NCBI GenBank assembly: GCA_017554615.1
Contig: JAFZHY010000006.1
Coordinates: 1 to 50,948 of the forward strand
DNA: 50,948 nucleotides
Origin: Clostridia bacterium
Lineage (GTDB): Bacteria; Bacillota; Clostridia; UMGS1840; HGM11507
Direction of reading: 5' to 3'
This document shows positions 1-50,948 of this stretch, one piece after another (the stretch's first letter is position 1; each line of letters begins with the position of its first letter). Below the pieces are notes generated by a model, which saw only the letters and a program-made list of their open reading frames with translations, did not search any database and was not told the DNA's origin. The translations under genes and the position numbers were made by a program.

Positions 1-146
1 AAAAATTTATTAATCGTTCAAATTAATTCTGACTTAGTTTGCTAGCTTTTTCTTTGCTTGCTTTTCCTTTATTACCTTGGTTCATTTTTAAACTCATTTA
101 AAAAATTTCAAGGACCATCATATTGTTTAATTTTCAAAGACCGTTC
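1..146 (-). other. Probable rRNA operon leader (16S gene just off the left edge)
   Basis: On the minus strand this stretch follows two consensus promoters. It carries two near-identical boxA-like words, GGTCTTTGAAAA (131-142) and GGTCCTTGAAA (106-116), which resemble the antitermination words in rRNA leaders and spacers of Firmicutes. The rest is A-rich, with a lysine-codon-like run at 40-85, and ends in an AT-rich tract at base 1. In Clostridia such leaders precede the 16S gene by roughly this distance. The rRNA itself is not in the window, so the identity is inference; a tRNA or other stable-RNA operon is the alternative. Confidence 0.6.
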
Positions 147-167
147 CACTTTTGACGGTGGAGTTTT

Positions 168-197
168 ATTGTATCACAATAAATAAGAAAATGTCAA
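168..197 (-). promoter_or_regulatory. Promoter P2 of the putative rRNA operon
   Basis: A second minus-strand promoter has TTGACA (192-197), an 18-base spacer and TACAAT (168-173). Tandem strong promoters of this kind are typical of rrn operons in low-GC Gram-positives. Confidence 0.75.
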
Positions 198-242
198 CAA
201 AATTTTTGGTTTTTCTCATAAATTGTTCACACAACTTTTAAC

Positions 243-271
243 ATTATAACAACCATATATCATTTTGTCAA
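243..271 (-). promoter_or_regulatory. Promoter P1 of the putative rRNA operon
   Basis: The minus strand has a perfect TTGACA (266-271), a 17-base spacer and a perfect TATAAT (243-248), a full sigma-A consensus. It begins 19 bases beyond the plsC stop codon. Confidence 0.8.
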
Positions 272-289
272 CACTTTTTTAAATATTTT

Positions 290-868
290 TTATTTATTTT
301 TTTCTATTAAATTTTTAATTTCTTTTACTATATAATCTGTTATAACCTGAAGGTCTTTTTCCCCTTCAAAAAAACCTGGTTCAATAGGCTTTCCGTATAC
401 TAATTTATTTGTTTTAAAGAAATGAGGTTTTCCGACTAATGCACAAGGTACAACTCCGCAGCCTGTCTTTTTAATAAGAAGAGCCATACCATTTTTTGCC
501 TCTCCCATTTCTCCTGTTTTTGAGCGTGTACCCTCAGGAAAAATAATTAATGACTTTTTGTTATTAAGAACTTCAATTCCCTTTTTCATTGCACCGATAT
601 CCCCTGAGCCTCTTTTAATAGGAATAACGTTTGCTCTTTTTAGTATCCACCCAATAATTGGAATATTAATTACTTCTTCTTTAGCAATAAAGTGGAATTC
701 TGTTTTTCTGTTACATGCAAGAAAGAATGCATCGGTCATTCCTATATGATTTGCACAGAATATATATCCTGTTTCATCTGGAATATTTTCCTCGCCTACA
801 TATTTTACACGAAAGCAAACTTTAACAAATATCGTAAGTATTCCCCTTACAAATTTATACCAACTCAC
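290..868 (-). CDS. plsC: 1-acyl-sn-glycerol-3-phosphate acyltransferase (PlsC family)
   Basis: This membrane-associated acyltransferase adds the second acyl chain to lysophosphatidic acid, giving phosphatidic acid for phospholipid synthesis. The 192-residue protein has the NHxxxxD catalytic box (H41, D46), the IPIKRG motif near 82-87 and the FPEGTR acyl-acceptor motif at 110-115. A hydrophobic N-terminal segment (about 10-20) may dock it on the membrane. The length is normal for short bacterial PlsC. It lies 15 bases after cmk, an order common in Clostridia. The gene is the last of a long co-directional run, and no terminator separates it from the rRNA-type promoters beyond its stop. Confidence 0.9.
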   Translation of the reverse strand: MSWYKFVRGILTIFVKVCFRVKYVGEENIPDETGYIFCANHIGMTDAFFLACNRKTEFHFIAKEEVINIPIIGWILKRANVIPIKRGSGDIGAMKKGIEVLNNKKSLIIFPEGTRSKTGEMGEAKNGMALLIKKTGCGVVPCALVGKPHFFKTNKLVYGKPIEPGFFEGEKDLQVITDYIVKEIKNLIEKNK

Positions 869-883
869 AACCCTATTCTCCTT

Positions 884-1540
884 TTAATTATGTACTTTCT
901 TTAAACATATATTATAAATAAGTTCAACAGTTTCGTCCATGGTTAAATCACTGTTGTCAATTATAACTGCATCATGAGCAGGACAAAGAGGGTCGATTTC
1001 TCTTGTTGAATCATTTTTATCCCTGAACTTTATATCCTCTAAAATTTCTTCATACGGAACTTTTTTATCAAGTTCTAAATATCTTCTTTTTGCTCTTTCT
1101 TCACAAGATGCAGTTAAAAATATTTTAACATCTGCATCAGGAAAAACTCGGTTTCCTATATCTCTTCCGTCCATTACAACGCTTGTGGTCTCTCCCATTT
1201 TCTTTTGCATTAAAACCAGTTTATCCCTTACTTCCTTTATAACTGCAACTTTTGAAGCGTAAATAGAAACCTCTGGTGTTCTTATTTGTTTTGATACATC
1301 TTCATTATTAAGGAAAACAATCTGATTGTTATCTTCATATTTTAACTCAATGTTTATCTTATCACGCAAAGAAACAACTTCTTCGGGTTTAAGATTATTT
1401 TTTATACAGTAAAGACCAACACAGCGGTACATAGCACCTGTATCTACATATATAAATGAAAGTTTTTTTGCAACTGTTTTAGCAGTTGAACTTTTACCCA
1501 CACCTGCCGGTCCGTCTATTGCAATTTTATAAGTTTTCAT
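884..1540 (-). CDS. cmk: Cytidylate kinase
   Basis: Cmk phosphorylates CMP and dCMP to the diphosphates in pyrimidine salvage and dNTP supply. The P-loop GPAGVGKS lies at residues 10-17, DTGAMYR at 33-39 and the DGRDIG motif at 124-129. I chose the ATG at 1540 (218 residues) because AGAGGTG sits just upstream at normal spacing. An in-frame start at 1558 would overlap the preceding flavoprotein gene and lacks a ribosome site. Homologues start at the same MK..IAIDGPAG segment. It is followed 15 bases later by plsC. Confidence 0.95.
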   Translation of the reverse strand: MKTYKIAIDGPAGVGKSSTAKTVAKKLSFIYVDTGAMYRCVGLYCIKNNLKPEEVVSLRDKINIELKYEDNNQIVFLNNEDVSKQIRTPEVSIYASKVAVIKEVRDKLVLMQKKMGETTSVVMDGRDIGNRVFPDADVKIFLTASCEERAKRRYLELDKKVPYEEILEDIKFRDKNDSTREIDPLCPAHDAVIIDNSDLTMDETVELIYNICLKKVHN

Positions 1541-1551
1541 AACACACCTCT

Positions 1552-2766
1552 TTAACAATTCATTCCTGCAGTATAACCTGTTGAAAACGCTATCTGAAGA
1601 TTAAACCCTCCGGTATACCCATGAACATCAATTATTTCTCCTGCAAAGAACAAGCCTTGAACTAATTTTGATTCCATTGTTTTAGGGTTGATTTCTTTAA
1701 CATTTACCCCACCATCAGTAATAATGGCTTCATCTATACTTCCTTTGCATTTTACTTTAAATGTCAGGTTCTTTAAAAGATTTAAAAGATTTTTTCTTTC
1801 CTCTTTTGTTATTTGATTGATTTTTGTATCAGGATTTATTCCTGATAATTCTATTATTACCGGAATTATTTTTTTAGGAAGCAGTTCAAATAATCCGTTG
1901 GAGAAATTTTTATTGTTGTATTTTGAAAAATCAGCAAGTATTCTTTTTTCTAATTTTTCATAGTCAAGCGCAGGTTTTAGGTCAATAGATAATGTATAAT
2001 CTTTTGAGTCTTCAACAAAGGATGACATAGACAAAATAACAGGGCCGCTTACACCGTTTGATGTAAATACCATTTCTCCAAAATCTGAATAGACAACTTT
2101 TCCGTTTTCGTCAGTAAGATTAACTGATATATTTTTTAAAGAAAGACCTTCCAACATTTTAGGATATCTGCTTTTTAAAACAACAGGAACCAATGCAGGT
2201 TTTAATTCGGTTATTGTATGGCCTAACGGTTTAACAAAATTATAACCGTCCCCTGTACTTCCTGTTAAAGGATATGACATTCCGCCTGTTGCAACAACAA
2301 CGCTATTACAGTTAATAATTCTGTTATCTGAAAGTTTAACTTTTGTTACTTTATTATCTTCTACTATAATCTTTTCTGCTTTTACAAATATTTTTTCTGC
2401 CCCTTTGGTATATTGCTTTAAGGCTGATAAAATATCATTTGAACGGTCAGACACAGGGAATATTCTTTTTCCCCTTTCTTCCTTCAAAGGAACATTATAC
2501 CCTTCAAAGAAATTCATAACATCAAGATTGGTAAAATTATAAAATGCGCTGTATAGAAAACGCGGGTTTCTTACAATAAAATCAAAAAATTCTCTAATAT
2601 CTGCACCGTTGGTTACATTACATCTGCCTTTGCCTGTTATAAGCAATTTTTTACCTAAGATATTATTTTTTTCTACTATAATAACTTTTTTCCCGGACTT
2701 TAACGCTGTTCCTGCTGCCATAAGACCTGCAGGCCCGCCACCGATAACAACTACATCTGTCGTCAT
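1552..2766 (-). CDS. NAD(P)/FAD-dependent oxidoreductase, BaiN/HI0933 (YhiN) family
   Basis: This 404-residue flavoprotein has an N-terminal FAD-binding Rossmann motif (GGGPAG, 9-14), the family block GKGRCNVTNG (45-54), a GGMSYPLTGSTGDGY block in mid-protein and the C-terminal GEIIDVHGYTGGFNLQ signature. The family is widespread. One member, BaiN, has been linked to bile-acid metabolism, but most members, especially those beside cmk in Clostridia, have no proven substrate. The start overlaps the regulator stop by ATGA. Calling it a bile-acid enzyme here would be over-reading. Confidence 0.85.
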   Translation of the reverse strand: MTTDVVVIGGGPAGLMAAGTALKSGKKVIIVEKNNILGKKLLITGKGRCNVTNGADIREFFDFIVRNPRFLYSAFYNFTNLDVMNFFEGYNVPLKEERGKRIFPVSDRSNDILSALKQYTKGAEKIFVKAEKIIVEDNKVTKVKLSDNRIINCNSVVVATGGMSYPLTGSTGDGYNFVKPLGHTITELKPALVPVVLKSRYPKMLEGLSLKNISVNLTDENGKVVYSDFGEMVFTSNGVSGPVILSMSSFVEDSKDYTLSIDLKPALDYEKLEKRILADFSKYNNKNFSNGLFELLPKKIIPVIIELSGINPDTKINQITKEERKNLLNLLKNLTFKVKCKGSIDEAIITDGGVNVKEINPKTMESKLVQGLFFAGEIIDVHGYTGGFNLQIAFSTGYTAGMNC

Positions 2767-3614
2767 TTGTCATAAACCTCGTATTCATCCCATATATTTT
2801 CAAGTTTCTTAAATGTATCTGCTATTTCTTCAGGTTTACTCATAGCAATAGCCACAATAATTGCATTGATAAGACTAAGCGGAGCAACTAATGAATCTGC
2901 AAAAGATGCCATATCACTTCTTGCAATCAATGAATAATCTGCAACCTGAGTTAAAGGAGACATATGGCTGTCTGTAAGTGCGATAATTTTACTTCCGCAT
3001 TTATTTGCATATTGAAGCGCATTTAAAGTTCTTCTTGAATACCTTGGAAAACTTATTCCAATTATAACATCGTCTTCAGAAATATTTATAATCTGTTCAA
3101 ACATTTCACTTACACTGTTTGTATGTATAAGTTTAACATTATCAAACATAAGATTAAAATAAAAGCCTAAAAACCCTGCCAAAGAAGCAGAACTTCTTAC
3201 ACCTACTATATAAATTGTTTTAGCATTAAGAATTGCTTTAATGGCATTATCGAAAGTGCTTTTATCAATATTTGCAAGTGTTTTTTTCAGTTTATCTATA
3301 TCAGAGTTTATAACGCTCTCGAGTATCCCCTCTTTATTAAAGGAAGAAGATGTTATCTCTATTCTCTGAATTGAAGTTAATTTTCCTGAAATAACTTCTT
3401 TTAATCTTTTTAAAAATTCAGGATAACCCTCAAAACCTATTTCGGTTGCGAAACGCACAACGGTAGAATCACTTACGCCGACTGTTTCGCCTAATTTTGC
3501 CGCTGTCATATATGCAACTTTATCACTGTTATTTAAAATATAATCGGCGATTTTTTTATGCCCTTTACTGAAAGTAGAATATCTTGCTTCTATTGTTTTT
3601 AATAAATCCTGCAT
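2763..3614 (-). CDS. MurR/RpiR family transcriptional regulator
   Basis: The 283-residue protein has an N-terminal RpiR-type helix-turn-helix (about 1-77, with TAAKLGETVGVSDSTVVRFA) and a C-terminal SIS sugar-phosphate-binding domain (about 125-250). Family members sense phosphosugars and control sugar or amino-sugar catabolism. No such target genes adjoin it: it sits between a DUF896 gene and the BaiN-like gene, overlapping the latter by 4 bases. The ribosome site GAGGT lies upstream of the ATG. Its target and ligand cannot be told from this window. Confidence 0.88.
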   Translation of the reverse strand: MQDLLKTIEARYSTFSKGHKKIADYILNNSDKVAYMTAAKLGETVGVSDSTVVRFATEIGFEGYPEFLKRLKEVISGKLTSIQRIEITSSSFNKEGILESVINSDIDKLKKTLANIDKSTFDNAIKAILNAKTIYIVGVRSSASLAGFLGFYFNLMFDNVKLIHTNSVSEMFEQIINISEDDVIIGISFPRYSRRTLNALQYANKCGSKIIALTDSHMSPLTQVADYSLIARSDMASFADSLVAPLSLINAIIVAIAMSKPEEIADTFKKLENIWDEYEVYDK

Positions 3615-3645
3615 AACTTTACCTCGTTATTAAATCAGAATATTT

Positions 3646-3852
3646 TTAATTTTTCTTCTTTTCTATTTTCTTTTTATTTCCGTCTTTATCTAAAACATAA
3701 ACATTATCAAGAGTGTTAAGCATTCCTTGACGAAACTGTCTTATATATTCTTTTCTTAATTTATCCTGTTCTTCCTTTTCTAAATCTGTAAGACCCTCAG
3801 TTTTAGATTTTTTAGAAAGAAAATTTATTCTTTTAATTAGTTCATCAGTCAT
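3646..3852 (-). CDS. DUF896 (YnzC-like) small protein
   Basis: A 68-residue, highly charged protein matching the DUF896/YnzC family, with an N-terminal helical pair (residues 1-45, containing GLTDLEKEEQDKLRKEYI) and a lysine-rich tail. The family is common in Firmicutes and its function is unknown; in Bacillus subtilis ynzC lies near the SOS genes. Here it follows pcrA directly, with one base between the pcrA stop and its ATG and an AGGAG site inside the pcrA end. Co-expression with the helicase is likely. Confidence 0.85.
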   Translation of the reverse strand: MTDELIKRINFLSKKSKTEGLTDLEKEEQDKLRKEYIRQFRQGMLNTLDNVYVLDKDGNKKKIEKKKN

Positions 3853-3853
3853 T

Positions 3854-6184
3854 TTAATTCTCCTGTATTTTTTCTAATTTTGCAAATGTTGCCATAAGAT
3901 TTTTCTCTTCGCCCGAATCAAAAAGAATGGTAACTTTATAATCTGCCCCCAATTTAAGCATTTCTTTAATTGTTCCTTCGCCAAACTTCTTATGAATAAC
4001 TCTGTCTCCTTTTTTATAATCAATTTCTACAGGTTTTACATAAGAATTTACATCATAACTTGCAACACTTCTTGTAAATGGCGAAACATTGGAAGACTGA
4101 TAATTATTTTCCGCCATCCTTTTAGTTTCAACATTAAGAAGTTCTTTAGGTATTTCTCCTACAAACCTTGAAGGTCTTGAAAACATAGTGTTACCAAAAA
4201 GAGTTCTTCTTCCTGTTACTGTAATATAAAGTTCTTTTTTTGCACGGGTAATGGCAACATACATAAGGCGCCTTTCTTCTTCTAACTCATCCGTTGAGCC
4301 AAAAGAACGCGAAGACGGGAATATACCCTCTTCTACCCCTGCTATAAACACCAGATTAAATTCCAAGCCTTTTGCTGCGTGCATACTCATAAGCACTACT
4401 GCATCTTCTTGCGAGTCATAATTATCTATATCAGATAAAAGTGCCATATTTTCTAAGAAAGAAGACACCGATGGTTCTTCTTCATTTTCTTTAAACTCTT
4501 TTACCATAGATTTAAGTTCGCTTATGTTTTCAACCCTTGTTCTTGCTTCAATCGTACCTTCTTTTTCCAACATATCAAGATACCCTGAACCGTTTATAAC
4601 AATATTAAGATAAGCCTCGATATCAGAAAGTTCTACCCTAAAGTCATAAATCAGTTTTACAAAGTCTCTTAATGTTTTATGATATCTTGAAAGTTCATCG
4701 TAAGTTTCTATTTTTTCGCACACTTCAAAAAGTGATATTCCTTCGTTTAACGCAATATCAGATATTCTTTCTATTGCAGTTTTACCGATACCCCTTTTTG
4801 GCTCGTTTATAACTCTTTTAAAACTTATATCGTCTTTAGAGTTAAAACCTATTCGCATATATGCAATAATATCTTTGATTTCTTTTCTATCAAAGAATCT
4901 TAAGCCACCGACAACTCTGTGAGGAATGGCATTTCTTAAGAAATATTCTTCAATAGCACGGGACTGTGCATTCATTCTATATAAAATGGCAACATCACTG
5001 TATCTATTGCCTTTTTTTACATAGTTTTCAATAACATCCCCAATTTTTGCCGCTTCATCTTTCTCGTCATAAGGATTTAAAAGATTGATTTTTTCGCCTT
5101 CCTGATTATCGGTCCACAATTTCTTGTTTTTTCTTTTAATATTATTGGCAATTACAGAATTTGCACTGTTTAATATATTTTTTGTAGAACGATAATTCTG
5201 CTCTAACTTTATAACTTCTGCATTATCAAACTGCTTTTCAAAGGATAGTATATTGGAAATATCCGCCCCTCTGAATTTATAAATACTCTGGTCATCATCC
5301 CCTACCACGCACACATTCTTGCTTACCTTACCCAAAAGAGAAATAAGCATATACTGAATTTTAGATGTGTCCTGATATTCGTCCACCACAATATATTTAA
5401 AACGATTCTGCCATTTTGATAATACTTCTTTTTGAGTTTTAAAAAGTCGCACTGTCTGAAAAATCAAATCATCAAAATCAAGGGCGTTAAACTTTTTAAG
5501 TTTTGCCTGATAAAGTTTATACACTCTTTGAACTTCATTTGAGATATTATCTTTTCCCTGATAATCTGATACTTCATCAGGCGAAATATATTTATCTTTA
5601 AAAGAAGAAATATAGGACATAAACACTTTATGAGAAATAACCTTTTCATCTATATGAAGTTCGTCCATACAGTCTTTAATAAGGGTTTTTGAGTCCATTG
5701 CATCATATATGGCAAAAGATTTATCATAGCCTAATTTATCTATATCCTGCCTTAAAATTTTAACACATGCAGAGTGAAAAGTGCATATCCACATTTTATC
5801 TGCAATATCCCCAACAAGATTTTTAATTCTATCTCTCATTTCCTGTGCCGCTTTGTTGGTAAAAGTTATGGCTAAGATGTTATAAGGGTCAACAGGGTTA
5901 TAAGAAAGAAGATTATCTGTATAAAAATCTAAATTTTTATTTCTTAACCTTTCAAGTAATTCTTCGGTTAAGTTTTTAGGAAGATACTCTGTATTAAAAC
6001 TGTTACCGTATTTTATCATATAACTTATACGGTTGGTTATGGTAGTTGTTTTACCACTTCCTGCACCTGCAAGTATAAGTATCGGCCCGTCAACCTTAAA
6101 TGCAACATCTCGTTGAACAGGGTTTAAATGTTTATACTTTTTAGAAAGTATTTCTTTTTTTATGCGGGTAAATTCCTTTATCAT
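3854..6184 (-). CDS. pcrA: ATP-dependent DNA helicase PcrA/UvrD
   Basis: This superfamily 1A 3'-5' helicase works in nucleotide excision repair, replication restart and removal of stalled complexes. In 776 residues the motifs are Walker A GAGSGKTT (40-47), DEYQD (268-272), GDDDQSIYKFRGA (295-307), QNYRST, the SMHAAKGLEF block and the VAITRAK motif VI. The C-terminus (about 725-776) has the DYKKGDRVIHKKFGEG Tudor-like segment that in PcrA contacts RNA polymerase. Residues about 60-98 form a polar insert between motifs I and Ia that is longer than in Bacillus PcrA. AGAGGAT precedes the ATG. Confidence 0.95.
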   Translation of the reverse strand: MIKEFTRIKKEILSKKYKHLNPVQRDVAFKVDGPILILAGAGSGKTTTITNRISYMIKYGNSFNTEYLPKNLTEELLERLRNKNLDFYTDNLLSYNPVDPYNILAITFTNKAAQEMRDRIKNLVGDIADKMWICTFHSACVKILRQDIDKLGYDKSFAIYDAMDSKTLIKDCMDELHIDEKVISHKVFMSYISSFKDKYISPDEVSDYQGKDNISNEVQRVYKLYQAKLKKFNALDFDDLIFQTVRLFKTQKEVLSKWQNRFKYIVVDEYQDTSKIQYMLISLLGKVSKNVCVVGDDDQSIYKFRGADISNILSFEKQFDNAEVIKLEQNYRSTKNILNSANSVIANNIKRKNKKLWTDNQEGEKINLLNPYDEKDEAAKIGDVIENYVKKGNRYSDVAILYRMNAQSRAIEEYFLRNAIPHRVVGGLRFFDRKEIKDIIAYMRIGFNSKDDISFKRVINEPKRGIGKTAIERISDIALNEGISLFEVCEKIETYDELSRYHKTLRDFVKLIYDFRVELSDIEAYLNIVINGSGYLDMLEKEGTIEARTRVENISELKSMVKEFKENEEEPSVSSFLENMALLSDIDNYDSQEDAVVLMSMHAAKGLEFNLVFIAGVEEGIFPSSRSFGSTDELEEERRLMYVAITRAKKELYITVTGRRTLFGNTMFSRPSRFVGEIPKELLNVETKRMAENNYQSSNVSPFTRSVASYDVNSYVKPVEIDYKKGDRVIHKKFGEGTIKEMLKLGADYKVTILFDSGEEKNLMATFAKLEKIQEN

Positions 6185-6193
6185 TTTTATCCT

Positions 6194-6958
6194 CTATATA
6201 TATTTAAAAAGTTTTGTATATTTTTTTGATATAACAGTTTCCACTTCGCAAGAGAGTAGTGATTCAATCTCATAAAGTGCAATATTTTCAGTTTCAAAAT
6301 GTCCTGCATCAATAATTGCTATCCCACATTCCATACATTCAATGGCTATGTGGTGCTTAACCTCACTGGTAACAACAGCATCAGCGCCACATTCTATTGC
6401 TTCTTTATAAAAATCACTTCCACTGCCAGGTATAACAGCAACTTTACTGATTATTTTTTCTTCGTCGCCAATATATTTTAGGTTAGGAATATTAAGTTTA
6501 ATTTTTACTTTATTTAAGAAATCTTCTAAACTGCAAGGAGCAATTTCTCCAATTCTGCCAAGAGAAAATTCAGCGTCTGATAAATTTTTTACATTAAAAA
6601 GGTCGAGAATTTTTGCGAGTGCATATGCAGTGCCGCATTTTGCTTTATCAAAATTTGTGTGATATGATAGTATGTTTATATTATTGTCTGTAATTTTTTT
6701 TATCTTTTTACCGAAGTTTAGAGAATAATCAATAGAAAAAAGTGGCGAGAATATAAAAGGATGATGTGTGATAATAAGGTTTGCACCTATACTTATAGCC
6801 TCATCTATTACATCCATTGTGCAATCAAGCGCTACTAAAACTTTAGAGATTTCACAGTCTAAATCTCCTACCATAAGGCCCACATTATCCCATTCTTCTT
6901 TTAAATTCGATGGAAATTCTCTTTCAAAAATATCATAAATTTTTCTAAGTTTACTCAT
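6194..6958 (-). CDS. Nif3-like dinuclear metal centre protein (DUF34)
   Basis: The 254-residue protein matches the Nif3/YqfO family of toroidal hexamers with a two-metal site. Ligand-like residues are HH at 65-66, H100, D104, and H220 with E222/E224 in DAGHFETE. The molecular role is unresolved; some members are reported as GTP cyclohydrolase-like or metal-insertion proteins. The start at 6958 (ATGAGTAA) is set by a GTGGAG site; an upstream in-frame ATG at 6973 lacks one. It overlaps the trmK stop by 8 bases. The trmK-nif3 pair is conserved in Firmicutes. Confidence 0.9.
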   Translation of the reverse strand: MSKLRKIYDIFEREFPSNLKEEWDNVGLMVGDLDCEISKVLVALDCTMDVIDEAISIGANLIITHHPFIFSPLFSIDYSLNFGKKIKKITDNNINILSYHTNFDKAKCGTAYALAKILDLFNVKNLSDAEFSLGRIGEIAPCSLEDFLNKVKIKLNIPNLKYIGDEEKIISKVAVIPGSGSDFYKEAIECGADAVVTSEVKHHIAIECMECGIAIIDAGHFETENIALYEIESLLSCEVETVISKKYTKLFKYI

Positions 6959-7634
6959 AATATTTCTCCACATCCAAAAGAAAAGTTTTTAACCTATTCT
7001 TTTCTTCCTCTTTATCAGATTTAGCATTATTCAACTTATCTAAAACATTTAGTGCCTGTTTTCTTCTTAATTTTATGTAATAGTTATAAATATCGTCTTT
7101 ATTATGATTATCTGGATGCCCTAAAATCAAGAAACTTTCATTGTCATAATTTTTTTCTTCTTTTCCAGGCGTTACAACTAAAATATTGTATATCTTCTCA
7201 TTCTCTTTTGAGAGTATTTCTTTTACTATTTTAAACCCATTGTTTATAAGATATTTTCTTAAATAGTCCTGAGAATACATAGGCTGAAGAATAAATTTAT
7301 TAACGCATTGCGCTTTTTCGTAACTTTCGTTTAAGATTTCAGAGATTAGTATTCCACCCATCCCTGCAATAATAACAGTATCTGCTTCGTCTTTTTGCAT
7401 AGGGCATATTCCACTGCCTAATCTAAGTTCTATTTTTTCGCTAAGACCTGCAAGACGGATATTTTTCTTAGCATTGTCAAGCGGCCCTATATTTATATCT
7501 GCAGCAATTACCCTGTTTGCTCTTTTTTCCTTTATTAAAGATATGGGAACATAACCATGGTCAGTTCCCACATCAAAAACAGTATCTGATTTTTCTACAA
7601 GATTTTTTACAGTTTCCAATCTGTTAGTTAACAT
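6951..7634 (-). CDS. trmK: tRNA (adenine(22)-N1)-methyltransferase
   Basis: TrmK methylates N1 of adenine 22 in the D-loop of bacterial tRNAs using S-adenosylmethionine. The 227-residue protein has the class I SAM motif DVGTDHGYVP (21-30), the AADINIGPL acidic loop and VIIAGMGG. The C-terminal third is a charged, coiled-coil-like region (KLRRKQALNVLDKLNNAK), as in the family. It lies 2 bases after tatD and overlaps the Nif3-like gene, so translation is probably coupled. Confidence 0.92.
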   Translation of the reverse strand: MLTNRLETVKNLVEKSDTVFDVGTDHGYVPISLIKEKRANRVIAADINIGPLDNAKKNIRLAGLSEKIELRLGSGICPMQKDEADTVIIAGMGGILISEILNESYEKAQCVNKFILQPMYSQDYLRKYLINNGFKIVKEILSKENEKIYNILVVTPGKEEKNYDNESFLILGHPDNHNKDDIYNYYIKLRRKQALNVLDKLNNAKSDKEEEKNRLKTFLLDVEKYYE

Positions 7635-7636
7635 AT

Positions 7637-8401
7637 TTACACTCCAAATAATCTTCTGGCATTATCAAAACTTAATTTTGCTATATTTTCTACTGTGTCT
7701 TCTCTTAAAGTTGCAATTTCTTCTACAATATATTTTAAATTGGAAGAATTGTTCCTTTCCCCTCTTTTTGGATGAGGAGCAAGATACGGACAATCGGTTT
7801 CTATTAAAAACCTGTCATCGGGAACATACTTTGCAACTTCCTTTACATATTTTGCGTTCTTAAATGTTACGGGCCCTGCAAATGAAATATAATAACCTTT
7901 ATTTAATAATATCCTTGCAGTTTCCACACTACCTGAGAAACAATGAAAAACACCAACATTATCTTTTGAAAGCACAATATCAAGCGCGTCTTTAACTGCT
8001 TCTCTTTCGTGAATTATAACAGGCAGTTTAAGTTCTTTTGCCAAATCAAGATGATTTGCAAATTCTATCTTCTGCTTTTCTCTTTCTGAATTATCATAGT
8101 GATAATCAAGGCCTGTTTCGCCTATTGCCAGAATCTTTTTATGTTCGCAAAGTTTTCTTAATAAGTCATAGTCGCTGTTGGTTACAGAATCTGCATCATG
8201 CGGATGAACACCGACTGCACCAAGACAAAAATTATATTTATCACATAGTTGAGCGGTTTTATAAGACGAAGGTATATCATAAGAAACATTCATAATATAT
8301 TCCACATTTTCTTCTTTATTAAGTGAAATAAGAAGTTCGTTTCTGTCTTCATCAAATCTTTCATCCATATAATGAGCATGTGAATCAAAAAAACTTAGCA
8401 T
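7637..8401 (-). CDS. tatD: TatD family metal-dependent hydrolase (putative DNase)
   Basis: A 254-residue TIM-barrel amidohydrolase-like nuclease. Metal ligands are all present: HAH (H8, H10), E95 in GETGLDYH, H131, H153 in FHCFSG and D203 in ETDCPYLAPHPKRG. TatD enzymes are 3'-5' exonucleases involved in DNA repair and turnover. The metG-tatD order is typical of Firmicutes. The start overlaps the metG stop by 7 bases, with CAGGAG upstream. Confidence 0.92.
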   Translation of the reverse strand: MLSFFDSHAHYMDERFDEDRNELLISLNKEENVEYIMNVSYDIPSSYKTAQLCDKYNFCLGAVGVHPHDADSVTNSDYDLLRKLCEHKKILAIGETGLDYHYDNSEREKQKIEFANHLDLAKELKLPVIIHEREAVKDALDIVLSKDNVGVFHCFSGSVETARILLNKGYYISFAGPVTFKNAKYVKEVAKYVPDDRFLIETDCPYLAPHPKRGERNNSSNLKYIVEEIATLREDTVENIAKLSFDNARRLFGV

Positions 8402-10311
8402 ATAGTCGCTCCTGAATTAACCAAGCCGTCAATTTCAACTATTTTTATACTGCCATTATCATCAGAAGATAAAATCATTCCTTCTGACATAATTCCTCTT
8501 AATTTAACAGGTTTTAGGTTTGCAATTATAACAACATTTTTACCTATTAAATCTTCGGGCTTATAATATTTTGCAATGCCTGAAACTATTGTTCTGGTAG
8601 TACCAGAAACATCGAGAGTAAATTTAAGAAGTTTATCTGCTTTTTCAACCTTTTCGCAGTTTATAACTTTTGCTACTCTTAAATCTAATTTTTCAAAATC
8701 TGAAAACTCAATTTCTTCCTTAAATTCAGGTGCTTTAACTGTGGATGCTTCAATTTCTGCTTCAATTTCTTTCAACTTTTCGCCCTCGTCAATTCTTGCG
8801 AATAAAGGTGAGCCTTCCCCTACTTTATGAGAGTTTTCTATATTACCGAATGTTTTAATACTTTCGTATGACACATCTTTAATATTTATCTGTGAAAGTA
8901 TATTTAAAGATGTTTCAGGAAGAAATGAAGATAAAAGCACAGCAGAAATTCTTATTGTTTCTATAAGATTATAAAGACAGGCGTTAAGTTTATCCTTATC
9001 TTCTTCATTCTTTGCAAGAACCCATGGAGTTGTTTCATCTATATATTTATTACTTCTTCTTAAAAGATTGAATATTTCAGACAAAGCATCGCTTACTTTA
9101 AATTCGTTCATTTTATCAGTAACAATTTTAACTGTATTTAAAGCACATTCTTTTAAGTCTTTAGAATATTCATCTTCATATGATGATTTTTCGATAACTC
9201 CGCCAAAATATTTGTTAACCATTGCAACCGAACGGTTAACAAGGTTACCCAATGTGTTTGCAAGTTCAGAATTATATCTTGCTATAATATTATCATAACT
9301 TATTGTACCGTCCTGAGCGTATGGCATTTCAGATAGAAGATAAAATCTAACCCCGTCAACGCCAAAGTGACGAACAAGGTCATCAGCATACATAACATTT
9401 CCCTTAGATTTACTCATTTTATCATCGCCTGATAATAACCAAGGATGGCCGAAAATCTGCTTAGGAAGAGGAATATCAAGAGCCATAAGCATAATAGGCC
9501 AGTAAATAGTATGGAATCTTAAAATATCTTTTCCGATAACATGAACATCACATGGCCAGTTTTTATTAAATAATTCTGACGGATTTTCAGGGTCATAACC
9601 TAATGCTGTGATATAGTTTGACAATGCATCTATCCACACATATATAACATGCCCTTCGTCAAATGTAACAGGAACACCCCATGTAAAAGATGTACGGGAT
9701 ACACATAAATCCTGAAGACCTGCTTTTAAGAAATTATTTACCATTTCTTTTTTTCTTGATTCAGGCACAATAAAATCAGGATTATTTTCAATATATTCAA
9801 TCAATCTGTCTGCATATTTGCTCATTTTAAAGAAATATGCTTCCTCTTTAGTAAGAGTTACTTCTCTTCCACAGTCAGGACATTTACCATCTACAAGTTG
9901 GGTTTTAGTAAAGAAAGATTCACAAGGTGTGCAATAATGCCCTTCGTATTCTCCCTTATAAATATCCCCTTTGTCATACAGTTTCTTAAAAATTTTCTGA
10001 ACTGTTTTCTTATGCATAGGGTCAGTTGTTCTTATAAACTGGTTATAGGTAGTATTCATTAAATCCCAGATAACTTTTATATCCCCTGCAACTTTATCAA
10101 CATATTCCTGAGGGTTTATACCCTGTTTTTCTGCCTCTAACTGAATTTTCTGACCGTGTTCATCTGTACCTGTCAGAAAATATACATCGTATCCTAAAAG
10201 TCTTTTAAATCTTGCAATAGCATCAGATAATACGATTTCATAAGTGTTTCCAATATGAGGTTTTCTTGATGCATATGCAATGGCAGTTGTTATATAGAAT
10301 TTTTCTTTCAT
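8395..10311 (-). CDS. metG: Methionyl-tRNA synthetase
   Basis: This enzyme charges tRNA-Met. The 638-residue form has the HIGH-type motif as PHIGN (18-22), four zinc cysteines (C127, C130, C144, C147), KMSKS at 298-302, and a C-terminal tRNA-binding OB-fold domain (about 535-638, FEKLDLRVAKV). That C-terminal dimerising domain is normal for Clostridia. I chose the ATG at 10311 because AAGGA lies 9 bases upstream; the ATG at 10320 has that site only one base away. No T-box leader is visible in the short gap after rarA. Confidence 0.96.
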   Translation of the reverse strand: MKEKFYITTAIAYASRKPHIGNTYEIVLSDAIARFKRLLGYDVYFLTGTDEHGQKIQLEAEKQGINPQEYVDKVAGDIKVIWDLMNTTYNQFIRTTDPMHKKTVQKIFKKLYDKGDIYKGEYEGHYCTPCESFFTKTQLVDGKCPDCGREVTLTKEEAYFFKMSKYADRLIEYIENNPDFIVPESRKKEMVNNFLKAGLQDLCVSRTSFTWGVPVTFDEGHVIYVWIDALSNYITALGYDPENPSELFNKNWPCDVHVIGKDILRFHTIYWPIMLMALDIPLPKQIFGHPWLLSGDDKMSKSKGNVMYADDLVRHFGVDGVRFYLLSEMPYAQDGTISYDNIIARYNSELANTLGNLVNRSVAMVNKYFGGVIEKSSYEDEYSKDLKECALNTVKIVTDKMNEFKVSDALSEIFNLLRRSNKYIDETTPWVLAKNEEDKDKLNACLYNLIETIRISAVLLSSFLPETSLNILSQINIKDVSYESIKTFGNIENSHKVGEGSPLFARIDEGEKLKEIEAEIEASTVKAPEFKEEIEFSDFEKLDLRVAKVINCEKVEKADKLLKFTLDVSGTTRTIVSGIAKYYKPEDLIGKNVVIIANLKPVKLRGIMSEGMILSSDDNGSIKIVEIDGLVNSGATIC

Positions 10312-10368
10312 ATTCTTCATTCCTTTATATATAATTTCACAAAAAACTTTTAATTTTTAGTGATGTTC

Positions 10369-11625
10369 TTATTTCCCTTTTATTTTTTCCCAATATTCTT
10401 TAGTTGCTCTTTCAACTTTATTATTACCATATTCATAATATTTTGCATTTTTGATATTATCCGGAAGATACTGTTGCAAAACATATGAATCAGTATAAGA
10501 ATGAGGGTATTTATATTCTTTTCCTCTTCCTAATTTTGATGCTCCGCTGTAATGCGCATCTTTTAAATGGAGAGGAATATCTCCGCAGTCTTTATTCTTT
10601 AAATCAAATATAGCACTGTCTATTGCAGATATTGAAGAATTTGATTTAGGAGAAGTAGCAAGAAGAATTGTAGCCTGTGCAAGAGGTATTCTTGCTTCAG
10701 GTAAACCAAGCATAAGTGCAGAATTACATAGAGAATTAACAATACTTGCTGCCTGAGGATAAGCAAGGCCGATATCTTCACTCGCAATTACCAAAAGTCT
10801 TCTTATGGCAGATTTTATATCTCCGCCCTCTATAAGCCTTGCAAGATAATGTATTGCAGCGTCAGGGGCGCTTCCCCTTACAGACTTCTGAAATGCACTT
10901 AAGACATCATAATGATTATCATCCGATTTATCAGACCTTAACGATTTTTTAAATATGGCGTTTTCTACTTCTTCCAAAGTAATTTCACTTTCATCCATTT
11001 TAGAAAAATATAAAAGTTCAACCATATTGACAGCACTTCTTACATCTCCGCCACTTACTTCGCATATATGGTTTATGGCATCAGATGAAAAAGATACTTT
11101 TCTTTCTTCGTTAAGTATTTTTATTGCTCTTAATACTGCTTTTTTAACATCAGAAGTTGTTAACGGTTTAAATTCAAAAACTGATGAACGCGATAAAATA
11201 GCATTATAAACATAAAAATACGGATTTTCAGTTGTGGATGCTATCAGTGTTATACTTCCGTCTTCTATAAATGATAATAAAGATTGCTGTTGCTTTTTAT
11301 TAAAATTCTGAATTTCGTCTAAATATAATAAAACGCCTCCCATAGAGTCAAAGCCTCCAAGGTCGTCAATTATATCTTTTATATCCGAAACGGATGCATT
11401 AGTTGCATTTAATTTATATAGTTTTTTATTTGAAATATTCGCAAGAATATTGGCAATAGTAGTTTTGCCTGTTCCGGGTGGCCCGTAGAAAATCATATTG
11501 GGAATATTTTTTGTTTCAATAATATTCCTTAATATTTTGCCTTCTCCAATCAAATGTTCCTGACCAAAAACTTCATTTATATCAAGCGGTCTTATTCTGT
11601 CTGCTAAAGGCTTAATTTTCTCCAC
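10369..11625 (-). CDS. rarA: Replication-associated recombination protein A (RarA/MgsA AAA ATPase)
   Basis: RarA is a clamp-loader-like AAA+ ATPase acting at stalled or gapped replication forks. The 418 residues include Walker A GPPGTGKT (48-55), Walker B LYLDEIQ (100-106), a sensor STTENP, and the C-terminal MgsA helical tetramerisation domain (SAIRRLLVIASEDIGLA onward). The only ordinary start is the GTG at 11625, which lies inside the AGGGGG ribosome site; an ATT codon at 11616 would have perfect spacing (see findings). An in-frame stop immediately upstream excludes earlier starts. Confidence 0.95.
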   Translation of the reverse strand: MEKIKPLADRIRPLDINEVFGQEHLIGEGKILRNIIETKNIPNMIFYGPPGTGKTTIANILANISNKKLYKLNATNASVSDIKDIIDDLGGFDSMGGVLLYLDEIQNFNKKQQQSLLSFIEDGSITLIASTTENPYFYVYNAILSRSSVFEFKPLTTSDVKKAVLRAIKILNEERKVSFSSDAINHICEVSGGDVRSAVNMVELLYFSKMDESEITLEEVENAIFKKSLRSDKSDDNHYDVLSAFQKSVRGSAPDAAIHYLARLIEGGDIKSAIRRLLVIASEDIGLAYPQAASIVNSLCNSALMLGLPEARIPLAQATILLATSPKSNSSISAIDSAIFDLKNKDCGDIPLHLKDAHYSGASKLGRGKEYKYPHSYTDSYVLQQYLPDNIKNAKYYEYGNNKVERATKEYWEKIKGK

Positions 11626-11635
11626 CCCCTATTTT

Positions 11636-11821
11636 TTATTCTTCATCTTTAGTGTAGTCTTTTTCTGATAAAATTTCGTCAATAACTACTCCTTTATAGT
11701 CATTATCTTCAAGATGAAGGCATTTTTCACAGTTATCACAAATCTTGTTAGAATCCAAATCACAAATATTACATTCGTTGCAATCTATACAATCTCTGTC
11801 ATATAAAACACATTTTTTCAT
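11636..11821 (-). CDS. Small cysteine-rich protein, unknown function
   Basis: A 61-residue protein with eight cysteines in the first 34 residues (C4, C11, C14, C17, C20, C28, C31, C34), mostly in CxxC steps, then an acidic tail. The spacing suggests a zinc or iron-sulfur site, but I recognise no named family. GAGGTG precedes the ATG and the gene overlaps the methyltransferase stop by 4 bases, so translation is probably coupled. rarA begins 10 bases after its stop. Confidence 0.75.
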   Translation of the reverse strand: MKKCVLYDRDCIDCNECNICDLDSNKICDNCEKCLHLEDNDYKGVVIDEILSEKDYTKDEE

Positions 11822-12969
11822 ACATTCACCTCATCCGATGTAAGAAGCCATTCAAGAGTAGGGTTTACACCAAACTGTTTTTTAAGTTCATAGTATTTGT
11901 TAAGTGCCTTTTCATTCTTGGAAGACACTTTTATTGCTTTTAACATTATATTTTTAGGAGTATCAAGCGGAGAAGTATATTCAATAACTGAAACCTTATA
12001 TCCGTTTGCCTCCAAAAGAAGTGTTCTTAATGCATCGGTTAATATATCACAAAATCTGCGATTAAATATACCATGTTTTAAAATATCTGAAAATGGCTCA
12101 TATTTAATCTGATTAGATAACTCTTTATGGCAACAAGGAACACATATTATTGCTTTTGATTTATGCTTTATACCCGAATAAATAGCATAATCGGTTGCAA
12201 TATCGCATGCATGAAGAGAAATTACAAGGTCTATTTTTTTATTTAAATAAAATTCCCTTAAGTCTTCCTTTAAAAACTGCATATTGTTGTAATTAAGTTG
12301 CTCTTTTATTTTATTTGACGCTTTAATAACATCTTCGTTATAGTCAATACCATAAACAAAACATTTCTTTTTAAGAATTTCTGTTACATAGTAGTTTACA
12401 GCAAAAGAAAGATAACTTTTCCCACACGCACAGTCTAAAATATTAGAGTCTTTGGAAAAATCAATATCAGAAATAAGTTCAATAAAACGGTCAATCTGGT
12501 TATATTTTCTTACCATATCATTTTTGATTTTACCGTTATCCGCCATTATTCCTATAGCCTTAAGAAGAGGCTCAGAGCTTTCCCCTTTTATTATATATTC
12601 TCTTCCGCCAACAGTAGAATTTTTAACAACTATATCTTCACTTGATGTTTTCTTGTTGGTTGAATATACATTTTTATTATCTGCTACAATTTCCAATGTG
12701 GAAATTCTGTCAATATAATCTATAACTACACTGTCATACTTATCAAGTTCTTTTGATATAACATAAGGAATATCTTTTATTTTAATTTCTCTTTTTTCGC
12801 CAAGGTAATCAACAACAAGGCTATCTTCATAATAAATTTTTAAAAAGTATTCCTTAACACCTGATTTATATGTAACAAGTATGCTTTTAAATATATCATT
12901 ATTTTCTTCAAGTTTTACACATAAACTTTGAAGAAATAAATTTACTTTGGCAATACTCTGACTTATCAT
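11818..12969 (-). CDS. Class I SAM-dependent methyltransferase (Methyltransf_32-like)
   Basis: A 383-residue protein. The C-terminal half has a Rossmann SAM-binding site (ILDCACGKSYLSF, then VYGIDYNEDVI) and the HACD...CVPCCHKEL block typical of the Methyltransf_32 (GSTCD-like) family. The N-terminal half of about 150 residues is of unknown fold. Substrates are unproven; RNA or protein methylation is possible. It overlaps purD (ATGA) upstream and the Cys-rich gene downstream by 4 bases each, so it is a translational relay between purine synthesis and rarA. Confidence 0.8.
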   Translation of the reverse strand: MISQSIAKVNLFLQSLCVKLEENNDIFKSILVTYKSGVKEYFLKIYYEDSLVVDYLGEKREIKIKDIPYVISKELDKYDSVVIDYIDRISTLEIVADNKNVYSTNKKTSSEDIVVKNSTVGGREYIIKGESSEPLLKAIGIMADNGKIKNDMVRKYNQIDRFIELISDIDFSKDSNILDCACGKSYLSFAVNYYVTEILKKKCFVYGIDYNEDVIKASNKIKEQLNYNNMQFLKEDLREFYLNKKIDLVISLHACDIATDYAIYSGIKHKSKAIICVPCCHKELSNQIKYEPFSDILKHGIFNRRFCDILTDALRTLLLEANGYKVSVIEYTSPLDTPKNIMLKAIKVSSKNEKALNKYYELKKQFGVNPTLEWLLTSDEVNV

Positions 12970-14222
12970 TTTATGCCGATATCCTTTCTGTAATGAACAT
13001 CAGTAAAAGTTATATTATCAACAGCATTATATGCATCGGCTATTGCAGTATCAAGGTCTTTTGATTTTGCTGTTATACCAAGCACTCTGCCACCCTGAGT
13101 ATAGTATTTTCCGTCTTCTTTTTTAGTTCCTGCATGATAAACAAAAACATTATCTGACACAGTATCAAGACCGTAAATTTCATAGCCTGTCTGATATTTT
13201 TTAGGGTAACCGCCTGATGCTTCAACAACGCATACACAAGCATTATCTTCCCACTCAACATTTATCTTATCTAATGTGCCATCGCATACTGCACAGAATA
13301 TATCCACAATATCTGTTTTAAGGCGAGGAAGAACAACCTGAGTTTCAGGGTCGCCAAATCTTGCGTTATATTCTATAACCTTTACTCCGTTTTTTGTTGA
13401 CATAAGCCCGAAGAAAATTACTCCTTTATAGATAATTCCTTCGCTTCTTAATGCCTTTACAGTTGGAATAAAGATATTATTCATACATTCATCTTCAAGT
13501 TCTTTTGTATAAATTCTGCTTGGAGAGAATGTACCCATTCCACCTGTGTTAGGGCCTTTATCGTTATCATATGCTCTCTTGTGGTCCTGAGCAGAAACCA
13601 TAGGAACAATAGTTTCTCCGTCGCAGAATGATAAAACGGATATTTCAGGGCCTGTTAAAAATTCTTCTATAACAACACGGTTGCCTGAATCGCCAAATAT
13701 TTTATCAACCATAATTTCTTTTAAAGCATCTTGTGCCTCATCAAAATCATTGGCAATTATAACGCCTTTTCCAAGCGCTAAACCTTCTGCTTTAATAACT
13801 GCAGGATATGTATTTTCGCTTTTGATATAATTTAATGCTTTATCATAGTCTTCAAAGACTTCGTATTTTGCAGTAGGAATGTTATATTTTTTCATAAGTT
13901 CTTTTGAAAAAACTTTACTTCCTTCTATCTGCGCTCCCTCTTTAACAGGACCGAAAACTTTAAGACCTGCATTTATAAATGCATCAGATATTCCGTATAC
14001 CAACGGATCGTCAGGGCCGATAACTGTAAGGTCAATATTATTTGATTTTGCGAATTCGATAAGTTTATCAAATTCCATTACCTTTATCGGTACACATTCT
14101 GCTATATCTGAAATGCCACCGTTACCTGGTGCGCAATATATTTTAGATACTTTTTTACTTTCACTTATTTTTTTAACAATGGCATGTTCTCTTCCGCCAC
14201 TTCCCACAACTAATATATTCAT
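12966..14222 (-). CDS. purD: Phosphoribosylamine-glycine ligase (GAR synthetase)
   Basis: PurD is the second enzyme of de novo purine synthesis, joining glycine to phosphoribosylamine with ATP. In 418 residues: N-terminal GSGGREHAI (7-15), an ATP-grasp core with the VIKAEGLALGKGV block, NTGGMGTFSP, and EYNARFGDPETQ near the metal site. A GAGAGGA-type site precedes the ATG. It is the last purine gene of the operon and overlaps the methyltransferase start by 4 bases. Confidence 0.96.
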   Translation of the reverse strand: MNILVVGSGGREHAIVKKISESKKVSKIYCAPGNGGISDIAECVPIKVMEFDKLIEFAKSNNIDLTVIGPDDPLVYGISDAFINAGLKVFGPVKEGAQIEGSKVFSKELMKKYNIPTAKYEVFEDYDKALNYIKSENTYPAVIKAEGLALGKGVIIANDFDEAQDALKEIMVDKIFGDSGNRVVIEEFLTGPEISVLSFCDGETIVPMVSAQDHKRAYDNDKGPNTGGMGTFSPSRIYTKELEDECMNNIFIPTVKALRSEGIIYKGVIFFGLMSTKNGVKVIEYNARFGDPETQVVLPRLKTDIVDIFCAVCDGTLDKINVEWEDNACVCVVEASGGYPKKYQTGYEIYGLDTVSDNVFVYHAGTKKEDGKYYTQGGRVLGITAKSKDLDTAIADAYNAVDNITFTDVHYRKDIGIK

Positions 14223-14247
14223 AAAAGTTTTCCTCTCAAATTTAATT

Positions 14248-15420
14248 TTAATGGTGGAACAGTCTTATACCGTTAAACGCCATTGCTATACCATATTTAT
14301 TACAGGTTTCTATAACATTATCATCACGGATAGAACCACCCGGTTGAGCAATATATTTAACTCCGCTCTTATGTGCTCTTTCAATATTATCGCCAAACGG
14401 GAAGAAAGCGTCAGAACCTAATGCAACATTATCAAGAGTTTTTAACCATTCTTTCTTTTCTTCTCTTGTTAAAGGCTCAGGTTTTTTAGTAAAGAAGTTT
14501 TCCCATATTCCGTCTTCCAAAACATCCATATAATCGTCAGAAACATATACATCTATTGTATTATCTCTGTCAGCTCGTCTTATATCTTCTTTAAAAGGAA
14601 GATTAAGAACTTTTTCGTGCTGTCTTAGATACCATACATCTGCCTTATTACCTGCAAGACGTGTACAGTGAATTCTTGATTGCTGACCTGCTCCGATACC
14701 GATAGCCTGTCCGTCTTTAACATAACATACAGAGTTTGACTGAGTATATTTAAGTGTTATAAGCGCTATAAGCAAATCAATCTTTGCATTTTCAGGAATT
14801 TCCTTGTTATCAGTTACAATTTGTGAGAGAGCATCCATATTGATTTCAATATTGTTTCTTCCCTGTTCAAAGGTTATTCCAAAACAGTCTTTATGTTCTA
14901 TTACTTCTGGAACATAGTTAATATCCATTTCGATTATATTATATGTTCCTTTTCTTTTTGATTTTAAAATTTCTAATGCTTCAGGCTCATAACCAGGAGC
15001 AATAACACCGTCTGAAACTTCTCTGTGGATAAGTTTTGCAGTCGGCACATCACAAATTTCAGAAAGCGCGATAAAATCACCGTATGATGACATTCTGTCA
15101 GCACCTCTTGCTGCAGCATATGCAGTAGCAAGTGGAGAAAGTTCCAAATCATCAACAAAATATATTTTCTTTAAAGTATCAGACATTTCTCTGTAAACTG
15201 CAGCACCTGCAGGGCTTACATGTTTAAAAGATGCAGCAGCAGGAAGATTAGTTGCTTTCTTTAATTCTTTTACAAGCTGAAAACTGTTAAAAGCATCAAG
15301 AAAATTTATATATCCTGGTTTTCCGTTTAATACTTTAAGTGGTAATTCACCGTTTTTTGCAAATATTTTTGCAGGTTTCTGGTTTGGATTACAACCATAT
15401 TTTAATTCTATTTCTTTCAT
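14248..15420 (-). CDS. purH: Stand-alone AICAR transformylase (PurH formyltransferase domain only)
   Basis: It transfers a formyl group from 10-formyl-tetrahydrofolate to AICAR, the penultimate step to IMP. At 390 residues it is the AICARFT module alone, without the cyclohydrolase half of ordinary PurH. The catalytic-site KH (K66, H67 in KHVSPAGAA) and the family N-terminus LKYGCNPNQKP are clear. The ATG at 15420 has AAAGGTG seven bases upstream and is preferred to an in-frame GTG at 15429. The missing activity is supplied by the next upstream gene. Confidence 0.92.
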   Translation of the reverse strand: MKEIELKYGCNPNQKPAKIFAKNGELPLKVLNGKPGYINFLDAFNSFQLVKELKKATNLPAAASFKHVSPAGAAVYREMSDTLKKIYFVDDLELSPLATAYAAARGADRMSSYGDFIALSEICDVPTAKLIHREVSDGVIAPGYEPEALEILKSKRKGTYNIIEMDINYVPEVIEHKDCFGITFEQGRNNIEINMDALSQIVTDNKEIPENAKIDLLIALITLKYTQSNSVCYVKDGQAIGIGAGQQSRIHCTRLAGNKADVWYLRQHEKVLNLPFKEDIRRADRDNTIDVYVSDDYMDVLEDGIWENFFTKKPEPLTREEKKEWLKTLDNVALGSDAFFPFGDNIERAHKSGVKYIAQPGGSIRDDNVIETCNKYGIAMAFNGIRLFHH

Positions 15421-15431
15421 CTTAATCACCT

Positions 15432-16133
15432 TTATACATTTTTATTGATAATTCTTGTGTCAGATTTTCCTGTTTCTAAGTTGATGTATCTTACAAATAA
15501 AGAAACTTTATTATCAGGGTTTAATGCTTCCCATACATTTTTTGTAAATGTATCAATATCGCCTTTTAATTCTACTTTTTCAGGCTCTCCCTCAAAAGAT
15601 GGAATAGGATTACCGTCGCATTTATATGTATGAATAAAATGACCGATTCCTGGTTTAGTGTTATAATATTCGTAAAAATATCTGTGGTCGCCGTCGCCAT
15701 CGCCGTCAGCACTTTTTAGAATTGACAATTTATAAAAATCGCCTTCAACGATACCTGAAATTCTTGGTGTGAAGTTTGGAGCATCAGGCTCATATCTTCT
15801 TGTTCTTAACGCTTCTTCAAAAGTTTTACCGTCTTTTATAAAATCATAAACTGTATCAGTCTGGTCTCCGTTTGTAACTATTGTTTTAGAATCTATTACT
15901 CTTACAGGAGAATAAATGATAAGGCTTGGGTCAACCAATTTCTTTTCGTCAAATGCCTTGGTTTTAATGCCCTCTCCGTCTTCTAAAAATATTCTGTTAC
16001 GACTGTTTTCGCTTCTTCCCATTATAAAATACGCTATAACCATAGAGCAACCGCAATCACATTTTCCGATTACTATACCTCTTCCAGGATAGGTATTATT
16101 TTTTAATTCATCATATAAATTAAGTAGTTTCAT
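15432..16133 (-). CDS. IMP cyclohydrolase, PurO-like (IMP_cyclohyd family)
   Basis: The 233-residue protein resembles the archaeal PurO/IMP_cyclohyd family that closes the second purine ring (FAICAR to IMP). Recognisable blocks are YPGRGIVIG (16-24), YFIMGRSENSRNR (35-47), and ARF-like spacing around RRYEPDAPNFTPRI. Some Clostridia pair such a gene with the stand-alone transformylase, as here. Its ATG overlaps the purN stop (TAATG), and the transformylase follows 11 bases later. I infer function from family resemblance and context. Confidence 0.88.
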   Translation of the reverse strand: MKLLNLYDELKNNTYPGRGIVIGKCDCGCSMVIAYFIMGRSENSRNRIFLEDGEGIKTKAFDEKKLVDPSLIIYSPVRVIDSKTIVTNGDQTDTVYDFIKDGKTFEEALRTRRYEPDAPNFTPRISGIVEGDFYKLSILKSADGDGDGDHRYFYEYYNTKPGIGHFIHTYKCDGNPIPSFEGEPEKVELKGDIDTFTKNVWEALNPDNKVSLFVRYINLETGKSDTRIINKNV

Positions 16134-16714
16134 TATAACCCTCCGTTACAAATTAATTTTACAGCCTGAGGAAGTATTTTCCACTCTGCTTCTTCCATAA
16201 CTCTTCTCTGAAGAATTTCAGGAGTGTCCCCCTCTTTTATATCTACTGCCTTTTGCAGAATAATTTTTCCTCCGTCTGTTATCTCGTTAACATAATGAAC
16301 TGTTGCACCTGTTACTTTAACACCGTAATTAAGTGCTTCTTCATGAACTTTAAGCCCATAAAAACCATCGCCGCAAAAAGACGGAATTAAAGACGGATGA
16401 ACATTTATTATTCTGTCTGAATATTCTTTTAAAATATCGCCCTTTAAAATATACAAAAATCCTGCAAGAACGATAAGGTCTACTTTGTTTTCTCTAAGAT
16501 GTAAAAGCAGTTCATCACAGAAGTTATCATTGCCTTTACTTATTATAACTTTATTAGGAATATTGTGATTTTTCGCACGTTCTATTGCGTATACTCCCTC
16601 TTTATTTGAAACAACAGTAACTATTTTACCGTTAATTTCGCCCTTTTCCATTTCATCGATAATAGCCTGAAGATTACTTCCGGAGCCGGAAACTAAAACT
16701 GCAATATTTAGCAT
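16133..16714 (-). CDS. purN: Phosphoribosylglycinamide formyltransferase
   Basis: PurN formylates GAR with 10-formyl-THF, the third step of the pathway. The 193 residues have [11 protein letters not shown] (8-18), the catalytic N104/H106 in NVHPSLIPS and D147 in [10 protein letters not shown]. Length and motif order are standard. It overlaps the purM stop by 7 bases, and its own stop overlaps the IMP cyclohydrolase start. Confidence 0.95.
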
Positions 16715-17748
16715 ATTTCCACTTCCCTTGTGCCACTTATAACTTCACCGATTATGTATGCATTTTCGCCCATCTTGTTAAGAATGTCAACTGCTTTTTC
16801 GGCATCATTTTTATCAACTGCCATAACAAGACCTATTCCCATATTAAATGTGTTAAACATATCTTTTTGGGAAACTTCTCCAAGTTTTGCCATAAGTTTA
16901 AATATAGGAAGCACTTCAAAAGAGTCTTTTATAACCTTTGCAGACTGACCTTCATTTAACATTCTTGGAATATTTTCGTAAAAACCTCCACCTGTAATAT
17001 GAGAGATACCTTTAATTTTAACTTGTTCGTTAAGACCTAAGATAGTCTTAACATAAATCTTTGTAGGTGTGATAAGTTCTTCTCCAAGAGTTTTACCAAG
17101 TTCGTCATAATATTTATTAAGTTTATCTTTTGCTAAAGAATCTTCACAGTTTAGGTCAAATATTTTTCTTACAAGAGAATAACCGTTTGAGTGAACACCA
17201 CTTGATGCAACACCAATCAAAGTATCCCCAACACTGATGCTTTTACCGTCTATAATATTTTCTTTGTCAACTATACCAACGCAGAAACCTGCAAGGTCAT
17301 ATTCATCAACAGAATAAAAACCTGGCATTTCTGCAGTTTCGCCACCGATAAGCGCACAGCCTGACATAACACATCCGTCAGCAACACCTGAAACGATATC
17401 TGCAACCTTTTCAGGAACATTTTTACCAACTGCAAGATAATCAAGGAAAAACAATGGTTTAGCGCCTGAACATGCAATATCATTTGCACACATTGCAACA
17501 CAATCCTGACCAATTGTGTTATGCTTGTCTGTTAAAAAAGCAATTTTAAGTTTAGTACCAACACCGTCTGTGCCTGATACCAAAACAGGATTTTTATAAT
17601 TTGTGCCAATCTCAAAAAGACCGCCAAATCCGCCAATATCTGTCATAACACCATCAATAAATGTTTTCTTAACGTGTTTTTTCATTAAATTAACTGCTTC
17701 ATATCCGGCTGTAACGTCAACACCGGCTGCTTTATATGCATTACTCAT
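16708..17748 (-). CDS. purM: Phosphoribosylformylglycinamidine cyclo-ligase (AIR synthetase)
   Basis: PurM closes the imidazole ring (FGAM to AIR) with ATP. The 346 residues contain the [15 protein letters not shown] start, the GGFGGLFE block, [13 protein letters not shown], the [19 protein letters not shown] signature, GGETAEMPG and [20 protein letters not shown] precedes the ATG. It lies 22 bases after purF and overlaps purN. Confidence 0.96.
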
Positions 17749-17770
17749 AATCTGTATCTCCTTTTAAATC

Positions 17771-19228
17771 TTATTTGTTTATATAGAGTTTTTTAATGTA
17801 GTGAGGACTAAAATCACTTTTGCTTGAAACTTCGCTTATATCTATTGGATATTCTCCGGTAAAACATGCTGTACAGAATCCGCATTTTGAACCTATTGGT
17901 GTTTTAAGAAGATTTTCCAGTGTTAAATAATCAAGTGAATCTGAGCCTATAAGTTCATTTATTTCATCAACTGTTCTGTCAACTGCAACAAGGTCGCTCT
18001 GTGAACCAACATCAGTTCCGAAATAACAAGGATATAAAAATGCAGGTGAACTTATTCTCATATGAACTTCTTTTGCCCCTGCTTCCCTTAACAGAGAAAC
18101 AACTCTTTTTGAAGTTGTGCCCCTAACGATAGAGTCATCAATTAAAATAACTCTTTTACCATTCACAACACTCTTTAGGGCATTAAGTTTAATTCTAACT
18201 GCATTTTCTCTCATTTCCTGAGTAGGCTGAATGAATGTTCTTGCAATATATCTGTTTTTCATAAGCCCTACTTCATAAGGAATGCCTGATTCCTGCGAAT
18301 AGCCTATTGCCGCAGATATTCCTGAATCGGGTGCAGCAATAACAACATCTGCTTCAACAGGTTTCTGACGGGCTAAATATCTACCTGCTTCTTTTCTTGC
18401 ATCATATACACTCGCACCGTCAATTATACTGTCAGGTCTTGCAAAGTATACATGCTCAAATATACAAAGTTTTGAATCGCATTTTTGTTTAGGTAAAATT
18501 GATTTTATACCGTCTTTTGTGATAACAACAATTTCGCCTGGTTCAACATCTCTTACAAATTCTGCATTTATCGCATCAAAAGCAACAGATTCAGATGCTA
18601 AAACATATGAATTTTTATATTTACCGATACATAAAGGTTTCATACCTTTAGGGTCTCTTACGCCGATAAGTTTTGACGGAGACATAACTATAAATGCATA
18701 TGCACCTATAATTTTTTTAAGCATATTTTCAATCGCATCTTCTACTGAATGGGTAAACAACCTTTCTTTTGCAATAAGATATGCAAGAATTTCAGTATCA
18801 CTTGTTCCCTGGAAAAGTGCACCTGATTGTTCTAATTCTTCTCTTAAACTTTTTGCATTGGTAAGTGTTCCGTTGTGGGCAAGAGTTAATGTTCCTTTTA
18901 CATATTTGGTAACAAGAGGCTGAGCGTTTTCTCTTGAATTACTCTCAGCAGTTGCCGCACGGACATGGCCAACTGCAATCTGCCCTGTTAAGTGGTTAAG
19001 CACCACATCGTCAAAAACTTCAGGAACAGTACCTAAATTTTTATGATATACAATCGTTCCGTTATCATTAACTGCTATACCACAAGCATCCTGACCTCTG
19101 TGCTGAATAGCAAACAGACCAAAATTTGTAAGACGGGCTACATCAAGATTTTCCTCATTGGAAAATATACCGAATACACCACATTCTTCTTTTATTTTTT
19201 CAAAATCTTTAATATCCAAAGTGTTCAT
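17771..19228 (-). CDS. purF: Amidophosphoribosyltransferase
   Basis: PurF commits PRPP to purine synthesis using glutamine. The 485-residue protein is of the Bacillus type: a 15-residue propeptide precedes the nucleophile C16 (KEECGVFG), and cysteines for a 4Fe-4S cluster appear in SKLCIFEH, SPAFLYPCYFG and GSKCGFC. The PRPP loop is VILIDDSIVRGTTSKR. Both a propeptide and the cluster imply oxygen-sensitive maturation, fitting an anaerobe. AGAGGAG lies 8 bases before the ATG. Confidence 0.96.
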   Translation of the reverse strand: MNTLDIKDFEKIKEECGVFGIFSNEENLDVARLTNFGLFAIQHRGQDACGIAVNDNGTIVYHKNLGTVPEVFDDVVLNHLTGQIAVGHVRAATAESNSRENAQPLVTKYVKGTLTLAHNGTLTNAKSLREELEQSGALFQGTSDTEILAYLIAKERLFTHSVEDAIENMLKKIIGAYAFIVMSPSKLIGVRDPKGMKPLCIGKYKNSYVLASESVAFDAINAEFVRDVEPGEIVVITKDGIKSILPKQKCDSKLCIFEHVYFARPDSIIDGASVYDARKEAGRYLARQKPVEADVVIAAPDSGISAAIGYSQESGIPYEVGLMKNRYIARTFIQPTQEMRENAVRIKLNALKSVVNGKRVILIDDSIVRGTTSKRVVSLLREAGAKEVHMRISSPAFLYPCYFGTDVGSQSDLVAVDRTVDEINELIGSDSLDYLTLENLLKTPIGSKCGFCTACFTGEYPIDISEVSSKSDFSPHYIKKLYINK

Positions 19229-19247
19229 TTAATTACTCCTCTAAAAA

Positions 19248-19757
19248 CTAACATTCTGCTTTGATTTTTTGTTGAAGTCTTTCATCTTTTTTTATAACTT
19301 CATTTTTCATATCTTCTTTAAATTTTTTCATATTATCTTTAAGATAAGGATATTTTAAAGAAAGAATCTGAACAGCAAGTATTGCAGCATTTTTGGAATT
19401 ATCTATACCAACAGTTGCAACCGGGATACCTGCAGGCATCTGAACAATAGAATAAAGAGCATCCATACCGTCTAATGCTTTCCCTTTAACAGGAATTCCT
19501 ATAACAGGAACCGTTGTAAACGCAGCAAGAACGCCCGGAAGATGAGCCGCCATACCGGCTGCCGCTATAATTACTTCTATTCCGTTATCTTCTGCATTCT
19601 TTGCAAAGTCTTTGGCAAGGTCAGGAGTTCTGTGTGCACTCATAACATTACACATAACTTCAACACCGTTTTCCTTTAAAAAACTTATTGCAGGTTTTAA
19701 TACTTCATAATCTGAATCACTGCCCATAATAAGAGCAACTTTTGGATTTTTGTTCAT
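19248..19757 (-). CDS. purE: N5-carboxyaminoimidazole ribonucleotide mutase, class I PurE
   Basis: PurE makes CAIR, in purine synthesis. The 169-residue protein has GSDSDYEVLKPA (13-24), the SAHRTPD active-site motif and AAAGMAAHLPGV. It heads the purine run purE-F-M-N-IMP cyclohydrolase-H-D. No purK, purC, purB or purL is in the window. GAGGGAAG precedes the ATG. Confidence 0.95.
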   Translation of the reverse strand: MNKNPKVALIMGSDSDYEVLKPAISFLKENGVEVMCNVMSAHRTPDLAKDFAKNAEDNGIEVIIAAAGMAAHLPGVLAAFTTVPVIGIPVKGKALDGMDALYSIVQMPAGIPVATVGIDNSKNAAILAVQILSLKYPYLKDNMKKFKEDMKNEVIKKDERLQQKIKAEC

Positions 19758-19812
19758 AATTCTTCCCTCGCTTGTTTATTATAAAAAATATTAACGCATT
19801 ATAATTCATTTA

Positions 19813-19841
19813 ATGATAACATATTATATAATAAAATTCAA
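19813..19841 (-). promoter_or_regulatory. Candidate promoter of the purine operon
   Basis: The minus strand has TTGAAT (19836-19841), a 17-base spacer and an extended -10, TGT-TATCAT (19813-19818), 56 bases before the purE ATG. A TATAAT at 19798-19803 is an alternative -10 with a poorer -35. No purine riboswitch or PurR-box-like element was recognised in 19758-19935, which otherwise holds only AT-rich sequence. Confidence 0.4.
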
Positions 19842-19935
19842 TAGAAACGGATAATAAAATTATAGAAAAACAGTGGAAAATATAATTAAAATGTAACATT
19901 TTTAACAAAAAAATAAAATAATGAAATATACCGCT

Positions 19936-19969
19936 AAAAAAGCGTACTGAATTTTCAGTACGCTTTTTT
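19936..19969. terminator. Intrinsic terminator, usable on both strands
   Basis: A 16-base-pair stem (19936-19951 with 19954-19969; core AGCGTACTGAA/TTCAGTACGCT) is bounded by A6 and T6, so either strand reads as stem plus U-run. On the minus strand it closes the tRNA/hairpin-array unit before the purine promoter. Confidence 0.8.
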
Positions 19970-20009
19970 CTTGCTTTTTATATACATAATGAATATGAGT
20001 TGTTTTAGT

Positions 20010-20182
20010 CGATATGCAAACTTCGTTTGCTCGATATTTTTACTTCGTAAAATCGATATGTTTTCTCTATGCTCAAACTCGATATAATATAAATCTCGTT
20101 GCGTCAGCAACATATCGAGTGCGATAGCATATATCGAGTCATTTATGACACATCGAAAATCTCGCAAGAGATTTATATCGAT
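20010..20182. repeat. Array of short hairpins separated by CGATAT/ATATCG words
   Basis: Seven small palindromes lie side by side: GCAAACTTCGTTTGC (20016-20030), TTTTACTTCGTAAAA (20038-20052), an imperfect GTTT...AAAC (20060-20078), GTTGCGTCAGCAAC (20098-20111), TGCGATAGCA (20120-20129), GTCATTTATGAC (20138-20149) and AAATCTCGCAAGAGATTT (20157-20174). The left part uses CGATAT as spacer and the right part ATATCGA, so the whole is also an inverted repeat. It has no coding capacity. A miniature, MITE-like repeat or a structured RNA are both possible. Confidence 0.65.
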
Positions 20183-20191
20183 GAAAAAAAA

Positions 20192-20213
20192 ACAGTTTTC
20201 AAACGAAAACTGT
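20192..20213. terminator. Terminator following tRNA-Leu
   Basis: The nine-base-pair stem ACAGTTTTC/GAAAACTGT with an AAAC loop is flanked by A-rich and T-rich runs. On the minus strand it begins 10 bases after the tRNA CCA end and is followed by at least eight U. It could also stop plus-strand transcription. Confidence 0.8.
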
Positions 20214-20222
20214 CTTTTTTTC

Positions 20223-20311
20223 TGGTGCCGGAAACCGGAATCGAACCGGTACGGGAGTCGCCTCCCACAGGATTTTAAGTCCTGGGCGTCTGCCAGTTCC
20301 GCCACTCCGGC
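20223..20311 (-). tRNA. tRNA-Leu (anticodon UAA)
   Basis: An 89-base class II tRNA on the minus strand. The acceptor stem is GCCGGAG paired with TTCCGGC, the discriminator is A and CCA is encoded. The anticodon stem is CAGGA/TCCTG around loop CTTAAAA, giving anticodon UAA. A long variable arm (GGGAG-GCGA-CTCCC) and GGTTCGATTCC T-arm are present, all diagnostic of tRNA-Leu. Confidence 0.97.
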
Positions 20312-20339
20312 AAATGCAATCAGAATTGATTACTAAAAG

Positions 20340-20368
20340 ATAATAACATAATAAAAAGAATTTGTCAA
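20340..20368 (-). promoter_or_regulatory. Promoter of tRNA-Leu
   Basis: Minus-strand TTGACA (20363-20368), a 17-base spacer and TATTAT (20340-20345) end about 28 bases before the tRNA 5' end. This makes the tRNA independent of the divIC operon. Confidence 0.75.
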
Positions 20369-20388
20369 TATATTTTTTAAAGTTTTTT

Positions 20389-20667
20389 TTAATTCATATC
20401 AGGGTTGATAAAAACTGTTTCATTAGATTTTAAAAGACCCAAGTCATCTCTTGCGATAGTTTCATACGAATCAGCAGTGTCAAGATTTGCATCTTCTTTT
20501 TTAAGCTCTTCGTTTTTCTTTGTTTCTTCATCTATAAGGCCAATATACTTTTCTTTTTCACTCTTGATATTCATCCCGTCAACTGCTGCCTGATAATGCA
20601 TAATGCCAACATAAATGGTAGCAAGAATCATAAGAAAAACCGAAAATCTTTTAACATTAATTTTCAT
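20389..20667 (-). CDS. divIC: Septum formation initiator DivIC/FtsB-like protein
   Basis: A 92-residue bitopic division protein: a short cytoplasmic N-terminus, one membrane segment (about 8-25), a charged extracytoplasmic coiled coil (about 35-65) and the family motif ARDDLGLLKSNE near the C-terminus. DivIC bridges FtsL and DivIB at the division site. The start at 20667 follows the yabQ stop by one base with AAAAGGGAAG upstream; a further in-frame start at 20697 would lie inside yabQ. The order rqcP-yabP-yabQ-divIC matches Bacillus. Confidence 0.85.
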   Translation of the reverse strand: MKINVKRFSVFLMILATIYVGIMHYQAAVDGMNIKSEKEKYIGLIDEETKKNEELKKEDANLDTADSYETIARDDLGLLKSNETVFINPDMN

Positions 20668-20668
20668 T

Positions 20669-21154
20669 CTATATCTTCCCTTTTCTTTTAATAACATTCT
20701 TTATGCCAAAGACTGTTTTAGCATAAGTGTTTTTAATACATCCCAAGGGCTTTTCAACCACTTTTTTTACAAGCCGAAAAAAACCTGATAATATTATAAC
20801 AAATAATTTTACAGGATACAATAGAATTTTTAAAATTTCTCTTAAAATTATTAAAATTTTTTCAAGGATTTTATAAACTATTCTGTTTACTGAACAAAAG
20901 TATATAACTATACCCAATATAAAACCGCAAATATGGTAAAATCTAAAATTAAGTGCGCAAATCTGATAGAAGGAAAAGAATACAAAAATTGCAGAAGTCA
21001 TAACAAAAATAACATCTATAAAATCTCTTGTAATCTTATTTTTAAAAACTATATTCTTTAAGCATTTAAAAAAATCAAAAAACATTCCAAGAATAAATCC
21101 AGAAAAAGCGGAATACAAAAAAGAAATAGTCTGGTCTAAAACTGTTATTTCCAT
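20669..21154 (-). CDS. yabQ: Spore cortex biosynthesis protein YabQ
   Basis: A 161-residue membrane protein with about four hydrophobic segments in the first 110 residues and a basic C-terminal tail, matching YabQ. In Bacillus it is a mother-cell protein of the outer forespore membrane needed for cortex formation. Its place between yabP and divIC supports the call, since the sequence itself is poorly conserved. It lies 6 bases after yabP. Confidence 0.85.
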   Translation of the reverse strand: MEITVLDQTISFLYSAFSGFILGMFFDFFKCLKNIVFKNKITRDFIDVIFVMTSAIFVFFSFYQICALNFRFYHICGFILGIVIYFCSVNRIVYKILEKILIILREILKILLYPVKLFVIILSGFFRLVKKVVEKPLGCIKNTYAKTVFGIKNVIKRKGKI

Positions 21155-21160
21155 ATTTTT

Positions 21161-21430
21161 TTACCTGAACATTCTTGAAAAAACTGAGTGTTTTGTTCTT
21201 TCATCAGTAAGATATTCCAAAGAATAAAAGTCTCCTGTTGCAGATATTTCCTCCATATCAAGATTAAGTTTTTCAATTTTTATGTTATTCCCTTTTATTG
21301 ATAATGTTCCAAGATCAGTTATAAGAACTACTGAATTATCATCAAAACTTTCCACTTCTTTGACACCTGTTATCTCAAGCCTTTTTCTTCCTTCCAATAA
21401 TATATTTTGATTTCTTGATTCTTCAGCCAT
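21161..21430 (-). CDS. yabP: Sporulation protein YabP
   Basis: An 89-residue YabP/YqfC-family protein (LEGRKRLEITGVKEVESFD, then LITDLGTLSIKGNNIKIEKLNL), expected in the mother cell and needed for spore cortex formation. Its strong ribosome site GGGAGGTG lies in the 3' arm of a terminator-like hairpin after rqcP, which may control expression (see that entry). The gene indicates that the host makes endospores. Confidence 0.88.
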   Translation of the reverse strand: MAEESRNQNILLEGRKRLEITGVKEVESFDDNSVVLITDLGTLSIKGNNIKIEKLNLDMEEISATGDFYSLEYLTDERTKHSVFSRMFR

Positions 21431-21471
21431 AAAAAAAGCACCTCCCGAAACTAATATATTCCGGTTGGTGC
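21431..21471 (-). terminator. Terminator-like hairpin overlapping the yabP ribosome site
   Basis: On the minus strand GCACC (21467-21471) and CCGGAA (21459-21464) pair with TTTCGG (21445-21450) and GGTGC (21438-21442), followed by seven U (21431-21437) that run into the yabP ATG. The lower 3' arm is the GGAGGTG Shine-Dalgarno. It can act as a terminator after rqcP and, in read-through RNA, would hide the yabP ribosome site. Confidence 0.6.
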
Positions 21472-21478
21472 CTATTTA

Positions 21479-21721
21479 TTACAGTATTACCTCAAACATT
21501 GAGGAAGCCTCTTCCTTTTTTACATGTTCGCTAAGATTAGTTACTCTTATTTTAACTTCACGGTCGCCGAAACGAATAGAAAGTTCATCGCCTATTTTAA
21601 CATCATATGACGGTTTAACTACTTTTGTGTTAACACTGATTCTGCCTTGTTCACAAGCCTCATTGGCAACGCTTCTTCTCTTTATAAGTCTTGAAATTTT
21701 TAAATATTTATCTATTCTCAT
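21479..21721 (-). CDS. rqcP: RNA-binding S4 domain protein RqcP (YabO/Hsp15-like)
   Basis: An 80-residue S4-domain protein ([23 protein letters not shown] start, [20 protein letters not shown]). RqcP works with RqcH on obstructed 50S subunits in alanine tailing for ribosome quality control. Its position before yabP-yabQ-divIC is the standard Firmicute arrangement. The ATG overlaps the folD stop (ATGA). rqcH itself is not in the window. Confidence 0.92.
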
Positions 21722-22575
21722 ATAAGCCCCGCCTTTAATTTTGCCGCAGTAAGTGTATTTTGCATAAGCATTGCTATTGTCATAGGCCCTACTCCGCCTG
21801 GAACAGGGGTTATAAATGATGCAACTTCTGACACACCGTCAAAATCTACATCACCGCATAATTTACCGTCAGGAAGTCTGTTCATACCAACATCTATTAC
21901 AACAGCGCCTTCTTTTACCATATCTTTTGTAACCATTTTAGCAACACCGACTGCTGCTACAACTATATCGGCTCTTTTAACAACTTCAGCTAAATCTTTT
22001 GTTTTAGAGTGGCAGATTGTAACAGTTGCGTTTTTATGAAGCATAAGCATTGCCTGTGGTTTACCTACTATATTGCTTCTTCCGATTATAACACATTCTT
22101 TACCAGAAATATCAATGCCTGTTTCTTTAATAAGTTCCATAACACCTGCAGGTGTACAAGGAAGAAAATTAAAATCTCCTATCATAATTTTACCCACATT
22201 TACAGGATGAAATGCATCAACATCTTTTTCAGGGATAATTGTATTTATAATAAGTTTTTCGTCAAGATGTTTTGGTAAAGGAAGCTGAACCAATATACCG
22301 TTTATTTTATCATCGTAATTAAGTTTACTGATAAGTTCTAAAAGTTCTTCCTCTGTTGTTTCTTCTTTTAGCGCATATTCAACTGAGTACATACCAAGTT
22401 CTTCACACGCCTTCTTTTTAGAGTTGACATAAACTCTTGATGCAGGGTTATTACCAACAATAACAACTGCAAGACCTGGAACTATACCTTTATTTTTTAG
22501 TTCTTCCACTTCTTTTTTTATTTTTTCCTTTATGTTTTGTGAGACTTGTTTTCCGTTTATTATTTGTGCGTTCAT
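21718..22575 (-). CDS. folD: Bifunctional methylenetetrahydrofolate dehydrogenase/cyclohydrolase
   Basis: FolD interconverts methylene-, methenyl- and 10-formyl-THF and supplies the formyl donor for PurN and the AICAR transformylase. The 285 residues include the catalytic lysine in [25 protein letters not shown], the NADP-binding [15 protein letters not shown] and the C-terminal [14 protein letters not shown] block. The start at 22575 matches the family N-terminus. The first 86 bases overlap the end of the ygiQ-like gene in another frame. Confidence 0.95.
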
Positions 22576-24418
22576 TTTCCGTTTTTCCTTTCGTTTCCTT
22601 AGTTTTATTCTTAGTTATCCTTGGTTTTATAAGACATTTTTTATCAAAGCCTATAAGGTCTTTTCTTCCTGCAATAATGAGCGCTTCTTTAACTGTTTCG
22701 TAGTTTTCTTTTTTTCTATATTGTAAAAGGGCTCTTTGCATATTTTTTTCTTTATATGTTTTAGGAACAAACACCTTTTCCATATTAATAGGGTTTAACC
22801 CTGTGTAATACATACAGGTAGAGATTGTTCCAGGTGTAGGATAAAAGTCCTGAACCTGTTCAGGCTGATAATTTATATCCCTTAAATATTCTGAAAGTTC
22901 AATAGCATCAGAAAGTGTACTTCCGGGATGAGATGACATAAGATAAGGAACAATATACTGCTCTTTCCCTGCCTGTTTTGAATATTTAAAAAACTTTTCT
23001 CTGAAATTATTAAAAACCTTTATTTCAGGTTTACCCATTAAAGACAATACCCTTTTTGAGCAATGTTCAGGGGCAACTTTTAACTGACCTGAAACATGGT
23101 CTTTTACTAATTCTTTAAAAAACTCATTGTTTTTATCATAAACAAGATAGTCAAAGCGGATACCCGAACGGATAAACACTTTCTTTACCCCGTCAATTTC
23201 TTTTATTTTACGAAGAAGATTTAAGTATTCTGTGTGTGAAACCTTTAAATTTTTACAAGGTGTAGGGGCAAGACATTGTCTTTCTTTACATGCTCCCCAT
23301 TTATCCTGCTTATCACACGAAGGATATCTGAAGTTGGCAGTAGGCCCTCCCACATCGTGAATATATCCTTTAAAGTCTTCGTCATATACCATTTTCTTAA
23401 CTTCGCTTAATATTGATTTTTCACTTCTTGACGAAACTACTCTTCCCTGATGAAAGGCAAGAGAACAGAAATTACATCCGCCAAAACATCCACGCTCGGA
23501 TATAATTGAAAACTTAACTTCGTCAATAGCAGGAACTCCCCCATATTTATCATATAAAGGATGCCATTTTCTCTGATAGTTATACGAATATACTTTATCA
23601 AGTTCCTGCCTTGTTAAAACTTTTTGAGGAGGGTTCTGAACAAGATAAATATTATCATTTTGTTTTTCTATTAGAATTTTACCAATACATGGGTTATGCT
23701 CTTCGTACTGAATTTTAACAGACTTAGCATATTTTGTTTTACTCTCGCTAACTTCCTCATATGACGGAAGCATTATATAATCTTTAATATTTTCAATATC
23801 TTTTGTAAGATAACATGTTCCTTTTATATCGGTAAGTGTTTTTATATCCTCGCCGTTACCAAGCCTTGTAACAATTTCCTTAATGGCTCTCTCGCCCATA
23901 CCGTAGCATAAAAGGTCTGCCTGGGAATCGCATAAGACAGATCTTTTAACCTTATCCTGCCAGTAGTCATAGTGGGCAAATCTTCTTAATGAGGCTTCTA
24001 TTCCGCCTATTATAACAGGCACATTTTTATATATACTTCTTATTTTGTTTGCATAAACAATAGTAGGCCTGTCAGGTCGAAGTCCTGCTTTCCCACCTGG
24101 AGAATAAGAATCTGTACTTCTTTTTTTCTTATTTACAGTATAGTGATTAACCATCGAGTCAATATTACCACCTGAAATAAGAAAGGCAAATTTAGGTTTG
24201 CCGAATATCTTAAAAGCGTTATCATCTTTCCAGTCAGGCTGAGAAATAATTCCTATCTTAAACCCACAGTCTTCTACTACTCTTCCTATTATAGCATTAG
24301 CAAAAGAAGGGTGGTCAACATAAGCATCGGCTGAAATTAAACCAAAATCAACCTCTTCCCATCCTCTTTGGTGCATTTCTTCAGTTGTAATTGGTAGAAA
24401 TAAATTTTTATTACTCAT
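22490..24418 (-). CDS. YgiQ family radical SAM protein
   Basis: A 642-residue radical SAM protein: N-terminal YgiQ domain ([14 protein letters not shown] at 7-20, later FAHYDYW), the CxxxCxxC iron-sulfur motif C311/C315/C318 in [10 protein letters not shown], and the family block [13 protein letters not shown]. The function of YgiQ is unknown. The last roughly 45 residues are lysine-, threonine- and asparagine-rich ([10 protein letters not shown] and onward), a basic tail common in the family. The last 28 codons plus the stop lie inside folD in a different frame. Confidence 0.9.
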
Positions 24419-24527
24419 AACAGAATTATTCTACTATTTTTTTATTAAAAAATCAATAGCATATAAAAATATCAATATTTTTTTAAAATTATAGAAAATA
24501 ATTCTTTAAAAATTAAAATGAATATGA

Positions 24528-24533
24528 TATAAT
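24528..24533 (+). promoter_or_regulatory. Extended -10 promoter of pyrH-frr
   Basis: TGATATAAT on the plus strand is an extended -10 (TGnTATAAT, hexamer 24528-24533). A weak TTTAAA (24505-24510) lies 17 bases upstream. The pyrH ATG is 40 bases downstream, preceded by AAAGGG. The 155-base divergent gap holds no other clear feature. Confidence 0.65.
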
Positions 24534-24573
24534 AATTAAAATTAAGTAATTACATAATGAAAGGGATGATTTT

Positions 24574-25284
24574 ATGGGCTATTGTAAATACAAAAGAGTT
24601 CTTTTAAAATTAAGCGGAGAGGCGCTTTCTAACAAAGAAGGGTTTGGTCTTAATTTTACAAAGATTAAAGAAGTGTGCGAACAGGTTAAAATTTTAACAC
24701 AAATGGGCATCGAAACTGCTATCGTTGTAGGTGGCGGAAACTTCTGGAGAGGCAGAAGCGGAGATAATATGGACAGAACCCGTGCAGACCATATGGGAAT
24801 GTTAGCCACAACTATCAATGCTCTTGCTATTTTAGATACTTTAGAATCAGTTGGTGTTCCTGCAAGAGTTCAGACAGGTATTGAAATGAAACAGATTGCA
24901 GAACCGTATATAAGAAATAAAGCAATAAGACATCTTGAAAAAGGAAGAGTTGTCGTGTTCGGTTGCGGAACAGGAAATCCTTTCTTCTCTACTGATACTG
25001 CAGCATCTTTAAGAGCAGCAGAAATTGAAGCAGAAGTTATTCTTCTTGCAAAAAATGTTGACGGTGTTTATTCTGCAGACCCTAACATTGATAAAAATGC
25101 AGTAAAATATGATTCTATTAAGTACATAGATGTTCTTAATAAAGGATTAAAGGTTATGGACTCTACAGCCATTTCATTATGTATGGATAATAAAATTCCT
25201 ATCGAAGTTTTTGGTCTTGATATTCCTGAAAATATAATCAAGGTTGTTAAAGGCGAAAAAATCGGAACTTATGTTGGCGAATAA
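24574..25284 (+). CDS. pyrH: UMP kinase
   Basis: PyrH phosphorylates UMP to UDP with ATP; bacterial forms are hexamers controlled by GTP and UTP. The 236 residues have LKLSGEAL (10-17), [11 protein letters not shown], the [12 protein letters not shown] nucleotide site and [11 protein letters not shown]. It is one of only two plus-strand genes and is followed 25 bases later by frr. The usual Firmicute neighbours rpsB and tsf are not upstream. Confidence 0.96.
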
Positions 25285-25308
25285 TATTAAGAAAGGACTT
25301 AACAAGAT

Positions 25309-25863
25309 ATGAAAGAAACAATTAATAATACAGAATTAAGAATGCAAAAATCAATCGATGCACTTAATCACGAATATGCATCAATTCGTGCAGGAAGAGC
25401 AAACGCTTCAATTTTAGATAAAATCAAAGTTGAATACTACGGTACTCCTACACCAATTAACCAACTTGGAAATATATCAGTTCCTGAAGCAAAAACTCTT
25501 CTTATTCAACCATGGGATGCTTCAGTTTTAAAAGAAATAGAAAAAGAAATTCAGAAATCCGATATTGGCATTAACCCTACAAATGACGGAAAAGTTATAA
25601 GACTTAACTTCCCTCCTCTTACAGAAGAAAGAAGAAAAGCACTTGTTAAAGATGTCAGCAAAATTGCTGAAAACGCAAAAGTTTCAATAAGAAATATCAG
25701 AAGAGACGGTATAGATAAAATCAAAGCTCTTAAAAAAGATAATCAGATTACTGAAGATGATGTTAAAGAAGCAGAAGAAAAAATTCAGAAAATTACTGAT
25801 AAATATATAAAGAATGTTGATGAAATCGCAAAAGAAAAAGAAAAAGAAATATTAACAGTATAA
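25309..25863 (+). CDS. frr: Ribosome recycling factor
   Basis: RRF splits post-termination ribosomes together with EF-G. The 184-residue protein has the tRNA-mimicking three-helix bundle pattern, with IRAGRANASILDKIKVEYYG and the C-terminal helix KIQKITDKYIKNVDEIAKEKEKEI. AGAAAGGA lies upstream. A strong terminator closes the two-gene unit 4 bases after the stop, so uppS and cdsA do not follow as they often do. Confidence 0.96.
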   Translation: MKETINNTELRMQKSIDALNHEYASIRAGRANASILDKIKVEYYGTPTPINQLGNISVPEAKTLLIQPWDASVLKEIEKEIQKSDIGINPTNDGKVIRLNFPPLTEERRKALVKDVSKIAENAKVSIRNIRRDGIDKIKALKKDNQITEDDVKEAEEKIQKITDKYIKNVDEIAKEKEKEILTV

Positions 25864-25866
25864 TAC

Positions 25867-25903
25867 TTAAAACCCATAATACCAACGGTATTATGGGTTT
25901 TAA
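25867..25903. terminator. Bidirectional terminator between convergent frr and a dehydrogenase gene
   Basis: A 17-base-pair stem TTAAAACCCATAATACC (25867-25883) pairs with 25887-25903 across an AAC loop. The A/T ends give U-runs on both strands, and it lies exactly between the two converging stop codons. Confidence 0.9.
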
Positions 25904-25905
25904 AT

Positions 25906-26853
25906 TTAACATATTCTGTTTTTATTATCTCCTGATAAATATGACTTTGCATTTTTAATCATAATGTCAAAGCATCTTTCTCTTGCTTCTTTTGCTCCCC
26001 ATGCCATATGAGGTGTAAGGCATACATTATCCAAATCTTTTATTTTCATATACGGGCTTTCTTCATCAAAAGGCTCTTTTGAATATACATCTGTACCAAA
26101 ACCTGAAATCTCATTGTTTTTAACAGCATCACAAATAGCCGCTTCATCAATAACTGCACCTCTTGCAGTATTAACAAGAATGGCAGTTTTCTTCATTTTT
26201 TTGATTCTTTCTTTATTTATAAGATTTCGTGTTTCTTCTGATAAAGGCGTATGAACTGTGATTATATCGCTTCTTTCAATAAGAGTATCAATGTCAACAC
26301 ATTCTGCTTCATCACAAGGCGTTCTTTTATTAACTATTAATTTACAGCCTAATGCTTTTGCAACTTCTCCTACTCTTTTTCCTATTGCACCATAGCCTAT
26401 AATTCCCCATGTTTTATTATAAAGTTCATTATATACAGGGGTTAAAATATTGGCAGAATTATTTTTTATATATGTTCCGTCTTTTGTATAACGATTGTAA
26501 ATACTTAAGTGATTTACCAAGCTTAAAACCATAGACACGGTTACCTGTGAGACACTGTAAACAGAATAACCAGGAACGTTACATACTGCTATTCCTCTTT
26601 CCTTACAGTATTTAATATCTATATTGTCATACCCTGTTGCCGCTTCGCATATAAGTTTTAAGTTCTTTGCGTCTTCTAAATTTGATTTGTCAAGTTTAGC
26701 CTTGTTAACAAATAATATATCGCAGTCTTTTATTCTTTCTTTAACTAATTCCTGAGGTGTAGAATCATAACAAATAACCTCACCCAATTCTTTTGCACAG
26801 GATATATCAAGGTCATCGCCTAATGTCAATCTGTCAATTATAACTACTTTCAT
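25906..26853 (-). CDS. D-2-hydroxyacid dehydrogenase (NAD-dependent)
   Basis: A 315-residue member of the phosphoglycerate/hydroxypyruvate reductase-like family. The NAD-binding GYGAIG is at 153-158. Catalytic residues are the Arg in VNTARGAVIDE, the later Glu and the His in LTPHMAWG. Substrate cannot be fixed; glycerate, lactate-type or hydroxypyruvate are possible. AAAGGAG precedes the ATG. It is the last gene of a minus-strand set with a cupin and the GH13 enzyme. Confidence 0.88.
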   Translation of the reverse strand: MKVVIIDRLTLGDDLDISCAKELGEVICYDSTPQELVKERIKDCDILFVNKAKLDKSNLEDAKNLKLICEAATGYDNIDIKYCKERGIAVCNVPGYSVYSVSQVTVSMVLSLVNHLSIYNRYTKDGTYIKNNSANILTPVYNELYNKTWGIIGYGAIGKRVGEVAKALGCKLIVNKRTPCDEAECVDIDTLIERSDIITVHTPLSEETRNLINKERIKKMKKTAILVNTARGAVIDEAAICDAVKNNEISGFGTDVYSKEPFDEESPYMKIKDLDNVCLTPHMAWGAKEARERCFDIMIKNAKSYLSGDNKNRIC

Positions 26854-26864
26854 TTCTTTCTCCT

Positions 26865-27209
26865 TTAATCAAGAACAATAAGTGCAATAAACTGAAGTGT
26901 TTTATCACCTGTATTTTTAAGAGCGTGTCCTTCGCCTGACGGTGTTAGCGTTACTGCACCTGACGAAACTTCAATCTCTTTGCCATTATCACTATAAATA
27001 CCCTTACCTGAAATTATGTAATATGTTTCACTCTCTCCCTCGTGAATATGAAAACCTATCTCTTCTCCGGGGTTTAACTCAACTAATGAAAACATTTTAA
27101 CTTTCTCATTTTTAATATCAAAATCAGTAAAGTGGGTTAAATACATTCTTTCTTTGCCATCATAGTTTAGCCTTGTTTCTTTTTTTAGCTGCTCTTTAAA
27201 CTTATACAT
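26865..27209 (-). CDS. Single-domain cupin protein
   Basis: A 114-residue beta-barrel cupin. The first cupin motif is GFHIHEGESETYYIISG with two His and a Glu as likely metal ligands, and the second is LTPSGEGHALKN. Small cupins of this type bind metals, sugars or amino acids; no specific reaction can be assigned. AAGGAGG precedes the ATG. It lies between the GH13 enzyme (19 bases upstream) and the dehydrogenase. Confidence 0.85.
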   Translation of the reverse strand: MYKFKEQLKKETRLNYDGKERMYLTHFTDFDIKNEKVKMFSLVELNPGEEIGFHIHEGESETYYIISGKGIYSDNGKEIEVSSGAVTLTPSGEGHALKNTGDKTLQFIALIVLD

Positions 27210-27228
27210 AAAATTTACCTCCTTATAA

Positions 27229-28851
27229 TTATTTAAAACTTTTAATCCATGTTACTAAAGAATTATGATATACATTATCTAAAACATCCTGTCTCATTCT
27301 TTCTGTAACAGGTCCGTTTTGTTCCATTCTTTTAATTATTGCATTTTGCAGTTCGCTAACCGTCATTTCTTCATATGATTTATTACTTTTAATTTCTGTT
27401 TCTTTTACAGTTTTTATTTCTTCTTTCTTTTGTTTAAATGTTTTATCATTCTGTGATGTACTTTTCATATTAATTTTAATAGGTTTAACCTTTTTATCAA
27501 AAGAAACCTCAGGAAGCCATATTTCGCCCGAATTTGCCTTTACATTTACAGTAATATATCCGTCTTCTTCATATGTCTTTTCGCCAAAAAGAGCGCCTGT
27601 ATATTCTTTATAATCTTTAGCAGGAAGTTTCATCATAAAATCATTATCACTGTTATTAACAGTTATTATCGCATATTCATTATTATACTCTCTTATAAAT
27701 GCATACTGATTAGTTGTTAAAAACAGTTCTTTATATTCCCCGTAAGACAATGCTTTTGTATTTTTCCTTATATTGCCCAATCGTGTAATAAGGTCAACAA
27801 AATTATTTTTTAAAGTTAAATTAACATATTCTTCATATGGAAGATACGGTCTTAAAGAATCATCAGACCCATACTGTTTTTTCCCTTCAATACCGAATTC
27901 CGAACCGTAATATACAGACGGAATACCAGGAAGTGTATAAAGAAGAATGTGAACAGGTATAAAATGGCTTTTATTATTTAGTTTGGTATAAATACGCTCA
28001 ACATCATGGTTATCAGTAAAATTATACAACTTAAGCCCGTCGGACTTGTTTCCTCCCATCTCATACAAACGCTTAACCGTATGAGCAATTTCAAAATAGT
28101 TATGGTCATTATGAGCAGAATAAAGTGCTTTATGCAAATGATAATTGGTTACAGAATGAAGTGTATCTGAGTTTACCCAACGGATATAATCTCCGTGTAT
28201 AACTTCTCCCATAAGCCAGAAATCAGGTTTTACTTCATTTGCTGCCTGACGAATCATAGTCATATAACTAAAATCAAGCACATCTGCCGCATCAAGGCGA
28301 ATTCCGTCAATGTCAAATTCTTCTACCCAGAAACGAATTATATTATATATATAGTCTTTTACTTCAGCGTTTTTCTGATTTAATTTTACAAGCAAATCAT
28401 AACCGCCCCAGTTATCATAAGAAAACCCGTCATTGTATTCATTATTTCCATAAAAATTAACATTGCAATACCAATCTTTATATTTTGATAATTCTCTGTT
28501 TTCCCTGATGTCTTTAAAAGCAAAAAAATCTCGCCCTGTATGATTGAATACTCCGTCTAAAACCACTCGTATCCCCTGTTTATGACATTCCTTAACAAAG
28601 TTAGTCAAGTCTTCATTTGTGCCAAGCCTTGTATCTAACTTCTTATAATCAGTAGTTTCATATCCATGACCCACTGATTCAAATAATGGGCCGATATATA
28701 GTGCATTAAAACCCATTTCTTTTATTTTTTTAACAAAAGGAATAAGGGTGTTTAATCTATGCTCAGGTTGCCCATAATGATTTTGTTTTGGCGCTCCTGT
28801 CATCCCAAGCGGATATATGTGATAAAATACTGCTTCATCATACCATGCCAT
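27229..28851 (-). CDS. GH13 alpha-amylase family enzyme, cytoplasmic, with C-terminal extension
   Basis: A 540-residue GH13 hydrolase. Conserved regions: I DGVFNH (99-104), II GIRLDAADV with nucleophile D187, III with acid/base E216 (GEVIH), IV NHD (281-283). There is no signal peptide, so it probably acts on imported or stored maltodextrins, as neopullulanase or cyclomaltodextrinase-like enzymes do; the exact subfamily is unclear. Residues about 445-540 are an extra lysine-rich linker plus a helical tail (SELQNAIIKRMEQNG). GGGAGG precedes the ATG. Confidence 0.88.
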   Translation of the reverse strand: MAWYDEAVFYHIYPLGMTGAPKQNHYGQPEHRLNTLIPFVKKIKEMGFNALYIGPLFESVGHGYETTDYKKLDTRLGTNEDLTNFVKECHKQGIRVVLDGVFNHTGRDFFAFKDIRENRELSKYKDWYCNVNFYGNNEYNDGFSYDNWGGYDLLVKLNQKNAEVKDYIYNIIRFWVEEFDIDGIRLDAADVLDFSYMTMIRQAANEVKPDFWLMGEVIHGDYIRWVNSDTLHSVTNYHLHKALYSAHNDHNYFEIAHTVKRLYEMGGNKSDGLKLYNFTDNHDVERIYTKLNNKSHFIPVHILLYTLPGIPSVYYGSEFGIEGKKQYGSDDSLRPYLPYEEYVNLTLKNNFVDLITRLGNIRKNTKALSYGEYKELFLTTNQYAFIREYNNEYAIITVNNSDNDFMMKLPAKDYKEYTGALFGEKTYEEDGYITVNVKANSGEIWLPEVSFDKKVKPIKINMKSTSQNDKTFKQKKEEIKTVKETEIKSNKSYEEMTVSELQNAIIKRMEQNGPVTERMRQDVLDNVYHNSLVTWIKSFK

Positions 28852-28891
28852 ACGCTGCCTCCCTATTTTATGATTTTAATTTATCAGATTT

Positions 28892-28920
28892 ATTCTATCA
28901 TAAAAAAAGAAAAATGACAA
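28892..28920 (-). promoter_or_regulatory. Promoter of the GH13-cupin-dehydrogenase operon
   Basis: TTGTCA (28915-28920), a 17-base spacer and an extended -10 TGA-TAGAAT (28892-28897) lie on the minus strand. The -35 hexamer is the inner part of the symporter terminator stem. Confidence 0.55.
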
Positions 28921-28940
28921 ATAAATTGTCATTTTTCTTT
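28906..28940 (-). terminator. Terminator of the symporter gene
   Basis: The stem AAAGAAAAATGACAA (28906-28920) pairs with 28926-28940 around a five-base loop. On the minus strand it is followed by a U-run and begins 19 bases after the symporter stop. Confidence 0.85.
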
Positions 28941-28958
28941 ATAAGTATTTAATATAAA

Positions 28959-30518
28959 TTAGTCGTCTATTTCGTTATTTGTGGCTCTTTCATAGATTGC
29001 CAATACTTCCTGAGAAGGAACTTTATCAAATAATGTTACAATAATTGCAACAAAAGCACCAATTATAAACCCAGGAATGATTTCATATACGCCTGTAACA
29101 GCAGTTAATGATTTACCTGCACAAACAGGAAGCCATAGCCATAACATATCTACTATAGCACCTGCAATAATACCTGAAACTGCGCCTTTATATGTAAATC
29201 TCTTCCAGAATAAAGATAGTAAAACTGCAGGGCCGAATGCCGCACCGAAGATACCCCATGCATTAGATACAAGGTTCATAATAGCCTGAGCAGCTTCACC
29301 TTCGCTACTTGCAATAAAATATGCAACAAATGCGATAAGTAAAACTATAAGACGGCTTACCCATAACATTTCCTTATTTGAAGCATTCTTTCTTATAATA
29401 GGTTTATATAAATCACTTGAGAATGAAGATGCAGCAACAAGCAGCTGAGAATCTGCAGTAGACATTGAAGCCGCAATGATAGCCGCAAGAAGAAGACCTG
29501 CTATAAATGCAGGGAAAACATCTCGTGCAAGTTCTACAAATATAAGCGACTGATTACCGTTTTTAAGCAGTACTTCTGATAAGTCAGTACCGTTAGAATA
29601 TACAAACATTCTTCCAAGATATGCAATTATAATTGTTGCAGCAAGAGATAAAACAACCCATATAATTGCAACTGTTGCGCTTTTCTTTACCATAGATGGT
29701 TTTTCAATAGCCATAAATCTTACGATAATATGAGGCATACCAAAATATCCAAGACCCCATCCTAAGCCTGATAAAATATCCTGCCAACTTGCGTTAAAGA
29801 AATTAGCAACAAATACAAACTCTTCCCCATTTGGGCCTTGGTAAACAGTTGATAATGCTGTTGGGTCAAGGTCTTTAACAATAGAAACAACTGTTGGAAC
29901 AATTAAAAGCGCGGCTAACATAAGTAAGCCCTGGAAAAAGTCTGTCCAGCATACTGCATTAAACCCACCAAGGAATGTGTATACCAAAACTATTACTGCA
30001 AAAATAATCATTGCAATACTTTTATCAAGAGATGGAACCAATGTTGTAAAAACATCTGCCCCTGCAACAAATGCAGATGCAACGTAAATTGTAAAACATA
30101 CAAGGAAAACCACAGCACAAATAACACTTAACAAGTGGCTTTTTGATACAAAACGGTTAGATAAATACTGAGGGAATGTGATAGCATCTCCTGCAGCTTT
30201 TGAAAATTTACGAAGTCTTTTTGCAACTAATATCCAGTTAGCAGCAGTACCGATAGCAAGACCAATTCCTATCCATGCCTGACCGAAACCAAATGCAAGA
30301 ATGCTGCCAGGTAACCCCATAAGAAGCCATGCACTCATATCTGATGCCTGAGCACTCATAGCAGTAACCCAAGGACCCATCTGACGACCACCAAGGAAAT
30401 AATCTTTTTCTGTAGTATTCTTTGATTTAATAAAAAAGAATAGCCCAATACCAATCATTGCAATAAAATACAGTAGAAATGCTACTATATCCATATTGTT
30501 AAAAATTTGTGTAAACAT
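28959..30518 (-). CDS. Sodium:solute symporter, PutP-like (SSS family)
   Basis: A 519-residue inner-membrane protein with about 13 hydrophobic segments. It has the SSS/PutP hallmarks KNTTEKDYFLGGR, GPWVTAMSAQASDMSAWLLM, an FPQYLSNRF segment, TFLGGFNAVCWTDFFQG and SMSTADSQLLVAAS. PutP members import proline with sodium, and the close motif match makes proline the best guess, but other solutes are possible. AAGGGG lies upstream of the ATG. It has its own terminator after the stop. Confidence 0.88.
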   Translation of the reverse strand: MFTQIFNNMDIVAFLLYFIAMIGIGLFFFIKSKNTTEKDYFLGGRQMGPWVTAMSAQASDMSAWLLMGLPGSILAFGFGQAWIGIGLAIGTAANWILVAKRLRKFSKAAGDAITFPQYLSNRFVSKSHLLSVICAVVFLVCFTIYVASAFVAGADVFTTLVPSLDKSIAMIIFAVIVLVYTFLGGFNAVCWTDFFQGLLMLAALLIVPTVVSIVKDLDPTALSTVYQGPNGEEFVFVANFFNASWQDILSGLGWGLGYFGMPHIIVRFMAIEKPSMVKKSATVAIIWVVLSLAATIIIAYLGRMFVYSNGTDLSEVLLKNGNQSLIFVELARDVFPAFIAGLLLAAIIAASMSTADSQLLVAASSFSSDLYKPIIRKNASNKEMLWVSRLIVLLIAFVAYFIASSEGEAAQAIMNLVSNAWGIFGAAFGPAVLLSLFWKRFTYKGAVSGIIAGAIVDMLWLWLPVCAGKSLTAVTGVYEIIPGFIIGAFVAIIVTLFDKVPSQEVLAIYERATNNEIDD

Positions 30519-30578
30519 TATAAATACCCCTTCCCTAAAATAATCTTATGATTATTCAGTAGTTTACCAATATTTATT

Positions 30579-32519
30579 TTAAACCTTTAATTTCTTTCTT
30601 GAAATAATCTGAACAACAAGAACGAATGCCACCAAGCATAAACCAACTGTATCAGTTACTCCTCCCGGATAAATTAGAAGAAGACCTCCAATAAGGCTTA
30701 AAATTCTTTCTGCCCAACTCATATTGTGAATAAAGTATCCCTGAAGGGCCGCAGCCACTGCGTACATACCAATTAAAGATGTAATACTTATTAAAACAAC
30801 TTCAAACACTGTTGTATCAACAAATAACATTGCAGGATTTAGTGCAAACACATACGGTACTATAAATGCACCTATTGCAAGTTTTGTTGCAGTTAAAGCA
30901 GTTTTCATAGGGTTTGCCTGTGCAATAGCCGCCCCAGCATATGCTGCAAGAGCAACAGGAGGTGTTAAATCGGCAACTATTCCAAAATAGAATACAAAGA
31001 AATGTGCCGCAATCTGAGGAACTCCCATTCTTACAAGAATTGGCGCACAAGTTGCAGCCATAATACAATAGTTAGCAGTAGTAGGAACTCCCATACCAAG
31101 AACTATACAACAAAGCATTGTAAGGAACAGTGCAATAATAACCTGATTTCCTGCAAGAGCAACGATACCGTTTATCATAATATTTGCAAGACCTGTCATA
31201 GTAATTGTACCTGCTATAATGCCTGCAACACTACAAGCAGCAGCAACTGCAATCATTCCCTGACCACCGGCTGCAAGTGCTTCCCATATTTTTTTTAAGG
31301 TTATTCTGTCATCTTTGTTCAACGCCCCTACAATAATGGCAACAACAATCGCTATTGCTGCAGCATACTGAATAGAACGCGTGCTTGTGGTTACAAGATA
31401 TACTAAAACTATAAGCGGAAGCAACAAATATGTTTTCTTAAGAAGCGGAAGAAATCTTGGTCGTTCGTCTTTAGTTAAGCCTCTTAAGCCCTCTTTCTTT
31501 GCTTCAAGATGAACTGCTATAAATACTCCGGCAAAATATAAAATAGCCGGTAAAATTGCGCATACAACTATTGTACTGTATGGTACACCAATATAGTCTG
31601 CCATAAGGAACGCTGCAGCACCCATAATAGGTGGCATTATTTGTCCACCTGTTGAAGCAGACGCTTCTGCTGCTGCTGCAAATTCAGGTTTATATCCTGT
31701 TCTTTTCATAAGTGGAATTGTAACTGACCCTGAGCCTACTGTGTTTGCAACTGATGAGCCTGAAACCATACCCTCCATTGCACTAACAACAACAGCAACC
31801 TTTGCAGGACCACCTGAAAATCCACCTACAACAGCATTACTTATCTTAATAAAGAAATCTGCTATTCCTGTTCTTTCCAAAAACGCACCAAAAATTATAA
31901 ACACAACGATAAATTTAGAACAAACATTAACCGGTGTGGATATAATACCTTCTTTTCCATAGAAAAGACTGCGTACAACATAATTTATTTTACCCCATAC
32001 AGAAGGGTTACGAACACCCCAGATGAGTGCATATACAATAAAGCATCCTGCAACGATAATAATAGGAATACCAACACTTCTTCTGCAAAGTTCACCCACA
32101 GAAATAATTGCTATTATACCTATAACTATCTGATACCATTCAAATTTTGCACCCTGCTGAATTATATCTCTGGCATTGAACATATAATATAAAAATGCTC
32201 CTACGCCAAGAACCATAAGCAAAATGTCATACCAAGGCATATGATTAACTTTTTGTGTTCCCTTTCTCATAGGATAAACAAGGTAGCCTATAAAAAGAAT
32301 GAAAGCAACAAAAGAAGTTAAACGAACTTCCTCAAGCAAGTTTGCAAACAAAGTTACATACATACAAAAAAGAGAAAAGGCAGCAAGTAAACAATTAACA
32401 ACAATTTTTGGTTTGCCTTCCCATATTCTTGTATTAGATTCACGGTCATATTTTTTCATTACCGCATCTATATCCATATGCTCGCTTACGGTATTATCAT
32501 GTTTTTTGTTAAAAAACAA
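30579..32519 (-). CDS. TRAP transporter fused permease, TAXI type (DctQM fusion)
   Basis: A fusion of small and large TRAP membrane subunits, 646 residues, with about 16-18 hydrophobic segments. Typical DctM blocks include GMVSGSSVANTVGSGSVTIP, ASTGGQIMPPIMGAAAF and MGVPTTANYC. It couples sodium gradients to uptake of a solute delivered by the TAXI binding protein encoded next to it. I place the start at the TTG at 32519, because GAGGTG sits six bases upstream; a GTG at 32528 overlaps that site. The terminator-like hairpin before it should lower its expression relative to the binding protein. Confidence 0.9.
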   Translation of the reverse strand: MFFNKKHDNTVSEHMDIDAVMKKYDRESNTRIWEGKPKIVVNCLLAAFSLFCMYVTLFANLLEEVRLTSFVAFILFIGYLVYPMRKGTQKVNHMPWYDILLMVLGVGAFLYYMFNARDIIQQGAKFEWYQIVIGIIAIISVGELCRRSVGIPIIIVAGCFIVYALIWGVRNPSVWGKINYVVRSLFYGKEGIISTPVNVCSKFIVVFIIFGAFLERTGIADFFIKISNAVVGGFSGGPAKVAVVVSAMEGMVSGSSVANTVGSGSVTIPLMKRTGYKPEFAAAAEASASTGGQIMPPIMGAAAFLMADYIGVPYSTIVVCAILPAILYFAGVFIAVHLEAKKEGLRGLTKDERPRFLPLLKKTYLLLPLIVLVYLVTTSTRSIQYAAAIAIVVAIIVGALNKDDRITLKKIWEALAAGGQGMIAVAAACSVAGIIAGTITMTGLANIMINGIVALAGNQVIIALFLTMLCCIVLGMGVPTTANYCIMAATCAPILVRMGVPQIAAHFFVFYFGIVADLTPPVALAAYAGAAIAQANPMKTALTATKLAIGAFIVPYVFALNPAMLFVDTTVFEVVLISITSLIGMYAVAAALQGYFIHNMSWAERILSLIGGLLLIYPGGVTDTVGLCLVAFVLVVQIISRKKLKV

Positions 32520-32540
32520 TTTATTCACCTCGCATAAAAA

Positions 32541-32571
32541 ATAGCTGCGATGAATTCAACATCGCAGCTAT
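32541..32571 (-). terminator. Attenuator-like hairpin between TRAP binding protein and permease
   Basis: The 12-base-pair stem ATAGCTGCGATG/CATCGCAGCTAT with a seven-base loop is followed on the minus strand by U6 and then the permease ribosome site. Such partial terminators give more binding protein than membrane subunit. Confidence 0.8.
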
Positions 32572-32585
32572 AATCTTATTTCAAA

Positions 32586-33545
32586 TTATTCAACTGCTAC
32601 TGTAACACCTTTTTCTGCAAAGTATCTGGCAGCACCTGGATGGAATGGAACTGTCATACCACTTGTTGCATTTTCGATACTTAATTCAGCACCTTTTGCA
32701 TTTTCATTAGTAATCGCTTCGATGTTATCAAATACAGATTTTGTAAGGTTATATACATCGTCTTCAGACGCATCTTTAGAAACTATTAAAGTTGCTTTAA
32801 CTGTAACTGTTGTAACATCCTGTTCCTGACCTTTATATGTACCAGCAGGAATTTTATGTTCTGTATAGAACGGACAATCTGCGATAAGTTTTTTAGCGAT
32901 ATCTCCATCGATAGGAACTAAGTATGCTTCACTTGATGTGCAAAGTTCTGTAATAGCCGGTGTTGGAGGACCTGCAACGATAAATGCAGCATCAATTTTA
33001 CCGTCTTTTAAAGCATCTGCACTGTCAGCAAATGACTGATACTGAGCTTTGATATCATTTTCAGTGATACCTGCTGCAGTTAACACGTCAATAGCGTTAA
33101 AGTAAACACCGGAACCTGGAGCACCGATTGATACGCTCTTACCTTTAAGGTCTGCAACGCTTTTTATTGATTTATCCATTGTAATAAGCTGAACTGCTTC
33201 TGCATATAAACCTGCAACAGTTCTGAAAGATTCAATTTTACCTTCATTTTCAAAAGAACGTGTACCTGCCCATGCATAACTCATAACGTCAGACTGAACA
33301 GTACCAAGTTGATAATCTCCAGCATCTATACCCTGAATATTGGCTTTTGAACCGTCGGTAGAAACAACATTAACTGTAACTCCGCCTTTGTTAGCCATAT
33401 ACTGAGAAAGAACTCCGCCGTAACCATAATATGTACCGGCAGTTCCACCTGTACCCATTGTAAATATTGTTGATGACTGACTACCACATGCGATTAGAGA
33501 AACAACCATAGCAGCCATTAGCATTACTAAAAGAATCTTTTTCAT
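32586..33545 (-). CDS. TAXI family TRAP solute-binding lipoprotein
   Basis: A 319-residue lipoprotein: signal peptide MKKILLVMLMAAMVVSLIAC with lipobox SLIAC (Cys20), then the TAXI start FTMGTGGTAGTYYGYGG and GKSVSIGAPGSGV. It should sit on the outer membrane face, capture a small organic acid or amino acid such as glutamate, and pass it to the permease. The ligand is unknown. The start at 33545 follows GGAGG by 8 bases; an upstream in-frame ATG at 33587 would add an unlikely hydrophilic leader. Confidence 0.92.
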   Translation of the reverse strand: MKKILLVMLMAAMVVSLIACGSQSSTIFTMGTGGTAGTYYGYGGVLSQYMANKGGVTVNVVSTDGSKANIQGIDAGDYQLGTVQSDVMSYAWAGTRSFENEGKIESFRTVAGLYAEAVQLITMDKSIKSVADLKGKSVSIGAPGSGVYFNAIDVLTAAGITENDIKAQYQSFADSADALKDGKIDAAFIVAGPPTPAITELCTSSEAYLVPIDGDIAKKLIADCPFYTEHKIPAGTYKGQEQDVTTVTVKATLIVSKDASEDDVYNLTKSVFDNIEAITNENAKGAELSIENATSGMTVPFHPGAARYFAEKGVTVAVE

Positions 33546-33590
33546 AAAATATTCCTCCATTTTCTTAATTTTAGAATAATTATACAATAT

Positions 33591-34472
33591 TTATCGCGTT
33601 TTGTAAAGACTTTTCTTTTTTAGTTGGGAAATTATAATAGCAGCAAAGATCAGAATACAGCCTATATATCCGTTAGCACTCATTCTTTCCCCTAAAATCA
33701 ATGCTCCCCCTATAACGCTGAAACACGATTCCATACTCATTATAATCGCAGCATGAGACGGTTTAGCATCTTTTTGTGCTACTGTCTGAAGAGTATATGC
33801 CACTCCAACCGATAAAATACCACCGTATAAGATAGGAATTAAAGCATTTATAACAACTTCAGTTGATACAGTTTCTTTGCATATAAACGAGGATATTATG
33901 CATAAAATACCACAAACGCTAAACTGCATAACTGAAAGTAACAACGAGTTTATCCTTTTAACAAAGTGGTCTATCAAAAGCACATGCCCTGCCCAGAAAA
34001 AAGCACAGATAAAAATTAAAAAGTCGCCGTATTCTAATGTGAATGAACCTGACATACATAAAAGATAAAGACCGATAAGTGCAATAAAAACTCCAAGCCA
34101 TGTGTTAAAAGATGTCTTATGTTTTAAAAATATGCCTATAACAGGAATAATAACCATATAAAGACTTGTTATAAACCCTGCTTTTCCTGCATCTGTATAA
34201 ATAATGCCTATCTGCTGAAGACTTGCTGCCAGAAAGAGAAATATTCCAACTGTAATTCCACCTTTTAGCATATATTTAAAATCTTTAGTAACCTTTGGTT
34301 TAATTATAAGAATAAGAGGAATTAGAGATACTGCTCCAAGTAAAAATCTTACTCCGTTATATAAGTATGGTCCTATGTACTTAACGCTTTCTTTTTGTGC
34401 AACAAATGCAACTCCCCATATAGCCGCAGTTAAAAGAAGCAATAAATTTGCTTTCATTCTTTTACTGTTCAT
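33591..34472 (-). CDS. DMT superfamily transporter (EamA domains)
   Basis: A 293-residue inner-membrane protein with ten predicted segments in two EamA halves (LLLLTAAIWGVAFVAQKESV at the start; a second half ending in GGALILGERM). Members usually export metabolites or amino acids; the substrate is unknown. The ATG at 34472, with AAAGGA upstream, overlaps the recombinase stop by 11 bases (ATGAACAGTAA). A start further upstream would be buried in the recombinase gene. Confidence 0.88.
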   Translation of the reverse strand: MNSKRMKANLLLLLTAAIWGVAFVAQKESVKYIGPYLYNGVRFLLGAVSLIPLILIIKPKVTKDFKYMLKGGITVGIFLFLAASLQQIGIIYTDAGKAGFITSLYMVIIPVIGIFLKHKTSFNTWLGVFIALIGLYLLCMSGSFTLEYGDFLIFICAFFWAGHVLLIDHFVKRINSLLLSVMQFSVCGILCIISSFICKETVSTEVVINALIPILYGGILSVGVAYTLQTVAQKDAKPSHAAIIMSMESCFSVIGGALILGERMSANGYIGCILIFAAIIISQLKKKSLYKTR

Positions 34473-35418
34473 CTTTTTTAAGTTCCTTTCCGAAATCTGC
34501 AAGAGGATTTCTGTCCACTGCTTCTTTTATTTTATCGTCTGATACATGTGTGTATATCTGTGTAGTGCTTAACTGTTCATGCCCCAAAATTTCCTGCAAG
34601 GCTCTTACATCTACTTTTCCGTATTTATACATTAAAGTTGCCGCAGTATGTCTTAATTTATGAGTGGAATATTTCATAGGGTCAAGCCCTGCCTGTGCAA
34701 TATATTTTTTAACTAAAAACTGCACAGTCTTAAAATATATCCTGTTATTCTGCCCACTTATAAAAAGTGCTTTTTCATCCTTTAAATTAAGTTTTGGTCT
34801 TACTGCAATATAGTCTTCAATGGCAGATTTACAAGCATCGTTTAAATAAATCGTTCTTTCCTTATTCCCCTTACCTTTAACTACAAGACTGTCTTTTTTA
34901 ATGTCGGTTATATTTATTCCTACAAGTTCGGATAAACGAAGTCCGCAATTTAAGAACAAGGTAAGAATTGCAAAGTCTCTTTCTTTATGTCTTCCGTCAA
35001 TAGTGCTTAAAAGCCTTTTGCTTTCATCAAGTTCAAGATAACGAGGAAGAGATTTTACAGTTTTTGGTGCATCAAGTGCATCAGTAGGGTTAACATCTAT
35101 AAGTTTTACTTTTACCTGAAGATATTTAAAGAATGACTTTATTGAAGATACTCTTCTGGAACGGGTACGCGCTCCGTTCTTTTTTTCACTGCTTATATAC
35201 ATAAGATAATTATATATATCGTTTAGTTCTATTGTCTTTATAAAGTCAATATCTATTTCCTTTTCATAACCCTTTATTTCTTTTATGTAATTAAAAAAAC
35301 CCTTTAAATCATAATAATATTCCTTAACTGTATTAGGACTTCTTCCCTCGATAGTTAACTTCTGGGTTAAAAAATTCTTTAAAATCAAAGGTGCGTCATC
35401 ATACATATAATATTTCAC
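34462..35418 (-). CDS. Tyrosine recombinase, XerC/XerD-like
   Basis: About 318 residues: an N-terminal SAM-like DNA-binding domain (SPNTVKEYYYDL) and a C-terminal catalytic domain. The residues Arg in CGLRLSEL, Lys, HKLRHTAAT, LGHE and the nucleophile Tyr in STTQIYTH are all present. Without phage or transposon genes around it, a chromosome dimer-resolving Xer is more likely than an integrase. The start is uncertain: GTG at 35418 has AAGGA at good spacing; GTG at 35445 and ATG at 35406 are alternatives. Confidence 0.85.
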   Translation of the reverse strand: MKYYMYDDAPLILKNFLTQKLTIEGRSPNTVKEYYYDLKGFFNYIKEIKGYEKEIDIDFIKTIELNDIYNYLMYISSEKKNGARTRSRRVSSIKSFFKYLQVKVKLIDVNPTDALDAPKTVKSLPRYLELDESKRLLSTIDGRHKERDFAILTLFLNCGLRLSELVGINITDIKKDSLVVKGKGNKERTIYLNDACKSAIEDYIAVRPKLNLKDEKALFISGQNNRIYFKTVQFLVKKYIAQAGLDPMKYSTHKLRHTAATLMYKYGKVDVRALQEILGHEQLSTTQIYTHVSDDKIKEAVDRNPLADFGKELKKDEQ

Positions 35419-35445
35419 ATACCTTTCCTTTAATTTTTTAAACAC

Positions 35446-35476
35446 TTAAAACCCTTTAAAAATCTCTTTTTAAAGG
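35446..35476 (-). terminator. Terminator of the aldo/keto reductase gene
   Basis: The stem TTAAAACCCTTTAAAAA with a matching TTTTTAAAGGGTTT arm lies after the reductase stop. It abuts the upstream candidate start of the recombinase, whose AAAGGG-like ribosome site would be in the stem. Confidence 0.7.
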
Positions 35477-35493
35477 GTTTAAGAAATTTTTAT

Positions 35494-36486
35494 CTATTTT
35501 ACTATTTCGTCAATTAAGTCAAGTTCTTCTTTTGAGAAAGTTGTATTCTCTTTCATCTTTATATTTTCTAAAATCTGAGTATCCTTTGATGCTCCAATTA
35601 GAACACTTGTGATTCCTTCTTTGGAATAAACCCATGAAAGAGCCATTTGAGCAAGTGTCTGCCCTCTTTCATTTGCCAGATTATTTAGTTTCTTGATTTT
35701 TTCAATAATACTTTCTGAAATTGAGTTTTCATTTAAAAATCTTCCGTCAGTTCTTACTCTGCTGTCATCTGGTATTCCTTTTAAATATCTTTCGGTAAGC
35801 AAACCTTGAGCAAGTGGACTAAAAATTATCATTCCCTTTTTCTCTTTTATTGCCATATCATAAAGTCCGTTTTCTTCTATTTTTCTGTCAAGAATAGAAT
35901 ATCTGTTCTGGTTTATTATAAACGGACAGTGAAGTTCCTTTAATATATCTGCTGCCTCTTTCATTGTTTCGCCATCGTAATTTGAAAGACCAACATAAAG
36001 AGCCTTACCGCTTTTTACAATCTGAGCCAATGCCCACATTGTTTCATAAAGAGGAGTTTCTTTATCCATTCTGTGATGATAGAATATATCAACATATTCA
36101 AGATTCATTCTTTTTAAACTCTGGTCTAAACTTGCACATAGATATTTCTTACTTCCAAATTCTCCGTATGGGCCGGGCCACATATAATACCCTGCCTTTG
36201 TACTAATAATCATTTCATCACGGTAACTTTTCATATGTTCGTTTAAAATTTTACCAAAGTTTCTTTCTGCACTTCCTGCTTCAGGACCGTAATTATTAGC
36301 AAGGTCAAAATGGGTTATACCATTATCAAAAGCAGTAAAACACATTTTGCACATATTCTCATAATTGCCTGTATCCCCAAAGTTATGCCATAAGCCTAAA
36401 GACACTGCAGGAAGTTTTAGTCCGCTTTCACCACATCTATTGTAGTCCATTATATCGTATCTTTTCTCATTTGCAACATAATTCAT
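35494..36486 (-). CDS. Aldo/keto reductase (YghZ-like)
   Basis: A 330-residue TIM-barrel NADPH reductase. The catalytic tetrad is D61, Y66 (LANNYGPEAG), K97 (ISTKAGY) and H137/H138 (FYHHRMD). The segment GYYMWPGPYGEFGSKKYL matches the YghZ/glyceraldehyde-3-phosphate reductase branch, so small aldehydes are likely substrates. AAGGAG lies 8 bases before the ATG. It follows a YgjV-like gene by 4 bases. Confidence 0.9.
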   Translation of the reverse strand: MNYVANEKRYDIMDYNRCGESGLKLPAVSLGLWHNFGDTGNYENMCKMCFTAFDNGITHFDLANNYGPEAGSAERNFGKILNEHMKSYRDEMIISTKAGYYMWPGPYGEFGSKKYLCASLDQSLKRMNLEYVDIFYHHRMDKETPLYETMWALAQIVKSGKALYVGLSNYDGETMKEAADILKELHCPFIINQNRYSILDRKIEENGLYDMAIKEKKGMIIFSPLAQGLLTERYLKGIPDDSRVRTDGRFLNENSISESIIEKIKKLNNLANERGQTLAQMALSWVYSKEGITSVLIGASKDTQILENIKMKENTTFSKEELDLIDEIVK

Positions 36487-36490
36487 AAAA

Positions 36491-37003
36491 TCAACTCCTT
36501 GTTTTTTTATAATCTAATCTGTAAAGTGCAATTATTATAGAAATCATTACAAGCACACTGCCTAAAGCAGAGCCATATGCCGAATTTGCAAAATTATATA
36601 CCAGCCAGAAAGGTGCTGAAATCAAAGAAAGAATTCTTATATTCCTTTCTCTTATAAGAAATAATGCTGTTATTTCAAAGAAAATGCCAAAAAGTGCAAA
36701 CAGGCTATATATATTTTCATAAAGTAAAATTCCTGCAATAATTAAGATAGTATAAATAGCAAATACAAAACACTTAAAATATTTTATAAAATTTTCTTTT
36801 TCTTTATTCTTTGCAACAAAGGATGAGATTAAACCTATAAAATCTAAAACTGCACCCTCAAAAGCACCTAAAAAAATATATTGCAGTATGTATAAAACTC
36901 TTGAACTTAAATTTATAAGAATTATATTTCTTCTCGTTTTGAACTGAAAACTAAGAAGAAAGGCTATAACTGCCATTATTCCTAAAACTTGTGCTGTTAT
37001 CAT
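36491..37003 (-). CDS. YgjV family inner-membrane protein
   Basis: A 170-residue, five- or six-span membrane protein matching the YgjV family (AFLLSFQFKTRRNIILINLSS at the start; QYIFLGAFEGAVLDFIGLI). The family's function is unknown; members often have a short hydrophilic tail, as here. It is transcribed from a near-consensus promoter and precedes the reductase gene with 4 bases between them. Confidence 0.8.
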   Translation of the reverse strand: MITAQVLGIMAVIAFLLSFQFKTRRNIILINLSSRVLYILQYIFLGAFEGAVLDFIGLISSFVAKNKEKENFIKYFKCFVFAIYTILIIAGILLYENIYSLFALFGIFFEITALFLIRERNIRILSLISAPFWLVYNFANSAYGSALGSVLVMISIIIALYRLDYKKTRS

Positions 37004-37052
37004 ATATTTACTCCTAATGTTTTAATAAATGAATATTATTTTATCATCTTTT

Positions 37053-37081
37053 ATTATAACAGAATTTAGTGCAATTGTCGA
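37053..37081 (-). promoter_or_regulatory. Promoter of the YgjV-reductase operon
   Basis: TCGACA (37076-37081), a 17-base spacer and a perfect TATAAT (37053-37058) lie on the minus strand, 50 bases before the YgjV ATG. Confidence 0.75.
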
Positions 37082-37150
37082 CTAAAATTAACATATAATA
37101 TTTAATTTTTAGATATAATCTCAAACTAAAGATTTAAAAAGTTTATAACA

Positions 37151-37187
37151 AAAGGTCTCTTGCGTTATTAAAACGCAAGAGACCTTT
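37151..37187. terminator. Terminator of the cohesin-dockerin-SLH operon
   Basis: The 16-base-pair stem AAAGGTCTCTTGCGTT with its complement at 37172-37187 begins 26 bases after the giant SLH gene stop on the minus strand. Confidence 0.85.
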
Positions 37188-37212
37188 ATAAATATAGTTT
37201 GTAGTAATTATA

Positions 37213-40200
37213 TTATTTTACAAAATAGCGATAAATAAATGTTACAATCTGTGCACGTGTACAAGCATCATTAGGTCCAAAACTTGTAACTGACAATCCG
37301 TTAGTTACACTTTCGTTTACTGCCCATGCAACAGCACTATTGTAATATGAATCTGTATCAACATCTTCAAATGGAATATCTGACTCTGTCATAGGATTAC
37401 TTGCAAATCTCCATAAGAATGTTACAGACTGAGCACGGTTTACAATTCCTTCAGGATCAAAAGATGTTGCAGATATACCTGATGTAATTCCGTTTTCTAT
37501 TGCCCAGATTACTGCATCATAATAGTAAGAATTTGCATCTATGTCAGCAAATAAAACTTCAGTGGCAGTTGCCTTTGGACTTCCTGCTGCACGCCATAGG
37601 AATGTTACCATCTGCGCACGTGTACATTCATCATTTGGGGTGAATGAACTTTCACTTGTGCCACTTGTAATATTCTTTTCTGTTGCCCATTTTACTGCAT
37701 CATAGAAGTAATCTGACTTCTTAACATCACCAAAATTACCTAGTGTATCTTCATCATTATTATCTTCGCCTTCTTCATCAATTTTGACAAATTCAGCATC
37801 AATTGTAATTTCTGATTTTGGCATTATAAATGTATATTCATCACCTTTTAAAGTAAGAGATATCTCATTACCATTTTTATCAAGAACAACTAACTTGGAT
37901 AGTTTATATCCCTCGTCAGGAGTTACATTGATAACTACTGTTGAATTAGGTTTTGCATTTTTTACATTAGTGTTAATTTTACCACTATCAGTTTTTGCTA
38001 ATGAAACTTTATGAGTAGAAACTATACTTCCGCCTCCGCTTGAACGACGGACAGGTGTAGCTGTAACTTCATTTGATTCAGTTTGTCCGATGCTATTTAT
38101 AGCAACAACTTTAATTGCATACTGAACACCATTTTCAAGTTCAGTTATTTTATAACTTGTCTGTTCTGGAGTGATAACAGCAACTTCAACTTCGTCTACT
38201 TTGATTACGTAATTAATAATTTCCGAACCATTTGCGCTTACATCAAATGAAACTGTTAAGCTTTTATCTCCGGCAGAAACTATTGGATCTTTTATAAACG
38301 AAGGTGCTTCAGCAGGAATTGAAATAGTGTTTGAAACAACTAATCCTGTATAAGTATCGCCAATCGCAACTAACTGAACTGATATATCGCAACCTTTGTC
38401 AGCATTTGTAACAGTGTATGTTGTACCTGTTGCACCAAAAATTTCAGTACCATTGCGTAACCATACGATATTATAATGTTCGGATTCAGGTGCGTTTTCA
38501 ATTTCCAAAGTAATTTCTGTTGTTCCTGAAAGTGTAACAGTACCGGTCAATATACTTTTTCCAACAGTAAACACATTACTTTCTACTGAACCAGAATAGT
38601 TTCCTCCGTATGTTACTACAACTGTGATATTTGCGCCTATATCGTAAGATGTAACAGTATATGAAGAAGTAGTTGCTCCCTCTATATCATTGCCATTTCT
38701 CTTCCACTGATATGTGAACACTTCGCCAATTGGCTGTTGAGTAACTGTCAACACAGTATTTTCCAATATTTCAGGTTCACTTGTTGTAACTATAACACTA
38801 CCTGTGCAAGGAGCAGGATTTATCACATATGTCTTTACAAAAGAATCTGAATAGTTACCCTTACCTGAAATGGTAACTGATGAAGTTCCTGCATTAATAT
38901 TATTATCATATGTAATATCATAATCTGTATCTGTAGCAAGAACTATGTTACCCCAAGCAACACTAACCACAGGTTTGATTTCTTCTCCTGAGTATGTGTA
39001 TTCATCAAGAATACCTGAAACAATAAATTCATTTTCTACTAAAGGTTTTGGTGTAATTGCAAATGTTTTTTCGACTACACCTGCATAGTTTCCTTTAGCT
39101 GTAACTGTTATTGCAGCTGTTCCTACATTAACATTATTGCTGTATGCTACATCATAATCTGTTGTTGAAGAAAGTGTTTGTGATGTAACTACAGGTTTTA
39201 TTTCACTACCTGTAAACACTTTATCTTCACTGTCAAATTCAAAGTAGCTTTCAACTATATTCTTAGGAGAAATTACAAATGAAATTGCAAGTTCTTGAGA
39301 AGGTTCATAATTAGCATCTCCCATTTTAGATGCAGTAAGTGTAACTTCACCTATTTTAAGGATTTCTGCTTTCCAGATGTTGTTGTCAACAACATTAAGC
39401 TTAACAACACTGTTATCTGAGCTTACAAGTTTGTATAAACCTGTACCATTACCTCCACCAACTACAATATTAATATCATCGCCATATACTGCTGAGATAT
39501 TTTCGTTTGAACCATTAATTGTAATTGCACTCTGAAGTTGTTTTGTAATTTTTGCATTATTAAAGTTATATGTTTCAGGAATTGAGTAATTATCCTTATC
39601 TTCACCGCTAAGTATAAATCCGTTGATTGATACTGTATAGTCATCATCTACATCTTTTGCACTATACTCTGAAGCTGTTGCAGAAGTCATGTCAATATAA
39701 ACACTGTCATCACCCACAACTCCATCAACACCTAATGCACCACTAATTACACCCGGATCAGTTGTACCATCATATACTTTTGCAACTGAAACATCACCAT
39801 CAGATAGATTTAAAACTTTTTTAGCTATAGTAAGAATTGCAGTAGTTTCTCCGATATGTCCAGGAATTTGTGGATTTAGGCTATCAGGTGTATTATCTTC
39901 ATAATGTGCCTTTATACCATACTTACCAGCATTAACTGGTTTTACATCAGAAGTAGGATACTCTGTTCCTTCAATACCTGTATATGTATAAGTCCATGTA
40001 TATCCACTTGATGGCTGATTTGAATAACTGCCTGCAACTGTATATGCATCTCCATATACAGTATTCACATCATTAAGAGTAATTTCTACTGTAGATTTGT
40101 TTTTAAATTCAAAGTTTATTACAACATCTGTATCGTTAAAGTTATTTGTTGAAACTGCAACAACTACTGAATCAGTAACATCTGCTGCCTGTGGGGTTGG

Positions 40201-42822
40201 AACGACAACTTTAAGAATATCTCCATCAATACCAACTCCATTTTTCTTAACATAAGTGCCTTCTTCCTTAACTGAATATGTAACGGCACCGGCGTCGGAA
40301 GGAATATCATTGATAATTGTGCTAAGATTGAAAGAATATTCTTTCTGACCTTGAACTACATTTAATGAAAGTAATGTCTGCGCATCAGATGGCATAAGCA
40401 CTGGAGAATCAGCTTTGGTTATTTTTCCGTTTGCCACAACAGTTTGTGATTTCAAAGTGTAGTTCTTTACTGAATCTTTAAGTGCAACTGTAACATTAAC
40501 ATTTGCGTTTTCTGATGCATTTTTATCTTCATATACTGCACTTACAATATCATAGTCAACGCCTTTTTGTAGTGTATCGCTACCCTTTAAGCCATCGAAA
40601 GAAACACTAACAACTGAAGCATCGTTTGTTTGTGCATTATATTTCTTATCTGCAACTACTGCTGATTTTAATTCAATTTCTGCAGGTGTAATATTCCAGT
40701 ATCCGTATGCAACTCCTGTGTAGTTTCCTGTTCCTTCCACTGCAATTATATACGCATCATCGCTTACATCTTTTGCAGAAACAGTTGAATTCTGAATATC
40801 TTCCAATATAATATATCCATCTTCTGATACTCCATAAACATTTGTTACTTCAGGTGTAACAAGACTGCCTGTATATGGTACGGTTATTGGATTAGATGAA
40901 TCTGTCTCTACTGCATCCCCTGCCCCAAATTTTAGAGAAACTTTTGCTCCTTCAATAGATTTAGGGTTTATAATAACAATAAAATCATTTTGAGCTTTAT
41001 TATCCTTATCTTCGTATGCAACAGATACAGTATAAGTTCCCGCATCTAAAATTATATTATTTTGTTCTCCGTTTATTTTAATGGTTTGTGCTTCGCCAAG
41101 AGGAGAACCTGCCATAGTTGACGCAGCAAACATATTAGCAGAAAGAGTATAGCCTTCCTCGTTATATGTGCCAACAAATGTTTCTCCATCTTTACTCAAA
41201 CCGTTTGGTAGGTTTTTCCAAGAAATTATACCGGCATCTTTCCCTGTAACATTAACCACAACTGAGCCTTTATAATCTTTGTAATTATCCATATCAGTTG
41301 CTTTATAATAAAGGGTTACTCTTTGTCCTTCACCAGTATATTCTGCGGTAATCTGACTAGTTAATGATGCAGGTTGTTCGCATAAAGCATCTGTATACCA
41401 GGAAATTTTCGCAGATACATTTTCGTTGTTTATCCCTGTAACATTTTCCTGAGAAGGAAGTTCGGCATATGTTGTTGTGTATTTTTTTGTCATTTCATTA
41501 ATTCCGTTTACAATCTCAGCTTTATTGATTATCCACGAAATCTGTATATCATTTGTACTGCCATTTTCCCAGACAGTATTATCCTTATCTTTTAACGATG
41601 CAGTTGCAGTATATGTTTTTGCATCCTTACCGCTTGTTTCACCTGTTATTAAAACATAATCATCATCAGGAACTTCAGAATATTCAAAGGTCTGAACTTC
41701 TCCTGTATATGTGATAACATCACTTGAAGCAACTGGCTTTGTAATTTCTAATGGTTCAACTGTAATCTCCTGAGTTGTTGTTTTATTACCGTATGCAACT
41801 GTCCAGCTTGTATCTACAACTGTAAGATATGTATCTGTATCAATAACACATTGAGCTGTTACATCTTCCGTTGCTCCGCTTTCGTATGTCGCAGTTACCA
41901 CCATACCTGTTTTATCAAACTTCTCAAACGCTATGTAGTTAACTTTTGTCGGTGGAGTTGTAACAGTAATATAGTCTATACTGTCAAGAACTGTTACATT
42001 GAAAACGCAAGTACAGTCATTATATTTTGCAGTTAATATGTTTTTGCCAACTTGAAGTCCCATTTCAGGAATGAAAATTTCAAAATCTTCCCACTCACTG
42101 TCTCCCTGTGTATAAGAAACACTTTCGCCAGAATCATTTATATATACGAAAGACTGAACCATCTCTTTAATATCTTCAACAGAACTATCTGTATAAATAT
42201 TTCCTGATACTTCGCCAACTGAGATTGCAGGAGCCTGAACAACTGTAAATTGTCCTGCTTTTCCTCCGTTAACATTTCCGTCAATTACATATGTATTTTC
42301 TTTACCTGATATGCCTGTTGTTTCTACTAAACATATATTTCTTAAATCAGTTTCTGTAAGATCTGTTTTTGCAGTTAGAAATAATTTAAACAATGTTCCA
42401 GATGTAACAACCTGACCTTTTTTTATAATACCACCATTTGCAAGGCCCTGTACAAGTGCAACGCCATCGCCATAAGTTGTAGTAAGCTGCGACGGAGTAT
42501 TAAGCACACCTTCATAACTTCCTTCATCTCCGTAAGAGAATTCAACTTTATCAGGGTCATAACCTATCAAAAGATTATATCCTTGCATACTGTCATCTGC
42601 AACTGAAGGGTTGCCTATGTAATTTACATATAAACAGAAATTTTCATTTGCAGCAACTTCAGTTATCTTTTCAGTTTCTTCCTCGTTGTAATATTCAAAT
42701 GTAAAATATAGTGTTTTGCCGTTATCACCATCTGCAACATTAGCTGCGAAACCAGTTGTCATTCCCATTAACATTGAAACAGATAAAATCAACGCAAGCA
42801 CTTTTTTCATAATCTGGCTCAT
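37213..42822 (-). CDS. Giant secreted surface protein: cohesin-like domain, Ig-like/YDG-type repeats, FN3, three SLH domains
   Basis: The 1869-residue protein has a signal peptide (MSQIMKKVLALILSVSML, cleaved near AANV). Residues about 30-195 look cohesin-like (GYNLLIGYDPDKVEFS, GTLFKLFLTAKTDL). Residues about 200-1370 carry many Ig-like units with NYSG/NYAG-type motifs, resembling YDG/MBG/Big repeats. Two further Ig-like units (about 1380-1510, YQWKRNGNDIEGA), an FN3 domain (about 1510-1600), an InlB-like B-repeat (about 1602-1680) and three SLH domains (1697-1869, TRAQ motifs) follow. It is probably an S-layer-linked scaffold or adhesin. The ATG at 42822 follows AAGGAGG; it is the last gene of a three-gene operon. 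Confidence 0.88.
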   Translation of the reverse strand: MSQIMKKVLALILSVSMLMGMTTGFAANVADGDNGKTLYFTFEYYNEEETEKITEVAANENFCLYVNYIGNPSVADDSMQGYNLLIGYDPDKVEFSYGDEGSYEGVLNTPSQLTTTYGDGVALVQGLANGGIIKKGQVVTSGTLFKLFLTAKTDLTETDLRNICLVETTGISGKENTYVIDGNVNGGKAGQFTVVQAPAISVGEVSGNIYTDSSVEDIKEMVQSFVYINDSGESVSYTQGDSEWEDFEIFIPEMGLQVGKNILTAKYNDCTCVFNVTVLDSIDYITVTTPPTKVNYIAFEKFDKTGMVVTATYESGATEDVTAQCVIDTDTYLTVVDTSWTVAYGNKTTTQEITVEPLEITKPVASSDVITYTGEVQTFEYSEVPDDDYVLITGETSGKDAKTYTATASLKDKDNTVWENGSTNDIQISWIINKAEIVNGINEMTKKYTTTYAELPSQENVTGINNENVSAKISWYTDALCEQPASLTSQITAEYTGEGQRVTLYYKATDMDNYKDYKGSVVVNVTGKDAGIISWKNLPNGLSKDGETFVGTYNEEGYTLSANMFAASTMAGSPLGEAQTIKINGEQNNIILDAGTYTVSVAYEDKDNKAQNDFIVIINPKSIEGAKVSLKFGAGDAVETDSSNPITVPYTGSLVTPEVTNVYGVSEDGYIILEDIQNSTVSAKDVSDDAYIIAVEGTGNYTGVAYGYWNITPAEIELKSAVVADKKYNAQTNDASVVSVSFDGLKGSDTLQKGVDYDIVSAVYEDKNASENANVNVTVALKDSVKNYTLKSQTVVANGKITKADSPVLMPSDAQTLLSLNVVQGQKEYSFNLSTIINDIPSDAGAVTYSVKEEGTYVKKNGVGIDGDILKVVVPTPQAADVTDSVVVAVSTNNFNDTDVVINFEFKNKSTVEITLNDVNTVYGDAYTVAGSYSNQPSSGYTWTYTYTGIEGTEYPTSDVKPVNAGKYGIKAHYEDNTPDSLNPQIPGHIGETTAILTIAKKVLNLSDGDVSVAKVYDGTTDPGVISGALGVDGVVGDDSVYIDMTSATASEYSAKDVDDDYTVSINGFILSGEDKDNYSIPETYNFNNAKITKQLQSAITINGSNENISAVYGDDINIVVGGGNGTGLYKLVSSDNSVVKLNVVDNNIWKAEILKIGEVTLTASKMGDANYEPSQELAISFVISPKNIVESYFEFDSEDKVFTGSEIKPVVTSQTLSSTTDYDVAYSNNVNVGTAAITVTAKGNYAGVVEKTFAITPKPLVENEFIVSGILDEYTYSGEEIKPVVSVAWGNIVLATDTDYDITYDNNINAGTSSVTISGKGNYSDSFVKTYVINPAPCTGSVIVTTSEPEILENTVLTVTQQPIGEVFTYQWKRNGNDIEGATTSSYTVTSYDIGANITVVVTYGGNYSGSVESNVFTVGKSILTGTVTLSGTTEITLEIENAPESEHYNIVWLRNGTEIFGATGTTYTVTNADKGCDISVQLVAIGDTYTGLVVSNTISIPAEAPSFIKDPIVSAGDKSLTVSFDVSANGSEIINYVIKVDEVEVAVITPEQTSYKITELENGVQYAIKVVAINSIGQTESNEVTATPVRRSSGGGSIVSTHKVSLAKTDSGKINTNVKNAKPNSTVVINVTPDEGYKLSKLVVLDKNGNEISLTLKGDEYTFIMPKSEITIDAEFVKIDEEGEDNNDEDTLGNFGDVKKSDYFYDAVKWATEKNITSGTSESSFTPNDECTRAQMVTFLWRAAGSPKATATEVLFADIDANSYYYDAVIWAIENGITSGISATSFDPEGIVNRAQSVTFLWRFASNPMTESDIPFEDVDTDSYYNSAVAWAVNESVTNGLSVTSFGPNDACTRAQIVTFIYRYFVK

Positions 42823-42837
42823 TTTGTTCCTCCTTGT

Positions 42838-43524
42838 TTATTTAAAAGAATTTATCTTTCCTGTACCATACTGTAAAATTAACAATGCATCTTTAACACC
42901 ACAAACACCATCACCATCAACATCTGCGGCAACTCTTTGCGCTTCAGTAGCAGGATACTTGCCCACACCTATCTGTAAAACAATCAACGCATCCTTAACA
43001 CCAAAGTTGCCATCATTATCTATGTCTCCCAATGTATATGCAGGCATTTCTACATCAGCAGCATAATTAAGGGGTATTTTAACAAGATCAGCTCCCTGCA
43101 TACTTGTTGATATATAAAGTGAGAGGTCAGTTGTATCAGTTGGTAATATAGGATAAACATTAAAGTTTATATTAGAACCTTCTGCTTCAACCTGGTCTAT
43201 GTAATAGATATCAGTATCTACTGTAGGTAAACCACTGCCCTCAACCATTATTACTCCGTAATATTCGCCTTCAACTGCTGCTTTATATGTTACTTCAAGT
43301 CTGTCTGAATTCATATACCACTTTTCGTCATCTTCATCAGCATCAAGATTCTTTAATGTAACACTAACCTCAGTATCTCCTTTAAATGGCTTTATTTCAA
43401 CATCATCATTCGTTCCAATGTCGTAAAAGCCATCTGCTTTAATTGTGTCAGCTGCCATTACCGAAACACAAGGAATGGCAATAACCAATAAAGCAAGGAC
43501 CATAATACAAATTAATTTTTTCAT
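42838..43524 (-). CDS. Secreted dockerin protein
   Basis: A 228-residue protein: signal peptide (about 1-24), a beta-rich module (25-160) with YYGVIMVEGSG and YYIDQVEAEGSN-type strands seen in other clostridial secreted proteins, and a type I-like dockerin (163-228). Two 12-residue calcium loops are clear: DIDNDGNFGVKD and DVDGDGVCGVKD, each followed by ALxxLQ. A dockerin would bind a cohesin on the cell surface, and both neighbours have cohesin-like domains. The N-terminal module has no recognised enzyme motif. It lies 23 bases after and 15 bases before its neighbours. Confidence 0.9.
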   Translation of the reverse strand: MKKLICIMVLALLVIAIPCVSVMAADTIKADGFYDIGTNDDVEIKPFKGDTEVSVTLKNLDADEDDEKWYMNSDRLEVTYKAAVEGEYYGVIMVEGSGLPTVDTDIYYIDQVEAEGSNINFNVYPILPTDTTDLSLYISTSMQGADLVKIPLNYAADVEMPAYTLGDIDNDGNFGVKDALIVLQIGVGKYPATEAQRVAADVDGDGVCGVKDALLILQYGTGKINSFK

Positions 43525-43547
43525 TCTTTTCTCCCCTTTTTGTCAAT

Positions 43548-44771
43548 TTAATTTATGTCAAGTTGGTTAATTAATATTTTCGCCAACTGTGCACGGGTTG
43601 CAAACTCTTTTGGGCTCAATGTTTCCGGGCTGGTTCCTGATATCAGTTTATTGTATATTCCCCAATAAACCGAACTTTTTGCCCATTCAGATATATCGGT
43701 ACTGTCTTTAAATGTACTGTTGTATATAGGATAGAACTGAATTTCATTGCCAATTCCATCACCCGAATATCCATGCAATATCTTCATTGCTGCCTCACGG
43801 GTAATTGCTTCTTCGGGTTCAAAAGTTGTATCTGATGTTCCTTTTATATACCCGTTTGAAAACCCCCATTTGATTGCAGATATAAATTCCGGAATCTGTC
43901 CATCTGTATCCAAAAACGGAAGTTCAACATCAACTACAGGTCTTTCACACATTCTCCAGAGCACTGTAACAAACTGTGCACGAGTAACTTTTTCATCAGG
44001 ATTAAAGCAACCATTTGTATCACCTATAAACAAACCGAGTTTTGCTGCTTCAATAATATAAGATTCAGCATAATGTCCACTGATGTCAGGAAATGTATGT
44101 TCTGAGACAGTTTCTTTATCAATACTGTCTTCTTTATCATTTTTTTCAGGTTCTGTTTCCTGTTCTGCATCATCATATTCACCACCCGAAGACGGTTGTT
44201 CAGAAACAGAGGTGTCTTCAGAAGGCTCTTCATTAACTGCATCATCAGGCTTTACAATTATTTCATCCATTATATCCGGTTCATTATCGGGGTTTGTTGG
44301 CAAATCGGTATTTTGATAATCACCTGCAATAACAAATTGTATATCTTTATTATTCTCATCAGCAAAAACTATATCTTTTAGTTTAAATTCAAATGTTTCA
44401 ATATTTTCTTTTGCTGTAAATAGATAATGTGCTACAGGTCCATCTCCATTAAATGTTTTCAAAGAGGCAGCCGCAACAATCGCTCCACCGTCTCCTTCGG
44501 GGTTGGTTGCTGAAATGGCACCAGACAGACGTTCATCTATTATAACATCATCACATATCATAACATCGCTGTTATATGCCAACATAAACTGAACAGCACA
44601 AAATCCTGGATTATTAGAAATCTCTACCGATACTTCAAATTTTTCTCCTGCTTTTGGTAAATTATGCGGCACAGATAATTCAAATATCGCTGAGTCAGTC
44701 CCCGCACCAACAGGAATTACTGCTGATATTACAAAAAATATCAACAGACACATAATAAGATGTTTTTTCAC
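43548..44771 (-). CDS. Cohesin-like protein anchored by SLH domains
   Basis: A 407-residue secreted protein. After a signal peptide (about 1-23), residues 27-150 form a cohesin-like domain (PKAGEKFEVSVEISNNPG, FCAVQFMLAYNSDVM). Residues about 155-225 are an acidic Ser/Glu/Asp-rich linker. Three SLH domains (227-407; TRAQ, TREA, TRAQ) should bind pyruvylated cell-wall polymers. This is the layout of a minimal anchoring scaffoldin. The start is a GTG at 44771 after GGGGG. It is the first gene of the operon, behind a strong promoter. Confidence 0.88.
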   Translation of the reverse strand: MKKHLIMCLLIFFVISAVIPVGAGTDSAIFELSVPHNLPKAGEKFEVSVEISNNPGFCAVQFMLAYNSDVMICDDVIIDERLSGAISATNPEGDGGAIVAAASLKTFNGDGPVAHYLFTAKENIETFEFKLKDIVFADENNKDIQFVIAGDYQNTDLPTNPDNEPDIMDEIIVKPDDAVNEEPSEDTSVSEQPSSGGEYDDAEQETEPEKNDKEDSIDKETVSEHTFPDISGHYAESYIIEAAKLGLFIGDTNGCFNPDEKVTRAQFVTVLWRMCERPVVDVELPFLDTDGQIPEFISAIKWGFSNGYIKGTSDTTFEPEEAITREAAMKILHGYSGDGIGNEIQFYPIYNSTFKDSTDISEWAKSSVYWGIYNKLISGTSPETLSPKEFATRAQLAKILINQLDIN

Positions 44772-44811
44772 TAATCATCCCCCACAATATTTTCAATTTA
44801 TAATTTGATAT

Positions 44812-44841
44812 ATTTTACCATATAAATCCTTATATTGTCAA
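44812..44841 (-). promoter_or_regulatory. Promoter of the cohesin-dockerin-SLH operon
   Basis: A perfect TTGACA (44836-44841), an 18-base spacer and an extended -10 TGG-TAAAAT (44812-44817) lie on the minus strand, 41 bases before the GTG. It is inside the otherwise decayed gap after the giant LRR gene. Confidence 0.75.
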
Positions 44842-44874
44842 ATGTTTTTATACCACAAATCACAAAAGTTTCAT

Positions 44875-45000
44875 TTAAATTTTGTTTTTCTTTGCCGCAA
44901 ATGCACCATACCCAAAACTGGTTACACTATCAGGAATAATTATACTTTTAAGACTTTCACAGAGATAAAAAATGCAAGATGATTGTTCTGTGTTTTCATC
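44875..45000 (-). pseudogene. Decayed BspA-like LRR fragment
   Basis: On the minus strand, in a different frame from the upstream giant gene and directly after its stop, 41 codons read CESLKSIIIPDSVTSFGYGAFAA and then a stop (44875-44877). This matches the unit SLTNITIPDSVTSIGDYAF repeated in the upstream gene. No ribosome site or start codon is evident, so it is a remnant of an LRR gene, not a working protein. Confidence 0.65.
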
Positions 45001-48000
45001 TACTTATTTATAACAATACTTTCTGTCCTATAACCGTATTCAGTATATGAGCTATCACTTGTCAGACGAATTTTAACAGTATTTCCAGGAATTGTAATTG
45101 TTTGTCCTGCAAGTTCCCTTCCGCTATATCTACCAATTTGATTGTCATTAGAATCATAAATGTAAATATAATCATAACTACTTTCGGTTTCGGTATCATC
45201 TGAGAAAGTTACATCAATGCTGACACACTCACCATCGTACACATAGGTCTTTGTTTCATCCATGTCATTTGCATATGGATGTTCTGATTCCAAAACATCT
45301 TCAACCAAAACAGCTTCCACAATCTCTGTTTCAACAAATTTTGATAACGGTTTTAATGAAGAATTACCATCCCAATAGAAAACTTTAACATTGTAATCTT
45401 TATACCTTTCATCAACATCAAATATTTCTATAGTGTTTTCTATCTCATCAATTTCTACAGGCTTATCTTTTATATCCACAAGCCTTCCCTCATCGTAGAT
45501 AGCTAAGTATAGCGTACCCGCTTGGTCGATATAATTAAATTTGATTTTTACTGTTACTTTGTTGTTATGATACCAACAGTTTACAGATTTAATATTTGAG
45601 AGATTTCCGTCATAGCCAAATGTAATATTTGCATCTAACAAACAATTATTATCAGAACCTATTAAAATATCTTCCCATTCGCTTTCACTGCCACTGTAAT
45701 ATACATCTGTTAGACTATAACAGTAATCAAACGCATCATCTCCAATACTGGTTACGCTATCAGGGATAGTTATAGTTGTAAGACTTTCACAGCCATAAAA
45801 CGCATAATCTCCAATACTGGTTACACTATCAGGGATAGTTATATTTGTAAGACTTGTACAGGAATCAAACGTAGCATTCCCAATACTGGTTACACTATCT
45901 GGGATAGTTATATTTGTAAGACTTTCACAGCCATAAAACGCATAATCTCCAATACTGGTTACGCTATCAGGGATAGTTATAGTTGTAAGACTTTCACAGT
46001 AAAGAAACGCATAATCTCCAATACTGGTTACACTATCAGGTATAATAACTTCTGTTAAGTTTTCGTTATCTGCTAACGCAGTGGTTGAAATAATTTTAAC
46101 AGTATTCGGGATCGAATAACTATCACCTGTTTTCCCAGCAGGATATTTAACAAGTCTTGTTTTATTTTTATCAAACAGAACATTATCAACCACACAAAAA
46201 TGTTCATTTTCCTCAGAAACATTAATAGTTTTTAGAGAAGATAAATAACCCAATGCCCATTCGGATATACTCTCAATGCTGCTCGGCAAGGTTAATGCTG
46301 TTATATAAACACCATTCCATTCACACTCTTCAAAAGCATAATCTTCAATTCCAGCAACTGAATATTCGGCTAATGTTGCAGGAATCTCAAGTTCGGTATC
46401 TGTTCCATTATAGCTTAATATTACCGCTTTACCATTAGATAGTGCATATGTGTAGTCACCTTCTGTAAAACGCTCTCTTTCTGCATAGAAATAATCCCAA
46501 TCTCCTTCGCCAACTTCAGTTTTTTCTGTAGTGTTGTTTACAAAAGAAACATGTATATCATGTTCTTTATCATCTGCTTCAAAAGGAATAGAAAAATGTT
46601 TTTCAACCGTTCCAGCAGGTATCACTATCTCAAGAGTTTTTTCAATTTCACCATCATAATTTAATATATCTATAATGGCTACACAATTTATATATACATA
46701 ATCAAATTCAATAGTTCCTTCTACAGCAGAACCCGTAAAGTAAACATCACCAAATCCGCCAAAGACAACATCTTCACTATAGTCAAACACTTTTTCTGCG
46801 TTTATTAAAGCATCGTTGTTTTCGCCGATAGTGATTGCATTCCATTGTTCTTGTGTGCCTATGTAATTAACAGTTTCAAGATAGTCGCAACCATAAAAAG
46901 CGTTTTCTTCTATCTCTACAATTGTATCAGGAATAAGGATAGTTTCAAATTCGGCATACTCAAAGGCTGAATTTGAAATTTTTGTTATAGTATACCCATC
47001 AAGTGAAACTGGAATCCATACCTCATAATCATCATATTCATATCCAACAATTTCAGCAGTAGTGTCATCTATAGGGAAATAGTAGAACCCATTTGAGTAA
47101 TTTGGTTGAAGTTCTGCATAAAACTCTGTAGAAACGCTTGTACCTTTTGAGTTTTTGTCAGCTTCATTGTCATAGAACGACACTTTTATAATATGGTTTT
47201 TATTATCTCCTATGAAGGGAATCTCAAATTCCAAGGAATTTGAACCAACAGTTATTCCCTCAACAATGACTTTGTTTAAAGAAAGTTCCTCATTGTCTGT
47301 ATAATCAAATATTTCAATATAAGCAATACCGACTTCGGCAACTGTTTTGAATTCTAACCTTCCATAGATTGTATTGTTTTCATATTCATCAATTACAATA
47401 TTCTGGCAGATTATACTTCCATTTACATAGTAAACAATTTTGGAATAGTATTCAGCATCATTGCCTTTAGAAACCTCGTCCCAATCTTTTTGACCTCCAA
47501 CATAGTTGATTTTAACACTATTTGTTTCGCCAAACACATCTACGCCAATGTTGGCTACAGTAACAGGAATTGTGATTTCAGTTAAACTCTTAGACTCAGC
47601 AAAAGCTTCATCGCCAATACTTGTTAAATTTCCAGGAAGTTCAATGCTCTCTAAATCTTCACAGCCATAGAAGGATTTGTCCTCTATTTCAGTAACACTA
47701 TCCGGCAACACAATTCCTTCTATATTGGTCTGAGTAAATATTACGCTTGTAAGATAATCAAACACAGACAAATCAAGCTCACCCGAGACATTGAGATACT
47801 TAATTTCTATACCTGTAACATGATATTCTTCGTCAATAAGCTCCCATGTTATGCCATCCCATTCTCCCGGTACAGCTTCATTCCAATCTAGTAATTGTGC
47901 ATTTTCATTTGATTTCAAGAAGGAAACAAGAGTTTCTATTTCCTCACTATCAAAGTTTTCTGCAGAAGCATTTATTTTCTGATTGACAACATTTAGTACA

Positions 48001-50948
48001 GATAGCTCCATATCTTCTAATGAATCAATGGTATTGGCATTTAAATAATTGCCAGAACAACTTAACTCAATCAAGTTGTCGCAACCTGAAATCTGAATAC
48101 TTATAAGGTTTGAATTATCGCAAGATGCATATGTCAAGCTTTCGCAGTCAAATATTGACAAAGTCCCGATATTGTTATTATTTAAAGATAAAGTTTCTAA
48201 TTTTACTAATTCCGACAGATTGATTCCCGTATTGATTTCACAGTCAGAAAAGTCAATATCCGTCACATAATATGTATCACCAAATCTTTGCCAAGTAACA
48301 CCATAATATGTGCTTGGGTCATCAATATTCCAGCCAAGTTTATCTAAGTTATCTCCGCTTTGCGCTATCTCTTTTAAGATAGCTATATCGCTTTCGCAAA
48401 ACTCAAGTTCAGACAATAATTTTTGCGGATAAGCGCTAATAACAGCATCATTTTGTTCAAAACCTTTAAGCTCCTTGTAAAAATCAGAACCCTCTGAAAT
48501 ATTCAAATAGTTATTTGATATGTAAATTGTGTTTGACGCCGTATTGTTTGTTAAATCAAGCGTATAAATGCTATTATTTTGTAAATTCAGGTTTTCAAGT
48601 GCTGTACAAGAACTCAAATCAATGTTTGAAATCTCATTGTATGACAAATCTAAATTCGTTAAATTTGTGCAATCCGACAAAGTAACATTTGTTAATTGAT
48701 TAAATGGAGCCTTAAAGCTAGTTAAAGCCTCAAAATTGGACAAATCTATTTCTCCCGTCAGTTGCTTATATGAAAAATCAATTTCGGAAATATTGTTTCC
48801 ATTCCATTTGATACCTGTCCATGTTGAGATATCATCAATATCATAGCCGAGAAGAGATGAATTTTCACCGTTTTGCAAGAATGTTTTTATTGCGTTTACC
48901 TCTACCTCATCAGGCTCAGATGGAACGGTGTCTAAAGACATCAGTCTCAACCCATAAAGAGCCGGGAATATTTCTGAATCATATAATCCAAGTTCAATTG
49001 CCTTTTTATATGTAGAGGCACTATGAGCCTTATGAAAATACGGATTAAGCACATTACCATCTAAAAAGTATGCAGTATATGGAAAATACAGCTTGCTAAA
49101 ATAACTTTCCTCTGCCATTCTTGCTCCATATATACCCATTTTTACTTTAGAACTATCTTTGTATATGGCAACAGGCGCAAGATAATCTCTGAAGAATTTA
49201 TGAAGATTCATACTTCTCACAGCAACCAAATCTGTGGGGTCATAATAATAAATTGTACTTTCGTATGCATCCTCTGCTGTTGGAGCAACAAATCCTTCTG
49301 TATATTTGATAATCTCATTCAACATCGCCTGATTGAATGGTGTTTGCCACTCTTTTAATTCCGTGTTGCTGTTTATTGCATTTCTGAAATACCAATTAGT
49401 GTTGTAAAGATTTTCAGCACAAACATTATAGGTTATACCATGCTTGCCATATCCCCAACTTTCCAGCGGAACCTGGGGCACAAAGTCATCTGTAAAACAG
49501 AAATTATAGATATTGGTTGATGCTTTGGGTTCCAGCGTGGTATTAGGTGTTGCGTATGTATAAGCATAAACATCAGCAAAATTGTCATAATGATCATTAT
49601 AATACTGGGCAACAAGGTTAGCAACCGCTGCTCCTCTGCTGTGACCTGTAATAAACAAGATATCTTGTGTACCAGTCATATGGGAATTCATATAATCATC
49701 AAGGCGTGAAATGACATCTTCAGCAGCAAGGGCAAAGCTATACTCATCTTTTTGAGATGCATCATATTCCAAACCGGTAAAATCCATGTTACCCTTCCAT
49801 TCAACGCCATGGGTACCGCGTATTGTAACACATACAAGGTTTTTTGTTACTCCGTTTTGTTGAACAAACTTTCTGCCTATTACAAAGCTTGTATTATGTT
49901 CATTATCATCCCCATCGGTGCCCTCTCCCCAGTTCCAATGGCTGAAATCATCAAAGCCATAGTCCTTTTCCATTTTCTCCATCAGTTTTTTGTAACCGCT
50001 ATATGCCTTGTTTGACAAATCAATACCCATCAGGTTTAATTCTTCATTATAGGTGTTCTCGTCATAAGACCAATCATTAAAGACAACAGTTGCATTCTTG
50101 ATTGGCTCGTTTCCTGTTGCAATGCTGACTTTTTTCCATTTGCTTTGCGATGCACTGTAGCTGATTTTCTGCAGTGCTGTGCATCCCGAAAAAGCGTAGG
50201 ACTGAATTAGTTCTAAGCTTTTTGGTAGAGATATTCTTTCAAGTTCATTGCAGTTCTGGAATGCATATTCATCAATTTCAACAACACCATTAGGTACTGT
50301 TATGTTATTTAATGATATACATTCTGCAAACATATACGGAGATATTGTTTTAATATTGTTTGGAATATTCACAACCTTTAAATTCATACAGTTACTAAAT
50401 GCACCACTTCCTATGTGATTAACCGTTTCTGGAATTACAACTTTATAAAGCTGCGAACAGTCTGCGAATGCATAGTTACCAATCTGATTTACCTTTTCCG
50501 GCAGATATTCTGAAACCAAACCATCACAACCATAAAATGCATAGTCGCCTATTTTTGTAATATTTTTTCCATATTGAATTTCAACAAGATTTTCGCAATC
50601 AGCGAATGCATAATCACCAATGCTTGTTACATTATCACCGATAATAACCCTTTCTATTTCATTTTTGTATGTATACCAAACTGGTCGACTGGTTTCAGAA
50701 TAATTAGGCATGTTGCCATAGTAATTGATTGTTAGTGTTTTAGTCTGCTGATTATATTCAGGAACGAGAAGCCCGGAAGAATTACAATGTATCGTTGCAT
50801 CTAACAAACAATTATTATCAGAACCTATTAAAATATCTTCCCATTCGCTTTCACTGCCACTGTAATATACATCTGTTAGACTATGACAGTAATCAAACGC
50901 AGCACTTCCAATACTGGTTACGCTATCAGGGATAGTTATATTTGTAAG
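45000..50948 (-). CDS. Giant BspA-like LRR/class 3 lipase surface protein (partial, N-terminus off the right edge)
   Basis: The open frame runs 1982 codons from the right edge to the stop at 45000. A TTG at 50807 is only an internal codon, because LRR sequence continues upstream. Numbered from that TTG: BspA-type LRR_5 units (about 30-240), a class 3 lipase domain (about 255-480) with VTIRGT, Ser390 in GHSRG, Asp near 440 (FTDDFVP) and His near 456 (GKHG), a leucine-rich block (about 660-960), more LRR_5 units mixed with beta-rich modules, a tight 23-residue repeat array and a C-terminal CUB-like domain (about 1840-1935, YDYIYIYD). Probably cell-surface or secreted; the signal peptide is not visible. 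Confidence 0.85.
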   Translation of the reverse strand, partial: LTNITIPDSVTSIGSAAFDYCHSLTDVYYSGSESEWEDILIGSDNNCLLDATIHCNSSGLLVPEYNQQTKTLTINYYGNMPNYSETSRPVWYTYKNEIERVIIGDNVTSIGDYAFADCENLVEIQYGKNITKIGDYAFYGCDGLVSEYLPEKVNQIGNYAFADCSQLYKVVIPETVNHIGSGAFSNCMNLKVVNIPNNIKTISPYMFAECISLNNITVPNGVVEIDEYAFQNCNELERISLPKSLELIQSYAFSGCTALQKISYSASQSKWKKVSIATGNEPIKNATVVFNDWSYDENTYNEELNLMGIDLSNKAYSGYKKLMEKMEKDYGFDDFSHWNWGEGTDGDDNEHNTSFVIGRKFVQQNGVTKNLVCVTIRGTHGVEWKGNMDFTGLEYDASQKDEYSFALAAEDVISRLDDYMNSHMTGTQDILFITGHSRGAAVANLVAQYYNDHYDNFADVYAYTYATPNTTLEPKASTNIYNFCFTDDFVPQVPLESWGYGKHGITYNVCAENLYNTNWYFRNAINSNTELKEWQTPFNQAMLNEIIKYTEGFVAPTAEDAYESTIYYYDPTDLVAVRSMNLHKFFRDYLAPVAIYKDSSKVKMGIYGARMAEESYFSKLYFPYTAYFLDGNVLNPYFHKAHSASTYKKAIELGLYDSEIFPALYGLRLMSLDTVPSEPDEVEVNAIKTFLQNGENSSLLGYDIDDISTWTGIKWNGNNISEIDFSYKQLTGEIDLSNFEALTSFKAPFNQLTNVTLSDCTNLTNLDLSYNEISNIDLSSCTALENLNLQNNSIYTLDLTNNTASNTIYISNNYLNISEGSDFYKELKGFEQNDAVISAYPQKLLSELEFCESDIAILKEIAQSGDNLDKLGWNIDDPSTYYGVTWQRFGDTYYVTDIDFSDCEINTGINLSELVKLETLSLNNNNIGTLSIFDCESLTYASCDNSNLISIQISGCDNLIELSCSGNYLNANTIDSLEDMELSVLNVVNQKINASAENFDSEEIETLVSFLKSNENAQLLDWNEAVPGEWDGITWELIDEEYHVTGIEIKYLNVSGELDLSVFDYLTSVIFTQTNIEGIVLPDSVTEIEDKSFYGCEDLESIELPGNLTSIGDEAFAESKSLTEITIPVTVANIGVDVFGETNSVKINYVGGQKDWDEVSKGNDAEYYSKIVYYVNGSIICQNIVIDEYENNTIYGRLEFKTVAEVGIAYIEIFDYTDNEELSLNKVIVEGITVGSNSLEFEIPFIGDNKNHIIKVSFYDNEADKNSKGTSVSTEFYAELQPNYSNGFYYFPIDDTTAEIVGYEYDDYEVWIPVSLDGYTITKISNSAFEYAEFETILIPDTIVEIEENAFYGCDYLETVNYIGTQEQWNAITIGENNDALINAEKVFDYSEDVVFGGFGDVYFTGSAVEGTIEFDYVYINCVAIIDILNYDGEIEKTLEIVIPAGTVEKHFSIPFEADDKEHDIHVSFVNNTTEKTEVGEGDWDYFYAERERFTEGDYTYALSNGKAVILSYNGTDTELEIPATLAEYSVAGIEDYAFEECEWNGVYITALTLPSSIESISEWALGYLSSLKTINVSEENEHFCVVDNVLFDKNKTRLVKYPAGKTGDSYSIPNTVKIISTTALADNENLTEVIIPDSVTSIGDYAFLYCESLTTITIPDSVTSIGDYAFYGCESLTNITIPDSVTSIGNATFDSCTSLTNITIPDSVTSIGDYAFYGCESLTTITIPDSVTSIGDDAFDYCYSLTDVYYSGSESEWEDILIGSDNNCLLDANITFGYDGNLSNIKSVNCWYHNNKVTVKIKFNYIDQAGTLYLAIYDEGRLVDIKDKPVEIDEIENTIEIFDVDERYKDYNVKVFYWDGNSSLKPLSKFVETEIVEAVLVEDVLESEHPYANDMDETKTYVYDGECVSIDVTFSDDTETESSYDYIYIYDSNDNQIGRYSGRELAGQTITIPGNTVKIRLTSDSSYTEYGYRTESIVINK
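45631..45782. repeat. Copy A of a 152-base direct repeat in the giant LRR gene
   Basis: This segment matches 50797-50948 at 147 of 152 positions by eye. It encodes the unit SLTDVYYSGSESEWEDILIG and flanking LRR sequence. Confidence 0.85.
45721..46066 (-). repeat. 69-base tandem repeats encoding 23-residue LRR units
   Basis: The word CCAATACTGG recurs at 45742, 45811, 45880, 45949 and 46018, exactly 69 bases apart. Each unit encodes a form of ITIPDSVTSIGDYAFYGCE with few differences. Such identity points to recent tandem duplication or gene conversion within the gene. Confidence 0.85.
50797..50948. repeat. Copy B of the 152-base direct repeat, cut by the right edge
   Basis: The partner of 45631-45782 lies 5.17 kb away and probably continues beyond the window. 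The first 88 or so bases are identical; the five differences fall in the last 64. Confidence 0.85.

Follow-up and report, generated by a model that had tools for sequence, protein, structure and literature searches.

A three-gene operon in the window (the whole stretch of 50,948 nucleotides analysed here, corresponding to contig C6 of a Clostridia genome of 1,278,198 bp that is 98.69% complete) appears to encode a closed cohesin-dockerin system without enzymes that serves display on the cell wall, a reading to which we give a probability of about two in three. The first gene codes for a short cohesin-SLH anchor, the second for a small dockerin protein and the third for a stalked giant that probably carries a divergent cohesin. 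Because a second bacterial family has this set too, the enzyme-free operon of a gut bacterium probably works as a small device on the cell surface and is not a leftover. We infer the docking itself, the docking partner and the role of the N-terminal domain of the dockerin protein.

The initial annotation had described three genes headed by a strong promoter and closed by a terminator, all of which stands: ORF analysis returned the same coordinates and gaps of 23 and 15 nt between the three minus-strand frames (Table 1), the predicted promoter is the best site of the region, although shuffled sequences contain promoter-like sites at least as often, and a hairpin lies downstream of the giant. 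This hairpin is absent from the list of the consensus scanner because its T-run is short. A Shine-Dalgarno-like sequence is present for each gene, and all three proteins, which would thus be secreted, start with a signal-peptide-like stretch. Upstream of the operon (window 45000-50948, minus strand) lies a gene for another giant protein, in which a class 3 lipase domain accompanies BspA-type leucine-rich repeats; the gene is truncated by the contig end, and its last repeats are near-identical copies.

Table 1. Features of the cohesin-dockerin operon, in window positions.
Feature	Position	Strand	Basis
Sigma-70-like promoter, TTGACA-18-TAAAAT, extended TG	44812..44841	-	11/12, best in region
Gene 1, cohesin and three SLH domains, 407 aa, GTG start	43548..44771	-	ORF, Pfam
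Gene 1 cohesin domain, residues 31-146	44334..44681	-	Pfam PF00963
Gene 1, three SLH domains	43581..44096	-	Pfam; match to solved Sap SLH structures
Gene 2, dockerin protein, 228 aa, signal-peptide-like start	42838..43524	-	ORF, Pfam
Gene 2 N-terminal domain, residues about 25-160	43045..43452	-	no Pfam family
Gene 2 type I dockerin, two EF-like loops DIDNDGNFGVKD and DVDGDGVCGVKD	42871..43032	-	profiles
Gene 3, giant, 1869 aa, signal-peptide-like start	37213..42822	-	ORF, Pfam
Gene 3 probable divergent cohesin domain	42253..42675	-	sub-threshold Pfam, structural matches
Gene 3, three SLH domains	37249..37734	-	Pfam
Intrinsic terminator	37151..37187	-	perfect 16-bp hairpin stem, -25.5 kcal/mol

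The assignment of the gene 1 cohesin is secure, with 31.9 bits against PF00963 (curated cut-off 24.1), an E-value of 4e-12 with a leave-out HMM built without the window sequences, and an hhalign probability of 98.3% against reference cohesins from other genomes. The dockerin of gene 2 is secure too, with intact calcium ligands: Dockerin_1 (PF00404, cut-off 22.9) narrowly missed the cut-off in the protein scan with 20.7 bits and passed it in the genome scan with 24.1 bits, the leave-out HMM gave an E-value of 2.5e-20, and both loops carry Asp at calcium positions 1, 3, 5 and 12. With the leave-out HMMs, these two domains and the gene 3 cohesin each outscored all 600 shuffled controls. Gene 3 itself combines an N-terminal cohesin-like region, a long stalk of Ig-like, YDG and fn3 domains, a Flg_new_2 domain and the three SLH domains. 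Its cohesin scored 17.7 bits against PF00963 (E 0.0028 in a search of one genome), below the cut-off of 24.1, the leave-out HMM gave only 0.048, and hhalign, at only 25%, did not confirm it. An AlphaFold2 model from a two-sequence alignment was of low confidence (mean pLDDT 50), and Foldseek ranks 1-42 for this model in the PDB were all cohesins. With the same low-confidence model, VIA-align placed a cohesin of C. perfringens first (Z 8.7, rmsd 3.5, 121 residues aligned) and streptococcal adhesin folds shortly after it (Z about 8). Profile and model taken together make a divergent cohesin probable, and we hold this with moderate confidence. The cohesin and SLH domains of the first protein, the dockerin of the second and the cohesin-like start and SLH domains of the giant, as initially annotated, are retained, and whatever else in that reading could be checked by computation was borne out as well.

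Besides the divergence of the gene 3 cohesin, a feature that the initial annotation had not described is the N-terminal domain of gene 2, about 135 residues long and 44% identical to its counterpart in the one orthologue found (see below). It is probably an Ig-like beta-sandwich, as suggested by an AlphaFold2 model from a two-sequence alignment in which the domain is all-beta (pLDDT 46); the PDB matches of this low-confidence model are generic Ig domains, from which no function was drawn. Pfam recognised no catalytic domain in the protein. A kinship with the N-terminal domains of other small dockerin proteins through a shared Y-I-D/N-Q motif is unproven and was rejected because the window sequence gave an E-value of 0.12 and a shuffled control 0.021.

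Searches of the whole genome with Pfam and with wider custom profiles, in which hits as weak as E 10 were considered, found exactly one dockerin and two cohesins, all three within the operon. The genome-wide dockerin search that had been proposed thus returned the operon's own dockerin, for which the cell offers no detectable cohesin to bind other than those encoded beside it. The earlier observation that no glycoside hydrolase is attached also holds at the scale of the genome, because the only detectable dockerin sits on the 228-aa protein lacking a recognised catalytic domain; the whole-genome profile search of this 98.69% complete assembly found no dockerin-bearing glycoside hydrolase. Nor was a multi-cohesin scaffoldin found genome-wide, the two cohesins being on separate proteins, and the system is therefore not a cellulosome. 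SLH anchoring needs the CsaB pyruvyl transferase. The genome contains 38 SLH matches and a CsaB equivalog (240 bits, cut-off 213.1), which makes wall anchoring through SLH domains plausible; these genes indicate anchoring to a wall polymer, and not a crystalline S-layer.

The two halves of the gene 2 dockerin carry the same residues, GVK, at recognition positions 9-11. Internal symmetry of this kind is tied to dual-binding-mode dockerins, and several non-cellulosomal dockerins are single-mode (PMC5429695). In 11 of 13 small dockerins the loop residues 9-11 are identical between halves; over this set, the recognition residues are 95% identical within a protein and 18% identical from one protein to another (permutation p 1e-5), with 11 different codes among the 13 proteins and GVK absent from the others sampled. 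The gene 2 dockerin thus bears the sequence signature of a dual-face dockerin, while a recent duplication within the gene, or gene conversion, could likewise keep its halves similar. Both the calcium positions and a code that changes between proteins argue for selection on a putative binding surface.

Among 391 genomes of the class Clostridia, a full-length orthologue of gene 2 was found in a single one (G094), at 42% identity and with a stronger dockerin score (41.5 bits in Pfam). This is the Clostridia MAG RGIG1947 (JAFQMF010000009.1), from goat cecum, whose family differs from that of the window. Its dockerin shows NAS at the recognition positions of both loops, in place of GVK. A cohesin-SLH gene 52% identical to gene 1 precedes the dockerin gene there, and a counterpart of gene 3 follows it, its N-terminus being 31% identical over 232 columns before the contig ends within the gene. 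Gene order is the same, with gaps of 11 and 3 nt, and TTGACA-17-TATAAT can be read from the sequence at the place equivalent to that of the window's promoter. The two operons have no flanking genes in common, so the trio travels or is maintained as a unit. The cohesins of genes 1 and 3 are very different from each other in sequence and each groups with its own counterpart in G094, hence they were already distinct before the window and G094 lineages split. No orthologue of the gene 1 cohesin was found in G001-G003, the closest relatives (same genus or family); horizontal transfer or differential loss would either explain this patchy distribution of the trio. G094 also encodes a second 407-aa cohesin-SLH protein (L117:5647-6870, on G094:C18), beside which no dockerin gene was found.

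Proximity of dockerins and cohesins extends beyond this trio. In 17 genomes, chosen for dockerin presence or kinship and not for adjacency, a cohesin was found no more than 3 kb away for 29 of 67 dockerins, compared to 0.74 expected, a count that includes some fusions in one reading frame. A small dockerin gene adjoins a cohesin-SLH gene in G155, G274, G024, G238, G256, G379 and G164, which represent several genera.

In the mechanism that we propose, the short (407 aa) and the long-stalked (1869 aa) anchors would hold the wall polymer by their SLH domains, each presenting one cohesin at a differing distance from the wall. Secreted as well, the small dockerin protein would plug into one or either cohesin with calcium, its N-terminal beta-domain being shown near the wall on the short anchor or farther out on the stalked one. 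This domain would most likely attach to something, be it a glycan, another cell or a surface, or else form a structural brace similar to an X-module. One dockerin may not fit both cohesins, given how different these are.

Two other arrangements of functional parts have to be weighed against this display device. The two identical faces of the dockerin might hold both anchors at once and build a surface lattice that carries no cargo. The match in number between the two like faces of the only dockerin and the two cohesins, each on its own anchored protein, could suggest this. Two-cohesin sets also surround one dockerin in G155 (cohesin-SLH proteins of 1043 and 436 aa) and in G379 (a 233-aa cohesin protein and a 406-aa cohesin-SLH protein). 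However, the published dual-mode faces are described as alternative orientations, 180 degrees apart, on one cohesin (PMC5429695), which amounts to 1:1 binding, and the dissimilarity of the two cohesins also argues against such a bridge, which we consider improbable. Alternatively, the system could be open, with the cohesins catching dockerin proteins that cellulosome producers nearby release, or with the dockerin docking on cohesins of other species, so that the operon would serve interaction between cells. Consistent with this, the host genome has no enzyme with a dockerin, relatives of the same genus possess many large dockerin proteins, and the goat-cecum source of the G094 operon suggests fibre-rich communities. 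Such exchange is nevertheless improbable too, as the cohesins have next to them a cognate dockerin that is conserved along with them and shares its GVK residues with no other small dockerin sampled.

The remaining alternatives deny the operon its function or its binding. The host genome, at 1.28 Mb compared to 2.2-3.0 Mb in three sampled family members, could be shrinking and the operon a non-functional leftover of a reduced cellulosome; the weak domain scores (Dockerin_1 at the cut-off, the gene 3 cohesin below it) would agree with such decay. On the contrary, reading frames, Shine-Dalgarno-like sites, promoter and terminator are all intact, calcium ligands and twofold recognition residues are retained, and genes 1 and 2 are conserved at 42-52% identity in another family, which makes a relic very unlikely. 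Still less credible is a mere likeness of folds, in which the anchors would be SLH adhesins capped by a cohesin-like domain, the small secreted protein would be EF-hand-like, and the two would not bind each other. The sub-threshold Pfam score of the gene 3 cohesin and the adhesin Ig folds found near cohesins in structural comparison (Z about 8) leave some room for it, whereas the clear leave-out results for the gene 1 cohesin and the dockerin, the 41.5 bits of the G094 dockerin and co-localisation far over chance speak against it. A bolder extension of the display device, which we regard as unlikely, would make the operon a member of a class that is common throughout gut Clostridia and is no branch of the cellulosome; its closed surface devices would lack enzymes, and in them one dual-faced dockerin would serve a short and a long SLH anchor and maybe join both to build or cross-link a wall structure.

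The system belongs with the non-cellulosomal cohesin-dockerin modules and the SLH-anchoring scaffoldins. SdbA and OlpA are single-cohesin SLH-anchoring scaffoldins. Scaffoldins of this class combine cohesin and SLH domains on one secreted protein (PMC11557425). As in the anchoring scaffoldins of Acetivibrio/Clostridium thermocellum, a cohesin-SLH protein would tether a dockerin-bearing partner to the wall. Here, however, this partner is small and has no recognised enzyme, carbohydrate-binding module or multi-cohesin scaffoldin, the genome contains one dockerin, and anchor and partner share one operon. Non-cellulosomal modules (Peer et al., 2009, as cited in PMC9012536), such as those of ANME archaea and the two-protein complex of Clostridium perfringens, similarly place cohesin-dockerin pairs outside cellulose degradation. 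The operon differs from them by cohesins borne on SLH proteins and by a closed set of one dockerin and two cohesins that is syntenic across families; moreover, the C. perfringens pair is single-binding-mode (PMC5429695), whereas the dockerin of the operon keeps its twofold symmetry. An Ig-like domain before a C-terminal dockerin, a fold that here comes from a low-confidence model, also recalls the X-module-dockerin dyads (type II XDoc of CipA and the XDoc of R. flavefaciens CttA). No sequence link of the gene 2 domain to X-modules was found, and this domain makes up most of its protein instead of forming the tail of a scaffoldin.

We found no description of a closed, enzyme-free operon with one plug and two anchors in the accessible literature, from which subscription journals are largely excepted. 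With one plug and two sockets in one operon, the system would rank among the smallest self-contained cohesin-dockerin systems and would show a cohesin-dockerin pair used for surface display without enzyme cargo. Its closed nature means that three purified domains can answer the question of the partner. The twofold symmetry of the dockerin, kept here though the anchors carry single cohesins, puts to the test a proposal made for crowded scaffoldins, namely that such symmetry relieves steric clashes. Protein engineering might likewise draw on the recognition sets, which are small and orthogonal (11 codes in 13 proteins).

Other arrangements of dockerins were observed in the same survey. G001, which belongs to the genus of the window, harbors three paralogous pairs (L100:4934-6455, L101:8588-10327 and L110:6803-8331), in each of which a cohesin-like protein (about 320-340 aa) is accompanied by a small dockerin protein (about 180-200 aa). 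The same genome presents a run of five large dockerin proteins of about 1100-1440 aa (L108 and L109, G001:C23:39000-77000), which adjoins a dockerin-SLH protein and a large SLH protein. A three-gene chain in G164 (L098:9216-12236, on G164:C153) encodes a dockerin protein, a 230-aa adaptor with cohesin and dockerin and a cohesin-SLH anchor, and resembles a minimal three-step assembly without enzymes.
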